62,604 nt of DNA, from NCBI GenBank assembly GCA_937129385.1, contig CAKZNC010000019.1, positions 1-62,604 of the forward strand, written 5' to 3'. Both the position numbers and the translations under genes were made by a program. Under the pieces are notes generated by a model that worked only from the letters and a program-made list of their open reading frames with translations, searched no databases and had not been told where the DNA came from. Positions 1 through 62,604 of the stretch are shown piece after piece. Origin of the DNA: an uncultured Bacteroidota bacterium (GTDB lineage: Bacteria; Bacteroidota; Bacteroidia; Bacteroidales; GCA-2748055). Every line of letters starts with the position of its first letter. Within the stretch, counting starts at the first letter, position 1.

Positions 1-845
1 TAAACAAAACACTTGTTTCGGGGAAACTCAATGGCCAGCAATGTGTCCTGAAGGTACGGGCTGTATGATATCATCCAGCCACTGTTGTCATTGAACAGCA
101 CTGAATCATCTGCCTGATAATTTTCCAGTGCGTTTGCCCCGGCAACGACCTGCTCTACATTTCCAGACTCATCAAGAAATACTGTCGTTGAGTTGTACCC
201 GGCTGCACTCTTGAAGGACTTCCTGATTTCCTGCGTCCACGGATCCACCTGCACGATCATTCTGGGTGAAAGCGCATAGCCCGCTCTGATCAAGAACTGT
301 AAATTCAGACCTTCTTCCCCGGCAAGTTGCACGCACCGGGCATCAATGAGATGGAGATTGTTGCGGTCAGAGATCTCAGGATAGGCTGATATATATAAAT
401 TCCGGAGAAAATGTAGCTGATCTCCCAAAGGTTCATACCCGTTTAACAGGACTGAATCATTGCTGACTGAAAGCAGGTAAAGTTCTGTGAATCCATCTTG
501 ATCCGTATCCCCTGAAAAGAAGGACACTCCTTCATCCAGACCGTCGCCATGTAACCTGATTACATCAAGAAAGGAATCATTATCTGCAAAGATCTCCACC
601 ACCGGTTTTTCAGAATATGATCTGAAAATCAGTTGTTCTGACTTCTGGTCGGCATTGAGGTCCAGGTAGTACTGGCCTCTCTGCATAAATTCATTCTCAG
701 GAAGCATGTTTGCCCTGTAAGGATGGAAGTGAATTGTTTCTGTCTTCACGAGCAGGACAAACAGGATCAACGCCAATACCATTGAAATCAGCCTCGCCAG
801 GTTATTCCTCCGACGGATCCAGGAGGTAAGGGTGCGAAAATCCAT
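1..845 (-). CDS. Membrane-anchored extracytoplasmic protein, FG-GAP-like; possible N-terminus of a sensor kinase (partial)
   Basis: I read this directly from the minus strand; 281 codons are open from an ATG at 845 to the left edge. Residues 1-16 are basic (MDFRTLTSWIRRRNN), followed by one hydrophobic segment at about 18-34, so it is a signal anchor with the rest outside the cytoplasm. The exposed part has Asp/Asn-rich stretches such as DLNADQKSEQL and SGDTDQDGFTELYLLS, which look like the calcium-binding turns of FG-GAP/VCBS repeats. The last two bases in the window are TA of the next codon, so the protein may stop there or continue. In Bacteroidota such N-termini often precede histidine-kinase modules, but none is visible here. 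It lies 57 bases after yraN on the same strand and may share its transcript. The function is unknown. Confidence 0.6.
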   Translation of the reverse strand, partial: MDFRTLTSWIRRRNNLARLISMVLALILFVLLVKTETIHFHPYRANMLPENEFMQRGQYYLDLNADQKSEQLIFRSYSEKPVVEIFADNDSFLDVIRLHGDGLDEGVSFFSGDTDQDGFTELYLLSVSNDSVLLNGYEPLGDQLHFLRNLYISAYPEISDRNNLHLIDARCVQLAGEEGLNLQFLIRAGYALSPRMIVQVDPWTQEIRKSFKSAAGYNSTTVFLDESGNVEQVVAGANALENYQADDSVLFNDNSGWMISYSPYLQDTLLAIEFPRNKCFV

Positions 846-902
846 GGTTCAAAATAGGCATTGCAGATGGATTTTCAAAAAGTAAAATATCTGCCACTCA
901 AT

Positions 903-1268
903 CTATTCCACGCCCGGGATGATCGCATCCTCAAGGTGCTCGAGGTCCATGACAGGACCCCTGGAGATCACCGACAGCAGGTCGAAACGTACCGGCATCC
1001 TGATCCCGTACTGGAAAAGATAATGTTCGGAAGCCTCCAGGATAAACCGCTCCTTGGCCCGGGAGAGGAGGTCTTCGGGCATTGGAAAACCCGACTGCTT
1101 CCTGGCCTTGACCTCCACCACCACCAGCACCTTCCCGTCGGTACAGATGATGTCCAGCTCTTTCTGTCCGTAACGCCAGTTTCGATGAAGGATACAATAG
1201 CCTTTGGATACCAGGAATTCTGCCGCAAATGCTTCCGCCCTTACGCCAAACTCATGTGATTCAGCCAT
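903..1268 (-). CDS. yraN: UPF0102 family protein YraN, endonuclease-like fold
   Basis: At 121 aa this has the usual length of the UPF0102/YraN family. It starts MAESHEFGVRAEAFAAEFL, the typical G-x-x-x-E-x-x-A helix. It then shows the PD-(D/E)XK nuclease core: E and D in GQKELDII, and E-V-K in VVVEVKAR. All acidic and lysine positions of the fold are kept, so it could be an active nuclease. The family is widely conserved and linked to DNA repair or processing, but its substrate is not established. It begins 18 bases after ldcA ends and is probably co-transcribed with it. Confidence 0.9.
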   Translation of the reverse strand: MAESHEFGVRAEAFAAEFLVSKGYCILHRNWRYGQKELDIICTDGKVLVVVEVKARKQSGFPMPEDLLSRAKERFILEASEHYLFQYGIRMPVRFDLLSVISRGPVMDLEHLEDAIIPGVE

Positions 1269-1286
1269 GATCTGATTTTTAGGTAA

Positions 1287-2195
1287 TTACATCAACAGGG
1301 AATTGGCTCCCTTTTTAACTGTTAATGTGCTCACCCTCCCAAATATCAGTGGGAAATTGGATTTTTTATGTCCTGCCGGAAATCCGAACATCGCCGGAAC
1401 ATTGTATTTTTCGGCCCGCTCAGCAATGATCTCAAGCGCCTGCATTCCGAATGGCACTGGGTTGTCGTGCATGTCTGAAAAATCACCCACCACCAGGCCT
1501 GCGATCTTCCGGAAGATTCCCCGCAGCTCAAAATTATTCACCATCCGGTCCATATGATACAGGTACTCATCCAGGTCCTCCAGGAATAGAATGCTCCCCT
1601 CGTATTCGGGTTCAAACGAGGTCCCGGCCAGCGAAAGCAGCACCGACAAATTCCCACCCGTGAGTCTGCCCGAAGCACTGCCCGTCACATTCAGCATATG
1701 ATCGCCGACACGGTATTCCGGTCGCTCGCCTTCCAGTACGGCAAGGGTCCTCCTAAACGAATCTTCGCTCTGTGGCTCATCCATCACCAGCGAATAGGGC
1801 ATCACCGAATGCAAGGTCTCCATGCTTTTTCCAAAGGCGGCATGCAGCGCCGTGATATCACTGAATCCAGCCAGCCACTTCGCATTTTCCCTGATCACCT
1901 CCCAGTCCATCCCCTGCAGCAGCTGCGCCGAACCATATCCCCCGCGGGCAGCAAAGACCGCTCTGACCTCCGGATCCATGAACATCTGCTGGATGTCACT
2001 CAACCGTGCCTCCACGGAGGCTGCAAACCGATCGGAACTGTCATACAGGTGATCCGACTCCCGGATGCGGTACCCCGCCGTTTCCATCTGCTTCATGAAA
2101 GCACTGGTTTCCCCGGGATTCACGCTCCTTGCCGGGGCGATGATCCCGATCGTATCGCCCTTTGCAAGCGGCGCCGGTGATTTGATCTGCGTCAT
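1287..2195 (-). CDS. ldcA: Murein LD-carboxypeptidase, peptidase family S66
   Basis: This cytoplasmic serine peptidase removes the terminal D-alanine from murein tetrapeptides during cell-wall recycling. The product is 302 aa from the ATG at 2195, the usual family length. A longer frame upstream to 2279 adds 28 residues that do not resemble the family, so I reject that start. The protein opens with a typical GDTIGIIAPAR strand. The S66 catalytic triad is visible: Ser112 in GFSDIT, Glu206 in LFLEDLDE and His276 in GFPAGHKKSNFP. The ARGGYGS loop at 84-89 is also characteristic. It is first in a leftward unit with yraN and is divergent from metG. Confidence 0.92.
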   Translation of the reverse strand: MTQIKSPAPLAKGDTIGIIAPARSVNPGETSAFMKQMETAGYRIRESDHLYDSSDRFAASVEARLSDIQQMFMDPEVRAVFAARGGYGSAQLLQGMDWEVIRENAKWLAGFSDITALHAAFGKSMETLHSVMPYSLVMDEPQSEDSFRRTLAVLEGERPEYRVGDHMLNVTGSASGRLTGGNLSVLLSLAGTSFEPEYEGSILFLEDLDEYLYHMDRMVNNFELRGIFRKIAGLVVGDFSDMHDNPVPFGMQALEIIAERAEKYNVPAMFGFPAGHKKSNFPLIFGRVSTLTVKKGANSLLM

Positions 2196-2307
2196 GGAAC
2201 GAAGGTAAGAAAACTTTAATTCCCTTCCTCCGGCAGGTTTTTTATGCTGAACAGGGACCGGCCAGGAACTGCTCCGCAAAGGTCTATGGGCGTTGAACTT
2301 TATTGAC

Positions 2308-2315
2308 TATCTTTG
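2308..2315 (+). promoter_or_regulatory. Bacteroidota -7 promoter element for metG
   Basis: TATCTTTG matches TAnnTTTG exactly. No clear -33 TTG lies at the expected 19-21 base spacing. It would give a leader of roughly 95 bases before the metG start at 2416. Confidence 0.55.
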
Positions 2316-2339
2316 TGCTTGAATTAAGATCCCCGACGA

Positions 2340-2363
2340 TGCACCCCCCACAATTGAGGTGCA
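2340..2363 (+). promoter_or_regulatory. Hairpin in the metG leader
   Basis: The arms TGCACC (2340-2345) and GGTGCA (2358-2363) are perfect complements around a 12-base loop. They lie between the -7 element and the metG start. No T-box or SAM-riboswitch signature is evident, so a regulatory role is only a possibility. Confidence 0.3.
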
Positions 2364-2415
2364 AACGTTGCGTAAAATAAATTTTTACCAAATCGATATA
2401 AGCAGATCTGATAAG

Positions 2416-4449
2416 ATGAACAAATCCTACAAAAGATACCTGGTTACGTCTGCGCTTCCCTATGCAAACGGACCCATCCACCTCGGGCACCTCGCCGGTG
2501 TTTATGTGCCATCTGACATCTATACCCGTTACCAGCGACTGAAGGGGAAGAAGATCATCCATGTGTGCGGGTCGGACGAACACGGGGTGCCCATCACCCT
2601 GAAAGCCAGGAACGAAGGTGTGAGTCCGCAGGAAATTGTGGACCGGTACCATGAGATCAACAAAAAAGCATTCGAGGATTTCGGTATCGCTTTCGATATC
2701 TATTCAAGAACCTCCAACAAGGTGCATTATGAAACCGCTTCGGAGTTCTTCAGGAAACTTTATGATGAGGGAAAATTCATCGAAAAGACCACCGAACAGT
2801 ATTATGATAAAGAGGCCGGATCGTTCCTGGCCGACCGATACATCACGGGGACCTGTCCGCACTGCAGCAACCAGGATGCCTACGGCGATCAGTGTGAACA
2901 GTGCGGTACCTCACTGAGTCCGACCGAACTGATCAATCCCACCTCCAGGCTCAGCGGAAGTGAACCTGAGCTCAGGGAGACCAGGCACTGGTACCTGCCG
3001 CTCGACAAGTATGAGCCATGGCTCAAAGAGTGGATCCTCGAAGAGCACCAGGAATGGAAACCGAATGTATACGGTCAGTGTAAATCCTGGATCGACCAGG
3101 GACTCAACCCCAGGGCGGTATCCAGGGATCTCAACTGGGGGGTGCCTGTACCAGTGGAAGGTGCCGATGGCAAGGTGTTGTATGTATGGTTCGACGCTCC
3201 CATCGGGTACATTTCGGCGACCAGGGAGCTGACCGATGACTGGGAAAAGTACTGGAAGGATGAAGATACCCGGATGATCCACTTTATCGGGAAGGACAAC
3301 ATCGTCTTCCATTGCATAATCTTCCCCACCATGCTGAAGGCGGAAGGCTCATACATCCTGCCCGACAATGTGCCGGCCAATGAATTCCTGAACCTGGAAA
3401 ATGACAAGATCTCCACCTCCAGGAACTGGGCCGTATGGCTGCATGAATACCTGGAAGACTTCCCGGGCAAACAGGATGTGCTGCGTTACGTATTGTGTGC
3501 AAATGCACCGGAGGCGAAGGACAATGATTTCACCTGGAAGGACTTCCAGAACAGGAACAACAATGAACTGGTGGCCATCCTTGGTAATTTTATCAACCGC
3601 GCCATCGTGCTTACCCATAAATATTACGACGGCAAAGTCCCCCCGGTGACCGGAATGGAAGATTACGACAGGCAGGTGATCGGGGAGATCGGTGCGATCA
3701 GGGCATCCGTGGAGAAGAGCCTGGAGAATTTCAGGTTCCGGGAAGCGGTGAAGCTTGCTATGGACCTGGCCAGGCTGGGCAATAAGTACCTGGCCGATAC
3801 CGAACCTTGGAAGGTGATCAAAAAAGATCCTGACAGGGTCAGCACGATCCTGAATATCTCACTGCAGATATCCGCCAGTCTTTCGATCTTGCTGGAACCA
3901 TTCCTCCCTTTCTCCATGGAGAAGCTTCGGAGATTCCTGAACTTTGAGAAGGTCGACTGGAGCCTGATCGGGGAGGCGGATTTGCTTGAAACCGGACAAA
4001 TGATCGGGAAGCCGGAGTTGCTGTTCGAGAAAATCGAGGATACAGCCATAGAACAACAGCTGGAAAAACTGCAGAACAGCAGGAAAAGTGTTGGGAAGGA
4101 TACTGAGGTGGCAGCACAAAAACCGGAAGTGACATTCGATGAATTTTCAAAGATGGATATCCGCACTGCGACCATCGTGGAAGCTGACAAGGTTCCGAAG
4201 ACAAAGAAACTGATCAAAATGCTGGTGGATACAGGGATCGACCAGCGAACAATCGTCTCCGGGATTGCGGAATACTATGATCCGGACACACTTCCCGGCC
4301 GGAAGGTCTGCGTACTTGTCAACCTCGCCCCCAGGAAGATCAAGGGGATCGAATCACAGGGCATGATCCTGCTGTCGGAAAACAGCGACGGTCAGCTCTA
4401 TTTCGTTGAACCGGGAGAGGAGGCGCATAATGGCGCGGAAGTGAATTAG
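2416..4449 (+). CDS. metG: Methionyl-tRNA synthetase
   Basis: Charges tRNA-Met with methionine in the cytoplasm. I choose the ATG at 2416 (677 aa), where the family-like sequence starts; the in-frame leader from 2359 has no family similarity and overlaps a leader hairpin. The class I HIGH motif is HLGH at 22-25. The zinc knuckle has C147/C150 (CPHC) and C160/C163 (CEQC). The KMSKS loop appears as KISTS at 331-335. The anticodon-binding helices follow, and from about 574 there is a C-terminal EMAP-II/Trbp111 tRNA-binding domain ([15 protein letters not shown]), which is common in Bacteroidota MetG. The gene is monocistronic and convergent with the SPOR-protein gene. Confidence 0.97.
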
Positions 4450-4453
4450 GGGA

Positions 4454-4488
4454 TGGCAAAGGGCAAGGGGCAAGGGGCAAGGGGCAAT
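4454..4488. repeat. Heptanucleotide tandem repeat, unit GGGCAAG
   Basis: Three exact GGGCAAG units (4461-4481) are flanked by the variant units TGGCAAA and GGGCAAT. The array sits in the 51-base gap between the convergent metG and SPOR genes. Two other convergent gaps in this window hold 7-base arrays of different sequence. Confidence 0.9.
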
Positions 4489-4500
4489 CGACTGAAAAAA

Positions 4501-5556
4501 CTACCTCGTCAAAACCCACGCACCTGAGACGCCCGAGCCACTCCTCACGCGTTGCAGATCATTCACAGCCTCCTCCTTGGTGGGATATGACTGGATCGAG
4601 ACACGGTACATCCTGTTCTCGGTAATAATGATCTCTGCCGGGAATCCCTTTGCTTCCAAAGTTACCTTCAGCTCTGTTGCATTGGCCAGGTTACTGAAAC
4701 TTCCCGCAATTATGAAAAAGTTGTTCACCCTGACATCCTGGGTCTCTTCACTGGTTTCTTTGCCGTCCTCGTTCGCGGAAGTGGAGGTAAGTTCCTCCTG
4801 GTGTTCTCCCTCCCTTGATTCGGATTTGTCCACCACCGGACCTTCACTACCCGTTGAATCATCACGAAGCACCATCCCATCCTTACCGAATTCAATACCA
4901 TTCCCTGCCGGAATCATAAGGATCAGTATGAGAACTACGATGAGAGACCCAACGATAATCCAGATAAGCTTCCATTTGTTCACGGGCTTCCGTGTTGCCC
5001 TGGCCGCAGGTATTGTATTCCGCTTTGATCTGTTCCCTGTTACGGGTGCTCCCTTGTCTGCCATTGGTTGATGTTTTGGTTCAGGAGCAACGCTGGAAAC
5101 CGGTTCTTTTTCCTTTTCTTCTTCCTGCTCTTCCTCGTTCTCAAGCTCCAGCAGGTCCAGTTCAGCAAGTCCGAAAAGTTCAGGGTCGATCACCCAGTTG
5201 GGATCCTTCCTGAAATGGATCCTGTTGTCATCATCCCGTGTAAAAGTACCCACAAGATCAAGCGTATATTTCTCCCCTTTGTCGAGCTTGAATTTTATGG
5301 CATCCACCAGTTCAAGCACCTGCTGCCGGGCCTCTTCGGGATCGATGTTCTCCCCTGCGGCATATTCCGCTGCAAGCTTTCCGTCACCCTTGGGATGTGT
5401 GGCATCAAACCTGATCACAGGTCCGGGTGGCTCGATGGTCCCCGATACTCCCCTTGTACCTTTGCCCTCGCTAATGTTCAGACTGCCAAAACCTGGAAGA
5501 ATGACAGGTTCCTGCCGGGAGAGGATCTGACGAATGTATTTACCAAGGTATGCCAT
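4501..5556 (-). CDS. HU/CCDC81-like and SPOR domain envelope protein
   Basis: This is a 351-aa inner-membrane protein with a Bacteroidota-typical architecture. Residues 1-65 and about 70-125 resemble the paired HU-like CCDC81 bacterial domains (YIRQILSRQEPVILPGFGSL at the start). A Glu-rich linker (137-151) and a basic low-complexity stretch follow. One membrane helix lies at about 195-216. A C-terminal SPOR domain runs from 277 to 350 (FFIIAGSFSNLANA, ending VSGAWVLTR). SPOR domains bind denuded septal peptidoglycan, so a role at the division site or in anchoring the envelope to the nucleoid is inferred. It is divergent from the sugar-nucleotide cluster and has its own -7 element. Confidence 0.88.
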   Translation of the reverse strand: MAYLGKYIRQILSRQEPVILPGFGSLNISEGKGTRGVSGTIEPPGPVIRFDATHPKGDGKLAAEYAAGENIDPEEARQQVLELVDAIKFKLDKGEKYTLDLVGTFTRDDDNRIHFRKDPNWVIDPELFGLAELDLLELENEEEQEEEKEKEPVSSVAPEPKHQPMADKGAPVTGNRSKRNTIPAARATRKPVNKWKLIWIIVGSLIVVLILILMIPAGNGIEFGKDGMVLRDDSTGSEGPVVDKSESREGEHQEELTSTSANEDGKETSEETQDVRVNNFFIIAGSFSNLANATELKVTLEAKGFPAEIIITENRMYRVSIQSYPTKEEAVNDLQRVRSGSGVSGAWVLTR

Positions 5557-5599
5557 GACACGAGTTTTTGGATAATTGCCTGATGATCGCTTCTGAAAA

Positions 5600-5607
5600 C
5601 AAATTTA
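5600..5607 (-). promoter_or_regulatory. -7 promoter element for the SPOR-protein gene
   Basis: The minus strand reads TAAATTTG, an exact TAnnTTTG match, about 43 bases before the ATG at 5556. No clear -33 TTG is seen. Confidence 0.5.
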
Positions 5608-5731
5608 ATATAAAACCGTTTATATATGGTTAGCAGGCCTCTAAGTTATCAACGGATTTAGAAGTTTTTACAGCAACCAAACCCACAGTTTTAGTATATT
5701 CGTATTCTGAAAATATAACAACAACAACTGC

Positions 5732-6862
5732 ATGAAGAAGATTAGTATGGTTGATCTGCATGGTCAATATCTCCGCCACAGGGAGGAAATTGATAAGGCC
5801 ATTCATGAGGTACTGGATTCAACAGCTTTTATAAGGGGTGCAGATGTTGAGAAATTCCAGGAGGAGCTGGCCTCCTACATGGGAGTGAAGCATTGCATTG
5901 CGTGCGGCAACGGGACAGATGCCCTGCAGATTGCTATGATGGCCCTCGGCCTGAAACCGGGAGATGAAGTGATTACCACGCCGTTTACATTCATCGCCAC
6001 CGTTGAGGTGATCAGTCTGCTCAGGCTCAAGCCTGTGCTGGTAGACGTAGAACCAGGAACATTCAACATTGACCCGGCAAAGATAGAACAGGCAGTGACA
6101 GAAAAGACGAAAGCCATTGTGCCGGTACACCTGTTCGGCCAGGCGGCGGATATGAATACGATTCTGAAACTTGCGGAGAAGTATGGGCTTTACGTGATCG
6201 AAGACAATGCGCAGGCGATCGGTGCTGATTACCGTCTTAGCAAAGGAGAATCTGCAAAAGCAGGGGCCCTGGGCAATATTGGCTGCACCTCCTTCTTTCC
6301 AAGTAAAAACCTTGGCGCCTATGGTGATGGAGGAGCACTTTTTACCAATGACGATGACCTTGGAGCGATGATCCGCTCCGTAGTCAACCATGGTATGACG
6401 AAAAGATATCATTACGACCATGTGGGAGTGAACTCCAGGCTGGATACCATCCAGGCAGCAATCCTGCGCATCAAGCTAAGGCACCTCGATGAATACAACG
6501 TGGCAAGGCAATCCGTTGCCGCTGCATACGATGAAGCATTCAACACAATACCCGGGGTTCAGGTGCCGGAACGGAACAGTGATTCGGAACACATCTTCCA
6601 CCAGTATACACTACAGGTGGACATCAAGGTGCGGGACTCGCTCAAAGCATACCTGGGAGAAAACGGCATTCCCGCGATGATCTATTACCCTGTCCCGCTT
6701 CACCTGCAACCTGCATACGCCAATCTGGGTTATGGTCGGGGTGATTTCCCCATCACAGAGAGCCTCTGCGAGAAAGTGATCAGTCTGCCTGTCCACACCG
6801 AAATGGAAAAGGACCAGCTCGCATATATAATCTCAACTTTTATGAAATTTTTTAAAAAATGA
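5732..6862 (+). CDS. DegT/DnrJ/EryC1/StrS aminotransferase, WbpE/WlbC-like
   Basis: A PLP-dependent sugar aminotransferase of 376 aa. The internal aldimine lysine is K192 in SFFPSKNLGAYGDGG, and the cofactor-binding GNGTDAL is at 60-66. It starts MKKISMVDLHGQYL, close to the WbpE/WlbC group. These enzymes convert UDP-3-keto-GlcNAcA to UDP-GlcNAc(3NH2)A with glutamate as donor. The next three genes supply the other steps of that pathway, which supports the assignment over other DegT enzymes. It is first gene of a six-gene rightward unit and is followed 3 bases later by the acetyltransferase. A weak -7-like element (TATATTCG, 5695-5702) lies upstream. Confidence 0.88.
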   Translation: MKKISMVDLHGQYLRHREEIDKAIHEVLDSTAFIRGADVEKFQEELASYMGVKHCIACGNGTDALQIAMMALGLKPGDEVITTPFTFIATVEVISLLRLKPVLVDVEPGTFNIDPAKIEQAVTEKTKAIVPVHLFGQAADMNTILKLAEKYGLYVIEDNAQAIGADYRLSKGESAKAGALGNIGCTSFFPSKNLGAYGDGGALFTNDDDLGAMIRSVVNHGMTKRYHYDHVGVNSRLDTIQAAILRIKLRHLDEYNVARQSVAAAYDEAFNTIPGVQVPERNSDSEHIFHQYTLQVDIKVRDSLKAYLGENGIPAMIYYPVPLHLQPAYANLGYGRGDFPITESLCEKVISLPVHTEMEKDQLAYIISTFMKFFKK

Positions 6863-6865
6863 CCT

Positions 6866-7444
6866 ATGGAGCCCTCCTATTTTGCACATGAAACTGCTGT
6901 TATCGATGAAGGATGTACCATCGGGACAGGCACAAAAATATGGCACTTTACCCATGTCATGAAAGATTCCGTGATTGGGGAAAAATGCAACCTGGGTCAG
7001 AATGTCGTGATCTCTCCGGGCGTAGTCCTCGGGAAAAACGTTAAGGTTCAGAACAACGTTTCCATCTATACCGGTGTTACATGCGAGGATGATGTTTTCC
7101 TCGGTCCCTCAATGGTTTTTACTAATGTGACCAATCCCAGGAGTGCGGTAAACCGGCGTGACCAGTATGAGAAAACAAGGGTGGGAAAAGGCGCAACGAT
7201 CGGTGCAAATGCTACCATTGTATGTGGGAACGATATCGGGAATTACTCTTTTATCGGGGCAGGGGCAGTTGTAATTAATGAAGTGCTTCCCTATGCACTC
7301 GTAGTTGGAAATCCATCCAGGCAGGTGGGGTGGATGAGTGAGTATGGTCAGAGACTCAAATTTAATGAAAATGGAATGGCAACCTGCCCGGAGAGTCATG
7401 AAGATTATGAGCTGAAAAATAATGTCGTCAGAAAAATATCCTGA
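6866..7444 (+). CDS. Left-handed beta-helix N-acetyltransferase, WbpD/WlbB-like
   Basis: A 192-aa hexapeptide-repeat enzyme. Repeated [IV]G-x4 turns run through the protein (TIGTGTKIWHFTHV, VIGEKCNLGQNVVI, TIGANATIVCGNDIGNYSFI). The family acetylates the 3-amino group of UDP-GlcNAc(3NH2)A using acetyl-CoA. The opening YFAHETAVIDEGCTIGTGT and the KIWHF segment match the WbpD/WlbB subgroup better than serine or maltose acetyltransferases. It lies between the aminotransferase and the dehydrogenase genes with gaps under 10 bases, so it is translated from the same mRNA. Confidence 0.88.
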   Translation: MEPSYFAHETAVIDEGCTIGTGTKIWHFTHVMKDSVIGEKCNLGQNVVISPGVVLGKNVKVQNNVSIYTGVTCEDDVFLGPSMVFTNVTNPRSAVNRRDQYEKTRVGKGATIGANATIVCGNDIGNYSFIGAGAVVINEVLPYALVVGNPSRQVGWMSEYGQRLKFNENGMATCPESHEDYELKNNVVRKIS

Positions 7445-7452
7445 ATACTGAA

Positions 7453-8397
7453 ATGAGTAAAAACTTTACAATTATTGGACTTGCCGGGTACATCGCAATC
7501 AGGCACGTAAAAGCGATCAAGGAAACTGGAAATGACCTGGTGGCAGCACTGGATAAATTCGACAGTGTGGGATTTGTAGATTCCTACTTTCCGGAAGCAG
7601 ATTTTTTTGTTGAATTTGAAAGGTTTGACCGTCATATCGCTAAGTTGGCCAGAAACGGAAAACAGATCGATTACGTTTCCATCTGTTCGCCCAACTACCT
7701 GCATGATTCACATATCAGGTTCGCCCTGAGAAGCGGGGCAGATGCAATTTGCGAAAAACCCCTGGTGTTGAATCCGTGGAACATCGATGCACTGATCGAT
7801 TACGAAAATGAGACCGGGAAAAAGGTATACAATATCCTTCAGCTCAGGCATCACCCAAGCATCATTGAACTGAAGAAAAAAATCGACAATGGTCCGAAAG
7901 ACAAAATACATGACATTGACCTGTCCTACATCACCAGCAGGGGGAAGTGGTACCATTATTCCTGGAAAGGTGATGTTCATAAGTCAGGGGGCATCGCCAC
8001 CAACATCGGTGTCCACTTCTTTGATATGCTCACATGGATCTTCGGGGATGTGAAAAGAAATGTAATTCACCTGCTGAAGGAGGATAAAGCTGCCGGATTT
8101 CTTGAACTGGAGCGTGCAAGGGTAAGGTGGTTCCTAAGTATCGATGTTGAAGACGTTCCCGGTAAGATCCGCGAAAAAGGTCAGCGCACCTTCCGTTCGA
8201 TAACAGTTGATGGAAAGGAGATTGAATTCAGCGGTGGTTTTACTGATTTGCATACCGTATCCTACCAGGAAATTCTCGCAGGAAAAGGTTTTGGTGTAAG
8301 TGCCGCAAGGAAATCCATTCAGACGGTCTATGACATCAGGAACGGTCAGATTACACCTTTGAAAGGAGATTATCACCCATTTGTTAAAGACATTTAA
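7453..8397 (+). CDS. Gfo/Idh/MocA oxidoreductase, WbpB/WlbA-like UDP-GlcNAcA 3-dehydrogenase
   Basis: A 314-aa NAD-dependent dehydrogenase expected to oxidise C3 of UDP-GlcNAcA. The N-terminal Rossmann segment (FTIIGLAGYIAIRHVKAIKE) closely resembles WlbA, whose unusual AGYIA replaces the normal G-x-G-x-x-G. The EKP motif (CEKPLVL) carries the conserved lysine. GGIATNIGVHFFDML carries the catalytic histidine region of the WlbA group. Together with the preceding aminotransferase and acetyltransferase this completes a WlbA-WlbB-WlbC set. Confidence 0.9.
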   Translation: MSKNFTIIGLAGYIAIRHVKAIKETGNDLVAALDKFDSVGFVDSYFPEADFFVEFERFDRHIAKLARNGKQIDYVSICSPNYLHDSHIRFALRSGADAICEKPLVLNPWNIDALIDYENETGKKVYNILQLRHHPSIIELKKKIDNGPKDKIHDIDLSYITSRGKWYHYSWKGDVHKSGGIATNIGVHFFDMLTWIFGDVKRNVIHLLKEDKAAGFLELERARVRWFLSIDVEDVPGKIREKGQRTFRSITVDGKEIEFSGGFTDLHTVSYQEILAGKGFGVSAARKSIQTVYDIRNGQITPLKGDYHPFVKDI

Positions 8398-8408
8398 GAT
8401 TCTGATAT

Positions 8409-9698
8409 ATGTATAAAGAGTTACTGGACAAAAAGAAAACCATGGCCGTTATCGGTCTTGGCTATGTAGGGTTACCGATCGCACTGGAATTTGCAAAGAA
8501 GATCAGGGTAATCGGATTTGACATCAGGGACGACCGGATAGAATTGATGAAAAACAGGATCGATCCGAGTGATGAACTGCAACCGGAGGCGTTCGACGGG
8601 GTGGATATTGAGTTTACATCAAATCCGGAAGACCTTGAAGAGGCAGCTTTTTATGTGGTGGCAGTGCCTACCCCTATCGATGAACACAAGAAACCTGATC
8701 TCAACCCGTTGCTGAGCGCAACACGTACTGTTGGCAAAGCACTGAAAAAAGGAGATTATGTTGTCTACGAATCCACGGTCTACCCCGGATGTACCGAGGA
8801 GGAATGTATACCTCTGCTTACACAAGAGTCCGGACTTGAATACCTTACAGATTACAAGGTGGGGTTCTCACCTGAACGTATCAATCCCGGTGACAAAAAA
8901 CATACACTTACCAGGATTACGAAGGTATCCTCTGGTTGTGATGCAGAATCTGCGGAAGAGATCGCAAAAACATACGAGATGGTGATCGAAGCCGGGGTTT
9001 ACCGCGCCAGCTCAATAAAGGTAGCTGAAGCTGCCAAGATCATCGAAAATACACAGCGGGATATCAATATCGCCTTTATGAATGAGCTGTCCATGATCTT
9101 CAATAAAATGAATATCAACACCTTCGAAGTATTGGAAGCTGCAGGAACAAAATGGAATTTCCTGCCCTTTTTTCCCGGGCTGGTGGGCGGACATTGCATC
9201 GGTGTCGATCCATATTACCTCACGTATAAATCAGCCATGTACGGCCACCATGCACAAATCATAAATGCTGGCCGGGGTATTAATGACGGCATGGCTGCGT
9301 GGGTGGCCAAGCAGGTGACCATCAGGCTGTCGAATCAATTTACCAATCTGAAGGATTGCAGAGTACTTGTCATGGGTACCACCTTCAAGGAGAATGTAAG
9401 TGACATAAGGAACTCAAAGGTGGCTGACGTTGTTTATGAACTGAAAGCCTTTGGCATGGTGGTAGAAGTGGTGGATCCTTATGCCAGCAGTAAGGAGGTG
9501 CTCGCAGAATACGGTTACAGCCTTGAAAAGGAGACCTCGGGAAAATACCATGCCATTGTCGTGGCAGTTGGACATAAAGAATACAGCCAGCTTGAAGAAG
9601 CTGACCTGAAAAATCTTACCGTCAAAAATGGTTTCCTGATCGATCTGAAAGGTATATTCAGGAACAGGATTACTGAACTGAATTATTGGAGCTTATAA
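8409..9698 (+). CDS. UDP-N-acetylhexosamine 6-dehydrogenase, WbpA/TviB/WbpO type
   Basis: A 429-aa UDP-sugar dehydrogenase that oxidises C6 to a carboxylate in two NAD-dependent steps. The NAD-binding VIGLGYVGLP is at 14-23. Catalytic Cys263 lies in LVGGHCIGVDPYYL. The C-terminal UDP-binding segment begins TTFKENVSDIRNSK. Length and sequence fit the TviB/WbpO group, so the substrate could be UDP-GlcNAc or UDP-GalNAc. UDP-GlcNAc fits best with the WlbA/B/C-like neighbours, as this would be the first step of UDP-GlcNAc(3NAc)A synthesis. Confidence 0.9.
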   Translation: MYKELLDKKKTMAVIGLGYVGLPIALEFAKKIRVIGFDIRDDRIELMKNRIDPSDELQPEAFDGVDIEFTSNPEDLEEAAFYVVAVPTPIDEHKKPDLNPLLSATRTVGKALKKGDYVVYESTVYPGCTEEECIPLLTQESGLEYLTDYKVGFSPERINPGDKKHTLTRITKVSSGCDAESAEEIAKTYEMVIEAGVYRASSIKVAEAAKIIENTQRDINIAFMNELSMIFNKMNINTFEVLEAAGTKWNFLPFFPGLVGGHCIGVDPYYLTYKSAMYGHHAQIINAGRGINDGMAAWVAKQVTIRLSNQFTNLKDCRVLVMGTTFKENVSDIRNSKVADVVYELKAFGMVVEVVDPYASSKEVLAEYGYSLEKETSGKYHAIVVAVGHKEYSQLEEADLKNLTVKNGFLIDLKGIFRNRITELNYWSL

Positions 9699-9708
9699 AA
9701 TTGATCTT

Positions 9709-10740
9709 ATGCGCACAGTATTGGTTACAGGAGGTACAGGTTACATCGGGTCTCATACCGTGGTTGAGCTGCAGCAAGCTGGTTACAGGGTAGTGATCGT
9801 CGATGACCTGTCTAATTCATATGCGGATGTTGTTGACAACATTGAGAAGATCAGCGGACAAAGACCCGGGTTTGTGAAGGCCGATCTTAAGAACCGTGCA
9901 GCAACCATGGACCTCTTCAGCTCAGCTCCGGAGATCGAGGCTGTGATCCATTTTGCCGCTTCGAAAGCAGTGGGTGAAAGTGTGGAAAAACCGGTCGCCT
10001 ATTATCGCAACAATATCGATTCACTCCTGAACCTGCTGGAAGCAATGCAAAAGTACGGGGTAAATCACATCGTCTTTTCCTCATCCTGCACTGTATACGG
10101 AGAGCCCGATCAATTGCCGGTGGACGAAAATGCACCGATCAAAAAAGCAAATTCCCCCTATGGCAATACCAAACAGATCTGCGAAGAGATCCTCCGTGAT
10201 GCACGGGTTCCGGATCCGGACCTCAACGTTGTTTCTCTGCGCTATTTCAATCCTATAGGCGCCCACCCCTCTGCACTGATCGGTGAATTGCCCATTGGCG
10301 TTCCTAATAATCTTGTCCCGTTTATCACACAAACTGCGATCGGGATCCGGAAAGAGCTGAAAGTATTCGGCGATGATTACAATACACCCGATGGCTCCGC
10401 AATACGAGACTATATCAATGTGGTCGATCTTGCAAAGGCGCATGTTGTGGCAATTGAACGACTGATTTCGGAGAAAAACAAGGCAGGGTTCGAGATCTTT
10501 AACCTGGGAACCGGCAGGGGAAATTCTGTTTTCGAGGTGATCAAAGCTTTTGAGAAGGTATCCGGTAAAAAACTGAATTACAGTGTAACCGGAAGAAGGG
10601 ATGGGGACGTAGAGCAGGTATTTGCCAACACCGACCTGGCCAACCGGGAACTGGGATGGAAGGCAGAAAAGAGCCTGGAAGAGACCTTGTCGTCGGCCTG
10701 GAAATGGGAGCAACATGTAAGAACGAATCAAAAAAACTGA
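9709..10740 (+). CDS. galE: UDP-glucose 4-epimerase
   Basis: Interconverts UDP-glucose and UDP-galactose, and possibly the N-acetyl forms. The 343-aa protein is an extended short-chain dehydrogenase: NAD motif TGGTGYIGSH at 7-16, catalytic Ser in FSSSCTVYGEP, and Tyr151-x3-Lys155 in SPYGNTKQ. The NPIGAHPS segment is typical of GalE. It begins 10 bases after the UDP-sugar dehydrogenase and ends 5 bases before rfbB, so it belongs to the same unit. Confidence 0.94.
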   Translation: MRTVLVTGGTGYIGSHTVVELQQAGYRVVIVDDLSNSYADVVDNIEKISGQRPGFVKADLKNRAATMDLFSSAPEIEAVIHFAASKAVGESVEKPVAYYRNNIDSLLNLLEAMQKYGVNHIVFSSSCTVYGEPDQLPVDENAPIKKANSPYGNTKQICEEILRDARVPDPDLNVVSLRYFNPIGAHPSALIGELPIGVPNNLVPFITQTAIGIRKELKVFGDDYNTPDGSAIRDYINVVDLAKAHVVAIERLISEKNKAGFEIFNLGTGRGNSVFEVIKAFEKVSGKKLNYSVTGRRDGDVEQVFANTDLANRELGWKAEKSLEETLSSAWKWEQHVRTNQKN

Positions 10741-10745
10741 ACATC

Positions 10746-11792
10746 ATGAAGACAATACTGATCACCGGAGGAGCTGGTTTTATCGGATCCCATGTAGTGA
10801 GACGGTTCGTGGAAAAGTACCCACGGCTTCAGATCATTAACCTGGATGCACTCACGTATGCAGGTAACCTGGAAAATCTTGAAAGCATCCATGATGCTGA
10901 TAACTACAGTTTTGTAAAAGGCGATATCACCGACCCGGAGTTTATTGATGAACTTTTCATAGATCATCCGTTCGATGCAGTGATTCACCTTGCAGCTGAA
11001 TCGCACGTCGACCGGTCGATCAAAGATCCACTCGCATTTGTCCGGACAAATGTCATCGGGACAATGAACCTGCTCAACAGCTGCAGGGATCATTGGGCCT
11101 CTTACGAAGGAAAATTATTCTATCACATCTCAACCGATGAGGTATATGGCAGCCTGGGAGAAGAGGGCCTGTTCACCGAATCGACTTCATATGATCCGAA
11201 AAGTCCCTATTCCGCCTCTAAAGCTGCCTCTGATCACCTGGTCAGGGCCTATCATAACACTTACGGACTCCCCGTCGTCATCTCCAACTGTTCAAATAAT
11301 TATGGTCCCAACCAGTTCCCGGAAAAGTTGATACCACTGGCCATAAACAACATCAGGAACAACAAAACAATCCCCGTCTACGGGAAAGGTGAGAATATCA
11401 GGGACTGGTTATTTGTGGAGGACCATGCCGTGGCAATCGATACGATCTTTCACCATGGACAAACAGGGAAAACCTATAATGTCGGAGGGAAAAACGAATG
11501 GAAGAATATTGACCTGATCAAGCTGCTTTGCAGGGTAATGGATAAAAAACTTAACAGGGAACCCGGTACTTCAGAAAAACTGATCACCTTTGTGAAAGAC
11601 CGTGCAGGACATGACCTGAGATATGCCATCGACAGCAGCAAGATTGAGAAAGATCTGGGCTGGGAACCCTCGGTAAACTTCGAACAGGGGCTGGAAAAAA
11701 CCGTCGATTGGTACCTCGAGAACAGCAAATGGCTGAATAATGTCACCTCAGGAGCCTACTCCTCATATTACGATAAAATGTACGGGAACTGA
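10746..11792 (+). CDS. rfbB: dTDP-glucose 4,6-dehydratase
   Basis: Converts dTDP-glucose to dTDP-4-keto-6-deoxyglucose, the precursor of rhamnose and other deoxysugars. I choose the ATG at 10746 (348 aa), because MKTILITGGAGFIGSHVV is the normal N-terminus and a longer frame would overlap galE. Active-site residues are visible: Thr130-Asp131-Glu132 in HISTDEVYG and Tyr155-x3-Lys159 in SPYSASKAASDHL. The partner genes rfbA, rfbC and rfbD are not in this window. It is last in the cluster and convergent with glmS. Confidence 0.95.
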   Translation: MKTILITGGAGFIGSHVVRRFVEKYPRLQIINLDALTYAGNLENLESIHDADNYSFVKGDITDPEFIDELFIDHPFDAVIHLAAESHVDRSIKDPLAFVRTNVIGTMNLLNSCRDHWASYEGKLFYHISTDEVYGSLGEEGLFTESTSYDPKSPYSASKAASDHLVRAYHNTYGLPVVISNCSNNYGPNQFPEKLIPLAINNIRNNKTIPVYGKGENIRDWLFVEDHAVAIDTIFHHGQTGKTYNVGGKNEWKNIDLIKLLCRVMDKKLNREPGTSEKLITFVKDRAGHDLRYAIDSSKIEKDLGWEPSVNFEQGLEKTVDWYLENSKWLNNVTSGAYSSYYDKMYGN

Positions 11793-11797
11793 CGACT

Positions 11798-11818
11798 GCC
11801 TTTCGACAAGCTCAAGGC
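11798..11818. repeat. Short REP-like imperfect palindrome
   Basis: A core of TTTCGACAAGCTCAAGG is bounded by inverted GCCTT/AAGGC arms. Motifs containing TTCGACAAGCTCA recur as dispersed intergenic palindromes in many bacterial genomes, as I recall. Only one copy is seen here, between the convergent rfbB and glmS. Confidence 0.4.
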
Positions 11819-11839
11819 ACAAAAGACTTTACAATTACT

Positions 11840-11888
11840 GACTGCCGACTGCCGACTGCCGACTGCCGACTGGCAACTGGCAACAGCC
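11840..11888. repeat. Heptanucleotide tandem repeat, unit GACTGCC
   Basis: Four exact GACTGCC units (11840-11867) are followed by three degenerate units (GACTGGC, AACTGGC, AACAGCC). The array reaches the last base of the glmS stop codon. A further single GACTGCC sits at 11794-11800. Confidence 0.9.
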
Positions 11889-13726
11889 TACTCAACAGTG
11901 ACACTCTTCGCCAGGTTCCTGGGCTGGTCAACATTGCATTCCCTCATCACTGCAATATGATAGGCAATCAGCTGAAGCGGCACAGATGAAAGAAGTGAAA
12001 CCAATACCGGGTCCGTAGCAGGGATCTCGATGACATGATCGGCCATCTTTTCTATGGTATCATCACCTTCTGTTACAACTGCAATGACGATCCCATTCCT
12101 TGCTTTGACCTCTTGCACATTGCTCACAATTTTTTCATAGGAGCTGTCTTTTGTGGCAATCACCACCACAGGCATATTTTCATCAATCAGGGCAATGGGA
12201 CCATGCTTCATTTCAGCCGCAGGGTAACCTTCAGCATGAATATACGAGATCTCCTTTAACTTTAATGCTCCTTCCAGTGCCACCGGATAGGACACTCCCC
12301 TGCCAAGATAAAGTGCATTATTGACATTTTTATAGATACTTGCGATCTCCTTCAATTTGTCATTTTGTTGAAGGATCTTGTCGATTTTTTCAGGGATATC
12401 CTCAAGCTCATTGAGGAGTCCGGCAAAACGTTCATTCCCCACCAGGCCTCTCGACCGTGCGATAATCATCGCCATCATGGTAAGCACTGTAACCTGCGCC
12501 GTGAATGCCTTGGTGGATGCAACGCCAATCTCCGGACCAGCATGGGTATAAACTCCGGCATGGGTCTCCCGTGAGATGCTTGAACCTACAACATTACAAA
12601 TACCCAGCACGGTCGCGCCTTTTTCCTTTGCAAGTTGTATGGCTGCAAGTGTATCCGCTGTTTCTCCACTCTGTGAAATGGCAATGACGATATCTTCCTC
12701 GGAAATCAACGGATTCCGGTATCTGAATTCAGATGCATAATCTACCTCAACCTGCACCCTGGCCAGATCCTCGAAAAGATATTCTCCAACCAGACCTGCA
12801 TGCCAGGAGGTACCACAAGCAAGTATGATAATGCGTTTGGCATGTATGAGCTTATCATGAACATTGTAGAGCCCCCCCAACTTGATCTCATTCTTTTCAA
12901 GGTTAAGTCTGCCCCTGAAGGTATCCCTGATTGACCTCGGCTGTTCAAAGATCTCTTTCAACATGAAGTGGTCATACCCGTTTTTCTCTATTTCAGAAAT
13001 GCCCAGATCCAGTGTCTGGATCCTGGGTTTCAGCGCATCATTCCTTTTCGTTGATTTCAGAATTAACTCATCACGTTTGATAACAGCCACATCATCATTG
13101 TCCAGGTAGATCACCCTGTCTGTATATTCAATAATCGGAGTTGCATCCGATGCAAGAAAATATTCGTTTTCACCCAGTCCGATCACGAGCGGACTACTTT
13201 TACGTGCTGCAATGATTTTATCATTCTCCTGATTGCAAAGAATGACAAGGCCATAGGCTCCCACAACTTTTGAAAGTGCCAGGTGTACAGCATCCTCAGC
13301 TGAAACTTTTTGAGACCGGTATATATATTCGATAAGATTGGCAAGAACCTCGGTATCTGTTTCACTTTTGAATTTATAACCCTGCTCTATAAGGCTGGTA
13401 CGGAGTACCGTATAATTTTCAATGATACCATTGTGAATGATGGTGAAATCACCATTGTTGGAAACATGCGGATGGGCATTCAAATCGCTGGGCTCACCAT
13501 GTGTTGCCCATCTTGTATGTCCGATTCCCATTGTACCGGAAAGATCCATACCCATCATATGCTCTTCGAGCTCTGTAACCTTTCCCTGCTTCTTGTAAAC
13601 ATTCACTGAACCATTCTGAAGAGCGATGCCTGCAGAGTCATACCCTCTGTATTCCAGTCGTTTTAGCCCTTTAATGAGTATTGGATATGCATTCCTGCTC
13701 CCGATATAACCAACAATTCCACACAT
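11888..13726 (-). CDS. glmS: Glutamine--fructose-6-phosphate aminotransferase (isomerizing)
   Basis: Makes glucosamine-6-phosphate from fructose-6-phosphate and glutamine, the first step to UDP-GlcNAc. The 612-aa protein is full length. Cys2 (MCGIVGYIG) is the Ntn glutaminase nucleophile, and RLEYRGYDSAG follows. Two SIS domains bind the sugar (CGTSWHAG and SQSGETADTL in the first, GRGVSYPVALEGALKLKE in the second). The C-terminus ends NLAKSVTVE as in the family. It starts 2 bases after the DUF4270 gene ends, so it is translated from that operon. No glmS ribozyme is expected or seen, since the upstream sequence is coding. Confidence 0.97.
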   Translation of the reverse strand: MCGIVGYIGSRNAYPILIKGLKRLEYRGYDSAGIALQNGSVNVYKKQGKVTELEEHMMGMDLSGTMGIGHTRWATHGEPSDLNAHPHVSNNGDFTIIHNGIIENYTVLRTSLIEQGYKFKSETDTEVLANLIEYIYRSQKVSAEDAVHLALSKVVGAYGLVILCNQENDKIIAARKSSPLVIGLGENEYFLASDATPIIEYTDRVIYLDNDDVAVIKRDELILKSTKRNDALKPRIQTLDLGISEIEKNGYDHFMLKEIFEQPRSIRDTFRGRLNLEKNEIKLGGLYNVHDKLIHAKRIIILACGTSWHAGLVGEYLFEDLARVQVEVDYASEFRYRNPLISEEDIVIAISQSGETADTLAAIQLAKEKGATVLGICNVVGSSISRETHAGVYTHAGPEIGVASTKAFTAQVTVLTMMAMIIARSRGLVGNERFAGLLNELEDIPEKIDKILQQNDKLKEIASIYKNVNNALYLGRGVSYPVALEGALKLKEISYIHAEGYPAAEMKHGPIALIDENMPVVVIATKDSSYEKIVSNVQEVKARNGIVIAVVTEGDDTIEKMADHVIEIPATDPVLVSLLSSVPLQLIAYHIAVMRECNVDQPRNLAKSVTVE

Positions 13727-13728
13727 AG

Positions 13729-15138
13729 TTAAAATTTTGTATATATGAGTTCCAGTCTAAGACCACCTTCCATGCCTGAATGGTTGCTCCAGAATTTGAT
13801 TACATTAGGCGTTGTGGCTGGCTCATTAACAAAAATATACAATGGATTGTTTTCGATTTCTCCGGATAAAACAGATTGAAGGTGCCTTCCAATATTGAAG
13901 TTATAAAAATATTTCGGGGCAAGAAATGCACTGCTTTCGTTGGATTGCTGCAGCTGTCCGTACAGCAGTCTGCTGCCACTGATCACGAAATCATACAGGG
14001 GATCAAATGTACCTTCCAGTAGTTCAGTCTCCATCATCAGGTATTTGGGATATTCCGATTCAGTGATCCCGCTGATACTATCGGGAAGCACGTAAAAGAC
14101 CAGTCGGGCTGCATTGATGGCAACAGTACCATCGCCAATATAATCCCGGATATCAGGCAGCTGGATCTTCAGGTTTACTCCAGTCATCCCCTGTGCATAC
14201 CCGATGGCCGGATCTGTTGTCGGGTCATCGATCACATCTGCAATAGCCGTACCGGTAAAGTCGTGGTGGAAAATGTTGAATTTCTGGGCGCTGTAAGGGC
14301 TGAATCCCAGTGTGTAGGTGCTCAGGGGCAGGGTATCCAGCTGTGTCTGTGTAATCGTGCCGTTATAAACCGAATCATGGTAGTATTTGAACTTCAAACC
14401 GGCAAGGCTGTTGCCAAGGTCCAGTTTCGCAAATCCCCCACCGGAGCTTACAGCTTCAGTTGTGATGTACAGTCCGGGGAAATTATCCTGGAGATCTGCA
14501 TTGTAATAAAAGATCGAGTCTGCCGGATTCGATGCAGCATAGATTCTATCAAGAAGTTCCGGGTTGTCCAGTTCAAACTCGTAGACAGAATTGGATTTCG
14601 GAACAAAGGTTTCGTCCAACAGTGGGGTCGGATTGTACTTCCCGGCTATGTCGTAGTCAGATGTGTAGTTTGTGTCTGCCACCAGGTCGTCATACAACTC
14701 GTATATGGTTACATGCAGCTGTTGGGCTGTGTCACCATAAACGTCATCAACGTAAAATGCAAAAGAGAGGGAATCAATATAGGGATCCTCCCCAAATGAT
14801 CCCACCCGCAGGAGTCCGAACTCGGTTACGATCTCCGCCTTGGAGAAGCCTGTGATCGTATCGACCATGCTTCCCAGCAAATGCAGCCTTGTCTCGTTGT
14901 TATTGATCGACGGGATTATCGAGGTGACGCGTGGACGCGATGTCACCAGCATCGTCTCCATGTCGGTAATGGTATCCGCATACACCTGCATCGTATCTGA
15001 AGGTGGAAATATATCCACACCCAGCTTGTTGTTTTCGGGGTCACATGAAAACATCAGCAAACTGAAGATGACGATGGCTGAAAATATCGGGACTTTTCGT
15101 GTCTTCCCGGTTGGGACGGCCACTATAGAATGGTTCAT
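13729..15138 (-). CDS. DUF4270 family lipoprotein
   Basis: A 469-aa protein whose lipobox ends at Cys32 (SLLMFSC) after a hydrophobic segment at about 19-31, so it is a predicted lipoprotein. The mature part starts DPENNKLGVDIFPPSDTM, the typical opening of DUF4270, a Bacteroidota-specific family of secreted beta-rich proteins of unknown function. It lies between a glycogen-synthase-like gene and glmS with gaps of 13 and 2 bases. In my recollection this gene order recurs in Bacteroidota next to panC. No catalytic motif is visible. Confidence 0.85.
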   Translation of the reverse strand: MNHSIVAVPTGKTRKVPIFSAIVIFSLLMFSCDPENNKLGVDIFPPSDTMQVYADTITDMETMLVTSRPRVTSIIPSINNNETRLHLLGSMVDTITGFSKAEIVTEFGLLRVGSFGEDPYIDSLSFAFYVDDVYGDTAQQLHVTIYELYDDLVADTNYTSDYDIAGKYNPTPLLDETFVPKSNSVYEFELDNPELLDRIYAASNPADSIFYYNADLQDNFPGLYITTEAVSSGGGFAKLDLGNSLAGLKFKYYHDSVYNGTITQTQLDTLPLSTYTLGFSPYSAQKFNIFHHDFTGTAIADVIDDPTTDPAIGYAQGMTGVNLKIQLPDIRDYIGDGTVAINAARLVFYVLPDSISGITESEYPKYLMMETELLEGTFDPLYDFVISGSRLLYGQLQQSNESSAFLAPKYFYNFNIGRHLQSVLSGEIENNPLYIFVNEPATTPNVIKFWSNHSGMEGGLRLELIYTKF

Positions 15139-15151
15139 ATATGTAGACAGA

Positions 15152-15961
15152 TTAAGAATTCAGAATATTCTCATAGAAAACGGAATATTCTTCAATATAT
15201 TTTTCAGGAGACTGATAATCGAGGTCCGGTTTCCCCGATTCCTTGATCACCTTCTGAATTCCACCCGGCAATTTCTCACTTGCCTGGATAGATGCATCGG
15301 AATACTGAAGCGCCAGCCTGGTGAGATTTTCATAGGTTGGCTCCTTCACCGCGGCCAGGTCCTCCTCGCTCACTCCATGCAACACGGCCTTGTCGATCAG
15401 CCTGCTGTTCATGGGACTGTCAAAACCATTGTCGTAAATTGAAAAAACAACTTTTGACTCGGCAAACAAAGGATCTTCACTGTAGGCCTTTTTCAGATAA
15501 ACCGGTACCATGGAGGTAAACCAGCCATGACAATGCACAATGTCGGGTGACCAGCGAAGCTTCCGCACTGTCTCCAGTACACCCCTGGCAAAAAAGATCA
15601 TGCGCTCGTCATTGTCTTCGAAAAACTTTCCTTTCTCGTCCTGCATCGTTGATTTACGCTGGAAATAATCCTCGTTATCGATGAAATACACCTGCATCCG
15701 GGCCGACTGAATTGAGGCCACCTTGATGATCAGCGGATGGTCTGTGTCGTCGATGATCAGGTTCATCCCCGATAATCGAATAACCTCATGTAGCTGGTTC
15801 CTTCGCTCATTGATATTTCCATACCTGGGCATGAATGTCCGGATCTCTTTTCCGGTCTCCTGGATACCCTGTGGCAGATACCTCCCAATGTGCGACATCT
15901 CACTCTCGGGCAAATAGGGGGTAATCTCCTGTGAAACGAATAAAACTTTTACACTTTCCAT
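15152..15961 (-). CDS. Glycogen/starch synthase N-terminal domain protein (GT5-like, no C-terminal domain)
   Basis: Over its whole 269 aa this resembles only the N-terminal half of GT5 glycogen synthases. It starts VKVLFVSQEITPYLP, contains a YLPQGIQETGKEIRTFMPRYG segment and has the DIVHCHGWFTSMVPVYLKK loop typical of GlgA. The C-terminal GT-B domain, which binds ADP-glucose and carries the conserved Lys and Glu, is absent. The usual N-terminal Lys-x-Gly-Gly loop is replaced by ESEMSHIGRY. It is therefore unlikely to be a normal synthase. Short forms like this are familiar in Bacteroidota beside panC. Its promoter faces away from panC. Confidence 0.8.
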   Translation of the reverse strand: MESVKVLFVSQEITPYLPESEMSHIGRYLPQGIQETGKEIRTFMPRYGNINERRNQLHEVIRLSGMNLIIDDTDHPLIIKVASIQSARMQVYFIDNEDYFQRKSTMQDEKGKFFEDNDERMIFFARGVLETVRKLRWSPDIVHCHGWFTSMVPVYLKKAYSEDPLFAESKVVFSIYDNGFDSPMNSRLIDKAVLHGVSEEDLAAVKEPTYENLTRLALQYSDASIQASEKLPGGIQKVIKESGKPDLDYQSPEKYIEEYSVFYENILNS

Positions 15962-15990
15962 TATATATACAGGACTTGTTACAGATCATG

Positions 15991-16020
15991 CAAAGGTACT
16001 AAAAAATATTGACACCCCAA
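15991..16020 (-). promoter_or_regulatory. Full Bacteroidota promoter for the GT5-like/DUF4270/glmS operon
   Basis: The minus strand has TTG at 16020-16018, a 19-base spacer, then TACCTTTG at 15998-15991. This is the spacing and sequence of the primary sigma consensus in Bacteroides. The ATG at 15961 lies 30 bases downstream. Confidence 0.75.
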
Positions 16021-16098
16021 GGTATTCCCTGCCGTTCAATACTTTCCGAATCGACCCTTGCCCAAAGGATCCGGTGGTAAATTTCCCGGTAGAATCCA

Positions 16099-16106
16099 TA
16101 TATTTG
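16099..16106 (+). promoter_or_regulatory. -7 promoter element for panC
   Basis: TATATTTG matches TAnnTTTG exactly, 16 bases before the panC ATG. No good -33 is seen at the normal spacing. The predicted leader is about 10 bases. Confidence 0.6.
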
Positions 16107-16122
16107 TGCTCCCGTAAAAATC

Positions 16123-16965
16123 ATGAAGGTTGTAAATCAAATCAGTGAACTGAGGGGAGAGATTTCCCGGGCACGTCAAGCGGGCCGATCAGTGGGCCTG
16201 GTTCCCACCATGGGTGCACTCCACAACGGACACCTGTCGCTGATAGAGGAGGCAGCCCATCGCAATGACTTCATCGTGGTATCCATTTTTGTCAACCCAA
16301 CACAGTTCAATGACCCATCCGACCTGGAACGCTATCCCAGGGACCTCGACGCCGACCTCCAGATCCTCGGGCAGCAAACTGCAGACATAGTATTTGCTCC
16401 AGATGTGAAGGAGATGTACCCCGAAAAAGACAAACGAAATTTTGATCTTTCACCCCTGGACAAAGTGATGGAGGGAAAATTCAGGCCGGGTCACTTCAAA
16501 GGTGTTGCCCAGATCGTGACAAAACTATTCGATGCGGTGACACCCGACCGTGCCTACTTCGGACAAAAAGATTTTCAGCAGCTGGCCATCATCCGCAAAA
16601 TTGCAGGGCAATCGGAGCAGGAGATCGAGATCATCGGCTGCCCGATCATCAGGGAGCCGGACGGACTTGCAATGAGCTCCAGGAATGTACTGCTTACACC
16701 CGATCAACGGAAAGCAGCACCTCTGATATATCAAACACTTGTCGAAGCAAAAAAAAGACAGTCTTCCTATTCACCGGTAGAAATTACAGAATGGGTGACA
16801 GGCACCATCAATGCCCACCCGCTTATGCAGGTGGAGTACTTTGAAATAGTTGACGAACAGGAACTTATGCCCGTTACAGAATGGGGGCTTCACGTGAACA
16901 AAGTAGGATGTATCGCTGTTCACTTAGGGAGGGTAAGGTTGATCGATAACGTATATTTTGATTAA
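16123..16965 (+). CDS. panC: Pantoate--beta-alanine ligase
   Basis: Condenses pantoate and beta-alanine with ATP to give pantothenate, the coenzyme A precursor. The 280-aa protein has the nucleotidyltransferase HIGH-type motif PTMGALHNGHLSLIEEA, the VSIFVNPTQFN pantoate-binding segment, FGQKDFQQL, and the KMSKS-like AMSSRNVLLTPDQR. It is followed after 78 bases by panD, which supplies the beta-alanine. Confidence 0.96.
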   Translation: MKVVNQISELRGEISRARQAGRSVGLVPTMGALHNGHLSLIEEAAHRNDFIVVSIFVNPTQFNDPSDLERYPRDLDADLQILGQQTADIVFAPDVKEMYPEKDKRNFDLSPLDKVMEGKFRPGHFKGVAQIVTKLFDAVTPDRAYFGQKDFQQLAIIRKIAGQSEQEIEIIGCPIIREPDGLAMSSRNVLLTPDQRKAAPLIYQTLVEAKKRQSSYSPVEITEWVTGTINAHPLMQVEYFEIVDEQELMPVTEWGLHVNKVGCIAVHLGRVRLIDNVYFD

Positions 16966-17043
16966 CTTTGCAGGACAATTCACCCGGAGAAAGCCAGGGA
17001 GATTGAATGAATTGAATGATCATTTTTTAAACAACATATATCT

Positions 17044-17394
17044 GTGAATATCGAGGTTGTCAAATCAAAATTACACAGGGTAACCATTACACAGGCAGAC
17101 CTGAACTATGTGGGAAGCCTCACGATCGATGAGGACCTGATGGATGCTGCAAACCTGATCGAGAATGAGAAGGTACAGGTGGTGAACATCAACAATGGTG
17201 AACGCCTGGAAACCTATGTCATAAAAGGAGAAAGAGGAAGTGGCGTGATCTGCATGAACGGAGCTGCAGCAAGAAAGGTCCAGGTGGGGGATATCATCAT
17301 CATTATCTCCTATGCGTCCATGGAATTTGAAGAGGCGAAGAGTTTTGAACCCTGGATCATATTCCCTGATACTGCCACCAACAAACTTACCTGA
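17044..17394 (+). CDS. panD: Aspartate 1-decarboxylase precursor
   Basis: Makes beta-alanine from aspartate using a pyruvoyl group formed by self-cleavage. The 116-aa protein has the normal length. The cleavage site is Gly24-Ser25 in [11 protein letters not shown], followed by the expected [10 protein letters not shown] and [13 protein letters not shown]. Translation starts at a GTG (17044), since the N-terminal family sequence begins there and no ATG is available upstream. It follows panC on the same strand and lies 8 bases before the YbhN-like gene. Confidence 0.95.
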
Positions 17395-17402
17395 ACCCCG
17401 TT

Positions 17403-18446
17403 TTGAATAAAAACATCCGGAAAATAATACGGTTCGCTGTATTCCTGGCAGCAGGACTGCTTCTTCTGTTCCTGGCATTCAGAGGCATCGACTTTTCTGA
17501 AATGAAGGAAGTTTTCCGGGATGCCAGGTACAGCTGGATACTGCTCTCCCTGGTCTTTGCAGTATTCTCACATTTAAGCCGGGCCAGGCGATGGATCCTG
17601 CTCATCGAACCACTCAATTACAAACCGCGGTTCTGGACCACATTCCATGCGATCATGTTTGGCTACCTGGCCAACTATGCGCTCCCAAGGATCGGTGAAG
17701 TGGCACGCTGTGTCTCCCTGGGACGAAAAGAGAAGATCCCGGTGGATTCGCTCATTGGAACCGTGATCGTTGAACGGGCCATCGACCTGATCTCCATGCT
17801 GGTGATCTTTGCGGTACTCATCGTAGCAAGATTTGAAAAATTCGGGGCATTCTTCAGCGACTACATTTTCACTCCGATCAGCGAAAAGGTAGCCGGAATT
17901 TTCGGGACAGCAGTCATTTTCTGGATCCTCCTACTGGCAGTGATCCTCCTGATCATGGGAGTGCTCTATCTCCTGCGAAAACGTATCATGAAACTGAAAC
18001 TGGCCAGGAAGCTGGGTGAGATCATGAAAGGAGTGGCAAAAGGGCTAAAAAGCATCTGGAAAATGGAACGCAAATGGGAATTCCTCCTGCAGACACTTTT
18101 TATCTGGATCAATTATGCACTGATGACATGGGTCATCGTTTTCTCACTGCCCGAAATCACCGGTCATCTGCAATTTGTCGACGGCATCTTCCTGCTGGTC
18201 ATCGGAAGCATGGGAATGGCAGTCCCCGTGCAGGCCGGAATCGGAGCGTTCCACTGGATCGTCTCCAGGGGATTGCATTTCGTGTACGGACTCGACAAGT
18301 CTGAAGGTCTGGTATTTGCCACCCTTCAGCATGAATCCCAGACCCTGTTGATCCTCCTGTTGGGAAGCATCTCATTGATCTTCCTTTTTCCCCGGAACAA
18401 GCTCGGTAAATCACTTTCAAACGTTACGCACATTGACCCTGACTGA
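17403..18446 (+). CDS. YbhN/AglD-like flippase-fold integral membrane protein (lysylphosphatidylglycerol synthase TM family)
   Basis: A 347-aa protein with about eight hydrophobic helices. The family signature ANYALPRIGEVARCVSLGRKEKI is followed by VIVERAIDLISMLV, which matches the UPF0104/LPG-synthetase TM family. Members include flippase domains of MprF and proteins of unknown substrate. No aminoacyl-transferase domain is fused, so it is not a full MprF. The start is a TTG at 17403 just before the first helix, 8 bases after panD. Its end overlaps the next gene by 14 bases, indicating translational coupling. Confidence 0.82.
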   Translation: MNKNIRKIIRFAVFLAAGLLLLFLAFRGIDFSEMKEVFRDARYSWILLSLVFAVFSHLSRARRWILLIEPLNYKPRFWTTFHAIMFGYLANYALPRIGEVARCVSLGRKEKIPVDSLIGTVIVERAIDLISMLVIFAVLIVARFEKFGAFFSDYIFTPISEKVAGIFGTAVIFWILLLAVILLIMGVLYLLRKRIMKLKLARKLGEIMKGVAKGLKSIWKMERKWEFLLQTLFIWINYALMTWVIVFSLPEITGHLQFVDGIFLLVIGSMGMAVPVQAGIGAFHWIVSRGLHFVYGLDKSEGLVFATLQHESQTLLILLLGSISLIFLFPRNKLGKSLSNVTHIDPD

Positions 18447-18936
18447 AGAAATACTCGGCAAGATCGTCTCCCGCGAAGCACTGCCGGGAATCATTCAGCC
18501 GGCAATCACTGCCGGTAAAAAAATCGTATTCACCAACGGCTGTTTTGATATCCTGCACCCGGGTCACATACAGGTGCTTGGTGCAGCAAAGAACGAGGGG
18601 GACATCCTGGTCGTGGGCATGAATGCAGATGCCTCGGTAAAAAAACTGAAAGGGGAAGACCGGCCGGTCATGGATGAACAATCAAGGGCGATATTACTCG
18701 CATCCCTGGTTTTCGTGGATTACGTGGTGATCTTCACCGATGAGACGCCCCTGGAACTGATCAGGGAACTACGCCCCAATGTATTGGTGAAAGGAGGCGA
18801 CTACCGTCGCGAAGAGATCGTGGGGGCTGACCTTGTTGAAGCCGGTGGCGGCAGAACTGTGATCGTACCCCTCCTTGCAGGGCACTCTTCAAGTGAAATT
18901 ATTGGAAAAAAAGGAAAGGACGACCACCACCGATAG
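18433..18936 (+). CDS. rfaE2: D-glycero-beta-D-manno-heptose 1-phosphate adenylyltransferase, RfaE2/HldE C-domain-like
   Basis: A 167-aa nucleotidyltransferase with the motif TNGCFDILHPGHIQVLGAAK and downstream VKGGDYRREEIVGADLV, which is diagnostic for the RfaE domain II. It transfers AMP from ATP to heptose 1-phosphate for ADP-heptose synthesis for lipopolysaccharide. The kinase half of HldE is not fused and not in this window. The start is a TTG inside the 3' end of the YbhN-like gene (14-base overlap); there is no ATG before the catalytic motif. Confidence 0.88.
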   Translation: MTLTEEILGKIVSREALPGIIQPAITAGKKIVFTNGCFDILHPGHIQVLGAAKNEGDILVVGMNADASVKKLKGEDRPVMDEQSRAILLASLVFVDYVVIFTDETPLELIRELRPNVLVKGGDYRREEIVGADLVEAGGGRTVIVPLLAGHSSSEIIGKKGKDDHHR

Positions 18937-18970
18937 GTTGATTCATCACAGATGATTACCTTTATGACCC

Positions 18971-18978
18971 TATCTTTG
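18971..18978 (+). promoter_or_regulatory. -7 promoter element abutting radA
   Basis: TATCTTTG (TAnnTTTG) ends only 4 bases before the radA ATG at 18983. Transcription would begin at or next to the start codon, predicting a leaderless mRNA. Confidence 0.6.
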
Positions 18979-18982
18979 CATT

Positions 18983-20341
18983 ATGGCGAAAACAAAATCT
19001 GTATATGTCTGCCAGAGTTGCGGAGCAGAATCTCCCAAATGGATCGGCAAATGCAACAGCTGCGGTGAGTGGAACACCTTCGTCGAACAGGTCATCCATA
19101 AATCACCTTCCAAGCGTTTCGAAGCACGGCCCGGCGAACGGAATATCCCGGAGAAGATCACACAGGTGCAGACCGACAGGCTCCAGCGATACGACACCCA
19201 TAACACGGAGTTCAACCGTGTGCTCGGAGGCGGATTGGTTCCGGGATCCATGGTTTTGATCGGCGGCGAACCCGGGATCGGGAAATCGACGCTGGCATTG
19301 CAGATCGCCATCAGGTTCGGTGCGCCTGTACTATATGTCTCTGGTGAAGAGAGCCCCCAGCAGATCAGGATGCGCGGGGAACGGCTGGGAACCCTGGATG
19401 AACAGACACTCGTCCTCTCCGAGACCTCACTGCAGGCCATTGTCATGCAAATCGGACAGATGAAACCTTCCATGGTGATCATCGACTCCATCCAGACACT
19501 CTATTCGGAGGAGATCGAATCAACGCCCGGGAGCGTATCACAGGTAAGGGAATGTGCCTCACAACTGCTCAGGGTGGCCAAGCAAACCGGGATCCCGGTG
19601 GTACTGATCGGACACATCACCAAGGAGGGCAACCTGGCCGGACCCAAGATCCTGGAACATATCGTGGACACGGTCCTGCAATTCGAGGGTGATTCACACC
19701 ATATATACAGGATCCTGCGGGCCAGCAAAAACAGGTTTGGCTCCACCTCAGAACTGGGCGTCTTTGAGATGAGAAACGACGGACTGGCTGAAATCGCCAA
19801 CCCCTCCGAGGTGCTACTGAACAACCAGGCCGAAGAACTCAGCGGGTCAGCAGTCGCCGCCAACATCGAGGGCATCCGTCCGCTGATGATCGAGACCCAG
19901 GCACTTGTCAGTACCGCCGCCTACGGCACGCCACAGCGCACCTCCAACGGATTTGACATCCGCAGGCTGAACATGCTGCTGGCAGTGCTTGAGAAAAGAG
20001 CGAACTTCCACCTCTCAAGCAAAGATGTCTTTATCAATATCGCAGGCGGACTCAGGGTGGATGATCCTGCCACCGATCTCTCTGTCATCAGTGCCGTACT
20101 CAGCTCAACCGTGGATATTGCACTGGAGAAAAAAATATGCTTTGCAGGCGAAGTCGGCCTTTCAGGAGAGATCAGGCCCGCCAACCGGATGGAACAGCGA
20201 ATATCTGAGGCGCAAAAACTCGGCTTCGGCACGATCTATGTATCTTCCTTTAACGACAAAGCGATCAGTAATGACCGGTTCGATATCAACATCATCAGGC
20301 TCTCGAAAGTCCAGGAGCTGCCAAAACACCTCTTCGGATAA
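18983..20341 (+). CDS. radA: DNA repair protein RadA/Sms
   Basis: A RecA-like ATPase that acts in recombination and branch migration. The 452-aa protein has the N-terminal C4 zinc finger from residue 10 (CQSCGAESPKWIGKCNSCGEW gives the ligand spacing), a Walker A at about 95-103 (EPGIGKST), the RadA-specific KNRFG motif at 249-253, and a C-terminal Lon-protease-like domain. The start is fixed because the zinc finger begins nine residues after this Met. The stop codon overlaps the ATG of the next gene by 1 base. Confidence 0.96.
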   Translation: MAKTKSVYVCQSCGAESPKWIGKCNSCGEWNTFVEQVIHKSPSKRFEARPGERNIPEKITQVQTDRLQRYDTHNTEFNRVLGGGLVPGSMVLIGGEPGIGKSTLALQIAIRFGAPVLYVSGEESPQQIRMRGERLGTLDEQTLVLSETSLQAIVMQIGQMKPSMVIIDSIQTLYSEEIESTPGSVSQVRECASQLLRVAKQTGIPVVLIGHITKEGNLAGPKILEHIVDTVLQFEGDSHHIYRILRASKNRFGSTSELGVFEMRNDGLAEIANPSEVLLNNQAEELSGSAVAANIEGIRPLMIETQALVSTAAYGTPQRTSNGFDIRRLNMLLAVLEKRANFHLSSKDVFINIAGGLRVDDPATDLSVISAVLSSTVDIALEKKICFAGEVGLSGEIRPANRMEQRISEAQKLGFGTIYVSSFNDKAISNDRFDINIIRLSKVQELPKHLFG

Positions 20342-20829
20342 TGACTGGAGAAAATGAACAGCAGGAATATCCGCCACTGATCAGGGAAGACTACAAAACC
20401 GGTGTTCCCTGTTACCCGATCGAAAGACCCGAGATCCCGTCGGGAGCGGCCTACTATTTCAATACCGAAAGCGGACTGAGGTACGAAGTGCTGTTCGCGA
20501 AAAAACGTGACAATTACCTGGGGAACATCATCAATTTCAGCGTGCTCAATGATGAATTCGAGGATGAATACAGCGAAACCAATCGTGGCGAAGTCTACCG
20601 GGTCATTGCCACGGTAACCGAGATCGTCAGGATCTATCACGATTTTCACGCCTACTCCACCAGCTACGAATTCAGTGGCGAATACAAGGAGGAAAAGGAC
20701 GAGGGCGAAGCCAGCATCAGGTCACTGCTATACTACAGGAAGGCACTCAGGATCCTCCATGACCAGTGGGGAGTCGAACTGTGTGGCAACAAGGTCGTTG
20801 CATTCCGAAAAAGGAAAAAATATGAGTGA
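20341..20829 (+). CDS. Conserved-looking protein of unknown function
   Basis: A soluble, acidic 162-aa protein that I do not recognise. It has no signal peptide or membrane segment. The sequence is rich in Glu, Tyr and Arg. Visible segments include SGLRYEVLFAKKRDNYLG, which reads like a beta-hairpin repeat, and a C-terminal helix SIRSLLYYRKALRILHDQWG. It overlaps radA by 1 base and the ABC ATPase gene by 8 bases, so it is a genuine translated member of this unit. Its position suggests a small accessory protein, but nothing in it identifies the partner. Confidence 0.65.
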   Translation: MTGENEQQEYPPLIREDYKTGVPCYPIERPEIPSGAAYYFNTESGLRYEVLFAKKRDNYLGNIINFSVLNDEFEDEYSETNRGEVYRVIATVTEIVRIYHDFHAYSTSYEFSGEYKEEKDEGEASIRSLLYYRKALRILHDQWGVELCGNKVVAFRKRKKYE

Positions 20830-22471
20830 TCCCCTGCTCAGGATCAGGGACCTGGAGATCAGCACCGGAAATGCCAGGCTCGTCAACAGGATCAACCTGG
20901 ATATTTCCGGGAAAAGCGTCACCGGACTGGTGGGTGAGTCGGGTTCAGGCAAAACCCTCACCGCTCTGTCAATTATGGGGCTGTTGCCCAAAGGCGTCAG
21001 GGCCACCGCAGGATCCGTCACGCTTTTAAACCGGGACTCCGCCGATGCGAACCTCCTTCACCTCCCTGAAAAGGAGATGAACCATATCCGGGGCAGCAGA
21101 ATCTCCATGATCTTCCAGGAGCCCATGACCTCGCTGAACCCAACCATGAAATGCGGACCCCAGGCCACCGAACCACTGCGCATACACAAGGGGCTCTCTT
21201 CCACCGGGGCCCGTGAAAAAATTCTGGATCTCTTCAACGAAGTGAAACTCCCCGATGTGGAAAACATCTTCAATGCCTGGCCCCACCAGCTCTCCGGAGG
21301 CCAGCGACAGCGCGTGATGATCGCCATGGCCCTTTCAACCCACCCCGACCTGCTGATCGCGGATGAACCCACCACCGCGCTTGATGTAACAGTGCAAAAA
21401 AGCATCCTGGAACTGCTGCTGGCACTGAAAGAAAAATACAACCTGGGCGTGCTCTTTATCACCCATGACCTGATGGTGCTCAAACAGATCGCCGACCGCA
21501 TTGCGGTGATGTACAGGGGTGAACTGGTCGAAGAAGCAAGCGCCGCGGCCCTCCTCGAAAATCCACAAACCCCCTATGCAAAAGGATTGCTGGCATGCCG
21601 ACCCAGCCTGGAGGAGAAACCCGAAAGATTGCCCACCATCGGGGATTTTATGTCGGGGTATGCTGAACAGGACAAGCCAACCGCCGGACAACCAAGATCC
21701 GTTGATAATGATGTGATCCTCTCCGTAAAAGACCTGGAGGTGACCTTCATCAGTGGAAAACGAACCGTCCACGCCGTGGATTCCGTCTCATTCGATGTGT
21801 TCAGGGGGGAGACCCTCGGACTGGTGGGTGAATCAGGATGCGGAAAGACCACGCTGGGACGCACCATCGTGCAGTTGATACGGCCCGACAACGGAAGCGT
21901 GTCATACAACGGAGTGCCACTCGACCGACTGACTGGAAAGGAGCTGCGGAAAACCAGGAGGAAGATCCAGATCGTCTTCCAGGATCCCTACTCCTCGCTG
22001 AACCCCGGTAAAACCATCGGCGATATCATCGCAGAACCCATGATCATTCACCGGCTGGAAAAAAACAAAAAAGAGAAGGAAGCCAGGGTACATCAACTTC
22101 TTGAGCAAACGGGGCTTCCTGGTGAAGCTTACAACCTTTATCCCCACCAGTTCTCCGGGGGTCAGCGTCAGCGAATCGGAATCGCCCGTGCCCTGGCATG
22201 CCAACCCGAATTTATTGTCCTTGATGAAAGTGTGTCGGCACTGGATGTGAGTGTACAGGCCCAGATCCTCAACCTGCTAAATGATTTGAAAAGAGCGTAT
22301 GAGCTGACCTATATATTTATCTCGCACGACCTTACCGTGGTGAAATATATGTCAGACCGCGTGCTGATCATGTCGGACGGACGTATGATTGAATCCGGCA
22401 CCTCTGAAAAGATCTATATGCATCCTGAAAATGACTATACAAGGAAGCTGATCAACGCAATTCCTTCCTAA
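20822..22471 (+). CDS. Fused double ABC ATPase, oligopeptide/dipeptide transporter type (YejF/GsiA-like)
   Basis: A 549-aa protein with two complete ABC domains. The first has Walker A GESGSGKT, signature LSGGQRQRVMIAMALS and Walker B LLIADEPTTALD. The second has GESGCGKT, FSGGQRQRIGIARAL and FIVLDESVSALD. Each carries the DPP/OPP-type Q-loop (MIFQEPMTSLNPT, IVFQDPYSSLNPG). Such fused ATPases power uptake of peptides or glutathione. I start it at the ATG at 20822; the longer frame would run through most of the preceding gene. No permease or binding-protein gene is nearby, so its partners are elsewhere. The end overlaps the convergent PBP1A gene by 4 bases. Confidence 0.93.
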   Translation: MSDPLLRIRDLEISTGNARLVNRINLDISGKSVTGLVGESGSGKTLTALSIMGLLPKGVRATAGSVTLLNRDSADANLLHLPEKEMNHIRGSRISMIFQEPMTSLNPTMKCGPQATEPLRIHKGLSSTGAREKILDLFNEVKLPDVENIFNAWPHQLSGGQRQRVMIAMALSTHPDLLIADEPTTALDVTVQKSILELLLALKEKYNLGVLFITHDLMVLKQIADRIAVMYRGELVEEASAAALLENPQTPYAKGLLACRPSLEEKPERLPTIGDFMSGYAEQDKPTAGQPRSVDNDVILSVKDLEVTFISGKRTVHAVDSVSFDVFRGETLGLVGESGCGKTTLGRTIVQLIRPDNGSVSYNGVPLDRLTGKELRKTRRKIQIVFQDPYSSLNPGKTIGDIIAEPMIIHRLEKNKKEKEARVHQLLEQTGLPGEAYNLYPHQFSGGQRQRIGIARALACQPEFIVLDESVSALDVSVQAQILNLLNDLKRAYELTYIFISHDLTVVKYMSDRVLIMSDGRMIESGTSEKIYMHPENDYTRKLINAIPS

Positions 22472-24816
22472 AACTCGCTGAAATCCTCACTGGAAGTGGG
22501 TCGTTCCGAAACGTCCACGCAATCGAGATCCACGTGGAAGCCAACCGGCTTCTGAAACATCTTCTCCTGGGTGACCCCAAGGGTGGAATCGGCATATACC
22601 TTTTCAAAGAATTTCGCCCAGATCGGCAGGGCCATGTTCCCACCTGCGCCCATGCCGAGCTCATCAAAATGGATGGAGCGGTCCTCACCACCTACCCAGA
22701 CACCCGCTGAAAGATGCGGGGTTATGCCCATGAACCAGCCGTCACTCTGGTTCTGCGTAGTACCTGTCTTGCCGGCTATCTCGCCGCTGAATTCATAGCG
22801 GTACCTTAATCGTCCTGCTGTACCCCGATCCACCACGTTTTTCAGAAGAGTAAGCATCAGGTATGCAGTTTCTTCACTGATCGCCTCGCTTTCCCTCGCC
22901 TGGAAAGTGGAAATAATGTTCCCGTATTTGTCCTCAATCCGTGTGACATACACTGGCGATACATAGATCCCCTGGTTGCCGAACGTGTTGAACGCGCCTA
23001 CCATCTCCTCCAGGGAGATGTCGGAAGGACCGTAGATCATTGCTGGTACGGGATCGATGTGCGAAGTTATGCCCATCTTTCGCATCAGCTGGATCACACT
23101 CTCAGGATTGTAATTCTTGAATAACCAGGCAGAAACCCAGTTGTGTGAATTTGCCAGCCCCCATTTCAGGGTTACATATTTGCCAGCATGACGATTGGGT
23201 GCCGGGGCCCTGGGGGTGTATACCGAATCCCGCACCTGGAACGAGATCGGAACAAGCGGTATCTGCTTGCATGGAGACACCCCTTCCTGCATGGCCAGGA
23301 GGTAAAGGAATGGTTTCACAGTGGATCCCACCTGCCTGCGCCCCATGGTGACATGATCGTATTGGAAATAGCGGTAATTATGATCTCCCACATAGGCCTT
23401 GACCTGTCCCGACCAGGGCTCGATGGCCATAAAGCCTGACCTTAAAATGTGCTTCAGGTACCGGATCGAATCATACGGGCTCATGACGGTATCGATCATA
23501 CCCCGCCAGGAAAAGACCGAGGTTTCCCTGGGTTGCTTAAATATCAACATGATGGAATCCTGAGGCATTCCCTGGCTTTTCAAGGTCTTGTACCTTTCCG
23601 ACTGGCGAATCGCACGATTCATTATCTGGCTGATCTCCTTGTTGCTTATATCTTCAAACGGGGCTTTTGTTCTCCCCTCCTTTTCCCTGAAAAATGCAGG
23701 TTGTAGATACTCCCGGAGATGCTCCTCCATCGCCTCCTCAGCAAACTGCTGCATTTTTATGTTGATGGTGGTATAGATCTTCAGTCCGTCGCGGTAAATA
23801 TTATAATTGGTCCCATCGGGACGGGGATTCTTCTCGATCCATCCATAAAGCGGATCCTTGACCCATCTCAGGGAATCCCGCTGGAAATTCTCATACCCCC
23901 ATGAGGGATAGTTTTCACGGACCGGCTTACTTGCATTCATACTTACCCTGAGGTAGGTACGAAAATGGTTCGCATTCCCCTGCATGTGCCCCGCAATGTT
24001 ATAATAGGCCTTTACAGGAAGCTGCTTCACCGAGTCTGCGATTGTGGTGTCGAGGTACTCGTATTTAACCATCTGGTCAATCACCACATTTCTTCTCCCC
24101 TGGGCATTATCGGGGTTGAGGTAGGGGTTGTAACGTGTAGGTGCTTTTAACATGCCTACAAGGATGGCCGCCTCTTCAAGCTTTAGCGAATCAGGCGAAG
24201 TGTCAAAAAAAGTTTTTGAAGCTGATTTGATACCGATCACCGCGTCACTCCCGAAAGGTACCGTATTTAGGTACATCGTCAGGATCTCTTTCTTCGTGTA
24301 ACTCCTTTCAAGTCTGACCGCCGTGTTCCACTCCTTGAATTTTACCACGGCCATGTGTGCTGCACGACCAATTTTTGTCTTGTTCTCCGTTGTATCCCTG
24401 GGAAAAAGGTTTTTGGCCAGCTGCTGGGAGATCGTACTCCCTCCACCTGCATCCTGACCAAGCAATATGGACTTGACAAAAACCCTGGATAAACTTCGTA
24501 CATCAATACCGGAATGCCGCTTGTACCTGACATCCTCTGTGGCAATCAAGGCATCCACCAGGTACGGGGAGAGATTTTCATAGTCTACAAGGGTCCTGTT
24601 CTCAATGAAGAACTTATCGAGCAGTTCACCGTTGTCAGTATAGATCTCTGATGCCAGGTTGGTCTGTGGGTTTTCCAGCTCCTCGAATGTCGGCATAAAT
24701 CCCAGTCTGCCTTTGGCGATCAGCATGAAGAGGATGACAATAAACAGGAACAGAAGTGCGTATATTGACCACAGGATAGAGAGGTAGATGGTCTTCTTAT
24801 CAGCTTTTTTAAGCAT
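22468..24816 (-). CDS. Penicillin-binding protein 1A, bifunctional transglycosylase/transpeptidase
   Basis: A class A PBP that polymerises and crosslinks peptidoglycan. From the ATG at 24816 it is 782 aa. I reject the TTG 21 bases upstream because it lies within the -7 promoter element. A single N-terminal membrane helix is followed by the GT51 domain, with the catalytic Glu in ATEDVRYKRHSG and with GGGSTISQQLAKNLF. The transpeptidase domain has the SxxK motif STVK in GSTVKPFLYL, SxN as SHN, and KTG in AGKTGTTQNQSDGW. It is monocistronic and divergent from topA. Confidence 0.94.
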   Translation of the reverse strand: MLKKADKKTIYLSILWSIYALLFLFIVILFMLIAKGRLGFMPTFEELENPQTNLASEIYTDNGELLDKFFIENRTLVDYENLSPYLVDALIATEDVRYKRHSGIDVRSLSRVFVKSILLGQDAGGGSTISQQLAKNLFPRDTTENKTKIGRAAHMAVVKFKEWNTAVRLERSYTKKEILTMYLNTVPFGSDAVIGIKSASKTFFDTSPDSLKLEEAAILVGMLKAPTRYNPYLNPDNAQGRRNVVIDQMVKYEYLDTTIADSVKQLPVKAYYNIAGHMQGNANHFRTYLRVSMNASKPVRENYPSWGYENFQRDSLRWVKDPLYGWIEKNPRPDGTNYNIYRDGLKIYTTINIKMQQFAEEAMEEHLREYLQPAFFREKEGRTKAPFEDISNKEISQIMNRAIRQSERYKTLKSQGMPQDSIMLIFKQPRETSVFSWRGMIDTVMSPYDSIRYLKHILRSGFMAIEPWSGQVKAYVGDHNYRYFQYDHVTMGRRQVGSTVKPFLYLLAMQEGVSPCKQIPLVPISFQVRDSVYTPRAPAPNRHAGKYVTLKWGLANSHNWVSAWLFKNYNPESVIQLMRKMGITSHIDPVPAMIYGPSDISLEEMVGAFNTFGNQGIYVSPVYVTRIEDKYGNIISTFQARESEAISEETAYLMLTLLKNVVDRGTAGRLRYRYEFSGEIAGKTGTTQNQSDGWFMGITPHLSAGVWVGGEDRSIHFDELGMGAGGNMALPIWAKFFEKVYADSTLGVTQEKMFQKPVGFHVDLDCVDVSERPTSSEDFSEF

Positions 24817-24834
24817 CTTTGAAGTTATTTTAGA

Positions 24835-24842
24835 CAAAAATA
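24835..24842 (-). promoter_or_regulatory. -7 promoter element for the PBP1A gene
   Basis: The minus strand reads TATTTTTG, an exact TAnnTTTG, 18 bases before the ATG at 24816. It decides the start codon of the PBP1A gene. Confidence 0.6.
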
Positions 24843-24887
24843 GTAATTATTTGCTGCAAAAATTTTAGAGGACTGAATCAATTGGTA

Positions 24888-24895
24888 TAATTTTG
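24888..24895 (+). promoter_or_regulatory. -7 promoter element for topA
   Basis: TAATTTTG matches TAnnTTTG, 34 bases before the topA ATG at 24930. No convincing -33 is seen. Confidence 0.55.
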
Positions 24896-24929
24896 TGCTC
24901 TCATTAAGTAACGAGGAAGGGTTGAAAAT

Positions 24930-27239
24930 ATGATTGAGAATTTAGTTATTGTTGAGTCTCCTGCCAAGGCAAGAACCATTGAAAGGTTCCTTGGCAAGGA
25001 TTTCGTGGTTAAATCCAGTTTCGGGCATGTCAGGGACCTGGCAAAAAAGAACCTGGGTATTGATATTGAAAAGAATTTCAGGCCTGACTACGTTGTCTCT
25101 CCTGACAAAAAAAAGGTTGTGAAGGAGTTGAAGGATCTGGCCGGAAAGGCAAAGACCGTCTGGATCGCATCTGATGAGGACCGCGAGGGAGAGGCCATTG
25201 CCTGGCACCTGGAGGAGGTGCTGAACCTGGACAGCGAAAAAACAAAGCGTATTGTTTTCCATGAGATCACGAAGGATGCCATTCAACACGCCATCGAAAA
25301 CCCCCGTAAGATTGACAAAAACCTTGTGAATGCACAGCAGGCCAGGCGTGTGCTGGACCGCCTGGTCGGTTTCGAACTGTCTCCGCTGCTATGGAAGAAG
25401 GTCAAACCTTCACTTTCGGCCGGACGTGTCCAGAGTGTGGCCGTAAAGCTTATCGTTGAGCGGGAAAGGGAGGTCAATACCTTCGAATCGAAAAGCTATT
25501 ACAGGGTCACAGCAATTTTCAATGCGCCTGATGGGAATCAGGAGGTGAAGGCTGACCTGTCAAAACGTTTCGAAACCATTGAAGAGACCAGGGCGTTCCT
25601 TGAAAAATGCATGTCGGCCGACTTCCGGATCACCTCCGTAGAGAAGAAACCCGGGAAAAAATCACCCGCTCCGCCCTTTACAACCTCCACACTGCAGCAG
25701 GAGGCAAGCCGGAAACTGGGATACTCTGTATCACAAACCATGACCCTGGCTCAGCGACTTTACGAATCGGGTCTGATCACCTATATGAGAACCGATAGTG
25801 TAAATCTCTCAAACCTTGCCATCTCCACAGCCGCATCTGAGATCAAGGAGGCTTTCGGGGAAAAATACCACCAGGTAAGAAAATATGCCACCAAATCGAA
25901 AGGTGCCCAGGAGGCCCATGAAGCGATCAGGCCTACCTACATCAGCAACCGGTCAATCGACGGAGACGGACGTGAGCAGCGACTGTATGAACTGATCTGG
26001 AAGCGTACCGTCGCCTCGCAGATGAGCGATGCCAGGCTCGAGCGAACAACGGTGAAGATCGATATCTCCAATGCAGACGAGCATTTTGTGGCCAATGGAG
26101 AGATCCTGGTCTTCGATGGTTTTCTGAAATTGTACATCGAATCGACCGATGACGAAAAAGAGGAAGAGACCAGCAGCCTGCTGCCCCCCCTGAAACAGGA
26201 TGATATGCTCACCTACAAGCGGATCGGGGCCATGCAGAAGTTTACAATGCCGCCGGCCAGGTATACTGAAGCAAGTCTGGTTAAAAAACTCGAGGAGCTG
26301 GGGATCGGCAGACCCTCCACCTATGCCCCCACCATTTCGACGATCCAAAACAGGGACTACGTGGTCAAAGAGACGCGACAGGGCAAAAAGCGGGAAATTA
26401 CCAATGTAACACTGAAAGAGGGTGAGATCACATCTAAAAAAGAAACCGAGTCATTCGGAAATGAGAAGCAGAAACTGTTTCCAACCGATATCGGAATGGT
26501 TGTGAATGACTTCCTGGAACAGTATTTTGTCAATATCATGAACTACAATTTCACGGCCGACGTGGAAAAGAAGTTCGATTCCATCGCAATGGGAAATGAG
26601 GATTGGACCAAGATGATCGATTCCTTCTATGACCCCTTTCATAAAAAGGTGGAACAGACCATGGAAACTTCTGAGAAATCAAAAGGGGAAAGGCTTCTGG
26701 GAGAGGATCCTGAAACCGGAAAACCCATTACTGTGAAGATAGGACGGTTTGGACCGATGGTTCAGATCGGGGAGGCAGAAGACGAGGAAAAACCAAGGTT
26801 TGCAAGCCTGTTGAAAGGCCAGGGAATGGAAACGATCACACTGGAGGAGGCGCTGGAGCTGTTTAAACTGCCAAGGACACTTGGAAAATTCGAGGATGAG
26901 GATGTCACAGTGGCCATCGGAAGGTATGGACCCTATGTCAGGCACAATAACAAATTTGTTTCGCTCCAGGAAGAAGACGATCCGCATACCGTCTCCCTGG
27001 ACAGGGCCATTGAACTGATCCAGGCCAAGCGGCAGGAAGAGAAGAACAGGATCATCAGGGAATTCGATGAAAAGCCCGGCTTGCAGGTGCTGAACGGCCG
27101 GTATGGTCCCTATATCACCTATGAGAAGAAAAACTACAAGATCCCGAAAAGCAAGAAACCCGAAGAGTTGTCGCTGGAGGATTGCCTGGAGATCATAGAA
27201 AAGACACCAGACAAACCCTCCCGCCGGAGGAAAAAATAA
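24930..27239 (+). CDS. topA: DNA topoisomerase I (type IA)
   Basis: Relaxes negative supercoils through a transient 5'-phosphotyrosine link. The 769-aa protein has a TOPRIM domain at the start (VIVESPAKART; acidic cluster in IASDEDREGEAIAW) and the active-site Tyr285 in GLITYMRTDSVNLS. The C-terminus has no C4 zinc fingers. It carries at least three topoisomerase C-terminal repeats of the G-R-[FY]-G-P form (IGRFGPMVQIG, IGRYGPYVRHN, NGRYGPYITYEKKNYK) and a basic tail (SRRRKK). This zinc-free repeat tail is common in Bacteroidota. The arginase-fold gene follows after 11 bases. Confidence 0.96.
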   Translation: MIENLVIVESPAKARTIERFLGKDFVVKSSFGHVRDLAKKNLGIDIEKNFRPDYVVSPDKKKVVKELKDLAGKAKTVWIASDEDREGEAIAWHLEEVLNLDSEKTKRIVFHEITKDAIQHAIENPRKIDKNLVNAQQARRVLDRLVGFELSPLLWKKVKPSLSAGRVQSVAVKLIVEREREVNTFESKSYYRVTAIFNAPDGNQEVKADLSKRFETIEETRAFLEKCMSADFRITSVEKKPGKKSPAPPFTTSTLQQEASRKLGYSVSQTMTLAQRLYESGLITYMRTDSVNLSNLAISTAASEIKEAFGEKYHQVRKYATKSKGAQEAHEAIRPTYISNRSIDGDGREQRLYELIWKRTVASQMSDARLERTTVKIDISNADEHFVANGEILVFDGFLKLYIESTDDEKEEETSSLLPPLKQDDMLTYKRIGAMQKFTMPPARYTEASLVKKLEELGIGRPSTYAPTISTIQNRDYVVKETRQGKKREITNVTLKEGEITSKKETESFGNEKQKLFPTDIGMVVNDFLEQYFVNIMNYNFTADVEKKFDSIAMGNEDWTKMIDSFYDPFHKKVEQTMETSEKSKGERLLGEDPETGKPITVKIGRFGPMVQIGEAEDEEKPRFASLLKGQGMETITLEEALELFKLPRTLGKFEDEDVTVAIGRYGPYVRHNNKFVSLQEEDDPHTVSLDRAIELIQAKRQEEKNRIIREFDEKPGLQVLNGRYGPYITYEKKNYKIPKSKKPEELSLEDCLEIIEKTPDKPSRRRKK

Positions 27240-27250
27240 ACCTTGTCAAC

Positions 27251-28420
27251 ATGGACCTCAATGGATATTTCGACCCGGTAAGCCTCGAGAAGCCTCAATT
27301 TCACCTGCTGCCCGAAAAGTATTCTTTCAGCAGGAACATTGCCATCCATACACCCGACCGGCCGATCCGGGAGCTGGACCAGTACCAGCTGGCACTGATC
27401 GGAGTACCGCAGGACCATTCAGCATACATCAAAGGAAGCGCAACTGCACCCGACAAGGTAAGGGGCATGCTCTATCAGCTGCGTAAATGCAACCGCAATG
27501 TGAAGGTCTATGACCTGGGGAACCTGAAGACCACGAAGAATGTCGGCGATACATATTACGCGATCCGCGACATTACCCTGGAACTCTCCGAACTTGGGGT
27601 GATCCCGTTCTTTATTGGCGGTTCGCAGGACCTGACCTTCGGGATAATCCTGGCACTGGAAAAATTGCCGGGCATCCGGCAGATCCTGACCATTGACCCG
27701 AGATTTGATTTCTGGCTTGAAAAGGAGCCCGGCATCCATTCACGCAATTATCTCAACTATATCCTGGATAAAAAGGTGAAGCGACAATTTACCTATTCCA
27801 ACCTTGGACACCAGCAATATTTTGTCACTGAGCACCAGCTCGATGTGCTGGAACGGGAATTCATGGAAAGCATCAGGCTTGGGGAACTGCGGGAAAACAT
27901 CAGGAGGGCAGAACCGCTGATCAGGGATGCCGACATGGTGAGCATCGACATGAATGCGATGCGGCATTCAGATGCATCCGGGGTGACCAACCCCTCTCCG
28001 AACGGACTTTTCGGAGATGAACTGTGTGCACTGACCAGGTATGGTGGGATCAGCGAAAAGGTAAAGGTCGCAGGATTGTTCGAACTTTCTCCGGAAAGAG
28101 ACCTGAATGACCAGACCAGCCACCTGGCGGCCCAGGCCATCTGGTATTTTATAGACGGACTTTCACATCGTATCAGGGAAAATCCGATGGAAACATCGGC
28201 GCACACCAAGAAATTTATCCTTAAACCGGAGGAGATTGACCAGGAGCTCGTATTCTACAAAAGTAACGTCTCTGAACGGTGGTGGGTAGAGGTCCCTGTG
28301 AAAAATCCTGCCACAAATGATAACTATTTTATCTCATGTTCGTATGAAGAATACCAGGGAGCTTGCAAAAATGTCATTCCAGATCGCTGGTGGCGTTACT
28401 TGCATCGCCTTGGAGACTGA
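27251..28420 (+). CDS. Arginase/formimidoylglutamase-fold protein lacking metal ligands (likely pseudoenzyme)
   Basis: A 389-aa protein with the ureohydrolase fold order: LIGVPQDHSAYIKG, IPFFIGGSQDLTFG, ILTIDPRFDFW, MVSIDMNAM and GLFELSPERD. The manganese ligands are not conserved. GGDH has become GGSQ (123-126), DAHxD has become DPRFD (149-153), and DxDxxDP has become DMNAMRH from Asp233. It is thus unlikely to hydrolyse guanidino substrates by the known mechanism. Residues after about 310 form a C-terminal extension with SERWWVEVP and PDRWWRYLH. I start it at the ATG at 27251; an upstream frame overlaps topA. It sits between topA and the porP-gld operon, which suggests but does not prove a secretion or motility link. 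Confidence 0.85.
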   Translation: MDLNGYFDPVSLEKPQFHLLPEKYSFSRNIAIHTPDRPIRELDQYQLALIGVPQDHSAYIKGSATAPDKVRGMLYQLRKCNRNVKVYDLGNLKTTKNVGDTYYAIRDITLELSELGVIPFFIGGSQDLTFGIILALEKLPGIRQILTIDPRFDFWLEKEPGIHSRNYLNYILDKKVKRQFTYSNLGHQQYFVTEHQLDVLEREFMESIRLGELRENIRRAEPLIRDADMVSIDMNAMRHSDASGVTNPSPNGLFGDELCALTRYGGISEKVKVAGLFELSPERDLNDQTSHLAAQAIWYFIDGLSHRIRENPMETSAHTKKFILKPEEIDQELVFYKSNVSERWWVEVPVKNPATNDNYFISCSYEEYQGACKNVIPDRWWRYLHRLGD

Positions 28421-28460
28421 CCGGCAGGACGGTGCGTTCTCTTTGCTGTAATGTGAGGAA

Positions 28461-28486
28461 CCCGGGATGAGTCCGGGATTTGTTTT
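28461..28486 (+). terminator. Weak terminator-like hairpin after the arginase-fold gene
   Basis: CCCGG (28461-28465) and CCGGG (28473-28477) form a 5-base stem with a 7-base loop, followed by ATTTGTTTT. The stem is short, so termination would be partial at best. Confidence 0.35.
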
Positions 28487-28507
28487 GAAGACGGATGGGT
28501 ATCGTCG

Positions 28508-28531
28508 TTATTAACATTCTTCTGTTAATAA
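28508..28531. promoter_or_regulatory. Perfect 9-bp inverted repeat upstream of porP-gldKLMN
   Basis: Arms TTATTAACA (28508-28516) and TGTTAATAA (28523-28531) flank the spacer TTCTTC. No T-run follows, so it is not a normal terminator. A near -7 element (AATATTTG, 28530-28537) overlaps the right arm, which would place the palindrome between -33 and -7. That is an operator position for the secretion operon 85 bases downstream. Confidence 0.5.
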
Positions 28532-28615
28532 TATTTGTCCCAACCGATAATTTTTATTTATTTTACTTCGGCTAAAAAGCGGAGTACAAGCAGAGACAGG
28601 CATTTGAGACAAAGC

Positions 28616-29569
28616 ATGAAAAAACTGGCGGGCATCATATTTTTAATGGTCATTGCAATCAAGCTTATGGCACAAGAAGATCCGAAACTGAGTCAGCGGA
28701 TGTTCCTGCTCCCCTTATACAACCCGGGAGCCGTGGGACAATCGGACAAGGTATGCGCCTCGGCAGCATTCAGGAACCAGTGGGGAGGACTCCCCGGGGC
28801 GCCTGTGGTTTCTACCTTCAGCGCGCACATGCCATTCAACCTGTTCGGACGCTCTCATGGTGCCGGGATCAATTTTGTCAATGACAATATCGCCCTTAGC
28901 AATCAATTGTTCGTGAACCTTGCCTACTCCTTCAAGACCGATATCGGGGGCGGTGTGCTCGGCACCGGGATCAATGCCGGTATGGGAAACCTCGCTTTTG
29001 ATCCGGAAGGACTGGTGGGTGCAGATGTGATGGACCAGCAGGGAGATCTGTTAATTCCACAGGTGGCGGACAGCAGGTTTGGCCTGGATGTTGGGATTGG
29101 AGCCTATTACTCGACAGAGAGGCTTTACTTCGGCCTTTCTGCCATGCACCTGGGTGGACCGAAATGGAACTTCAGTTCTGAAGACGAAACCGGAGATGCC
29201 GCCATAACAATGAACTCCACCTATTATGCCATCGGAGGTTATACCATTCAGCTTCCAAATCCAACCCTGGAACTGATGCCTGTATTTATGGTACAAACCG
29301 ATCTGAAATCACACCATTTTTATCTGAATACAAATCTCAGATACAATAAAAGATTCTGGGGAGGAGTTTCATACTCAGTGGGGGGTGCTGTCAGCATCCT
29401 TGCCGGAATTGAGCTTTTGAATGGAATAAAAGTCGGGTATTCATATGATATCGAGATGTCGCGACTCTTAAAATACAGCAGTGGTTCTCATGAGATCACC
29501 GTTCGATATTGCTTCGATCTTAGTCTGGACAAGACCCCGCAAAAATATGAAAGCATTAGATTTTTATAA
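28616..29569 (+). CDS. porP: PorP/SprF family type IX secretion outer-membrane protein
   Basis: A 317-aa beta-barrel protein of the PorP/SprF family. From the ATG at 28616 there is a signal peptide ending IAIKLMAQ. The family motif follows: PKLSQRMFLLPLYNPGAVGQ, then FRNQWGGLPGAPV. Alternating beta strands and a C-terminal VRYCFDL fit an outer-membrane barrel of about 12-14 strands. PorP is part of the T9SS, and in SprF form it acts with SprB-type adhesins. It is the first gene of the porP-gldK-gldL-gldM-gldN series, the same order as porPKLMN of Porphyromonas. An in-frame extension to 28535 lacks a signal peptide and is rejected. Confidence 0.92.
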   Translation: MKKLAGIIFLMVIAIKLMAQEDPKLSQRMFLLPLYNPGAVGQSDKVCASAAFRNQWGGLPGAPVVSTFSAHMPFNLFGRSHGAGINFVNDNIALSNQLFVNLAYSFKTDIGGGVLGTGINAGMGNLAFDPEGLVGADVMDQQGDLLIPQVADSRFGLDVGIGAYYSTERLYFGLSAMHLGGPKWNFSSEDETGDAAITMNSTYYAIGGYTIQLPNPTLELMPVFMVQTDLKSHHFYLNTNLRYNKRFWGGVSYSVGGAVSILAGIELLNGIKVGYSYDIEMSRLLKYSSGSHEITVRYCFDLSLDKTPQKYESIRFL

Positions 29570-29646
29570 TTATTTACTATATTTAAATTGTTTTTTATAA
29601 CTTGAACAACTTGAAGACAGAGAGTTATTGCATAAACACCCAAGCC

Positions 29647-31074
29647 ATGAAAAGAGTACTTATTTTGGTATTACTGGTAGCAGTACTAGGAAGTTGTAGC
29701 AATTACAACACAGGAGAACTTACAGGAGTACCGGGACGAAAAGCCTACATTGAACCAGATCCCTACGGGATGTTGTTCATTCCAACCGGATCATTTACAA
29801 TGGGGCCCAGCGACCAGGATGTCGCGTGGACACAGAATGCGATGGCAAGAACAGTGTCTGTTGATGCATTCTGGATGGATGAAACTGAAATTACCAACAA
29901 TGAATACAGGCAATATGTATTCTGGGTGCGTGATTCGATCATTCGCAAATATCTTGCTGTAAACGGACAGGAGGATTTTCTGTATAAAGATCAGAACGAC
30001 CAGGTGGTAAACGACCGGTTCGGTCAGCCAAGGATCAACTGGGAGACCCCGATGGATGTGATTAACAAGGACAAAGAGGGCAACCTGAAGACCATGGTCT
30101 ACGGTGATCCCTCCAATCCGGATGACAACGGTATGGGGATCTATTATTCCGGTGTTGACCAGCTGTCACCCCGCGGAAGGGAACTCGATGTGACCAAGCT
30201 GATCTATAATTATTACTGGGTGGACCTTCACCAGGCCGCGAAAAGTGCCAACAGGATGCAGCTTGACTATAGTGGCGGAACGGCCGATCCCACTGTTAGA
30301 TACGGCAAAGATGGCAATACTGCAAAGGTCATCAGGCCCGACGGTACACAGGAAGATATCACCAGCCGCGGTTCATTCGTTCATAAAGACTGGGTGCTGG
30401 TATATCCCGATACACTTTGCTGGATCGCCGACTTTACATACTCATACAACGAGCCCATGGCGACCATGTATTTCTGGCACCCCTCCTATGACAACTACCC
30501 TGTGGTGGGCGTCAACTGGAAGCAGGCCAATGCTTTCTGCATCTGGCGTACCAATTACCTGAATGATGCACTGGCAAAACAGGGCCTTCCGCTGGTTCAG
30601 AACTACAGGCTCCCCATCGAGGCTGAATGGGAATTCGCAGCAAGGGGAAACCTCGACCACAGTATGTATCCATGGGGTGGTGTATACCTCAGGAACAAGC
30701 TCGGGTGCTTTGTAGCCAATTTCAAGCCACTCAGGGGAAATTACATCGATGACGGAGCCCTCGCAACAGAACGGGTCGCCTCATTTGCCGCCAATGAATA
30801 TGGATTATATGACATGGCCGGGAACGTTGCTGAATGGACCATCAATGCTTATGATCCCTCAGCTTATGTATTCTCTGCAACACTGAACCCCAATTATAAA
30901 TACAACGCACAGCCAAATGATCCGCCCGTAATGAAAAGAAAGGTGATCAGGGGAGGATCCTGGAAGGATGTTGCCCGCTATCTTCAGGTAAGTGTGCGTG
31001 ATTACGAATACCAGGACACTGCCAAATCCTACATCGGATTCCGTTGTGTACGTTCATATTTAGGTACTAATTAA
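29647..31074 (+). CDS. gldK: GldK/PorK, T9SS outer-membrane ring lipoprotein
   Basis: A 475-aa lipoprotein with the lipobox VLGSC, Cys17. It has a formylglycine-generating-enzyme-like (sulfatase-modifying factor) fold: IPTGSFTMGPSDQD, DETEITNNEYRQYV, YRLPIEAEWEFAARG, LYDMAGNVAEWT, VIRGGSWKD and YIGFRCVRS. GldK/PorK forms a periplasmic ring with GldN/PorN under the outer membrane. The fold is used structurally and is not a sulfatase activator here. I start it at the ATG at 29647; the frame upstream lacks a signal. gldL follows 11 bases later. Confidence 0.96.
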   Translation: MKRVLILVLLVAVLGSCSNYNTGELTGVPGRKAYIEPDPYGMLFIPTGSFTMGPSDQDVAWTQNAMARTVSVDAFWMDETEITNNEYRQYVFWVRDSIIRKYLAVNGQEDFLYKDQNDQVVNDRFGQPRINWETPMDVINKDKEGNLKTMVYGDPSNPDDNGMGIYYSGVDQLSPRGRELDVTKLIYNYYWVDLHQAAKSANRMQLDYSGGTADPTVRYGKDGNTAKVIRPDGTQEDITSRGSFVHKDWVLVYPDTLCWIADFTYSYNEPMATMYFWHPSYDNYPVVGVNWKQANAFCIWRTNYLNDALAKQGLPLVQNYRLPIEAEWEFAARGNLDHSMYPWGGVYLRNKLGCFVANFKPLRGNYIDDGALATERVASFAANEYGLYDMAGNVAEWTINAYDPSAYVFSATLNPNYKYNAQPNDPPVMKRKVIRGGSWKDVARYLQVSVRDYEYQDTAKSYIGFRCVRSYLGTN

Positions 31075-31085
31075 TTTGAATTGAT

Positions 31086-32048
31086 ATGGGAATTACAGAA
31101 ATCGTTCAAAGTTCGGGCTGGAAATCATTTACGGCAAAACTTTATGGTTTCGGTGCATCCATCGTGATCATCGGAGCATTGTTCAAGATTCAGCACTGGC
31201 CAGGTGCAAGTATCGCACTCACAAGCGGGTTGCTGATTGAAGCAGTCATCTTCTTCTTCTCAGCTTTTGAACCCCTGCATGAAGAACTCGACTGGACCCT
31301 GGTATATCCGGAACTTGCCGGTATGTCAGATCCCGATGAGATCGATGAATACAAGGAAGAGGCGCTGGCAGGTAGAAATGTGGGTCTGCAGAAGTTCGAT
31401 GAACTGATCAAGGAATCCCAGATCAGTGAAGCCGATGTAAAAAAACTCGGGCAGAGCATCACTTCGATCTCTTCGAGTTCCGAATCTATTGCAGATATTA
31501 CAGCAGCCTCACTCGCTACAAAAGAGTATTTCGACAAAATGGGCAACGCTGCCAGCAACATGGACCAGGTAGCCACTGCCTATGGGACGAATACAGGAAC
31601 ACTGAATCAGCAGGTGGAAACACTGGCCGAATCATACAAAAAGACTTCCCAGCTTATCGACGATAAAGGAAAAGAGGTTGCTGAAAGATTTGCAGCCTCC
31701 AGTGCCAACCTCACCGCAGCTTATGAAGCCATGTCCGGAGAGGTGAAACAGGAACATACGCAGATCTCGGAAAGTCAGAAAAAATTCCAGGGACAACTTG
31801 AAGCGCTCAGTAGTAGTCTGGCTGAACTGAATACTACCTATACAGAACAGGCGCAGGGAAGCAAAGAGCACATGAAAGGTACTGCCGATGTCTATAAAGG
31901 ACTCAATGAAATGGTGAACAGCCTGAAAGTATCTGTTGATGAAACTCAGAAGTACAAGGACGAGATCACAAGACTAAGCGAAAGTCTCTCCGAGCTGAAC
32001 AACATTTATGGATCAATGCTTTCAGCAATGAGTATCAGGAAAAAGTAA
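31086..32048 (+). CDS. gldL: GldL/PorL, inner-membrane T9SS and gliding motor stator
   Basis: A 320-aa protein with two adjacent transmembrane helices at about 18-34 and 41-60 and a long cytoplasmic alpha-helical tail. It contains the motif GALFKIQHWPGA between the helices. Glu52 in the second helix (LLIEAVIFFF) matches the glutamate reported as essential for proton use by GldL of Flavobacterium johnsoniae (E49 there). Together with GldM it forms the proton-driven rotary motor of type IX secretion and gliding. The tail is Gln/Ser/Lys-rich and coiled-coil-like. Confidence 0.96.
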   Translation: MGITEIVQSSGWKSFTAKLYGFGASIVIIGALFKIQHWPGASIALTSGLLIEAVIFFFSAFEPLHEELDWTLVYPELAGMSDPDEIDEYKEEALAGRNVGLQKFDELIKESQISEADVKKLGQSITSISSSSESIADITAASLATKEYFDKMGNAASNMDQVATAYGTNTGTLNQQVETLAESYKKTSQLIDDKGKEVAERFAASSANLTAAYEAMSGEVKQEHTQISESQKKFQGQLEALSSSLAELNTTYTEQAQGSKEHMKGTADVYKGLNEMVNSLKVSVDETQKYKDEITRLSESLSELNNIYGSMLSAMSIRKK

Positions 32049-32076
32049 ATAATTAAATTGTTTTAATCCATTTCGC

Positions 32077-33645
32077 ATGGGACACGGTAAGGAAACCCCC
32101 AGACAAAAGATGATCGGGATGATGTATTTGGTGCTGACAGCCATGTTGGCACTGAATGTATCAAAGGATGTACTCGATGCATTCGTAATTGTCAATGATG
32201 GACTGAACGAGACAACTGAGAATTTCTATTCAAAGAATGAAGGACTCTATTCCAAAATAGATTTTGAATACGACCAGAATCCGGCAAAGGCCGGGGAATG
32301 GAAAGAAAAATCAGATGAAGTTCAGCAGTTATCCGATGAGCTTTATGAATTTATCAATGAATGCAAGGTCCAGATTGTTGAGAAAAATGATCCGGAAGCC
32401 ATTGTTGACGGGGAAGTTGAACTGAGCGAAGTAAATAAAAAGGATGACACGGATACACCGGCCGAGGTGATGATCGTCAATAAAAAAGGTCAAGAATTGA
32501 AGGAGATGATCAATAACTACAGGGAGGAGATGATCGGGATGATCCATAACCCTGAAGATTATAATAAATTGATCGAAGCCATTGAGGGTAACCTTGACAC
32601 CCATGACCACCCTGCAGAAAAAGCCGGAGAACCAGATCATCCCTGGGAAAGTCATAATTTTGAACATCTTCCCCTTGCTTCTGTGATCACCATTCTTTCC
32701 AAGATGCAGGCAGACGTAAGAAACGTGGAATCAGACATGATCAGTTACCTGCTTGAACAGGTGGGCGCCAAGGATTTTAAAGTAAACGTTCTGGAGGCCA
32801 TCGTCCTGCCAAACTCAAATGTAGTGTTCAAAGGACAGGAATACCGTGCGCAGGTATTCCTTGCAGCCTATGATTCCACCAAGATCCCACGTGTACTGCT
32901 AAGCTCCGGGGACTCCCTTTCTGTCGAAGGTGGAAAAGGTATTTTTACCGCTACATCCAATACAGCAGGTGAGAGAACATGGGGAGGTGTGCTGACACTC
33001 GACAATGATGGCCAGGAGATCAGGAGGGAATTCGAAGCCTCATATCGCGTTACACAGGCAAATGCCGTAATCTCGCCCACGAAAATGAATGTGTTTTACA
33101 GGGGCGTTGACAACCCGGTATCCATCTCCGCATCAGGAGTGACCGAAAGCGCTGTAAGCCCGGCCATCTCTGCCGGTAAGATCCGGAAAGTGTCCTCCGG
33201 GAATTACATCGTACAACCCGGTCCACGAGAATCTTCCAGCAAGATCAGCGTGTATGCCGACGTGGAGGGCAAAAGGAGCTTCATGGGTGACATGACCTTC
33301 AGGGTAAAGAACCTGCCCGACCCGACAGCTGTTGTTGAAGGCCTGCCAAAGGGCTCCGGCACAATGACACTCAGTAGCCTGACCAGGCTGCAGAAGGTCG
33401 AGGCGATCGCCGAAGACTTCCTGTTCGAGGTTGACTTTACCGTTACCGGTTTTAAAGTGAATGTTGTTGGATCAGGAGGTATTAACCTGATCGAAGAGGC
33501 CAATGGTGAAAACTTCACCTCCGCGCAGAAGCAGATCTTCAGGGGAATGAGAGCCGGGCAAAGGGTCTATATTGAAGATATTGAAGCCATCGGTCCTGAT
33601 GGAGTAAAACGTGCACTGAACAGTATAATAATTAAAATTAGATAG
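32077..33645 (+). CDS. gldM: GldM/PorM, periplasm-spanning T9SS motor shaft
   Basis: A 522-aa protein with one N-terminal membrane helix (MMYLVLTAMLALNVSKDVL), preceded by the conserved GKETPRQKMIG. The periplasmic part begins with a long helical D1 domain and continues as beta-rich domains, ending ALNSIIIKIR. GldM dimers insert between GldL helices and reach up to the GldK-GldN ring, passing rotation to the outer membrane. It ends at 33645, and the gldN start lies within 2 bases, so translation is coupled. Confidence 0.96.
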   Translation: MGHGKETPRQKMIGMMYLVLTAMLALNVSKDVLDAFVIVNDGLNETTENFYSKNEGLYSKIDFEYDQNPAKAGEWKEKSDEVQQLSDELYEFINECKVQIVEKNDPEAIVDGEVELSEVNKKDDTDTPAEVMIVNKKGQELKEMINNYREEMIGMIHNPEDYNKLIEAIEGNLDTHDHPAEKAGEPDHPWESHNFEHLPLASVITILSKMQADVRNVESDMISYLLEQVGAKDFKVNVLEAIVLPNSNVVFKGQEYRAQVFLAAYDSTKIPRVLLSSGDSLSVEGGKGIFTATSNTAGERTWGGVLTLDNDGQEIRREFEASYRVTQANAVISPTKMNVFYRGVDNPVSISASGVTESAVSPAISAGKIRKVSSGNYIVQPGPRESSSKISVYADVEGKRSFMGDMTFRVKNLPDPTAVVEGLPKGSGTMTLSSLTRLQKVEAIAEDFLFEVDFTVTGFKVNVVGSGGINLIEEANGENFTSAQKQIFRGMRAGQRVYIEDIEAIGPDGVKRALNSIIIKIR

Positions 33646-33647
33646 TG

Positions 33648-34547
33648 ATGAAGATAGCCAAGTATCTGTTAATTACAGTTGTTTCAGCAGGTTTGTCGGT
33701 AGTTGTGTACGCACAACAACCTACTGCCAGCATTTCACAGGGCGGACCTGGAACTGCAGCTGCAATGAATGCAGAAATACCGGAGGATGTCTATACAAGG
33801 GAAAATATCATCCCCAATAAGAAGCCCATCCCCTATCCCTATCTCAGGGAAGCGGATGTGATGTGGTCAAAAGATCTCTGGAGGATCATCGATCTCAGGC
33901 AAAGAATGAACTATCCCCTGAGATATCCGGAAATAGAACCAATTGAGCACAGGTACAGCCTTTACCAGCTGCTTCTCGAAGGAATCCGCTCCGGTGAGAT
34001 CATGCCCTATGGCTACAACGAATTCAACAACCCCTTCAGTGAACCCACTTCACTGAAAGAGGTATATAAGGCCATTGAAGCTGATACCATCTTTGGTGAC
34101 AACGGCGAAGTTCACCAGGTCAATATCAATGGTAATTTGGTGAAAGGTTTTTATGTCAGGGAGAAATGGTACTTTGATAAACAACACTCGGAAATGAGGG
34201 TCAGGATCACCGCACTTGCTCCATTGATCATCAAACCGAAATATGACCCGCAGACAGGAATGCAACTTCCGGGATTTGACAAGATCATTCCATTCTTTGT
34301 CTATTTTCCCGAGTGCAGGAACCTGCTCGCAACACATTCGGTATTTAACCCGAATAATGATGCACAGAACATCTCGTTTGATGACCTGTTCATCCAACGG
34401 AGGTTTGCCAGCACCATTGCGGCAGAATCGAACGAATTCGGTAACAGGTTCATTGTTGACTATGTAACCGGACAGGATGCGCTCATGGAGGCTGAAAGAA
34501 TTAAAAACGAGCTCTTTATCATGGAGCACGACCTCTGGGAATACTAG
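33648..34547 (+). CDS. gldN: GldN/PorN, T9SS periplasmic ring protein
   Basis: A 299-aa exported protein. The signal peptide (MKIAKYLLITVVSAGLSVVV, then YAQ) precedes the family opening DVYTRENIIPNKKPIPYPYLREADVMWSKD. It partners GldK/PorK in the ring around the secretion channel. The ATG at 33648 is preferred; a GTG directly before it overlaps the gldM stop codon. It is last gene of the operon, with a strong intrinsic terminator 20 bases downstream. Confidence 0.96.
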   Translation: MKIAKYLLITVVSAGLSVVVYAQQPTASISQGGPGTAAAMNAEIPEDVYTRENIIPNKKPIPYPYLREADVMWSKDLWRIIDLRQRMNYPLRYPEIEPIEHRYSLYQLLLEGIRSGEIMPYGYNEFNNPFSEPTSLKEVYKAIEADTIFGDNGEVHQVNINGNLVKGFYVREKWYFDKQHSEMRVRITALAPLIIKPKYDPQTGMQLPGFDKIIPFFVYFPECRNLLATHSVFNPNNDAQNISFDDLFIQRRFASTIAAESNEFGNRFIVDYVTGQDALMEAERIKNELFIMEHDLWEY

Positions 34548-34566
34548 GGTATACCCCATATCATAT

Positions 34567-34599
34567 AAAAAAGCCGTTCCTTACCGAACGGCTTTTTTT
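34567..34599 (+). terminator. Strong intrinsic terminator after gldN
   Basis: AAAAAAGCCGTTC (34567-34579), loop CTTACC, then GAACGGCTTTTTT (34586-34598). The perfect 13-base stem with flanking A and T runs can work in both directions, so it may also end the manC transcript. Confidence 0.93.
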
Positions 34600-34623
34600 A
34601 TGCTTATAATGCCCAACCCCTCA

Positions 34624-34672
34624 CTTAACTCTTAACTCTTAACTCTTAACTCTTAACTCTCAACTCTTAACT
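34624..34672. repeat. Heptanucleotide tandem repeat, unit CTTAACT
   Basis: Seven consecutive units; six are exact and the sixth reads CTCAACT. The array ends 2 bases before the manC stop codon (34675-34677), in the gap between the convergent gldN and manC and after the gldN terminator. Confidence 0.93.
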
Positions 34673-34674
34673 CT

Positions 34675-35769
34675 CTAAATAAACTTCTCCCCCACTTCCG
34701 TCCTGATGTCATTTACAAACTCCTTGATCCGCTGTTCTTCCTCCTTTTCACAGATCAGGAGCACATTGTCGGATTCAACCACGATATGGTCTTTCAATCC
34801 CTGGAGAAGCACCAGTTTATCATCCGGTACATTGACGATGTTTCCTGTGGAGTTATAAAGGAATACATGTTTCCCGGAAACCGCGTTTCCCTCCTTATCA
34901 AGCTCCATCTGTTCGTACAGGGATCCCCAGGTACCCAGGTCCGACCATCCAATATCCGAAGCAAGGACATACACGTTATCGGCTTTTTCCATAATGGCAT
35001 AATCGATACTGATATTCTTGCATCGCTCGTATGTATCGGCAATGAATTTCTCCTCCGCCCCTGTACCGTATTTTCCAACCCCCTTGGCAAAAAGGGAATG
35101 AACCTCCGGCTCATGTTTCTCAAATGCCTTCATGATCGATGGGAGTGACCAGAAGAAAATACCGGCATTCCAGTAGAACTCCCCGCTCTCCATGAAGATC
35201 TTTGCCATCTCCTGGTTGGGCTTTTCGGTAAATGTCTTCACCTTCCTCAGGTCAATCTCCTCATAACCCGACACTTTCTTCTGAATCGCCTGTATATAAC
35301 CATACCCAGTTTCAGGCCGACTTGGTTCGATACCCAATGTCAGTAACGCTTCTCGGTTTCCAACAAATTCCAGTCCGTTACGTACCTGCTCCAGGAAAGC
35401 CTCCTCCTTGATGATCAGGTGATCGGAAGGAGCGACAATGATACGTGCCTCAGGATCTTTCTGCAGGATCCTGAAATTAGCGTAGTCGATGCAGGGCGCT
35501 GTGTTCCGCCTGGAAGGCTCCAGCAGAATGTTCTCCCCAGGCAACTCCGGAAGTTGCTGGATGATCAGATCACGATATTCTGCATTACTGACAATATAGA
35601 TGTTCTCCGGGGGTATCAACCCTGTAAACCGATCAAAGGTCTGCTGTAAAAGGGTCTTACCTACCCCGAGTATATCCAGGAATTGTTTTGGGTTCTTACT
35701 ACGGCTCAGGGGCCAGAAACGGCTTCCGATTCCACCAGCCATAATGATGGCAAAGTAATTTTTATGCAT
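34675..35769 (-). CDS. manC: Mannose-1-phosphate guanylyltransferase
   Basis: Makes GDP-mannose from GTP and mannose-1-phosphate for surface polysaccharide. The 364-aa protein has the pyrophosphorylase signature MAGGIGSRFWPLSRSKNPKQ, then EPSRRNTAPC, VAPSDHLI, the FTEKP sugar-nucleotide motif and FYWNAGIFFW. It lacks the C-terminal phosphomannose isomerase domain of bifunctional ManC enzymes. It is monocistronic, divergent from mlaE and convergent with gldN. Confidence 0.95.
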   Translation of the reverse strand: MHKNYFAIIMAGGIGSRFWPLSRSKNPKQFLDILGVGKTLLQQTFDRFTGLIPPENIYIVSNAEYRDLIIQQLPELPGENILLEPSRRNTAPCIDYANFRILQKDPEARIIVAPSDHLIIKEEAFLEQVRNGLEFVGNREALLTLGIEPSRPETGYGYIQAIQKKVSGYEEIDLRKVKTFTEKPNQEMAKIFMESGEFYWNAGIFFWSLPSIMKAFEKHEPEVHSLFAKGVGKYGTGAEEKFIADTYERCKNISIDYAIMEKADNVYVLASDIGWSDLGTWGSLYEQMELDKEGNAVSGKHVFLYNSTGNIVNVPDDKLVLLQGLKDHIVVESDNVLLICEKEEEQRIKEFVNDIRTEVGEKFI

Positions 35770-35862
35770 ATGGGTCCGGGTTATTGGTCCATTAAATTTA
35801 ACTTAAATATTATAACAATTCCACTTCAAAACAGTTTTATTCAGAAGCCGATTTATTATTTG

Positions 35863-35870
35863 TAATTTTG
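35863..35870 (+). promoter_or_regulatory. -7 promoter element abutting mlaE
   Basis: TAATTTTG (TAnnTTTG) ends 4 bases before the mlaE ATG at 35875. This predicts a leaderless transcript unless the later in-frame ATG at 35914 is used. Confidence 0.55.
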
Positions 35871-35874
35871 ATAC

Positions 35875-36618
35875 ATGCATAAATGGTTTGCAAACATAGG
35901 CAGATATTTCCTGATGCTCAAATCGGTCTTTTCGAAACCGGAACGCATTTCCATATATTACAGGCAGACCATTCGGGAGATTGAAAGTCATGGCATTGGT
36001 TCCATAGGCATTGTAGCTGTGATCTCCGTTTTCGTCGGAGCGGCAATAACCATACAGACCGATTTTAATATTGAGAATCCCTGGTTGCCCAGGTACATCA
36101 TTGGGGTGACTGTTCGGGATTCGCTGCTGCTTGAATTCTCCTCAACGATGGTCGGACTGGTGATCGCAGGTAAAAGCGGTTCTAGTATCGCCTCTGAGAT
36201 CGGCATGATGCGGGTCACCGAACAGATAGATGCACTGGAAGTGATGGGGATCAATGCTGCAGCCTTCCTGGTCCTTCCTAAACTGATCGCATTGGTCATT
36301 TTCCTTCCGATCCTCTGCGCACTCAGTGTTGCCGTAGGTTTGCTTGGCGGATACCTGGTCTGCCTCATTGGCGATGTGATCCCGGTATCGGACTACATTT
36401 ATGGCATCCAGTATGTATTTTACCCCTATTACCTGGCTTATGCAATGTTCAAGGCTGCCTGCTATGGATTCCTGATCACTACCATTGCCAGCTATTTTGG
36501 TTACCATGTAGAGGGAGGAGCCGTGCAGGTTGGCAGATCAAGTACCCGTGCGGTGGTGATCAGCAGCATCCTGATCCTCATGACGGATCTCATACTTACA
36601 AATATCATTTTACATTGA
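35875..36618 (+). CDS. mlaE: MlaE-type ABC transporter permease
   Basis: The permease of an MCE-type phospholipid transporter that maintains outer-membrane lipid asymmetry. It is 247 aa with about five helices. The diagnostic family segment is LVIAGKSGSSIASEIGMMRVTEQIDALEVMGI. Its stop overlaps the mlaF start by 4 bases. No mlaD (MCE) gene follows, though MlaD would be the substrate-binding partner, so it must be elsewhere. A start at Met14 (35914) is possible. Confidence 0.93.
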   Translation: MHKWFANIGRYFLMLKSVFSKPERISIYYRQTIREIESHGIGSIGIVAVISVFVGAAITIQTDFNIENPWLPRYIIGVTVRDSLLLEFSSTMVGLVIAGKSGSSIASEIGMMRVTEQIDALEVMGINAAAFLVLPKLIALVIFLPILCALSVAVGLLGGYLVCLIGDVIPVSDYIYGIQYVFYPYYLAYAMFKAACYGFLITTIASYFGYHVEGGAVQVGRSSTRAVVISSILILMTDLILTNIILH

Positions 36619-37367
36619 TCAGACTGGAGCACATATATAAGAAATTTGATGACAGGTACGTACTGAATGATATTACCGTGAACCTGGAACAGGGAAAGTG
36701 CAACCTCGTTATCGGGGAAAGCGGCTCCGGGAAGACCGTGCTTATGAAATCGGTGGTTGGGCTTGCGGAAGTGGACCAGGGCGAGATCTGGTATGCTGAA
36801 CGGAATTTCACCAGGATGGAAAGACATGAACGACAGGAGCTCAGGAAAGAGATGGGCATGCTCTTTCAGGGTGGAGCCCTGTTCGATTCAATGACCATCG
36901 AGGACAATGTCATGTTTCCCCTGAACATGTTTACCAGGGATACATACAGTTCAAAACTCGACCGCGTCAATTTCTGCCTGGACAGGGTCGGCCTGAAGCA
37001 GGTGAACCGAATGATCCCTGCCGAATTGAGCGGTGGAATGAAAAAACGTGCCGCGATCGCAAGGGCAATCGCCATGTCTCCTGCCTTCCTTTTCTGCGAT
37101 GAACCAAATTCCGGACTTGACCCGAAAACAGCAATAAAAATCGACAATCTCATACATGAAATTACCACTGAATATAATATCACCACCGTTGTGAATTCAC
37201 ATGATATGAATTCTGTGCTTGAGATCGGTGACAGGGTGATCTATATTTATGAGGGATGTAAATGCTGGGAGGGAACGAAAGAAGAGGTGCTACATACCGA
37301 TAATGAAGAACTGAACAATTTTGTTTTTGCAACCAGGATGGCCCAGCAAATAAAAAGAGAGGGATGA
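36615..37367 (+). CDS. mlaF: MlaF-type ABC transporter ATPase
   Basis: The ATPase partner of MlaE, 250 aa. Walker A is GESGSGKT, the Q-loop lies in MLFQGGALFDSMT, the signature is LSGGMKKRAAIARAI, and Walker B is FLFCDEPNSGLDP. GGALFDSM and SGGMKKR are typical of the MlaF/Ttg2A group. It starts with a TTG inside the mlaE stop region and overlaps mobA by 4 bases at the end, so all three are translationally coupled. Confidence 0.94.
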   Translation: MIRLEHIYKKFDDRYVLNDITVNLEQGKCNLVIGESGSGKTVLMKSVVGLAEVDQGEIWYAERNFTRMERHERQELRKEMGMLFQGGALFDSMTIEDNVMFPLNMFTRDTYSSKLDRVNFCLDRVGLKQVNRMIPAELSGGMKKRAAIARAIAMSPAFLFCDEPNSGLDPKTAIKIDNLIHEITTEYNITTVVNSHDMNSVLEIGDRVIYIYEGCKCWEGTKEEVLHTDNEELNNFVFATRMAQQIKREG

Positions 37368-37999
37368 AAAAACCCGGTGAACAACTGCAAGGTCAAACCC
37401 ATGATCCCGTATCTGCAATCATCATCGCAGGAGGAAAAAGCAACAGGATGGGGAAGGATAAAAGGAAGCTCACCCTGGGAGGAAAATCCCTCTTACACAT
37501 CGCAATCGACCTGGCCCGGGAATTTTCGGATGACCTGATCATAAGTGCAAATGACAGGTTTCCCCAATTCAGTGAATGCCGCACCGTACCCGATAAGGTC
37601 AGGGATGAAGGCCCTGTAATGGGGATTGCCTCTTGTCTGCCATATCTCAGGTACACCCATGCCATTATCCTCTCGGGTGATATGCCATTTGTCACCCATG
37701 AAATGATATCACGGTTGCTTGAGAATGAAACTCCCGGGCATGCCTGTTGCTTCCGTTCCAAAGATATTCTCCAACCCTTTCCCGGACTCATGCCTGTATC
37801 TCTTTCAGAAATGATCTGGAAGTACCTTGAATCAGGGGAAAGATCCCTGCATCGGCTCATCGATCAACTACCCGCTACAGTGATCACAACTGGTGAAAAC
37901 CTTCCGGAATACAGTTTTTTAAATATCAACCGGCCAGACGATCTCCGTAAAGCGCGTAATATTTTCCAGTCAGACCATGATATGGAACAGGAATCCTAA
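37364..37999 (+). CDS. mobA: Molybdenum cofactor guanylyltransferase
   Basis: Attaches GMP to molybdopterin to form the guanine dinucleotide cofactor used by DMSO-reductase-family enzymes. The 211-aa protein has the motif IIIAGGKSNRMGKDKRKL at 19-36, then DEGPVMGI, the metal-binding SGDMPFV and a late NINRPDDL. It overlaps mlaF by 4 bases. Just downstream is an operon whose first product needs this cofactor, so the position makes metabolic sense although the intergenic region suggests a separate promoter. Confidence 0.9.
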   Translation: MKKPGEQLQGQTHDPVSAIIIAGGKSNRMGKDKRKLTLGGKSLLHIAIDLAREFSDDLIISANDRFPQFSECRTVPDKVRDEGPVMGIASCLPYLRYTHAIILSGDMPFVTHEMISRLLENETPGHACCFRSKDILQPFPGLMPVSLSEMIWKYLESGERSLHRLIDQLPATVITTGENLPEYSFLNINRPDDLRKARNIFQSDHDMEQES

Positions 38000-38013
38000 T
38001 ATATACCGTTTCT

Positions 38014-38141
38014 AAATAGTTCTATTTCATTGTATTACTGATATTTATATAAATGCGACTATCTATACATCCATATATCTACCTATTTAGATGTCTAGAT
38101 GACATCTTTCTTTGTATCTTTACGTTGTTATCATAATAACA
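38014..38141 (+). promoter_or_regulatory. Regulatory region of the sulfur operon with three inverted repeats
   Basis: This 160-base AT-rich gap holds three perfect inverted repeats. AAATAG-tt-CTATTT is at 38014-38027. AGATGTC-N5-GACATCT is at 38089-38107. TGTTAT-cata-ATAACA is at 38126-38141. A near -7 element (TATCTTTA, 38115-38122; one mismatch to TAnnTTTG) lies between the last two. The second palindrome would cover the -33 region and the third the start site, as expected for regulator binding sites. The regulator is not identifiable. Confidence 0.5.
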
Positions 38142-38159
38142 TCAAAAATCTGATTGGTT

Positions 38160-40397
38160 ATGGCATCTAGAAGAGACTTTCTCAGGGTCTCTGCTTTTGG
38201 TATAGGCGGCATGTTCGTTGCGGCCGCAGGCTTGAAACTCCAGGCTTCCATTAGTGACCTGAATGAGCGCTCCGATAAACTGTATCTGAATCTCATCAAG
38301 ACTCCCACATATTGCGAAGTATGCTTCTGGAAGTGTGCTGGATGGGTCTACAAAACCGATGAGGGCGAGATCTGGAAAATCGTTGGCAACGAGATCGATC
38401 AGCACTGCAATGGCCGTTTCTGTCCGCGTGGAACAGGGGGAGTGGGGATGTATCATGATGAAGCCCGCCTGAAGACCCCATTGATCAGAACAGGTGAAAG
38501 AGGGGAACAGAAATTCAGAAAGGCATCATGGGAAGAGGCGCTGGATATGGTGGCCAAAAACCTGCAGAACATTGCCGACAAACATGGCCCGGAAACAATC
38601 GCGCTGCTTTCGCATGGGTCAGGGGGTAAGTATTTTACCAACCTGATCAAGGCACTTGGATCAGACAGCTCTGCAGCACCCTCGTTCTCCCAGTGCAAAG
38701 GTCCCAGGGAAATCGCCTTTTTAAATACATTTGGTGAAGAGGTGCTTTCACCGGAAAGAACTGATATCCGTGATACGCGTTGCATGGTACTCATTGGTGC
38801 TCACATCGGTGAGAATATGCATAACGGCCAGGTCCAGGAGATGTCAGATGCCATCGACAAGGGCGCATCGATCATTACCGTAGATCCCCGTTTTTCAGTG
38901 GTTGCCGGAAAATCGAAATTCTGGTTACCTGTCAAACCCGCCACAGACATCGCCCTGCTTCTTGCATGGATTCATGTGATCATTTATGAAAACCAATATG
39001 ATGCCGGGTATGTGGAGAAATACACATACGGTTTTGACTACCTGAAACAGCATGTAAAAAATTTCACCCCTGAGTGGGCCTATGGTATAACGACCATCAA
39101 ACCCGGCACAATACGTGAGACGGCCAGGGAAATGGCCAATGCATCACCTGCTGTGATCATTCATCCCGGGCGACATGTTACCTGGTATGGGGATGACACG
39201 CAAAGATTGCGTGCAGTTGCGATACTCAATGCGCTACTTGGTTCATGGGGAAGACGCGGTGGATTCTATCAGCCCGAATCCATGCCTGTTCCGTCGGCAC
39301 CGCACCCTCCCTATCCAAAACCCCGGAAAACATGGCGGGATGCACTCAATGGTAAATTCAACATGACCGAGCTTCCGCTGGCATCGGAGTTTGTGGAGGC
39401 AAGCCTGCCGGATAGTGACCGGGACCTGCAATACAAGGCATGGATCGTCAACGGTACAAACCTGATCTTTACCCTTCCCGATCAGCAAAAAACGATCGAT
39501 GCACTTAAAAACCTGGAATTTGTTGCAGTGGTGGATACCATGCCCATGGAAATCACTGCCTGGGCCGATGTCATCCTGCCGGAATGTACCTACCTGGAGA
39601 GGTATGACTCCATCAGGAACAGCCCGCATCGTCTCCCTTCCATCGCAGTGCGTATACCTGCTGTTGATCCGAAATATGATACCCGCTCTGCCTGGTGGAT
39701 GGCGAGGGAGATCGGATTACGGATGGGACTTGACGACTATTTTCCCTTCGAGACTCAGGAAGAGGAACTCGACTGGCAATTGAAGGAACTGGGAACTTCC
39801 CTTGAGGAGATGACAAGGAAAGGCGTCAAGAATTTTGAAAGGAGCTGGGACGACCTCTATATTGCTAAGGGTCAGGAGATGGAATTCTTCACAAATACAG
39901 GAAAGATAGAACTCTATTCCACATCAATGGCCGCAGCAGGCTTTGATCCGTTGCCGGTCTATACAAAACACGAACTGCCGCCTGCAGGCTTCTACAGGCT
40001 AAACTACGGTAGGGCTCCGATGCATACATTCAGCCGCACTTCCAATAATCCAAACCTGACCGATCTGATGGCTGAGAATACCCTTTGGGTAAACCCGAAG
40101 ATTTCAAAGATCGAGGGGATTGAGAATGACCAATATGTATGGCTGGAAAATTCAAAAGGTATCATCAGTACATTTCCCATCAAGGTCAGAGTTACCGAAA
40201 GAATTCGCTGGGATTCGGTGTACATGGTGCACGGATTCGGGCATCAGAACAAAATGCTGGAACGATGTTTTGGTAAAGGTGCGAGCGATACAGAGCTGAT
40301 GAGCATCGTTCATAAGGATCCTGTAATGGGAGGTACAGGTATGCGAGGAAATTTTGTACGTATTCACATTGAAAAACCACAGGAGGAATTGTCATGA
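38160..40397 (+). CDS. Molybdopterin oxidoreductase, polysulfide/thiosulfate reductase catalytic subunit (PsrA/PhsA-like)
   Basis: A 745-aa Tat-exported enzyme: twin arginine ASRRDFLRVSAF at 2-13, then a hydrophobic segment. One 4Fe-4S cluster is bound by C52, C55, C59 and C88 (C-x2-C-x3-C, then CPRGTGG). The likely molybdenum ligand is Cys179 in FSQCKGPREIAF, as in the Psr/Phs group. Fold elements such as VIHPGRHVTWYGDD and the C-terminal MVHGFGHQNK are present. It should reduce a sulfur compound (polysulfide, thiosulfate or similar) at the outer face of the membrane, but the substrate cannot be read from sequence. The ATG at 38160 is chosen over a TTG two codons upstream. It overlaps the ferredoxin gene by 4 bases. 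Confidence 0.88.
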   Translation: MASRRDFLRVSAFGIGGMFVAAAGLKLQASISDLNERSDKLYLNLIKTPTYCEVCFWKCAGWVYKTDEGEIWKIVGNEIDQHCNGRFCPRGTGGVGMYHDEARLKTPLIRTGERGEQKFRKASWEEALDMVAKNLQNIADKHGPETIALLSHGSGGKYFTNLIKALGSDSSAAPSFSQCKGPREIAFLNTFGEEVLSPERTDIRDTRCMVLIGAHIGENMHNGQVQEMSDAIDKGASIITVDPRFSVVAGKSKFWLPVKPATDIALLLAWIHVIIYENQYDAGYVEKYTYGFDYLKQHVKNFTPEWAYGITTIKPGTIRETAREMANASPAVIIHPGRHVTWYGDDTQRLRAVAILNALLGSWGRRGGFYQPESMPVPSAPHPPYPKPRKTWRDALNGKFNMTELPLASEFVEASLPDSDRDLQYKAWIVNGTNLIFTLPDQQKTIDALKNLEFVAVVDTMPMEITAWADVILPECTYLERYDSIRNSPHRLPSIAVRIPAVDPKYDTRSAWWMAREIGLRMGLDDYFPFETQEEELDWQLKELGTSLEEMTRKGVKNFERSWDDLYIAKGQEMEFFTNTGKIELYSTSMAAAGFDPLPVYTKHELPPAGFYRLNYGRAPMHTFSRTSNNPNLTDLMAENTLWVNPKISKIEGIENDQYVWLENSKGIISTFPIKVRVTERIRWDSVYMVHGFGHQNKMLERCFGKGASDTELMSIVHKDPVMGGTGMRGNFVRIHIEKPQEELS

Positions 40398-40927
40398 GAT
40401 ATGCCATGGCGATCGACACGAAAAAATGTGTCGGATGCAGCGACTGCGTAGTCGCCTGCCAGACCGAAAATCATGTGCCCATTGGCTATTGCCGTGACTG
40501 GGTTGTTGAAGTGATGGATGGCACCTATCCCCAGCTTGAGATGGAGATCCGTTCGGAGAGGTGTAACCAGTGCGGCAACGCACCATGTGTGCGTTGTTGT
40601 CCCACCGGTGCCAGCCATTTTGAGGAGGGTGGACTCGTCCTGGTAACGGCCGATAAATGTATTGGTTGCGGGGCATGTATACAGTCATGCCCGTATGATG
40701 CAAGGTATTCGCATCCCGACGGACATGTTGACAAATGTACATTCTGTAACCACCGGGTGGAAGTGGGAGGAAAACCTGCCTGTGTTGAAGCCTGCCCGAC
40801 AAAATGCATGTATTTTGGCGACCTGGATGATCCTGGAAGCGATGTGTCTAAAGTGCTGAAAACCCGGAAATCAAAAACCCTCATCCCGGAAGCCGGAACT
40901 GAGCCTTACCTCTACTTTCTAATCTAA
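40394..40927 (+). CDS. Four-cluster ferredoxin subunit (PsrB/PhsB-like)
   Basis: A 177-aa electron-transfer subunit that passes electrons from the membrane subunit to the molybdenum enzyme. There are four cysteine groups for four 4Fe-4S clusters: CVGCSDCVVACQ, CNQCGNAPCVRCCPTGA, CIGCGACIQSCPYDA and CTFCN with CVEACPT. It has no signal peptide of its own, as usual for subunits co-exported with a Tat partner. The start codon overlaps the stop of the catalytic subunit gene (ATGA). Confidence 0.93.
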   Translation: MRYAMAIDTKKCVGCSDCVVACQTENHVPIGYCRDWVVEVMDGTYPQLEMEIRSERCNQCGNAPCVRCCPTGASHFEEGGLVLVTADKCIGCGACIQSCPYDARYSHPDGHVDKCTFCNHRVEVGGKPACVEACPTKCMYFGDLDDPGSDVSKVLKTRKSKTLIPEAGTEPYLYFLI

Positions 40928-40939
40928 AAAACACCCGCA

Positions 40940-41881
40940 ATGAGAGAAGAAATTATCATAAGTGGCCGGATGAATCCAAACATCGATCCGTACCTGCATA
41001 TCTGGCACTGGCAAATACCATTGTACCTCTTCCTGGGAGGTCTTGCTGCCGGAATCCTCTTCTTTTCTGCATACAATCATGTGACCGGAAAGGAAGAAAA
41101 ATACAGGGCTGCATCTTATATCTCCACCTTGATTGTTCCACTGCTCCTGGTATTCGGACTCTTCAGCCTGTTCCTCGACCTGAAACATAAAATGTATTTC
41201 TGGAGATTGTATACCACAATCAAACTGGAATCCCCGATGTCGTGGGGAGCTTGGGTGTTGATGCTGGTAACGCCGCTCTCCTTTATCCTGGCTGCGATCA
41301 ACCTGAAAAAGGTCTTCCCTGGATGGAAATGGAAATACCCGCTTATGCAAACGCTTGATGACTTCTTTGAGAATTACAGGAGGACCATTGCATGGATCCT
41401 GGTGGTCGCAGCACCGATCCTTGGAATATATACCGGTATCCTGTTCTCTGCATTCAACGCACGCCCCCTCTGGAATACTTCTATCCTTGGACCCCTCTTT
41501 CTTGTGTCGGGTTTGTCAACAGGAGCTGCAGTCAATATCCTGTTCTCTAAAGACCATGCAGAAAGACTGGCCTTCACCAGGATCGACCTGGTGCTGATCG
41601 GAATAGAATTGTTCCTGATCACACACATGTTCATGGGGTTCATGGCGAGCACACAGGTGCAGATCGACTCCGCAAAATTATTCCTGGGTGGACCTTATAC
41701 CGCACAATTCTGGGTGCTGGTGGTAATGCTCGGACTTGTGATCCCTGCATTCCTGGAGATCCTGGAACTAAAGAAATTTAAAATTCCGGCAATTGTTCCC
41801 GCCGGCCTGGTCCTGATGGGCGGATTGATCCTCAGGTTTATACTTACAAACGCCGGTCAAATGAGCAGATGGTTGTACTAA
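40940..41881 (+). CDS. NrfD/PsrC-type quinol-oxidising membrane subunit
   Basis: A 313-aa integral membrane protein with about eight helices, matching the NrfD/PsrC family that anchors the reductase and exchanges electrons with menaquinone. Typical segments are WQIPLYLFLGGLAAGILFFS in helix 1 and SPMSWGAWVLMLVTPLSF. A further one is ILGIYTGILFSAFNARPLWNTS without interruption in the fold. It completes a three-subunit Psr-type complex. The next gene follows after 13 bases. Confidence 0.9.
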   Translation: MREEIIISGRMNPNIDPYLHIWHWQIPLYLFLGGLAAGILFFSAYNHVTGKEEKYRAASYISTLIVPLLLVFGLFSLFLDLKHKMYFWRLYTTIKLESPMSWGAWVLMLVTPLSFILAAINLKKVFPGWKWKYPLMQTLDDFFENYRRTIAWILVVAAPILGIYTGILFSAFNARPLWNTSILGPLFLVSGLSTGAAVNILFSKDHAERLAFTRIDLVLIGIELFLITHMFMGFMASTQVQIDSAKLFLGGPYTAQFWVLVVMLGLVIPAFLEILELKKFKIPAIVPAGLVLMGGLILRFILTNAGQMSRWLY

Positions 41882-41894
41882 AAAAATAATTGAT

Positions 41895-42434
41895 ATGTCA
41901 GAACAATCCATTCCTGAATTCAGGAAAACAAGTTACTTCAATCCCTACGTTGGCGGCGTCCTGCTTGGACTGGTGCTGCTGGCGGCCTTCTATATCTCCG
42001 GACGGGGACTTGGCGCAAGTGGGGCAGTGAAAAGTGCAGTTGTGGCTGGTGTGGAAACCATTGCACCGTCGCATGCCGAAAATACTAAATTCTATAGTGA
42101 TTATGCCGACGCGCATCCAAACGGACCCCTGAAATCATGGCTGGTATTCGAGATGCTGGGCGTTCTCATCGGTGGTTTTATCTCCGGAGCAATACATGGA
42201 AGACTGAAACTCCAGGTGGAGCATTCTCCAAAGATCACGTCCCGGAAAAGACTCATATTTGCCCTTGCCGGCGGGATCCTGTTTGGAATTGGATCCCAGC
42301 TGGGCAGAGGATGTACAAGTGGCTCTGCACTTTCGGGCATGGCAGTACTCAGTATGGGTGGATTCATATCGATGATCTTCATCTTCGGTACCGCCTATGC
42401 CCTGGCATATTTTGTAAGAAAATTATGGATTTAA
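41895..42434 (+). CDS. Half-size YeeE/YedE family sulfur transporter, first subunit
   Basis: A 179-aa membrane protein with about four helices. The family signature is near the C-terminus: GSQLGRGCTSGSALSGMAVL, with the conserved cysteine. YeeE/TsuA proteins import thiosulfate through persulfide-type contacts at such cysteines. Full-length family members have two similar halves. Here the halves are separate genes, as in PmpA/PmpB-type pairs. The first half has an extended N-terminal helix and a periplasmic loop (VETIAPSHAENTKFYSDYAD). It is expected to pair with the next gene product. Confidence 0.85.
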   Translation: MSEQSIPEFRKTSYFNPYVGGVLLGLVLLAAFYISGRGLGASGAVKSAVVAGVETIAPSHAENTKFYSDYADAHPNGPLKSWLVFEMLGVLIGGFISGAIHGRLKLQVEHSPKITSRKRLIFALAGGILFGIGSQLGRGCTSGSALSGMAVLSMGGFISMIFIFGTAYALAYFVRKLWI

Positions 42435-42447
42435 AAAGAACTGAAAA

Positions 42448-43044
42448 ATGGGACCACTAATAGTATATGAGAATATTACACAGAATACGAATCTGTTCTT
42501 TGCTTTCCTGATCGGAATCGGTTTCGGTTTCGTATTGGAGGCCAGCGGCTTCTCATCCAGCAGAAAACTCGCAGGACAGTTTTACGGGTATGATACCACG
42601 GTGATCAAGGTGTTCTTTACCGCTGCAATTACTGCAGGGATCGGTCTGCTTATATTCGGTCTGTTTGGCTGGATCGACCTGGACCTTATCTACATCAACC
42701 CGTACTATAAATGGTCCACCATCGTCGGTGGAATGATCATGGGTGCCGGCTTCATCCTGGGGGGATTCTGCCCCGGGACAAGCTTTACAGGCGTCGCAAT
42801 TGGTAAGATCGATGCAATGATTTTTGTTGGAGGACTTCTACTTGGTATCCTCATTTTTACTGAAGGATATCCCATCTTTGAAGGACTCTATATGGCTGCA
42901 TATAAAGGAACTCCAAGAGTAAGCTCCATGATGGGCATTTCAGACGGACTCTTTCTGCTTGGCCTCGTAATCGTTGCCTTTGGCATGTTTTATGTTGCAG
43001 AATGGGCGGAGAAAAAATTTCCATTGAAAGAAGGATCAAAATAA
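42448..43044 (+). CDS. Half-size YeeE/YedE family sulfur transporter, second subunit
   Basis: A 198-aa membrane protein with five or six hydrophobic segments. The family signature is FILGGFCPGTSFTGVAIGKI, whose Cys corresponds to the transport cysteine of the other half. An upstream segment, GFGFVLEASGFSSSRKLAGQ, also matches the family. It starts 13 bases after its partner gene and is followed by the rhodanese-fold gene after 11 bases. The likely cargo is thiosulfate or another sulfur anion; direction of transport is not evident. Confidence 0.85.
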   Translation: MGPLIVYENITQNTNLFFAFLIGIGFGFVLEASGFSSSRKLAGQFYGYDTTVIKVFFTAAITAGIGLLIFGLFGWIDLDLIYINPYYKWSTIVGGMIMGAGFILGGFCPGTSFTGVAIGKIDAMIFVGGLLLGILIFTEGYPIFEGLYMAAYKGTPRVSSMMGISDGLFLLGLVIVAFGMFYVAEWAEKKFPLKEGSK

Positions 43045-43055
43045 AACTCAACACA

Positions 43056-43700
43056 ATGAAAAACGTAAAGATCAAAAGTACAAGGGTATTGCTTGCCGTT
43101 ATCTATATCCCGGTTGCATTTGTCCTTGCTTTCGCACCGGTGAAAACCAACAAACCCAATGCGCTCTCTTCTGAAGAGTTGCTTGAAGAGGTGAACAGCA
43201 GCGTCCAGTTCATCAGTCCTGACGATGTGGCTGACAGAATCATCAAGCAGGATCCGTTTCTTCAGCTGATCGATGTGCGGACCCCGGAAGAGTTTGAGAA
43301 ATTCAGCCTTCCCGGTGCGATCAATATTCCTCTTGCCCAACTGCTTTCCGATGAATATGCCTATATCCTCAATCAGTCGGATTACATCAATGTCTACTAT
43401 TCAAACGGTACTGTCTTTGCCTCCCAGGCATGGTTGCTTACACGGATGAAAGGATATGAGAACAATTATGTGCTGATGGGCGGACTCAATTACTGGGCCG
43501 AGACGATCATGAATCCGGAAGCGCCTTCCTCAACCAGCCCTAACGAAGAAGTTGCGAAATATAATTTCAGGAAGGGAGCCAGCCAGGTTCTCGGCGGTGG
43601 TGCGACTGAAAATGATTCAGCTGCGACAAGCATCCTTGCAGCACCAAAACCGCCTATCAAGAAAAACACCCAGAGAAAAAGGGTACAGGGAGGTTGCTGA
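43056..43700 (+). CDS. Exported rhodanese-fold protein without catalytic Cys, sole Cys in a C-terminal Gly-Gly-Cys tail
   Basis: A 214-aa protein with an N-terminal hydrophobic segment at about 9-28 (a signal peptide or anchor), then a rhodanese domain: LIDVRTPEEFEKFSLPGAINIPL. The active-site loop, normally Y-C-x-x-G, reads NVYYSNGTVFAS, so Tyr replaces the catalytic cysteine. The protein has only one cysteine and it is the last residue, after a long Pro/Lys/Arg-rich tail ending RKRVQGGC. I infer a flexible sulfur-carrying arm comparable to the GGCGG tail of SoxY. I start at the ATG at 43056, since the upstream frame overlaps the preceding gene and masks the signal. It is last gene of the operon. 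Confidence 0.87.
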   Translation: MKNVKIKSTRVLLAVIYIPVAFVLAFAPVKTNKPNALSSEELLEEVNSSVQFISPDDVADRIIKQDPFLQLIDVRTPEEFEKFSLPGAINIPLAQLLSDEYAYILNQSDYINVYYSNGTVFASQAWLLTRMKGYENNYVLMGGLNYWAETIMNPEAPSSTSPNEEVAKYNFRKGASQVLGGGATENDSAATSILAAPKPPIKKNTQRKRVQGGC

Positions 43701-43703
43701 TAC

Positions 43704-45149
43704 TTAAAGAATCAGGGGCCGGTCCACAGGGCCGGCCTTTTTTCCTGCCCGCTGCCATCCAAACGCAAGGTTCATTCCAAACCACAGATTGACCGATCGT
43801 GTATCCAGCGGGTTCAATGCTCCGCTGACAATATTATCAGAGATCAGGTAGAGATTCAATGGTCCTACATTGAATGAAAGTCCCGCCCCGATATTATTGA
43901 AGGTGTTGCTCATATAGGAGTAACTCAATGACAGGTTGATGAATTTTCCGGTCGTCATATTTACCGAGCCTGTGAATTGCTGGGAAATATTCTCGCCCAG
44001 GAAATCTGTCCTTGAGAGAAGCCCCAGCCCGATCTTCTCAATAGGGTAATAAGATACACCAACAAATAGTTTGGTATTCAGTTTTGAAAAATAGGGCGTT
44101 CCCGTAACGAAGGAGATTGAATTGATCAGGGAATCCGTCAATTCAGAAACAAAAGTGGTGTCAACGCCTGTAAAGGGATTGACCTCGATTCCCCTGAATT
44201 CATATTGAAAATCAAAATTGCCTTCCATGGTGTTCTTCCACCGGATCCCCCCAATATCCATGACTGAAGCGCTCACCAGCAATTGAGGCAGGATCCTGTA
44301 TGACGCACCTATATCCAGGGCAAGACCCGCCTGGTCAGGATTGAGAAATGTCCTGACAATCTCACCAGGTGATGCATTATCGATGAAGGTAGAATCAATG
44401 GTGAATGGATCCTCATTCTCAATGTCGCTGTTAAAAGTAACTACAGATTGCGGGGCTGCAACACTCATCTGCATACTGGAATTTACATTCCAGGCCTCCA
44501 TGGAGGTGGAAATATCAAATACCGAATTTCGCGTCGCAACATTGGCAATCCCGAACAGTAACTTTCCCCTGATTCCTACATCCAGTCCGGGCAAAAGAAA
44601 ATCCTTTCTTGAATAGCCCATTGAAAATTCATTGAACACATTCACATCCACTCCGATTCCACTGAGTGAGATTGTCGAACCGTCAGGAGCACCATCAAAC
44701 ATTACATCAAAAATTCCCCTTGGATAAGAGATATTTCCATCCACCCTTGTGGTAATATCAAAAGAAAAGAAACTCTTTCCAGACCTGAACCCAAAGGATG
44801 CCAGGGAGGTCCCAAGACTTGACAACATGTAGTTGGTCTCCTTGAGATTCTTTAAAAATGCATCCTTGTCTGCCAGTGGATGAAAGGGGGTCACCAGCGA
44901 ATCAATCTCCTGGTTATAGGTAATTACATCGTTAAAACCAAGTGAACTTGAACTTACCTGGAACCTGAGCGGTGCTACACCGGGCATCCCGATGTAAAAA
45001 CCCCAACCCGGCTGGATCGAAGGGTTAATGCGGTTCGACTGTGGCACCCCGGGCATGAAATACAATGAATTTGGGATCTGACCTGCCACGCCAACACCCA
45101 GTATGGTAAATAATAAACCGCTAATGATAGATCTCCTGAAACTTTTCAT
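43704..45149 (-). CDS. DUF5723-like outer-membrane beta-barrel protein
   Basis: A 481-aa exported protein. The signal peptide ends LGVGVAGQ. It continues IPNSLYFMPGVPQSNRINPS, a typical opening for the Bacteroidota DUF5723 family, which resembles PorP-like and FadL-like barrels. Alternating strands run to the C-terminus (FWGMNLAFGWQRAG-type ending seen as LWFGMNLAFGWQRA). The function is unknown. It is third in a leftward unit after a lipoprotein and a large anchored protein; the spacing to the lipoprotein gene is 24 bases. Its 3' end contains the terminator of the convergent sulfur operon. Confidence 0.75.
   Translation of the reverse strand: MKSFRRSIISGLLFTILGVGVAGQIPNSLYFMPGVPQSNRINPSIQPGWGFYIGMPGVAPLRFQVSSSSLGFNDVITYNQEIDSLVTPFHPLADKDAFLKNLKETNYMLSSLGTSLASFGFRSGKSFFSFDITTRVDGNISYPRGIFDVMFDGAPDGSTISLSGIGVDVNVFNEFSMGYSRKDFLLPGLDVGIRGKLLFGIANVATRNSVFDISTSMEAWNVNSSMQMSVAAPQSVVTFNSDIENEDPFTIDSTFIDNASPGEIVRTFLNPDQAGLALDIGASYRILPQLLVSASVMDIGGIRWKNTMEGNFDFQYEFRGIEVNPFTGVDTTFVSELTDSLINSISFVTGTPYFSKLNTKLFVGVSYYPIEKIGLGLLSRTDFLGENISQQFTGSVNMTTGKFINLSLSYSYMSNTFNNIGAGLSFNVGPLNLYLISDNIVSGALNPLDTRSVNLWFGMNLAFGWQRAGKKAGPVDRPLIL
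43717..43743 (+). terminator. Intrinsic terminator of the sulfur operon, inside the 3' end of the opposite gene
   Basis: GGCCGG (43717-43722), a 9-base loop, CCGGCC (43732-43737) and six T. It lies within the last codons of the convergent DUF5723 gene, whose stop codon is at 43704. Confidence 0.85.
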
Positions 45150-45173
45150 AGGTATCAGTTCTGGTTGGTATTG

Positions 45174-46850
45174 TTATTCAAAATTCAGTTCAGATGGATT
45201 GATACGGAAATCAGCAGCAACAGCAAGCTGATAATCCAGCAGGTAATGACTAAAGAATTTCACAGTAGGTACGCCATTGTCTGTTGTACGCGCAGTGGCA
45301 ACAAACATGATCCTGGAGGCATTTTCAAGACCGTCCATCTCTTCTGCCGTCAATGTTATATCAATTACATTGGGCTGAAGCAGGCCCCTGTCGATCTCCC
45401 CATCTGCATTGACAGGCGCAGCATCAAGTAAAGGTATCTTTTCATCAAAGAGCGAATCCACCGGAAGATATGTATCGTCCACAAAATAGACCTGGGTGGC
45501 GATTTCCAGGGGCCACTCGTTCACAGTCGTGAGCCTGAAACTGATGCTCTCAATAAAATCGAGGTTCATCATCAGGCTGTCAAATGCGATGTCCAGGGTG
45601 TCCTTCAATGTATACCCTGTAGTGCTCAGCCACATTGGCAATAGCACCTCGGCCTCCAGTACCATTTTACTCGTATCAAGAAGGAAATTCTGCTCCGTGG
45701 AACCCGGCGGATTTCCCGTGGATGCAGCAAATGAAAATTCGATCATGTCAGGAACACTCGAAATGAGCTCATCTATATTGGAGGTTGCAACATTGTAATA
45801 TCGTTCCGTTGTCCTGGTCTGCCCCAGCTCCTCTACCGTCGGTGCATAGATGAGAAATGGATTCATCGTATCATTTTTAAAGTCCAGGTCGGTAAACGTT
45901 CCATCCAGGAATGACCGGGCTCTGAAATAATTGATGTCCAGCGACATAGGAACTCCAAATGAATTGTGTACCGCCAGGTTGAACTGCGGATCAGCAAAAT
46001 AGATATCTGGAAATTCCTCCAGCGATTCAAAAAATGCCAGTTCAATAGATTCCTCCAGGTCGGTGATGGATCGTTCGGCAATATGACCGAAAACCGAATG
46101 ATACTTGAGGTCGGTAAATGTCATCGTGACCCCCGCCTCTTCATCTATATCAATGCCTGCAGGTGACTTGACCAGGTTCAGGTGGAAGTATATTTCAACA
46201 ACAGCAGAATCATTGATCTCATCCATTGTAAGGGTATACCCGGTAAGGTCATAATCTGAGTTGTTATAAAAGTCCCCGGCTGTGGAACTGATCTCAAAAG
46301 TAATGTCAAGCGTATCACCATTTTCGTCCATGATGTTATTACTGGTGATGTTCAACTCCCCGGAATGCCTGAATTCACTGAAAGCTTCGAGGTTTAGAAA
46401 TCCCGCCTTGACCCTGATGCTGTCGATCCGGTCTCCCGGCTCTATTGCAAAATCCATCCGCTCCACTTTGGTAAATGTGTAGTTTTCTCCTTCCGGCAAC
46501 AGGGTCCATGCCGGAATGTTGATGTCCGATTGGATATAGGTCTCAGCAGTGATGTGGTCTGGAATCTCAACAACCTCCTCAGCATTCAGGGAAAATGCAG
46601 TATCAGCATAAGAAACCAGTATCAGGCTGTCCTCGGTAAGTGAGATCAAGCCGGCACTGTCATTCAATGACTCCAGGATGTCCTGTATGCTGAAACTTCC
46701 ATAGGCAAGCGGAGCCGCCAATGAAGGACTGAACTCCACTTCACTGGATAATTTTTCCATGTTGAACTGGTCAAGGTAACTCTCGCAGGACCAAAGTCCG
46801 GCGACTATAAAAACCCCTGCCAACAGTATATTGAATCTGCTTCGTCTCAT
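45174..46850 (-). CDS. Large lipoprotein of unknown function
   Basis: A 558-aa predicted lipoprotein with the lipobox GLWSC at residues 18-22. The mature sequence is Asp/Glu/Ser/Thr-rich and beta-strand-like, with no motif that I recognise. Segments such as FSPSLAAPLAYGSFSIQDIL at the start resemble the opening of other Bacteroidota lipoproteins found beside DUF5723-type barrels. It begins 2 bases after the upstream 919-aa gene ends, so the two are translated together. A role with the neighbouring outer-membrane barrel is inferred only from position. Confidence 0.7.
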   Translation of the reverse strand: MRRSRFNILLAGVFIVAGLWSCESYLDQFNMEKLSSEVEFSPSLAAPLAYGSFSIQDILESLNDSAGLISLTEDSLILVSYADTAFSLNAEEVVEIPDHITAETYIQSDINIPAWTLLPEGENYTFTKVERMDFAIEPGDRIDSIRVKAGFLNLEAFSEFRHSGELNITSNNIMDENGDTLDITFEISSTAGDFYNNSDYDLTGYTLTMDEINDSAVVEIYFHLNLVKSPAGIDIDEEAGVTMTFTDLKYHSVFGHIAERSITDLEESIELAFFESLEEFPDIYFADPQFNLAVHNSFGVPMSLDINYFRARSFLDGTFTDLDFKNDTMNPFLIYAPTVEELGQTRTTERYYNVATSNIDELISSVPDMIEFSFAASTGNPPGSTEQNFLLDTSKMVLEAEVLLPMWLSTTGYTLKDTLDIAFDSLMMNLDFIESISFRLTTVNEWPLEIATQVYFVDDTYLPVDSLFDEKIPLLDAAPVNADGEIDRGLLQPNVIDITLTAEEMDGLENASRIMFVATARTTDNGVPTVKFFSHYLLDYQLAVAADFRINPSELNFE

Positions 46851-46852
46851 AG

Positions 46853-49612
46853 CTATTCGATTGAATAATTATATAAAAACCCATTCTGGCTACCGACAAT
46901 CAGGTTGAACCTGCTGTCAGACCCTGCAAAATAACCGACGGAGAATTGGGTGTCCCCTTCAAGGGGAAATCCCTCGTACAAACTGCCATCTGAATTCAGC
47001 AGGTAAATCTTGTTCTTATCACGATCGGTCAGACCAATCTTCAGGTCAGCGGATGAGAACTCATATATATCCGGATTTGTACGAATATTCCCCTTTATTT
47101 TAAATGTAAAATACCTGTTCCCTTTCAAATCAACAACATTCAATTCATTCCCGTCAGCAAATATACATTCGGGCTTTCCGTCCTGATCCAGGTCTTTTAT
47201 ACGGAAAAAATGCCCCGGAGTTGCTTCATACGAAAGGATTTGCTCCATACCACCCGATATTTTGATCCCAACTACGTTGCCTGCAGTGTCGGTCGAAACA
47301 AATCTCGGAATACTGCCCCCTATGTTCATATCCAGGTAAAATGCATTGTTTTCCGAAACTACTACAGGCTCCTCAGTGTCAACCCGTTCACTTCCCCGCC
47401 TGTCAAGTATATATGTCCTGATCTGGTCGGCAAATACAATATAATCCTTCTCCCCGATCCTGAAATGCTGTACGGGCCTCCGCACCATTCCTTCAGATCT
47501 CCTGAAAGACCAACCAGGGATAATACTCCCCTCAAGGTCATATACATAGACCCTCCTGTCATCACATGCAACGAAAATCCTGTATTCCTTTCTCTTATCA
47601 TAGTCAAACAAAGCCATGCCATTGGTTGCATCACTTCTCAATTTTACAGGATACCGCTCAACATAGTTCCCGTTCCTGTCTATCAGGTGAATCCCCTTTT
47701 CAGTATTGAATAGATATTGCAGTTTCCCGTTGCTGTAATAGTCCACCTGGTATATTTCACTCATAATCACTCCGTCGAGCCGTAACTTCCACAAAACTCT
47801 TCCCGTGCTATTCACAAGGTATACTGAATGTTTCGTGTCCTGCACGAGGATCTCTTTCTCCGAAGTATAGTGATTGGTCACCAGGTGAGGCTTCATTGCA
47901 ACTGTCGAATCCAGAAGACTCTCCCATACAGTATGCGCCTTTTCCCTTACCCTGGAGGTGTAGCTCATGCTGACATTTGAATAGAAGATCTCTCCCTCGT
48001 TGGAAAACTGTATGACCAGTCCGGGTATCTTCTTCAAGGGCACTGCCAGGCTGTCCACGATCCCGGAATATTTTTTTGTCAGCAGGTCTCTGTGGCGTGA
48101 CATTAGATTCCATGGCTTTAAAAAACATGTTAAGTTGGCCCTGGTAGAAACCAGGTTGCTTACCGGCTCATAGGAGGGCTCATTTTCCAGGGTCTTGTGC
48201 AAAACATTTTGATAAATGGTACGTGAAATTGCCTCCTGACTGTCTCCGAAGATGATGTAATTGTCGTAGAAAGCAAACCTTGGCCTGATGAATTTCCTGA
48301 TGATGCCCTGGTCATAATAGAGCTCAGGAAAGGTATAGATGGTATAGGTTATCTGGTCATCCAGCTGATATTCGGTCATATAATCGGTCGACTCTTGTCC
48401 CTTTAACTCTGCAAGTACCGCGACCCATCGCTCAAGTTTGTCGATGGCTTCAGACTGACTTCTCACTTCAAGCATTACCATCTCCTCAAAAGTATTGCCA
48501 GAGTGATTCTCCATTGTGAACCATACGACCTCATCACTCACAAGTTCCAGCAGCCCGTCAAATATGCGCTCACCCAACTGCCGGTTGCTCATATTGTCCT
48601 GTTCCATGAAACGCTGGAGTTCATTCCTGTTTCTCAGTTCATTTCTTAGATCCTTCCTGAACCTTTCTTTATCACTGATGCCGGCAGCAAGGAACTCAAT
48701 GGCATTGGAAGGGACGAATGAGGAAGCTTCGATCCTGACCGGAGACTGACCGGCAAACAGATTCAGCCACCCGGGCAACGAATCATTCACGTAGGTCATT
48801 CCGTTGAATAAAAACACATTGTCCCTTACATCAATATCAAACTCCCCCCAAAGCGCAACACTGGAAAGCATTGAAAGCGCGTCCATGGATGATGAGCCTG
48901 TTGCCGGGTAAAACAGCTGTTCCAACAGCCTGTAATTCAGGTATAAATTGCCGGGAACATATTTTCCGGCTGTCTCTGCAACCCTCCGATACCCCTCCTG
49001 GTAGTAAATTCCCCCCTCCGAATTCAGACTCCTGATCGATTCTTCCACCAGGATTGAAGAGGGCGAAAGGATCATGAATCCGTGCATAAATGCATAGGAT
49101 ACACTGCGGATTGCCCCGGGATTGCCGAATGAGACATCTGTAAGTTCAACCGCCTCATATTTTCGTTGATTGAAGATCGCATCCTCTCCTGCCACCTCCC
49201 TGATTTCGCTTTCGACCGACTGAACGGATACCTGGTCCCCCAATCCAATGTAAACCAAAGGCTGTAACTTATTCTTACCAAGCAGGTGAAGCGAAATACT
49301 CAGCTCTCCTGACCTGAGCTGCTCACGGATAACAGGCATCGCAGGGAATTTAGCTTTCAACTCAGCAGCAATGGAATCAAACTGTCGAAACGGCCTCCTG
49401 GTAATCAGTTCCCTCCAGAGAAGGCTCTCCTCGACCAGTTCTTCTGAGAAAAATCCAAAGTCAATATGATCCACAAAAATAATGGCATTCGAAGGTACAG
49501 CTTCTGCCACCTCAGCCTCCTTGAATGATCCGCTATTCCTGAACAACAACACTGCCAATACGCCTACAATCACAACAGCAGGCACCCCGGCAATCAATAT
49601 TCTCTTAACCAT
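46853..49612 (-). CDS. Membrane-anchored protein with C-terminal beta-propeller-like region (possibly DUF3352)
   Basis: A 919-aa protein anchored by an N-terminal helix (RILIAGVPAVVIVGVLAVLL). Residues to about 570 form a region beginning EAVPSNAIIFVDHIDFGFF, which reminds me of DUF3352, but I am not certain. From about 590 there are repeated blades of the PQQ/WD kind, for example GRVLWKLRLDGVI, GIHLIDRNGNYVERYPVKL and RVYVYDLEGSIIPGWSF. I choose the ATG at 49612; a TTG seven codons upstream lies inside the -7 element. It is first gene of a three-gene envelope unit. Confidence 0.7.
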   Translation of the reverse strand: MVKRILIAGVPAVVIVGVLAVLLFRNSGSFKEAEVAEAVPSNAIIFVDHIDFGFFSEELVEESLLWRELITRRPFRQFDSIAAELKAKFPAMPVIREQLRSGELSISLHLLGKNKLQPLVYIGLGDQVSVQSVESEIREVAGEDAIFNQRKYEAVELTDVSFGNPGAIRSVSYAFMHGFMILSPSSILVEESIRSLNSEGGIYYQEGYRRVAETAGKYVPGNLYLNYRLLEQLFYPATGSSSMDALSMLSSVALWGEFDIDVRDNVFLFNGMTYVNDSLPGWLNLFAGQSPVRIEASSFVPSNAIEFLAAGISDKERFRKDLRNELRNRNELQRFMEQDNMSNRQLGERIFDGLLELVSDEVVWFTMENHSGNTFEEMVMLEVRSQSEAIDKLERWVAVLAELKGQESTDYMTEYQLDDQITYTIYTFPELYYDQGIIRKFIRPRFAFYDNYIIFGDSQEAISRTIYQNVLHKTLENEPSYEPVSNLVSTRANLTCFLKPWNLMSRHRDLLTKKYSGIVDSLAVPLKKIPGLVIQFSNEGEIFYSNVSMSYTSRVREKAHTVWESLLDSTVAMKPHLVTNHYTSEKEILVQDTKHSVYLVNSTGRVLWKLRLDGVIMSEIYQVDYYSNGKLQYLFNTEKGIHLIDRNGNYVERYPVKLRSDATNGMALFDYDKRKEYRIFVACDDRRVYVYDLEGSIIPGWSFRRSEGMVRRPVQHFRIGEKDYIVFADQIRTYILDRRGSERVDTEEPVVVSENNAFYLDMNIGGSIPRFVSTDTAGNVVGIKISGGMEQILSYEATPGHFFRIKDLDQDGKPECIFADGNELNVVDLKGNRYFTFKIKGNIRTNPDIYEFSSADLKIGLTDRDKNKIYLLNSDGSLYEGFPLEGDTQFSVGYFAGSDSRFNLIVGSQNGFLYNYSIE

Positions 49613-49630
49613 ACAGACATACTTTTCAAT

Positions 49631-49638
49631 CAAATTTA
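49631..49638 (-). promoter_or_regulatory. -7 promoter element for the three-gene envelope unit
   Basis: The minus strand reads TAAATTTG, an exact TAnnTTTG, 18 bases before the ATG at 49612. It overlaps the alternative TTG start, which is therefore rejected. Confidence 0.6.
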
Positions 49639-49762
49639 ATTAAAAGTGAAAGTCATCTTCCGAGAACTTACCAACAGATAAACAAAAACCATTGCAGAAC
49701 GTTTGATTATGAATTATTCCATCACAATGGTTGGTACAATTTTTGTATGATTCAGCCTACCT

Positions 49763-52153
49763 ATGAAGACTTTTTTTACCCTGATTATCTTACTGATTAC
49801 CGTGACAGGAAACGGGCAAAGATTGCGGGTTCTGACCGAAAATGCAGATGAACCGATTCCCAATGTCGCCATTTTCGACAAATCGCGGGAAAGGGCTGCT
49901 ATCACCGACAGCATGGGATATACAGGCCCCCTGGTTTTCCTCGAATCAGACACACTGGTCTTCCAGCACCCGGCATTCAATACCGTGATCTATCCCTACA
50001 CGGAGATCCTGAACAGGGAGGTGGTCAGGTTGTCCAAGAGAAACATACTGTTTGATGAATTTGTCATTTCAGCGACCAAATCCAGGGAGAGCAAACAGAT
50101 CCTGCCCTATAAAGTGAGTGTCCTGCAAAGGCAGGATTTGCGTCATAATCCTTCCCAGACAGCTGCCGATGTGCTGACAGAGACAGGAAATATTGCTATA
50201 CAAAAAACCCAGGCAGGGGGAGGAAGTCCGATCCTGAGAGGTTTTGAGGCAAATAAAATACTCCTTGTTGTGGACGGGGTCAGGATGAATAATGCCATCT
50301 ACAGAAGCGGACACCTCCAAAACTCAATCACTATCGATAACGCAGTGCTCGACCGCACCGAAGTGATCTTCGGTCCAAGTTCACTCATCTACGGAAGTGA
50401 TGCCCTCGGAGGAGTAATCCATTATTACACACGCGATCCGGAACTGTCAGAAAATGAAAAAACAAAGATAAGCGGTGGAGCATATGCACAGTACTCCACG
50501 GCAAACCAGGGAATGGTTGGACATGTTGACTTCAATGCCGGTGGGAATAAATTCGGCGCCCTTACCAGTATTACGCATAAGGACTTCGGTAATATCAGGA
50601 TCGGGTCAAACCGCAACCTCTTCTATGGTGATTGGGGTAAAACCCTGCACTATGTTGAAAGAATGCCGGACAGATCCGACAGTATGTTCATCAACCAGGA
50701 CGAATACATCCAGTGGTATACAGATTATAGCCAGACTGATATCATGCAGAAATTCCGCTACCAGCAGTCTGAGTTCGTTAACTGGATCGTCAACCTCCAG
50801 TATTCCACCTCTTCTGATATTGACCGGCTTGACAAGCTCAACGATTACAACAGCGATGGAATCCTTAAATATTCAGAATACCACTACGGCCCTCAAAACA
50901 GGCTCCTTGCATCGGTGAAAAATGTTAACAGGAACGATAACCGTTTCTTTACAAATGCCACATCCATATTCGCCTACCAGCGGATTGACGAGGAACGTGT
51001 CTCCAGGAAATTCAGGTCTGATGAACGGCTGACACAACTTGAAACAGTGAATGTTTTAAGTCTGAATATAGATTTTCTCAAGGTGTGGGATGCAGATAAA
51101 AAATTGAATTATGGATATGACCTGATCTATAACAACGTGGGGTCCGGTGCTCGTTATACTGATATCCTGACAAGAGAATCGATCCCTGCACAGACCAGGT
51201 ATCCCTCGGGCGGGAGTCACACCCTCTCCTCTTCCATTTATGGCAGCTATAAGAAAATATTTACAGATAAACTCGTCTTGAATGCCGGCCTCCGCTATAA
51301 CTATTCTTACCTGCAATCGGCTTTCAACAATCCTGAACTGACATTCGATACGACCAGGATCAATAATGGAGCCGTCACCGGAAGTCTCAGCGTCGTATAC
51401 CACCCCTCCCCAATGTGGCAGATCAACGGGATTCTGTCAACAGGATATCGCAACCCGAACGTTGATGATTATGGGAAGATCCGCGCAAAAGACGATTACA
51501 TTATAGTTCCCAACCCCAATGTTAAACCAGAATATACCTACAATGCCGAAGTGGGAGTGAGCAGGGTCCTGGAAGGATTTCTCAGGATGGATGCAGTTGT
51601 CTACTATACCTTGATTACAGATGCGATCGTCCGCACGGATTATACGCTCAATGGCATGGACTCCATGATGTATGACGGAGATATTTACAGGATCTCTGCA
51701 AATTACAACGCTAACCAGGCAAGCATCTACGGGACGTCATTGAATGTCATTTCCGACTTTTACAACAACATCGTCCTGAAAGCCTCTGTGAACATTACAA
51801 AGGGCAGGAACCTGACTGATGACGTTCCGCTTGGACACATTCCTCCAGTATTTGGAAGGGTTAGCATCACCTATGACTATAAAAAATTCCGGTTCGAGAG
51901 TTTTGTCAATTACAATGGCTGGAAATTTGCCGACAGTTTTTCACCCTACGGGGAGGACAACGAAGGTGAAGCAACAGTTTTTGGATATCCCTCTTGGTGG
52001 ACACTCAACCTGAACAGTACCTACAGGATCAATGATTTCATCATGGCACAATTTTCCATCGAAAATATCCTGGACCAGTTTTACAAACCATTTGCTTCCG
52101 GAGTCAGCGCCCCCGGAAGAAATTTTATCTTCACCCTGAGAGCCTCCTTCTGA
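49763..52153 (+). CDS. TonB-dependent outer-membrane receptor, haem/haemoglobin-receptor-like
   Basis: A 796-aa receptor with a signal peptide ([15 protein letters not shown]). A short N-terminal domain ([18 protein letters not shown]) resembles the carboxypeptidase-like domain of Bacteroidota receptors. The plug starts [15 protein letters not shown] and includes [20 protein letters not shown] with [15 protein letters not shown], the plug form typical of haemoglobin/haemin receptors. The barrel ends [10 protein letters not shown] with a terminal Phe. The ligand cannot be proven from sequence. There are no SusD or haemophore genes adjacent; ung follows on the same strand. Confidence 0.88.
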
Positions 52154-52250
52154 CAATCGTAGCCCAGACGATGCACCACAATTGGCTGCGATCACTGAAG
52201 AACCGCAAAAATTGGAGTCAGTCAGTGAAATTTCCTATTTTTACGGGTGT

Positions 52251-52931
52251 ATGACAGAGATCTCACCCAATATCGAAGAAAGCTGGAAACATGCCCTGTG
52301 GGATGAATTTCAGGCCCCCTACTTTGCAAAACTGAAAGATTTTCTGCACGCAGAAAAAGATAAATATACGATCTACCCCCCAGGACCGAAAATCTTCAAT
52401 GCCTTTAACAGCACTCCTCTTGACACCGTGAAAGCAGTGATACTGGGCCAGGATCCCTACCACGGACAAGGCCAGGCACACGGACTCTGTTTCTCCGTAC
52501 CACATGGCATTAAACCTCCTCCTTCACTGGTAAACATATTTAAAGAACTACATGCTGATCTGGGCATCGGGATCCCCTCACATGGTAACCTTGAAGCATG
52601 GACGCGACATGGTGTACTGCTACTTAATGCCACCCTCACCGTAAGAGCCTCCGGTGCCGGATCCCACCAGGGCCAGGGTTGGGAACAGTTCACAGACCGG
52701 GTGATTAAGGTCATCTCTGAACAATCAGAACATGTTGTTTTCCTGCTCTGGGGGCGCTATGCACAAGCCAAGGAGACGCTTATCGATACAGATAAACACA
52801 TGGTACTTAAAGCTGCTCATCCTTCACCATTTTCAGCATACAATGGCTTTTTCGGCTGCAGGCACTTTTCGAAAACAAACAGTTACCTCGACGAAATGGG
52901 GAGGCAGCAAATTGATTGGCGGCTGGACTGA
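52251..52931 (+). CDS. ung: Uracil-DNA glycosylase, family 1
   Basis: Removes uracil from DNA to start base-excision repair. From the ATG at 52251 it is 226 aa, the normal length. The water-activating Asp68 lies in [27 protein letters not shown] binds uracil. The late loop reads [20 protein letters not shown] (usually HPSPLS, a conservative change). A TTG-started frame from 52182 adds 23 residues unlike the family and is rejected. A terminator lies downstream. Confidence 0.95.
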
Positions 52932-53063
52932 AATTGCCCGGAAATGCTCAACAACAGAAGATTTCAGGTATATAAACCAAAATGGAACGCGTTTTGGCAC
53001 AGTATTTGTTTTTATTTGGATGACAGTTCATCCAAGCATATACCTGACATTATTCGGGGCACG

Positions 53064-53091
53064 GTCCGTCTCTTTCCGAGGCGGACTTTTT
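53064..53091 (+). terminator. Intrinsic terminator after ung
   Basis: GTCCGTCTC (53064-53072), loop TTTCC, GAGGCGGAC (53078-53086) with one G-U pair, then five T. It sits between the convergent ung and trpS. Confidence 0.85.
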
Positions 53092-53094
53092 ATA

Positions 53095-54084
53095 TTAAAA
53101 GCTTTTGTAACCAATGATCTCACGAACCTCACGCAGGGTCTTTGAAGCACTCTCCCGCGCCCTGTTGGCGCCGTTCTTCACTACCTTACTGAGGTATTCA
53201 CTGTCGTTATAAATCTCCAGGATCCTCTCCCGGTATGGCGTGGTGAATTGAATAATGTCCTCGGCAAGTTGCTTTTTAAGATCCCCGTACCTGATCGAAC
53301 AGTCATTGTATGCCTGCTCAAAATGTGCCACAGTATCTGGCTCCGACATGAGCTCAAGCAGGTAAAAAAGATTCTGAACCGGTTCAGGTTTAGTGGAGTT
53401 TGGTTGCTCTGGACCAGCATCTGTAACAGCACGCATCACCTTTTTCCGGATCACGGAGGGCTCATCGATCAGATAGATCCCGTTTCCTTCCGACTTGCCC
53501 ATTTTCCCTGTACCGTCAAGTCCGGGCACCTTCACAAGATCACTCCCGAAATTAAAAGGCTCGGGAAGGGTGAAGTAGTCAACGTTGTATATATGATTGA
53601 ATCGCTTTGCAAATTTTCGGGCCATTTCCAGGTTTTGCTCCTGGTCTTTCCCAACAGGGACCTTATTGGCATTGTGAATAATGATATCGGCACACATCAG
53701 TACGGGATAGGTAAGCAACCCCGCATTTACATTCTCCGGCTGCTTCCTGATCTTCTCCTTGAATGTGGTTGTCCGCTCCAGTTCTCCGATATATGCATTC
53801 ATATTCAATAACAGGTATAGCTGGGAGATCTCTGGCACATCGCTCTGGATATAGATGGTGGCAACCTCAGGGTCAATTCCGCAAGCAATATATTCTGAAA
53901 GGACCTTCCTGATATTGTCGTGTAGGTTTTCCGGCTTCGGATGAGTGGTAAGTGAATGCAGATCAGCAATGAAAAAATAGCAATTGTATTCATGCTGCAT
54001 CTTTACAAAATTCCTGACTGCCCCAAAATAGTTGCCCAGGTGGAGGTTCCCCGTTGACCTGATCCCGCTTAATACTGTTTCCAT
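53095..54084 (-). CDS. trpS: Tryptophanyl-tRNA synthetase
   Basis: Charges tRNA-Trp. From the ATG at 54084 it is 329 aa, starting METVLSGIRSTGNLHLGNYF, the usual class Ic opening with the HIGH-type GNLHLGN at 12-18. The KMSKS loop appears as KMGKS at 194-198 in GTGKMGKSEGNGIYL. The sequence MCADIIIHNANKVPVGKDQE is the tryptophan/ATP-binding region. A frame open to 54225 would run through the promoter and is rejected. The gene has its own promoter and is convergent with ung. Confidence 0.97.
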   Translation of the reverse strand: METVLSGIRSTGNLHLGNYFGAVRNFVKMQHEYNCYFFIADLHSLTTHPKPENLHDNIRKVLSEYIACGIDPEVATIYIQSDVPEISQLYLLLNMNAYIGELERTTTFKEKIRKQPENVNAGLLTYPVLMCADIIIHNANKVPVGKDQEQNLEMARKFAKRFNHIYNVDYFTLPEPFNFGSDLVKVPGLDGTGKMGKSEGNGIYLIDEPSVIRKKVMRAVTDAGPEQPNSTKPEPVQNLFYLLELMSEPDTVAHFEQAYNDCSIRYGDLKKQLAEDIIQFTTPYRERILEIYNDSEYLSKVVKNGANRARESASKTLREVREIIGYKSF

Positions 54085-54107
54085 ATCTGCTTTTTCAAAA
54101 TTGCATA

Positions 54108-54139
54108 CAAAACTAGTTATGAATTTCACCTGGTGCAAA
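54108..54139 (-). promoter_or_regulatory. Full Bacteroidota promoter for trpS
   Basis: The minus strand has TTTG at 54139-54136, a 20-base spacer, then TAGTTTTG at 54115-54108. The trpS ATG lies 23 bases downstream of the -7 element. Confidence 0.75.
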
Positions 54140-54360
54140 TATTCTGTCAAATAAAGTTTCCTGCCGGCAGGGGTTTGATGGCTCCACCCGGCTGAAGCAC
54201 TCCAACCTCCCGTCTCCCCATGCAATCATTGATTCCAGACATCTTGCACACCGGGATTAAAATAACTACTTTTACATCCTTTTGAACCCTGCGCAGAATT
54301 GTTGAAAGAATGCGTGACAGACGGGTTTCTATATTCTGTAATTTACAACTTTAGAAATGC

Positions 54361-54705
54361 ATGATGGAATCGACCAGACAACAAAAAGTGGCCAGGATGC
54401 TGCAACGGGAAATGGGAGCTTTTTTTCAGCAAAATTCACGGGACATGCTCCCCGGAAAAATGATCACGGTCACGGTTGTCAGGGTGAGCCCCGACCTGGG
54501 AGTTGCCAAGGTTTTTCTGAGCATATTCCCGGTGAAGGAAGGTGAGGACCCGCTCCAGGCTGTGAAAGACCATGCGCCGAAGATCAGGCGCGACGTAGGA
54601 AACAAGATCAGGAACCAGCTACGTGCGATCCCTGAATTCATCTATTACCTGGATGATTCGCTGGACTATATTGAAAATATTGACAATCTGCTTAAAGAGG
54701 ACTAG
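54361..54705 (+). CDS. rbfA: Ribosome-binding factor A
   Basis: Helps mature the 5' end of 16S rRNA in the 30S subunit, important in the cold. The 114-aa KH-fold protein starts MMESTRQQKVARMLQREMGA and contains the family strand VTVVRVSPDLGVAKVFLSIF and the helix HAPKIRRDVGNKIRNQLRAI, ending PEFIYYLDDSLDYIENI. Two ATG codons are adjacent (54361 and 54364) and either could be used. It is followed 5 bases later by a methyltransferase gene and then a LolE-like permease. Confidence 0.93.
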   Translation: MMESTRQQKVARMLQREMGAFFQQNSRDMLPGKMITVTVVRVSPDLGVAKVFLSIFPVKEGEDPLQAVKDHAPKIRRDVGNKIRNQLRAIPEFIYYLDDSLDYIENIDNLLKED

Positions 54706-54710
54706 ACCTG

Positions 54711-55520
54711 ATGAAATACGATCCAGTAAAACGAAGCCTGGGAAGTGTATTCAATAGAACACCCTTTCTCAGGAAAGTATTTTACCATTTGCTAAATCTG
54801 CTGCTGCTCAGATCCTGGCACATCAGGAAAGAACTCCGCAGGATCAGGAAAACCCTGCCGTCGGACCCTGAGATCCTGGATGCAGGCTCCGGGTTTGGAC
54901 AATACGATTATACCATGTCTGTCCAGTTACCCGGTGCCAGGATTACTGCCGTTGACGTGAAACAGGAACAGATCGATGACTGCAATAACTTTTTTGAGCG
55001 TATCGGGAAAGCAGACCGCGTAAAATTCAAATATGGAGATCTGACCCGGTACAGCGATCCCGAAAAATATGACCTTGTTCTGTCTGTAGACGTAATGGAA
55101 CATATTGAAGATGATGTCGCGGTATTTAAGAACTTTGCCGTCAGCCTGAAAAAAGGAGGCGTGTTACTGATCTCAACACCGTCCGACCAGGGGGGAAGTG
55201 ATGTTCATGACGATCATGAAGACTCATTCATAGAAGAACATGTACGCGATGGTTATGCCATAGAGGACATAGAGGCAAAGCTGAAAACTGCCGGCTTCTC
55301 CTCCATCGAAAGCAGGTATGCATATGGCACTCCCGGCAAGATCTCCTGGAAACTCTCAATGAAGTGGCCCATCATGATGGCAAATGCAAACAAAATCCTG
55401 CTCGTGCTGCTGCCATTTTACTACCTGATCACATACCCGGTTAGTTTTGTACTGAACATGATCGATGTGAAATCACGTCATAAAACCGGAACCGGACTCA
55501 TCGTAAAAGCCGTGAAATGA
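54711..55520 (+). CDS. Class I SAM-dependent methyltransferase
   Basis: A 269-aa protein with the SAM-binding motif I EILDAGSGFGQYDYTMS (DAGSGFG at 57-63), an acidic end of strand 2 (ITAVDVKQEQID), and the Methyltransf_11-type motif LVLSVDVMEHIEDD followed by LKKGGVLLISTPS. A C-terminal hydrophobic stretch (NKILLVLLPFYYLITYPVSF) suggests membrane association, so a lipid or quinone-like substrate is possible, but no substrate can be assigned. Its stop overlaps the start of the permease gene by 4 bases. Confidence 0.82.
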   Translation: MKYDPVKRSLGSVFNRTPFLRKVFYHLLNLLLLRSWHIRKELRRIRKTLPSDPEILDAGSGFGQYDYTMSVQLPGARITAVDVKQEQIDDCNNFFERIGKADRVKFKYGDLTRYSDPEKYDLVLSVDVMEHIEDDVAVFKNFAVSLKKGGVLLISTPSDQGGSDVHDDHEDSFIEEHVRDGYAIEDIEAKLKTAGFSSIESRYAYGTPGKISWKLSMKWPIMMANANKILLVLLPFYYLITYPVSFVLNMIDVKSRHKTGTGLIVKAVK

Positions 55521-56755
55521 GATTTCCGTTCTATATTGCCCGGCGCTACCTCTTCGCCCGGAAGAGTCAAAACGCGATCAATATTATTTCCGCAATTTCT
55601 ATGCTCGGTGTTGGCGTAGGGGCCATGGCACTGGTAGTGATCCTCTCCGTGTTCAACGGATTCGACGAGGTCGTGAAGTCACTGTTCAATGCTTTCGACC
55701 CCGATGTGAAGATCACTGCCGTTGAAGGAAAGACCTTCGTACCGGATCAACGATTTGAAGAACTGAAAGCAGTGCCCGGTGTACTCAACGTCTCTGAAAT
55801 ACTGGAAGAAAATGCGCTACTAAAATATGACGACCGCCAACATATTGCAACCATAAAAGGGGCCGATGAGTCATTTATCAAAGTAACTGGCATCGATTCA
55901 ATGATTTATGAGGGTGATATGGTTTTGAAAGACAAGAGCAGATCCTATGCTGTTGTGGGCCAGGGAGTAGCCTACAGCCTGCAGATAGGTTTGAACTTCG
56001 TTGAACCCCTGTTTGTCTATATGCCCAAAAGGGTCGGCAGGATCAACCTTGCCAATCCCGACAATGCCTTTAAACGGAAATATATCTATCCTTCAGGTAT
56101 ATTCGCCATTGAACAGGATTTTGACTCGAGATATGTGATCGTGCCCATTGATTTTATGAGGGACCTGCTTGATTATAACAATGAGGTCTCCTCGGTTGAA
56201 ATAAAACTCGATCCTGGGTTCCCGGCCGATGAAGTTGAAGCAAATATTGAATCGTTGCTGGGCAACGATTTCCTGGTACAGGACAGGGCCGAACAAAACC
56301 AGGTATTCTACCGGGTAATGAAATCTGAAAAATATGCAATCTTCCTGATCCTGACTTTTATCCTGGTCATTGCATCTTTCAATATCATCGGCTCCCTGAG
56401 CATGCTCATCATCGATAAGAAAAACGACATCAGGAGCCTGCGTAATATGGGTGCAGGTCCGCGGCTGATCAGCAGGATATTCTTGCTTGAAGGCTGGCTG
56501 ATCAGCATTGTGGGTTCATTCATTGGGATCATACTCGGGAGCCTGATCAGTTGGGTTCAGGACAGGTTCGAATTACTGAAATTGGGTGGGAGTGGAAATT
56601 TCGTGATCGATGCATATCCGGTCGATCTGCAGGCAGGAGACGTTCTGCTGGTCTGGATAACAGTTCTGCTGATCGGGTTCCTGGCTGCACGCTACCCCGT
56701 CAGGCAGATAAGTAAAAAATATTTGACAGGAATTGAACGAGGAATAGCTATATAA
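55517..56755 (+). CDS. LolE/LolC-like FtsX-family permease
   Basis: A 412-aa inner-membrane protein with the MacB/FtsX architecture: one N-terminal helix (AISMLGVGVGAMALVVILSV), a periplasmic domain of about 220 residues, and three C-terminal helices. The opening RFPFYIARRYLFARKSQNAI and NIISAISMLGV are typical of LolC/LolE, which extract lipoproteins for transport to the outer membrane. The IDKKNDIRSLRNMGA loop couples to the ATPase LolD, which is not in this window. A lone LolE-like permease beside rbfA is common in Bacteroidota. Confidence 0.88.
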   Translation: MRFPFYIARRYLFARKSQNAINIISAISMLGVGVGAMALVVILSVFNGFDEVVKSLFNAFDPDVKITAVEGKTFVPDQRFEELKAVPGVLNVSEILEENALLKYDDRQHIATIKGADESFIKVTGIDSMIYEGDMVLKDKSRSYAVVGQGVAYSLQIGLNFVEPLFVYMPKRVGRINLANPDNAFKRKYIYPSGIFAIEQDFDSRYVIVPIDFMRDLLDYNNEVSSVEIKLDPGFPADEVEANIESLLGNDFLVQDRAEQNQVFYRVMKSEKYAIFLILTFILVIASFNIIGSLSMLIIDKKNDIRSLRNMGAGPRLISRIFLLEGWLISIVGSFIGIILGSLISWVQDRFELLKLGGSGNFVIDAYPVDLQAGDVLLVWITVLLIGFLAARYPVRQISKKYLTGIERGIAI

Positions 56756-56790
56756 TTCGTTGTTTTACTGTTGTTTATAAAATTTTTGAA

Positions 56791-56820
56791 TAGATTTGTT
56801 TAAAACATTGCTATTTAAAC
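56791..56820 (+). promoter_or_regulatory. Promoter and overlapping inverted repeat of the SprB-like gene
   Basis: TAGATTTG (56791-56798) matches TAnnTTTG, with a TTG 17 bases upstream (56771-56773). An inverted repeat, GTTTAAA (56798-56804) N9 TTTAAAC (56814-56820), covers the expected start site and could bind a regulator. Confidence 0.5.
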
Positions 56821-56861
56821 CTCGTATAAATTTATAAATTGAACTGGCATTTTACACTCAT

Positions 56862-56868
56862 AGGAGGA
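56862..56868 (+). promoter_or_regulatory. Strong Shine-Dalgarno sequence of the SprB-like gene
   Basis: AGGAGGA ends 7 bases before the ATG at 56876. It decides that start over the in-frame ATGs at 56918 and 56924. Such strong sites are rare in Bacteroidota, where most genes lack one. Confidence 0.6.
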
Positions 56869-56875
56869 ACATTTG

Positions 56876-59800
56876 ATGGGCATTGTACGTAGACAAAGCC
56901 CGGTTATTAGTGAAAATATGAAAATGCAAAAAATATCCCTTTCAATTGCTTTCCTGCTGTTAACTACGGCAGGCCTGTATGCACAGAATATCACGGAAGT
57001 AAGCACTTCCAGCACTCCGGTCACCTGTGGCGGAGCAGCTGACGGTACCATTACTGTTGAAATTCTTGGTGGCAACGGCGATTTGAACTACACCCTCTTC
57101 GACGGAGGAGTGATCGTTGCCTTCAGTGGACCCACAGCTGCCAGTACCTATACCTTTTCCGGCTACCCGAAAAGTGCAGACTATACGGTATTTATTGCTG
57201 ACTCCGATCCGGGAACAACAAATCTCTGGCTTCCGGCAGCAATTGGCGGACCGGATACGATCGATATCATCAGCGCAACCACAACAGATATCAATTGTGC
57301 GACCGTGAATGACGGTACAATCACTGTTGTTGCAACCGGGGAGGACGGAAACCTGGTCTATACCCTCACCGGACCGGTAGGTGATGTCAATAACAATGGA
57401 TTCTTTGAAAATCTGCCCACAGGTAGTTATGATGTAGTAGTCTCCCATGCAACATGCACAAGCACTGACGACACCACCGGCCTGTTCATCGATATCCCCC
57501 CCCTGCTTGTGGTCAATTCAGACAATATCTCCCCTGCTACATGTTACCAGGGAACCGATGGATCCATAGAGATAACACCCTCCGGAGGAACCCCTTCCGG
57601 TACAGGAACCGGCTATACCTATAGCTGGACAGGTCCCAACGGATTTACATCCAACAATGAAGATATCTTTGGCCTGGAAACAGGAGATTATACAGTGGAC
57701 GTGACTGATGCCAATGGATGCGTGGAAACAATTGGTCCGCTCACAGTTGGTGAGGGTACAGAAATTACCTTGCCCGTTGTGAATTCATCCAACGTGTCAT
57801 GTAATGGCGGAACTGATGGGACGGCAACCATTTCAGTTAACGGGGGAGTTGCTCCCTATAATTTTTCCTGGGACGGACAGAATACAGGGTTAAACAATAC
57901 TGCACAAAATCCGGCAAACCTGGTGGCCGATACTTACGATCTTACAATTACAGACAATGTGGGTTGTTCTGAGATATTTACAGGCGTGGTAGTAATCACC
58001 GAACCTGACCCGATCAGCGCAATCGTTGAAAGTACAACAAACGTAAGCTGCTTCAACGGATCAGATGGCACTGCTGATGTTACGATCAGCGGTGGAACCG
58101 GACCCTATTCATATGTATGGACTGCAACCGGTCCTTACACCTCCACCCAGGCCGATCCTACTGGTATGCCAGCCGACACCTATACCCTTGAAGTCACCGA
58201 TGCGAATAGCTGCGTCCAGCTATTCCCGGGACTCTTCTCAATCACTGAACCCCAGGATATCACCGCAACAATCAATGGATCAACCGATGTATCCTGTTTC
58301 GGCGGCAGCAACGGTGTGGCCCTCGTGACCGTAGCCCAGGGAACACCAGGGTATACCTATGTCTGGACTGGCGACGGAACCGGTCATGCCAGTACGATGG
58401 AAGACCCGAACGACCTTGTGGCCGACACCTATGACCTGCAGGTGACGGATGCAAACTTATGTGTAAAAACATTCGACAATCTGGTCTCGATCGGACAGCC
58501 CGCAGATATAACAACCGGGATCAGTATTACTCATGTGGATTGTAACGGTGATGCTTCCGGAGAGATTGATATCAGCCCGTCAGGGGGAACCTCACCATAT
58601 ACCTATCTCTGGTCCGGACCAGGCGCATTCTCGTCAACAAATGACGACATCACTGGACTTGCTGCAGGTAGTTATGACCTGACCATCACCGATGCACAGG
58701 GATGTACAAAAGACTTCAATGACATTATTGTTCTCGAAAATACGGCCATCACGGCAATGTTTACCATCACGCCTCTTACTTGCAACGGCGCTGGAAACGG
58801 AGCCATCGATGCCAACATTTCAGGCGGTACACCGCCCTATTCATACAGCTGGTCTGGTGACAACGGGTATACCAATAATACAGATGAAGATATCAGCGGA
58901 CTTGATGCTGCAAATTACACGTTGACAGTTACAGACGCCCTGGGTTGTGTCCAGCCCTTCCCGGTACAGCCGGTAAGCGAACCGGATCCCCTGACCGCCA
59001 CATTCTCTCATGTAAATGCAACCTGCTTTGAGTCAGATGACGGAAGTATCAATATCTCTGTTTCCGGTGGAACCCCGGTATACGGATTTGCCTGGTCCGG
59101 TCCCAACGGGTTCACCTCGGGCAATGAAGATATTTCCGGACTTGAACCCGGGAGTTACAGCCTCGATATAACTGACCTCAACAGTTGTTTGGTCAGCTAT
59201 CCCGATGAAGTGACGATTACCGAACCATCAGATATAACCGTTACGGCGACAGCCACAAACATCTCCTGTAATGGTGCCGACGATGGTACAATATCGGTGG
59301 TCACCTCTGGCGGAACACCAGGGTATAATTATGCCTGGACCGGTCCCAACGGATTCACCTCGAATAATCAGAATATTGCCAGCCTTGAACCAGGAACCTA
59401 CAACCTGACTGTTACAGACAATAATACATGTGTAAGTTTAGAATCCGGGATTGCCACACTTACCGAACCAACCGCCATTACTGTTACATTCACAGGACAG
59501 ACCAACCTCGACTGTTTCGGTGATTCAAACGGTACAATCGACATTGACATCTCCGGCGGAAGTCCACCCTACCTGTTCTCATGGACCAATGAACTGGGAA
59601 CGGAGGTCTCCACCGATGAAGACCCAACCGGACTGCCGGCTGGAAGCTATTCTCTTGAGGTTACCGACAACGGTCCCTGTGTGGTTACCTACCCGGATGC
59701 AGTGGAACTTACAGAACCTGGCGAACTACTTACCACCCTTTCAAAGTCCGATGTGATCTGTGCCGGACAATCCAACGGAACAATCACCGTCAGCCCAACA

Positions 59801-62604
59801 GGGGGAACAGCTCCCTACGAACATTCACGTTTTTCAGGAGGACCATATAATCCTTCCGCTACATTTACAGGTCTGTCTAGCGGAACATACAGGATCTATA
59901 CCCGCGATGCCAGCGGTTGTACAACGAGCAGTACGATCCAGATCGCCGAACCAAATGCCCTCAATTATGAATACGGTATCTCCGGTCAGAACCAGTGTTT
60001 CGGAGATTCAAGTGTTACAATCTCTATCACCAATGTAACAGGTGGAATAGCTCCCTACCAGTATTCCATCGATGGAGGTGGCTCCTTCCAGACGGATCCC
60101 ACCTTCCCCAACCAGCCCGGAGGGTCATACCCTGTTGTGGTACGCGATGCCAACATGTGCGAACAGGCTATTGCTCCACTTACCGTTCTCGAACCCGATT
60201 CACTGGAGATCACATACTACAACCAGGTCGATGTCACCACCTGCTATGACACACCGGAAGGAAGGATCGAAATAATTGGTGACGGCGGAACTGGTGATAT
60301 CAGCTATTCCCTGGATGGTGGACCTGCATCCGATTTTGGAGAATTTACAGGTCTTATCGGTGGAACCTATACAGTAACTCTCATCGATGACAGGTCATGT
60401 ACCCGAGATACAATCGTTGAAATCTCAAGACCTGATGAACTCGTGGTTGACAACATCACCATTACCGATGTAAGCGGATGTACAGGCGATGCAACCGGTC
60501 AGCTCTCCGTTTCAGCTTCAGGGGGCACAGGAGCAATCAGGTATTCTATTGACGGAACGAATTTCAATGGTTCAGGTAACTTCAATAACCTGACGGCAGC
60601 AGATTACACCATCACAATCGAGGATGCAAACGGCTGTACTATTGACTCCACTGTTAACCTGGGCGAACCGCTGCCGATCTCCATCGACAGTGAATCTGCG
60701 CAGCCCGCAGCGTGCTTCGGAACCTCTACAGGGGAAGTTAGAGTGACTGTATCGGGAGGAACACCCGACTATACATATTCACTTGATCCTCCATTATTGC
60801 CCGACCAGGCCACCAGGACCTTCAGTGGTCTGCCGGCAGGAGATTACACCATCACAGTTACCGATAGTGAAAATTGTGGCCCTGTCGTTTCAGGCATAAT
60901 CACGGTCACCGAACCTCCTGAACTGATAGTGGATTCTGTTGCCGTGGTACAGATCTCCTGTAATGGAGCAGACGACGGAAAAATTGAAGTCTTCCTGCTC
61001 GGCGGTTCCTCCCCATACGAGTATTCAATCGATAACGAAGTTTCCTGGTCATCATCATCATCCTTCACGGGACTCGCCCCTGGTACATACGATGTATACG
61101 CAAGAGATGCCAACGGGTGCGCTGTATTTGTAGACACATATATGCTGAATGATCCGCCCGTCCTCACGGTCACAGCGCTGGTCACCGATGTAACCCCATG
61201 CTTCGGGGATACAAACGGTGCGATCTCTGCAACCGCCTCCGGCGGCTGGAACATGTATGAATACTCCATCGACGGGATCGACTTCCAGCCTGGTGGTGAC
61301 TTTGTAGATCTCGCTGCTGGTGACTACACCATTTTTGTGAGGGATACAGGCAGCTGCACATCATCTGTCGATGTGACCATCGATCAGCCTGAAGCTGTCA
61401 CTGCAACCATAAATAAAACCAATTATGTGGATCTCATCAGGGGTACCATTACCATCTCGGGTGCATCTGGAGGTACTCCTCCATACCAGTATTCGATAGA
61501 CGGACCAGCAGGTACCTTTACCGCGACAACTGATTACTCCGATCTCGAAGCCGGAGACTACGAAGTGGTCGTTAGAGATGCAAACGGATGTACCTACGAA
61601 GAAATAGTCACAATCTTCGATATCATACCCCTTGCGATGGTGATTAATGCTGTTGATGTGTCCTGCTTCGGATTCTCAGATGGAAGGATCGAATTCCAAC
61701 CACAGGATGCAGAGGGCGAAGTACAGTACTCGGTCGATGACGGAAATACCTGGACCACGGAGCCCCTGTTTACAGATCTTCCGGGGGATTCTACTTACAA
61801 TTTGTACGCCTACGATGAAGCCGGAAAAGAATTTACGGCCAGCTTAACCCTCTCGAGTCCGGAGGAACTTACTGTATTCAAGAGCGTTTCAGCTGCAAAC
61901 TGTAATGCATTTAGTGAGACTGGTAGTATCAACCTGACCATCAACGGAGGAACAGGAACAAAAACCGTGACATGGTCGGACGGATCCTCAACTGAGGACC
62001 TTGTGAATGTTGTGGCAGGAGAATATATTTTCACCATTGAAGACGAAAACCTCTGTACCCTTTCCGATACAGCTGTGATCCCTGCACTAGTGACAATAAA
62101 TGCCGAGGCAGGCAAAGATACTACCATTTGTGCGGGATCAACACTGGTACTGGATGCAACTCCCGCTAATGTGATGCTATGGGAGCCTGAAACCTACCTG
62201 AGTAATACTGGCGTGCCGAATCCTGTGGCCACAAATATCTCCGAATCTATTACTTATACCTACATGGCAAGGGAGACATCCTCAGGTTTCGGCTGCTACG
62301 ATATTGACACATTGCATGTCAATGTTCTTCCAACATATGGGCTGGAGATTACCCGGGATACATTCGCAATCGAAGGAACCATGATGCAGCTTGAAACATA
62401 TACCGACGGTAACTTTGTCTCCTGGCAATGGATACCGGAAACCGGGCTCGATGATGCTACTGTGCCTGACCCGGTGGCAAGTATACTCACAAGTACCACC
62501 TATACACTGATCGCAACCAATGATAACGGATGTATTGAAACAGACTCCGTATTCATTGAACTTGTGGAGGATATCACGGTCTATAATGCATTTTCACCAA
62601 ATGG
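56876..62604 (+). CDS. Giant SprB-repeat cell-surface adhesin with type B T9SS sorting domain (partial)
   Basis: The frame stays open for 1909 codons to the right edge. A signal peptide (KISLSIAFLLLTTAGLYAQ) follows an extended N-region from the SD-supported ATG. About 21 tandem SprB-type modules of roughly 70-85 residues follow, each with a V-x-C-x-G-x-x-[DN]-G strand, a GG-[TS]-x-PY turn, an L-x-[AP]-G-x-Y strand and a TD-x-x-GC end. Two further domains near the end (KDTTICAGSTLVLDA and TTYTLIATNDNGC) look Ig/PKD-like. The last visible residues, VYNAFSPNG, are the normal start of the gliding-motility-associated C-terminal (type B) sorting domain, so about 80 residues are missing. It should be secreted by the T9SS encoded at 28616-34547 and act in adhesion or gliding. 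Confidence 0.93.
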   Translation, partial: MGIVRRQSPVISENMKMQKISLSIAFLLLTTAGLYAQNITEVSTSSTPVTCGGAADGTITVEILGGNGDLNYTLFDGGVIVAFSGPTAASTYTFSGYPKSADYTVFIADSDPGTTNLWLPAAIGGPDTIDIISATTTDINCATVNDGTITVVATGEDGNLVYTLTGPVGDVNNNGFFENLPTGSYDVVVSHATCTSTDDTTGLFIDIPPLLVVNSDNISPATCYQGTDGSIEITPSGGTPSGTGTGYTYSWTGPNGFTSNNEDIFGLETGDYTVDVTDANGCVETIGPLTVGEGTEITLPVVNSSNVSCNGGTDGTATISVNGGVAPYNFSWDGQNTGLNNTAQNPANLVADTYDLTITDNVGCSEIFTGVVVITEPDPISAIVESTTNVSCFNGSDGTADVTISGGTGPYSYVWTATGPYTSTQADPTGMPADTYTLEVTDANSCVQLFPGLFSITEPQDITATINGSTDVSCFGGSNGVALVTVAQGTPGYTYVWTGDGTGHASTMEDPNDLVADTYDLQVTDANLCVKTFDNLVSIGQPADITTGISITHVDCNGDASGEIDISPSGGTSPYTYLWSGPGAFSSTNDDITGLAAGSYDLTITDAQGCTKDFNDIIVLENTAITAMFTITPLTCNGAGNGAIDANISGGTPPYSYSWSGDNGYTNNTDEDISGLDAANYTLTVTDALGCVQPFPVQPVSEPDPLTATFSHVNATCFESDDGSINISVSGGTPVYGFAWSGPNGFTSGNEDISGLEPGSYSLDITDLNSCLVSYPDEVTITEPSDITVTATATNISCNGADDGTISVVTSGGTPGYNYAWTGPNGFTSNNQNIASLEPGTYNLTVTDNNTCVSLESGIATLTEPTAITVTFTGQTNLDCFGDSNGTIDIDISGGSPPYLFSWTNELGTEVSTDEDPTGLPAGSYSLEVTDNGPCVVTYPDAVELTEPGELLTTLSKSDVICAGQSNGTITVSPTGGTAPYEHSRFSGGPYNPSATFTGLSSGTYRIYTRDASGCTTSSTIQIAEPNALNYEYGISGQNQCFGDSSVTISITNVTGGIAPYQYSIDGGGSFQTDPTFPNQPGGSYPVVVRDANMCEQAIAPLTVLEPDSLEITYYNQVDVTTCYDTPEGRIEIIGDGGTGDISYSLDGGPASDFGEFTGLIGGTYTVTLIDDRSCTRDTIVEISRPDELVVDNITITDVSGCTGDATGQLSVSASGGTGAIRYSIDGTNFNGSGNFNNLTAADYTITIEDANGCTIDSTVNLGEPLPISIDSESAQPAACFGTSTGEVRVTVSGGTPDYTYSLDPPLLPDQATRTFSGLPAGDYTITVTDSENCGPVVSGIITVTEPPELIVDSVAVVQISCNGADDGKIEVFLLGGSSPYEYSIDNEVSWSSSSSFTGLAPGTYDVYARDANGCAVFVDTYMLNDPPVLTVTALVTDVTPCFGDTNGAISATASGGWNMYEYSIDGIDFQPGGDFVDLAAGDYTIFVRDTGSCTSSVDVTIDQPEAVTATINKTNYVDLIRGTITISGASGGTPPYQYSIDGPAGTFTATTDYSDLEAGDYEVVVRDANGCTYEEIVTIFDIIPLAMVINAVDVSCFGFSDGRIEFQPQDAEGEVQYSVDDGNTWTTEPLFTDLPGDSTYNLYAYDEAGKEFTASLTLSSPEELTVFKSVSAANCNAFSETGSINLTINGGTGTKTVTWSDGSSTEDLVNVVAGEYIFTIEDENLCTLSDTAVIPALVTINAEAGKDTTICAGSTLVLDATPANVMLWEPETYLSNTGVPNPVATNISESITYTYMARETSSGFGCYDIDTLHVNVLPTYGLEITRDTFAIEGTMMQLETYTDGNFVSWQWIPETGLDDATVPDPVASILTSTTYTLIATNDNGCIETDSVFIELVEDITVYNAFSPN

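Follow-up and report, generated by a model that had tools for sequence, protein, structure and literature searches.

The window analysed here is a whole stretch of 62,604 nucleotides of DNA from an uncultured bacterium of the Bacteroidota. Between topA and the core operon of the type IX secretion system (T9SS) it carries an intact, stop-free open reading frame with an ATG start, hereafter the pseudoenzyme gene (Table 1). In the downstream operon, porK, porL, porM and porN are the counterparts of gldK, gldL, gldM and gldN. No hut genes were found beside the pseudoenzyme gene in the window, its flanks being topA and the por genes.

Table 1. Coordinates of the locus and of the motifs and domain encoded within it
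Feature	Position	Strand	Evidence and remarks
topA, DNA topoisomerase I	24930..27239	+	TIGR01051, 720 bits; 11 nt upstream of the pseudoenzyme gene
Arginase-fold pseudoenzyme gene	27251..28420	+	389 aa; ORF and translation, Pfam, AlphaFold2, Foldseek
GGSQ (canonical GGDH), residues 123-126	27617..27628	+	Sequence; Gln in place of the MnA His ligand
DPRFD (canonical DAHxD), residues 149-153	27695..27709	+	Sequence; both Asp kept, MnB His replaced by Arg
DMNAMRH (canonical DxDxxDP), residues 233-239	27947..27967	+	Sequence; first Asp kept, second replaced by Asn
C-terminal domain, ~85 residues (about 306-389)	28166..28417	+	Beta sheet and two helices (predicted); RWW...C...Y...P.RWW
Terminator-like hairpin with T-rich tail, gap between the pseudoenzyme gene and porP	28461..28477	+	Pattern scan; weak evidence
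T9SS core operon porP-porK-porL-porM-porN	28616..34547	+	TIGR03519, TIGR03525, TIGR03513, TIGR03517, TIGR03523, all over cut-off

The product is a true arginase-fold protein, as a first, sequence-only reading of this DNA had proposed. It matched nearly the full Pfam Arginase profile (PF00491) with 90.3 bits (E 1.9e-25) against a cut-off of 22 bits, which places it in the arginase/ureohydrolase superfamily. The AlphaFold2 (AF2) model of the full-length protein had a pLDDT of 85.3 and a pTM of 0.89, and its top PDB match in Foldseek was the formimidoylglutamase 3m1r (E 9.6e-19), with TMt reaching 0.82 among the Foldseek matches; this B. subtilis enzyme is also the best solved relative by sequence. 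The closest curated model was hutG (TIGR01227), with a score of 93.3 bits, below the equivalog cut-off of 229.15. As the best scores go to formimidoylglutamase models, homologues are liable to be named accordingly, and such misnaming would lead to wrong predictions of histidine or arginine metabolism for a very common bacterial class. The sequence shows no hydrophobic signal segment at its N-terminus, and for this reason a cytoplasmic site of action is expected.

Loss of metal ligands across the class

The three metal-binding motifs read exactly as had been reported from sequence (Table 1). Ligand positions were assigned to H101, D124, H126, D128, D232 and D234 of human arginase-1, a numbering that we take to apply here. 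In that order the ligand string H-D-H-D-D-D becomes Q-D-R-D-D-N. Thus D149, D153 and D233 correspond to the kept ligands D124, D128 and D232, whereas H101, H126 and D234 are replaced by Q, R and N, so that three of the six ligands that mark a catalytic ureohydrolase or HutG (GGxH, DxHxD, DxD) remain. The MnA site is short of one of its four ligands and the MnB site of two of four. The earlier claim that every manganese site was lost therefore holds in that both sites are broken, but it goes too far in that they are not erased: three Asp ligands persist, and these could hold a single metal. We also considered whether the conserved R or K at residue 238, where the DP motif has its D, replaces the metals by a salt bridge, and rejected this idea because intact six-ligand relatives already have R there (DxDxVRSSDA).

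The six ligand columns were then read in 192 non-identical family members from across Bacteroidia. Three ligands were retained in 127 of these and four in 27, and none had five or more. The H101 column holds Q in 126, H in 27 and N in 14 proteins (167 together). His is found at the H126 position in only 6 of the 192, its replacements being variable (R, K, M, T, L, Q and others), and the D234 position is S, G, N, A or T in 171 and Asp in 8. The positions of D124, D128 and D232 are Asp in 175, 156 and 171 proteins, respectively, with about 10-20% of family members additionally lacking one Asp ligand. The sole homologue with both H126 and D234 (L089; ligands RNHDSD) has lost the bridging Asp residues. 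The altered motifs are likewise kept in homologues lying between topA and porP, so that the refuting case named in the sequence-only reading, canonical ligands at this locus, did not arise, and its claim of an arginase-fold pseudoenzyme gains support from the whole set of 192. The altered ligand state is thus class-wide in Bacteroidia and not a local oddity.

With H126 and D234 gone the second metal is lost, and a third ligand is missing as well, which makes ureohydrolase chemistry improbable; from these residues we consider the protein very probably non-catalytic. An enzyme of changed chemistry, that is, a mononuclear-metal or metal-free hydrolase or lyase working on the kept Asp triad, appears unlikely. 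The frequent retention of the three Asp residues and of Q, H or N at the H101 position agrees with such an enzyme, as does the active arginase of Zymomonas (zmARG), which has Cys in place of the H101 His (PMC6988801). However, the two residues that make the second metal site are gone, the variable replacements at H126 disfavour a conserved new active site there, and a part of the family also lacks one of the Asp residues.

The gene itself is widely maintained. A match was found in 79 of 100 related genomes, including one weak paralogue (G070), and by profile search in 190 of 197 genomes of the class, a few of these matches being weak. Against two scorable relatives dN/dS was about 0.06-0.07, with dS near saturation, a value similar to those of PorP and PorK; the gene is under strong purifying selection. 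This selection, together with the class-wide state of 192 proteins, argues that the altered motifs did not arise by chance. A decaying pseudogene or an assembly artefact, which the degraded catalytic motifs might suggest, is ruled out for practical purposes by conservation: the frame is open in about 200 species, dN/dS is about 0.07, and new invariant residues have been gained.

Two further groups were noted. In one subgroup (L148, L149, L151, L152, L153) nearly all ligands are gone (e.g. NSISND) and the RWW motif is absent; its members are still arginase-like, and their genomes are T9SS-positive. A second odd arginase-family clade, from other families of the class (L247, L248, L249, L251, L252, L253), retains GGGHNN (GGAHTG in L253) and DAHxDF/Y, with no clear DxDxxD motif in the usual place. 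Judged by these motifs, it may be a further altered group or may act on a different substrate.

Origin and the C-terminal domain

A tree of 44 members of the pseudoenzyme family and 26 further proteins of the arginase family from the phylum was built by a short search with SH-aLRT support and no bootstrap, and one branch split the 44 from the 26 (SH-aLRT 100). The nearest intact relatives (L158-L161) belong to other classes of Bacteroidota and have complete or nearly complete ligands; hutI adjoins two of them (L159, L160) and lies within 4 kb of the other two (L158, L161). Given this setting in or near hut loci, the most likely ancestor of the family is a formimidoylglutamase of the HutG type. 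The family would have arisen once, at or near the base of the class, and on its founding branch the binuclear Mn site would have been broken (His126 and Asp234 are missing from nearly all members) and an additional C-terminal domain gained. One family member (L196, 6905-9512) sits just upstream of hutI (imidazolonepropionase), a setting shared with the intact HutG relatives, and is perhaps a relic of the ancestral histidine-utilisation locus.

The Trp-rich C-terminal extension described from sequence is real; it spans about residues 306-389 and carries two RWW motifs. The canonical relatives L158-L161 are without it. Modelled alone, the domain reached a pLDDT of 88 in AF2. It had no match above cut-off in Pfam and none at E<=0.001 among PDB folds (Foldseek), so that the family has a domain of its own with no known relatives. 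Ten columns of the domain were invariant across 11 sequences, and its near-invariant residues are F335, S338, R343-W344-W345, C363, Y368 and P377. The arginase body has also acquired conserved residues (R209, G211, E221-P222, R225, N251, C259, W298) that are mostly missing from intact relatives. Among the 44 tree members E221, P222, W298, F335 and C363 are conserved in 100%, and R225 and W344/W345 in 98%.

Neighbouring genes and co-occurrence with the T9SS

Neighbours were surveyed at 191 family loci, those cut by contig ends being counted as without the neighbour. topA lay directly upstream in 123, porP or porK directly downstream in 106, and both in 100. The order topA - pseudoenzyme - gldK occurs in many families of the class (e.g. 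f78), well beyond the order to which the window belongs. The two gaps are very different. That between topA and the pseudoenzyme gene had a median of 13 nt and was at most 30 nt in 85 of 123 loci, whereas that between the pseudoenzyme gene and por had a median of 173 nt and was at most 30 nt in only 1 of 106; gap medians within the por operon were 22 to 82 nt. The Bacteroidota -33/-7 promoter motif was found in 22 of 104 pseudoenzyme-por gaps against 4.8 expected from base-composition shuffles. The short gap on one side and the long, motif-enriched gap on the other suggest that the pseudoenzyme gene is probably expressed in one transcription unit with topA and that por has a promoter of its own. 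An intrinsic terminator after the pseudoenzyme gene was considered, but we do not rely on it: the region of the candidate hairpin folds no better than shuffles (z -0.27), and a strict terminator scan over the 104 gaps found none. The description of the gene as next to the T9SS operon therefore makes the link seem tighter than it is, since the gene is packed against topA and its transcription looks separable from that of por.

These gaps and the bipartite promoter-like motif would suit a role associated with topA, in topoisomerase I function or in DNA or transcription physiology, with por a mere neighbour by ancestral synteny. We regard such a role as rather unlikely. topA is general in bacteria, yet the pseudoenzyme has been lost in some lineages, including each of the four class-draw genomes that have neither it nor GldL, and in 56 loci it is away from topA too. 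At these 56 of the 191 loci, some of them cut by contig ends, it is linked to neither topA nor por. The commonest neighbour there is a divergent NAD-dependent epimerase (HpnA-like SDR), head to head with the gene in 14 of the 56 (L095, L096, L098, L102, L106, L109-L112, L141, L218, L221, L225, L228). In one genome (L165) topA is followed directly by porK, the pseudoenzyme and porP genes both being missing from the block.

GldL served as the marker of the T9SS; genomes were counted manually, leaving out weak paralogue hits. In the class draw 187 genomes had the pseudoenzyme and GldL, 5 GldL only, 1 the pseudoenzyme only and 4 neither (Fisher p 1e-5). Corresponding numbers were 78, 17, 0 and 5 in the draw of relatives, and 97, 5, 1 and 3 in the class part of the phylum draw. 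The p-values overstate independence because the three draws overlap and because genomes without GldL are scarce, some of them being related to one another or incomplete. This scarcity and relatedness also mean that only a few independent losses underlie the co-occurrence. In the single pseudoenzyme-only genome of the class draw (G535) the contig ends right after the gene, and its por genes are probably unassembled. One other genome (G445) has the pseudoenzyme with no GldL detected.

The converse case is more frequent. The pseudoenzyme is absent from 17 of 95 GldL-positive relatives and from 5 of 192 in the class draw, some of these possibly being incomplete assemblies. In all, about 20 T9SS-positive genomes lack it; the locus was read for most of them, and there other genes precede porP or porK. 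It is thus not present wherever the T9SS is, as a component would be, and the T9SS does not need it. The T9SS connection drawn earlier fits the co-occurrence with GldL and is weakened by these absences and by G445. A T9SS role is plausible, although unproven, and would be dispensable.

Nevertheless, once the P. gingivalis-like and T9SS-poor groups are set aside, most of the sampled Bacteroidia have this gene as a conserved neighbour of the T9SS core. PorK of P. gingivalis matches best those loci that are without the pseudoenzyme, and this absence would explain how the gene has escaped notice in studies of P. gingivalis. In a ppGpp-null mutant of P. gingivalis, PGN_1678 is upregulated together with the por genes (PMC6994654). 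It was dropped as a possible counterpart, as the PorK-closest loci lack the pseudoenzyme and have other proteins upstream of porP.

Possible function and comparison with known systems

The protein kept three carboxylates and the GG loop and gained a tail domain and new residues, a combination that fits a binding protein. We tentatively read it as an ancient, non-catalytic, cytoplasmic binding or regulatory pseudoenzyme of HutG-like origin with a client connected to the T9SS, a full statement that we hold as possible rather than established. Its ligand or partner would be held by the carboxylates of the old pocket or by the new conserved residues, candidates being R209-L-G, E221-P-x-x-R225, C259, W298, RWW, C363 and Y368. 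The client would most likely be tied to the neighbouring T9SS/gliding machinery, for instance at the cytoplasmic side of PorL/GldL. In a more specific version, which we think distinctly unlikely, the old metal pocket would bind a cationic metabolite instead of manganese and the C-terminal domain would report it to the T9SS/gliding motor. A cytoplasmic amino-acid- or amine-derived signal might in this way be coupled to the motor, e.g. via the cytoplasmic part of PorL/GldL.

The protein might instead belong to a heteromeric hydrolase as its inactive chain. In metformin hydrolase, activity depends on MetCb, an arginase-family partner that carries no metal (PMC11271267), chains of this enzyme are among the folds nearest to the AF2 model (8x3g_C, Foldseek E 2.7e-18), and the genome of the window has one other, intact arginase-family gene. 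This agmatinase-like gene (L001, G000:C193:6501-7265; motifs GGEH, DAHAD, DLDVFDP) sits on another contig, whereas the MetCa and MetCb genes are paired. Moreover, the pseudoenzyme was the only Pfam arginase hit in 9 of 33 genomes with such a hit (G004, G012, G044, G055, G063, G090, G098, G198, G360). With no second protein of this family in these nine, a general need for an arginase-fold partner is excluded, and a heteromer with an active arginase was rejected as the general role. We consider a subunit of this kind very improbable, and return to the binding or regulatory protein as the reading that we prefer.

A search of a limited set of literature found no description of the gene in a T9SS, gliding or pseudoenzyme context. 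Pseudo-ureohydrolases are already known; that set contained no account of a class-wide family of single origin that combines a C-terminal domain of its own with synteny to topA and the T9SS. Precedents for arginase-fold pseudoenzymes are MetCb (PMC11271267) and TbARG of Trypanosoma brucei, an arginase-like protein that evolved without the binuclear Mn cluster, according to the passages that cite it (PMC11271267, PMC5602898). So far as those passages describe it, TbARG resembles the present family in lacking this cluster, and it differs in being eukaryotic. We know of no C-terminal domain or topA/T9SS synteny in TbARG.

The pseudoenzyme gene shares the genomic block of porP, porK, porL, porM and porN and co-occurs with GldL. 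In contrast to their products, however, its protein is without homology to them and without a signal segment, is probably encoded in a separate transcription unit, and is dispensable in many T9SS lineages. HutG (3m1r, 4mxr; TIGR01227) is alike in fold and domain order and gives the best match in sequence and structure, and the nearest intact relatives of the pseudoenzyme lie in or near hut loci. The pseudoenzyme differs from it in lacking three of the six metal ligands, in its added C-terminal domain, in scoring far below the curated cut-off and in the lack of adjoining hut genes in the window. MetCb/MfmB (8x3g, 8ryi, 8snf) is likewise an arginase-family pseudoenzyme unable to bind the metal pair, and its fold is close. 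MetCb works with an active paralogue, whereas many genomes with the present pseudoenzyme have no other arginase-family protein, and the family described here is class-wide and carries a tail domain of its own.

Follow-up and report, generated by a model that had tools for sequence, protein, structure and literature searches.

The operon and its flanks

Within the window, the whole 62,604-nucleotide stretch of DNA that was analysed, six plus-strand open reading frames occupy positions 38160 to 43700 with gaps of at most 13 bp (Table 1). The two YeeE halves stand in swapped order, with the C-terminal half (yeeC) upstream of the N-terminal half (yeeN). A hairpin begins about 14 bp past the rho stop, with a computed RNA fold of -22.1 kcal/mol (over 43701-43760) and convergent genes on either side. 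An earlier note on this DNA had described a six-gene unit with no gap above 15 bases and a terminator at its end, and the layout bears this out.

Just 5' of the operon, mobA probably supplies the PsrA cofactor, and it is found close to psrA in 31 of the 80 nearest psrA loci. The palindrome ATCTA-N6-TAGAT occurs exactly in 8 of 133 psrA upstream regions, where shuffles expect 0.5, and the spacer is 6 in 33 of the 36 best sites. A sigma-70 promoter scan returned no more sites than in shuffles, and a search for a Bacteroidota-type -33/-7 promoter gave no full match.

Table 1. Features of the operon and its upstream region (window coordinates).
Feature	Position	Strand	Description and basis
mobA	37364..37999	+	Molybdenum cofactor guanylyltransferase-like, outside the six; PF12804 E 5e-28; TIGR02665 E 3e-30, under the TIGR02665 cut-off
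Palindrome ATCTA-N6-TAGAT	38078..38093	.	Operator-like, 5' of psrA; upstream-region comparison
psrA	38160..40397	+	Mo-bisPGD catalytic subunit, Psr/Phs type, 745 aa, predicted periplasmic via Tat signal SRRDFLRVSAFG
psrB	40394..40927	+	Ferredoxin-like electron-transfer subunit, 177 aa, four [4Fe-4S] Cys motifs; 4 bp overlap with psrA
psrC	40940..41881	+	NrfD-type quinone-interacting membrane subunit, 313 aa, 8 predicted TM helices; 12 bp gap after psrB
yeeC	41895..42434	+	C-terminal half of YeeE transporter, PmpA-like, 179 aa; 13 bp gap before yeeC
yeeN	42448..43044	+	N-terminal half of YeeE transporter, PmpB-like, 198 aa; 13 bp gap before yeeN
rho	43056..43700	+	Membrane-anchored rhodanese-fold protein, 214 aa, tail ends GGC; 11 bp gap before rho
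rho C-terminal arm	43596..43697	+	Disordered, residues 181-214, Gly-Gly-Cys end; pLDDT and homologue tails
Intrinsic terminator	43714..43743	+	GC-rich hairpin and T run; sequence, RNA fold

The molybdoenzyme, the split transporter and the GGC protein

PsrA matches the Molybdopterin family (Pfam, 3e-45), and its top PDB match is the Thermus thermophilus PsrA (2vpw_A, E 5e-192). It carries the RR motif of a Tat signal, an invariant N-terminal [4Fe-4S] set (C52-C55-C59-C88) and a Cys as Mo ligand; C179 and R338 align with Thermus Cys173 and Arg332, and both are invariant across 20 homologues. The adjoining four-cluster PsrB (Fer4_11, 3e-22) has 16 ligand Cys in its translation, and PsrC (NrfD, 2e-43) has 8 TM helices by hydropathy and a weak match to Thermus PsrC (2vpw_C). 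On these sequence features PsrABC is a Psr/Phs-type complex iron-sulfur molybdoenzyme, which may reduce polysulfide or thiosulfate with quinol. PsrA falls short of the model for the Salmonella-type thiosulfate reductase PhsA (NCBIfam NF012032), scoring 460 bits where the cut-off is 694. In low-oxygen waters, Bacteroidota and Marinimicrobia often carry Psr-like gene sets, whose substrate and direction are an acknowledged open question; for Psr/Phs enzymes neither can be inferred from sequence (PMC8359478).

YeeC and YeeN are two Sulf_transp halves, the former covering profile positions 174-309 (1.5e-22) and aligning with TsuA (6leo), the latter covering positions 8-157 (1e-12). Each has one conserved Cys, Cys140 of YeeC in GRGCTSG (invariant in 26 rows) and Cys108 of YeeN in GG(F/Y)CPGTS (invariant in 30 rows), and Cys108/Cys140 correspond to TsuA Cys91/Cys293, which are essential (PMC11582611). 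The score with the TsuA model itself is low, 47.5 bits against a cut-off of 400. The host genome, which is 99.7% complete, encodes no member of the TusA family (the control detected TusA in 11 of 14 genomes), and YeeE thus lacks its usual partner. This excludes canonical TsuA-TsuB (YeeE-YeeD) uptake. The YTD sulfur-disproportionation cluster (yeeE, tusA, dsrE-like and two conserved hypothetical genes) was likewise rejected, as the genome is without TusA and the YeeE neighbours are psrABC and rho.

Rho has a rhodanese fold by both Pfam (Rhodanese, 3e-14) and Foldseek. The active-site loop of the window protein, however, has Ser in place of the catalytic Cys, and its last residue is therefore its only Cys. 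Across 148 cassettes the catalytic column reads S110, G17, A17, T1 and C3, so that 145 are non-Cys, while the C-terminus ends in GC in 147 of the 148 homologues (the lone exception is truncated) and the terminal Cys is the sole Cys in 105. Judged on these residues rho is a pseudo-enzyme, a new observation here, and loss of the catalytic Cys rules out an ordinary sulfurtransferase. None of the five other rhodanese proteins of the host genome has the GGC tail. The AlphaFold model places a TM helix at residues 9-26, a core with pLDDT of 92-98, and tail residues 181-214 at about 50-66. Rho probably faces the periplasm, as judged by just the positive-inside rule and the topology of the fusions described below.

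The terminal Cys could serve in a role other than sulfur carriage. It may be structural (a disulfide tether, a lipid or cofactor attachment, or metal binding), with the pseudo-rhodanese as an assembly or anchoring subunit, given that catalytically dead homologues are frequently scaffolds and that the basic tail (KKKKxGC) resembles membrane- or protein-binding tails. We regard this as very unlikely, because the Cys sits on a predicted disordered tail and is preceded by Gly as in SoxY, and because some loci (L130, L132, L147, L149, L150 and L152) carry the GGC tail on two-domain rhodaneses with an apparent catalytic Cys.

A fixed cassette and a portable module

The distribution survey covered Bacteroidota and Neomarinimicrobiota. 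Among 248 Bacteroidota genomes, the cassette was present with all 20 PsrA of at least 47% identity, one of them split over contig ends. Gene order was the same in 63 of the 80 closest psrA loci, and the remaining 17 represent contig ends or split or duplicated ORFs; no true exception was found among the 80, Neomarinimicrobiota included. All six families thus co-occur in a fixed order that spans classes and a second phylum. A chance neighbourhood of unrelated sulfur genes, for which no favourable point was found, is ruled out by this conservation and has a negligible probability, since recurrence of the same order in 63 of 80 loci places the cassette far beyond chance. In the plasmid collection there was no PsrA relative at E <1e-100, and there was one partial rhodanese match.

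The genes yeeC, yeeN and rho are also found where PsrABC is absent, so the three make up a portable module that is not tied to Psr. In 24 loci the YeeE/GGC module, usually fused, stands behind an octaheme tetrathionate reductase and a cytochrome b, which are unrelated to PsrABC. This octaheme partner has eight CXXCH motifs and matches Otr (PDB 1sp3, E 4.5e-121); none was found in the window's genome. In most octaheme loci YeeN and rho form a single protein, joined by a K/R-rich loop and a sixth TM helix that, by hydropathy, would place the rhodanese domain outside. One locus (L156) has both enzymes side by side with the module, and a few (L058, L059, L061 and L070; also L137 and L151) have the module without a redox enzyme; the module thus does not require redox coupling.

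These distributions bear on several claims of the earlier note. Its statement that Psr/Phs complexes normally stand without dedicated transporters fails for this clade, in which every close PsrABC has the YeeE/rho module. It had proposed that finding the last three genes apart from the first three in most relatives would argue against coupling; every close PsrABC has them, yet they also occur without PsrABC. Its reading that sulfur of the reductase is handed via the carrier to or from the transporter, for respiration or for assimilation, is partly supported: the coupling of the three has strong support from the fixed co-occurrence, the YeeE-rhodanese fusions and the conserved GGC tail. Portability itself strengthens the idea of transfer via the carrier.

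In another explanation, YeeE and rho form an importer for assimilation and the enzyme merely frees thiosulfate or sulfide into the periplasm; the GGC protein would act as an extracytoplasmic receptor for the transporter and make no direct contact with the enzyme. Four module loci without a redox enzyme adjoin a two-domain sulfurtransferase with an apparent catalytic Cys, the YeeN-rho fusions tie rho to the transporter and not to the enzyme, and YeeE family members import thiosulfate (PMC11582611). However, PsrABC is linked to the module very strictly and a second enzyme is linked in the same way, which points to a substrate in common, and we consider this importer improbable.

A putative sulfur-carrying arm

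We hypothesize that the operon encodes a periplasm-facing sulfane-sulfur station of three pieces: PsrABC as a quinone-linked molybdoenzyme located at the periplasmic side of the cytoplasmic membrane, YeeC and YeeN together as a PmpAB-like pore to which each contributes one relay cysteine, and rho as a carrier with one TM anchor, a rhodanese fold that would no longer catalyse sulfur transfer, and a disordered basic tail of about 34 residues ending in Gly-Gly-Cys. Sulfur would be loaded on the terminal Cys, presumably as a persulfide or S-thiosulfonate, and this Cys would swing between the PsrA active-site funnel and the YeeE pore mouth, the putative docking sites, as does the SoxY GGCGG arm in the Sox system. 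At PsrA, quinol electrons arriving via PsrC and PsrB would convert the sulfane sulfur on the carrier to sulfide, and YeeE would exchange sulfane sulfur or thiosulfate with the cytoplasm. From the sequences, the structural model and the analogy, we give about an even chance that the GGC tail is a periplasmic, SoxY-like sulfur-carrying arm between a quinone-linked enzyme and a transporter.

The same arm may instead work in reverse. PsrABC would then oxidise sulfide or carrier-bound reduced sulfur to the GGC persulfide and pass electrons to menaquinone, while YeeE imports sulfane sulfur for assimilation or detoxification. Sulfide oxidation by menaquinone is energetically downhill, oxidation is possible because the host encodes two heme-copper oxidases, and the operon is found in the Cytophagales genera Fulvivirga and Marinoscillum, which are aerobes. 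Psr has also been proposed as an oxidase for Marinimicrobia (PMC5688066). Against this, the octaheme enzyme with which the module also pairs is a known tetrathionate reductase whose reversal with menaquinone is not expected, and Psr with a rhodanese-family donor is known for reduction. We lean modestly towards the reductive direction and treat oxidation by this arm as a possible but doubtful alternative.

More broadly, the data suggest a new kind of sulfur-carrying arm, common to two unrelated respiratory enzymes. We propose, as a view about as likely to be right as wrong, that these proteins are an unrecognised carrier class: membrane-tethered pseudo-rhodaneses in which the reactive Cys has left the active-site loop for the tip of a flexible C-terminal GGC arm and which, with a split YeeE pore, would form a portable docking module channelling protein-bound sulfur between the cytoplasm and a paired quinone-linked periplasmic enzyme, either molybdoenzyme or octaheme cytochrome. 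With a carrier and a transporter of their own, such enzymes could handle sulfur that is poorly soluble or reactive without releasing it, and the module's occurrence with two unrelated enzymes offers an independent route to their shared substrate. The whole model is testable on one residue, the C-terminal Cys. For annotation, the GGC tail together with the half-YeeE pair is a useful marker, since domain searches make these proteins look like ordinary rhodaneses.

Relation to known sulfur systems

The Psr of Wolinella succinogenes works with the rhodanese Sud, and both Sud and the Desulfurivibrio rhodanese have a Cys in the active-site loop. The likeness to these systems would be a periplasmic rhodanese-family protein that serves PsrABC; unlike them, rho has lost the loop Cys, its sole Cys is C-terminal, and it is membrane-anchored and linked to YeeE. 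The Desulfurivibrio Psr operon includes a secreted three-domain rhodanese (PMC12142623).

The six-gene neighbourhood is not new in itself and has been described once before. A hot-spring MAG, 'Candidatus Thermonerobacter thiotrophicus', has a MerR-psrABC-DUF395(x2)-rhodanese neighbourhood with the same six families in the same order, for which a sulfur function was suggested (Thiel et al. 2019, PMC6338057). Its accessible text reports the genes as adjacent in a single MAG lineage, treats the rhodanese as an ordinary sulfurtransferase, and does not mention that the catalytic Cys is missing, that the protein ends in GGC, that the arrangement is fixed across the phylum, or that an octaheme variant exists.

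The half-YeeE pair, with N and C halves and one conserved Cys each, resembles PmpAB, SoxT and TsuA-TsuB (PMC11582611, also PMC13047784). The TsuB/TusA partner of those transporters is cytoplasmic, whereas rho appears to be extracytoplasmic. Otr (PDB 1sp3), as the partner enzyme of the module's second architecture, shows that the module can attach to another enzyme.

In SoxY, a C-terminal GGCGG arm is the sulfur carrier (PMC6067878), and soxYZ adjoins otr (PMC11237559). SoxYZ and rho would both be periplasmic carriers whose flexible C-terminal arm bears at its tip a Cys that follows Gly-Gly, and both occur beside sulfur redox enzymes that include an octaheme cytochrome. We rejected SoxY identity: the SoxY carrier has GGCGG on the SoxY fold and pairs with SoxZ, whereas rho has GGC on an unrelated rhodanese fold, is membrane-tethered and often fused to the transporter, and has no SoxZ in its cassette. 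The resemblance is in how the two would work.

The operon and its conservation

The earlier note described a six-gene sulfur operon without gaps above 15 bases and closed by a terminator, and both features are real: six plus-strand ORFs, belonging in order to the Pfam families Molybdopterin, Fer4, NrfD, Sulf_transp (C-terminal half), Sulf_transp (N-terminal half) and Rhodanese, lie at most 13 bp apart, and a GC-rich hairpin followed by a run of T stands 3' of the rho stop. The MobA-like gene 160 bp 5' of psrA is fitting for a bis-MGD enzyme. A palindrome is common to many relatives (8 exact occurrences against 0.5 expected) and is probably an operator for some regulator.

Coordinates of features in the window and on two further contigs
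Feature	Sequence	Positions	Strand	Remarks
MlaE/MlaF-like lipid transport genes and mobA	window	35875-37999		Mla-like genes directly 5' of mobA; 4 bp overlaps among the three
Palindrome ATCTA-N6-TAGAT	window	38078-38093		5' of psrA
Six ORFs, psrA to rho	window	38160-43700	+	inter-gene distances -4, 12, 13, 13, 11 bp
Convergent neighbour of rho	window	ends at 43704
Three-domain rhodanese and heme-copper oxidase subunit gene	C110, same genome	16164-22909		within a few kb of each other
Octaheme cassette with a PSR cassette immediately 3'	L156	4577-13430		same strand; own half-YeeE genes each; second leaves contig after yeeC

The nearest solved structure to PsrA is that of Thermus thermophilus PsrA (2vpw, E 5e-192). 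The window protein has a Tat signal and the [4Fe-4S] Cys set; C179, the Mo-ligand Cys, matches Cys173 of the Thermus enzyme, R338 matches its Arg332, and both residues are invariant in 20 homologues. The score against the PhsA model, 460 bits, is under the 694-bit cut-off. Together these features indicate a Psr/Phs-type enzyme with a substrate not assignable by sequence; Psr, Phs and Sre are not distinguishable at that level (PMC8359478). The same genome encodes a second molybdoenzyme (contig C187, locus L002), a DMSO/selenate reductase family A subunit scoring above the family cut-off.

Among 248 Bacteroidota genomes from across the phylum, 29 encode PsrA at E <1e-60. All 20 with at least 47% identity carry the cassette, 19 on a single contig; in G011, psrA and the rest lie on separate contigs, each near a contig end. 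The nine at 42-43% identity all come from one other family, and the cassette is absent at the two loci fetched from it, L104 (5.5 kb of downstream sequence) and L103 (ending ~0.4 kb past psrC). Of the 80 closest PsrA loci in a GTDB scan (62-69% identity; Bacteroidales, Cytophagales and Candidatus Neomarinimicrobiota), 63 have the exact order psrA-psrB-psrC-yeeC-yeeN-rho; in 15 others the contig stops no more than 176 bp past the last detected gene, and the remaining two cassettes are complete apart from a split or duplicated ORF. Among close PsrA relatives, co-occurrence of all six families is borne out. The arrangement has been described once before, in 'Ca. Thermonerobacter', with a MerR gene in front (PMC6338057); Psr operons with a nearby rhodanese occur in Caldithrix and in Desulfurivibrio (PMC12142623).

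In many relatives (14 loci among L036-L056, and L178, L200 and L202), but not in the window, the gene for a MerR-family regulator whose C-terminus is rich in Cys stands before or near the operon; this protein is a candidate sulfur sensor. In L118, from the window's family, psrA, psrB, psrC and yeeN are each split into two frames, reflecting either sequencing errors or a decaying operon. The PsrA loci L181 and L156 come from MAG contigs whose titles name Thalassobius and Chitinophaga pinensis, which may reflect mis-binning or mislabelling.

A rhodanese fold with a relocated cysteine

Homologues of rho (E <1e-10) occur in 79 of 198 genomes of the window's order. Foldseek matches of its model are rhodaneses, and in profile alignment to solved rhodaneses Ser occupies the catalytic Cys position. 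Across 148 cassettes the residue here is Ser in 110, Gly and Ala in 17 each, Thr in 1 and Cys in 3. Of these proteins, 147 end in Gly-Cys with at most one residue beyond, the exception (L189) being cut by a contig end. The tail Cys is the sole Cys in 105. An AlphaFold model of rho, built with 54 family members, has a transmembrane helix (9-26), a core at pLDDT 92-98 and a tail (181-214) at about 50-66. None of the other five rhodanese proteins of the window's genome has a GGC tail. The anchor has four basic residues in front of it, and the YeeE half of fused yeeN-rho forms is followed by a K/R-rich loop and then a sixth helix; from these we infer that the rho domain should face the periplasm.

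Many genomes (L128-L152 and others) encode another GGC-tailed pseudo-rhodanese in tandem after the first. Some loci add a two-domain rhodanese of 340-390 aa in which a catalytic Cys is apparent, and several of these end in GGC as well.

A portable module

The expectation that the last three genes stay with psrABC held for close PsrA relatives and failed at loci with an octaheme enzyme or no redox enzyme. In a second architecture, yeeC and a usually fused yeeN-rho stand behind cytochrome b561 and an octaheme tetrathionate reductase family protein (TIGR04315 far over cut-off; PDB 1sp3, E 4.5e-121; eight CXXCH), at 23 loci and one in L156. In a phylogeny built from both YeeE halves, the octaheme cassettes group together inside the PSR cassettes, as a clade with support of only 0.54, and partner changes number 5 against 29 with shuffled labels. 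Octaheme genes are also found without the module. Four loci (L058, L059, L061, L070) have the module without redox enzyme, beside a two-domain sulfurtransferase and with MGC replacing GGC. Further loci with no redox enzyme are L137 and L151, together with L115, truncated by its contig, and L120, which seems to have an internal deletion. Hence yeeC, yeeN and rho are a portable module.

The literature searched, which took in little from subscription journals, describes neither the lost catalytic Cys nor the GGC tail nor the enzyme-partner exchange. As far as could be checked, a pseudo-rhodanese with a relocated Cys and an exchangeable enzyme partner is new, and both features are directly testable.

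Proposed sulfur transfer

Two unrelated quinone-linked enzymes tied to the same transporter and GGC protein suggest that one sulfur species would pass among all three. We favour reduction of the carried sulfur, given that the octaheme partner is a known tetrathionate reductase and that Psr working with a rhodanese-family donor has precedent. Oxidation of that sulfur is a less probable alternative, in keeping with the heme-copper oxidases encoded by the host.

No TusA-family protein was found in the window's 99.7% complete genome (in the control set, 11 of 14 genomes encode one), nor any Sulf_transp protein beyond the cassette halves, so the known cytoplasmic YeeE partner is missing here. Given this absence, the shared partners, and the resemblances below, we propose that the GGC tail of rho may be a sulfur-carrying arm linking enzyme and transporter. 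The yeeN/yeeC pair corresponds to the halves PmpB/PmpA and keeps the Cys residues essential in TsuA (PMC11582611). In rho the Cys comes after Gly at a flexible arm's tip, a layout that SoxY employs in the periplasm (PMC6067878), and soxYZ is recorded beside otr in other genomes (PMC11237559).
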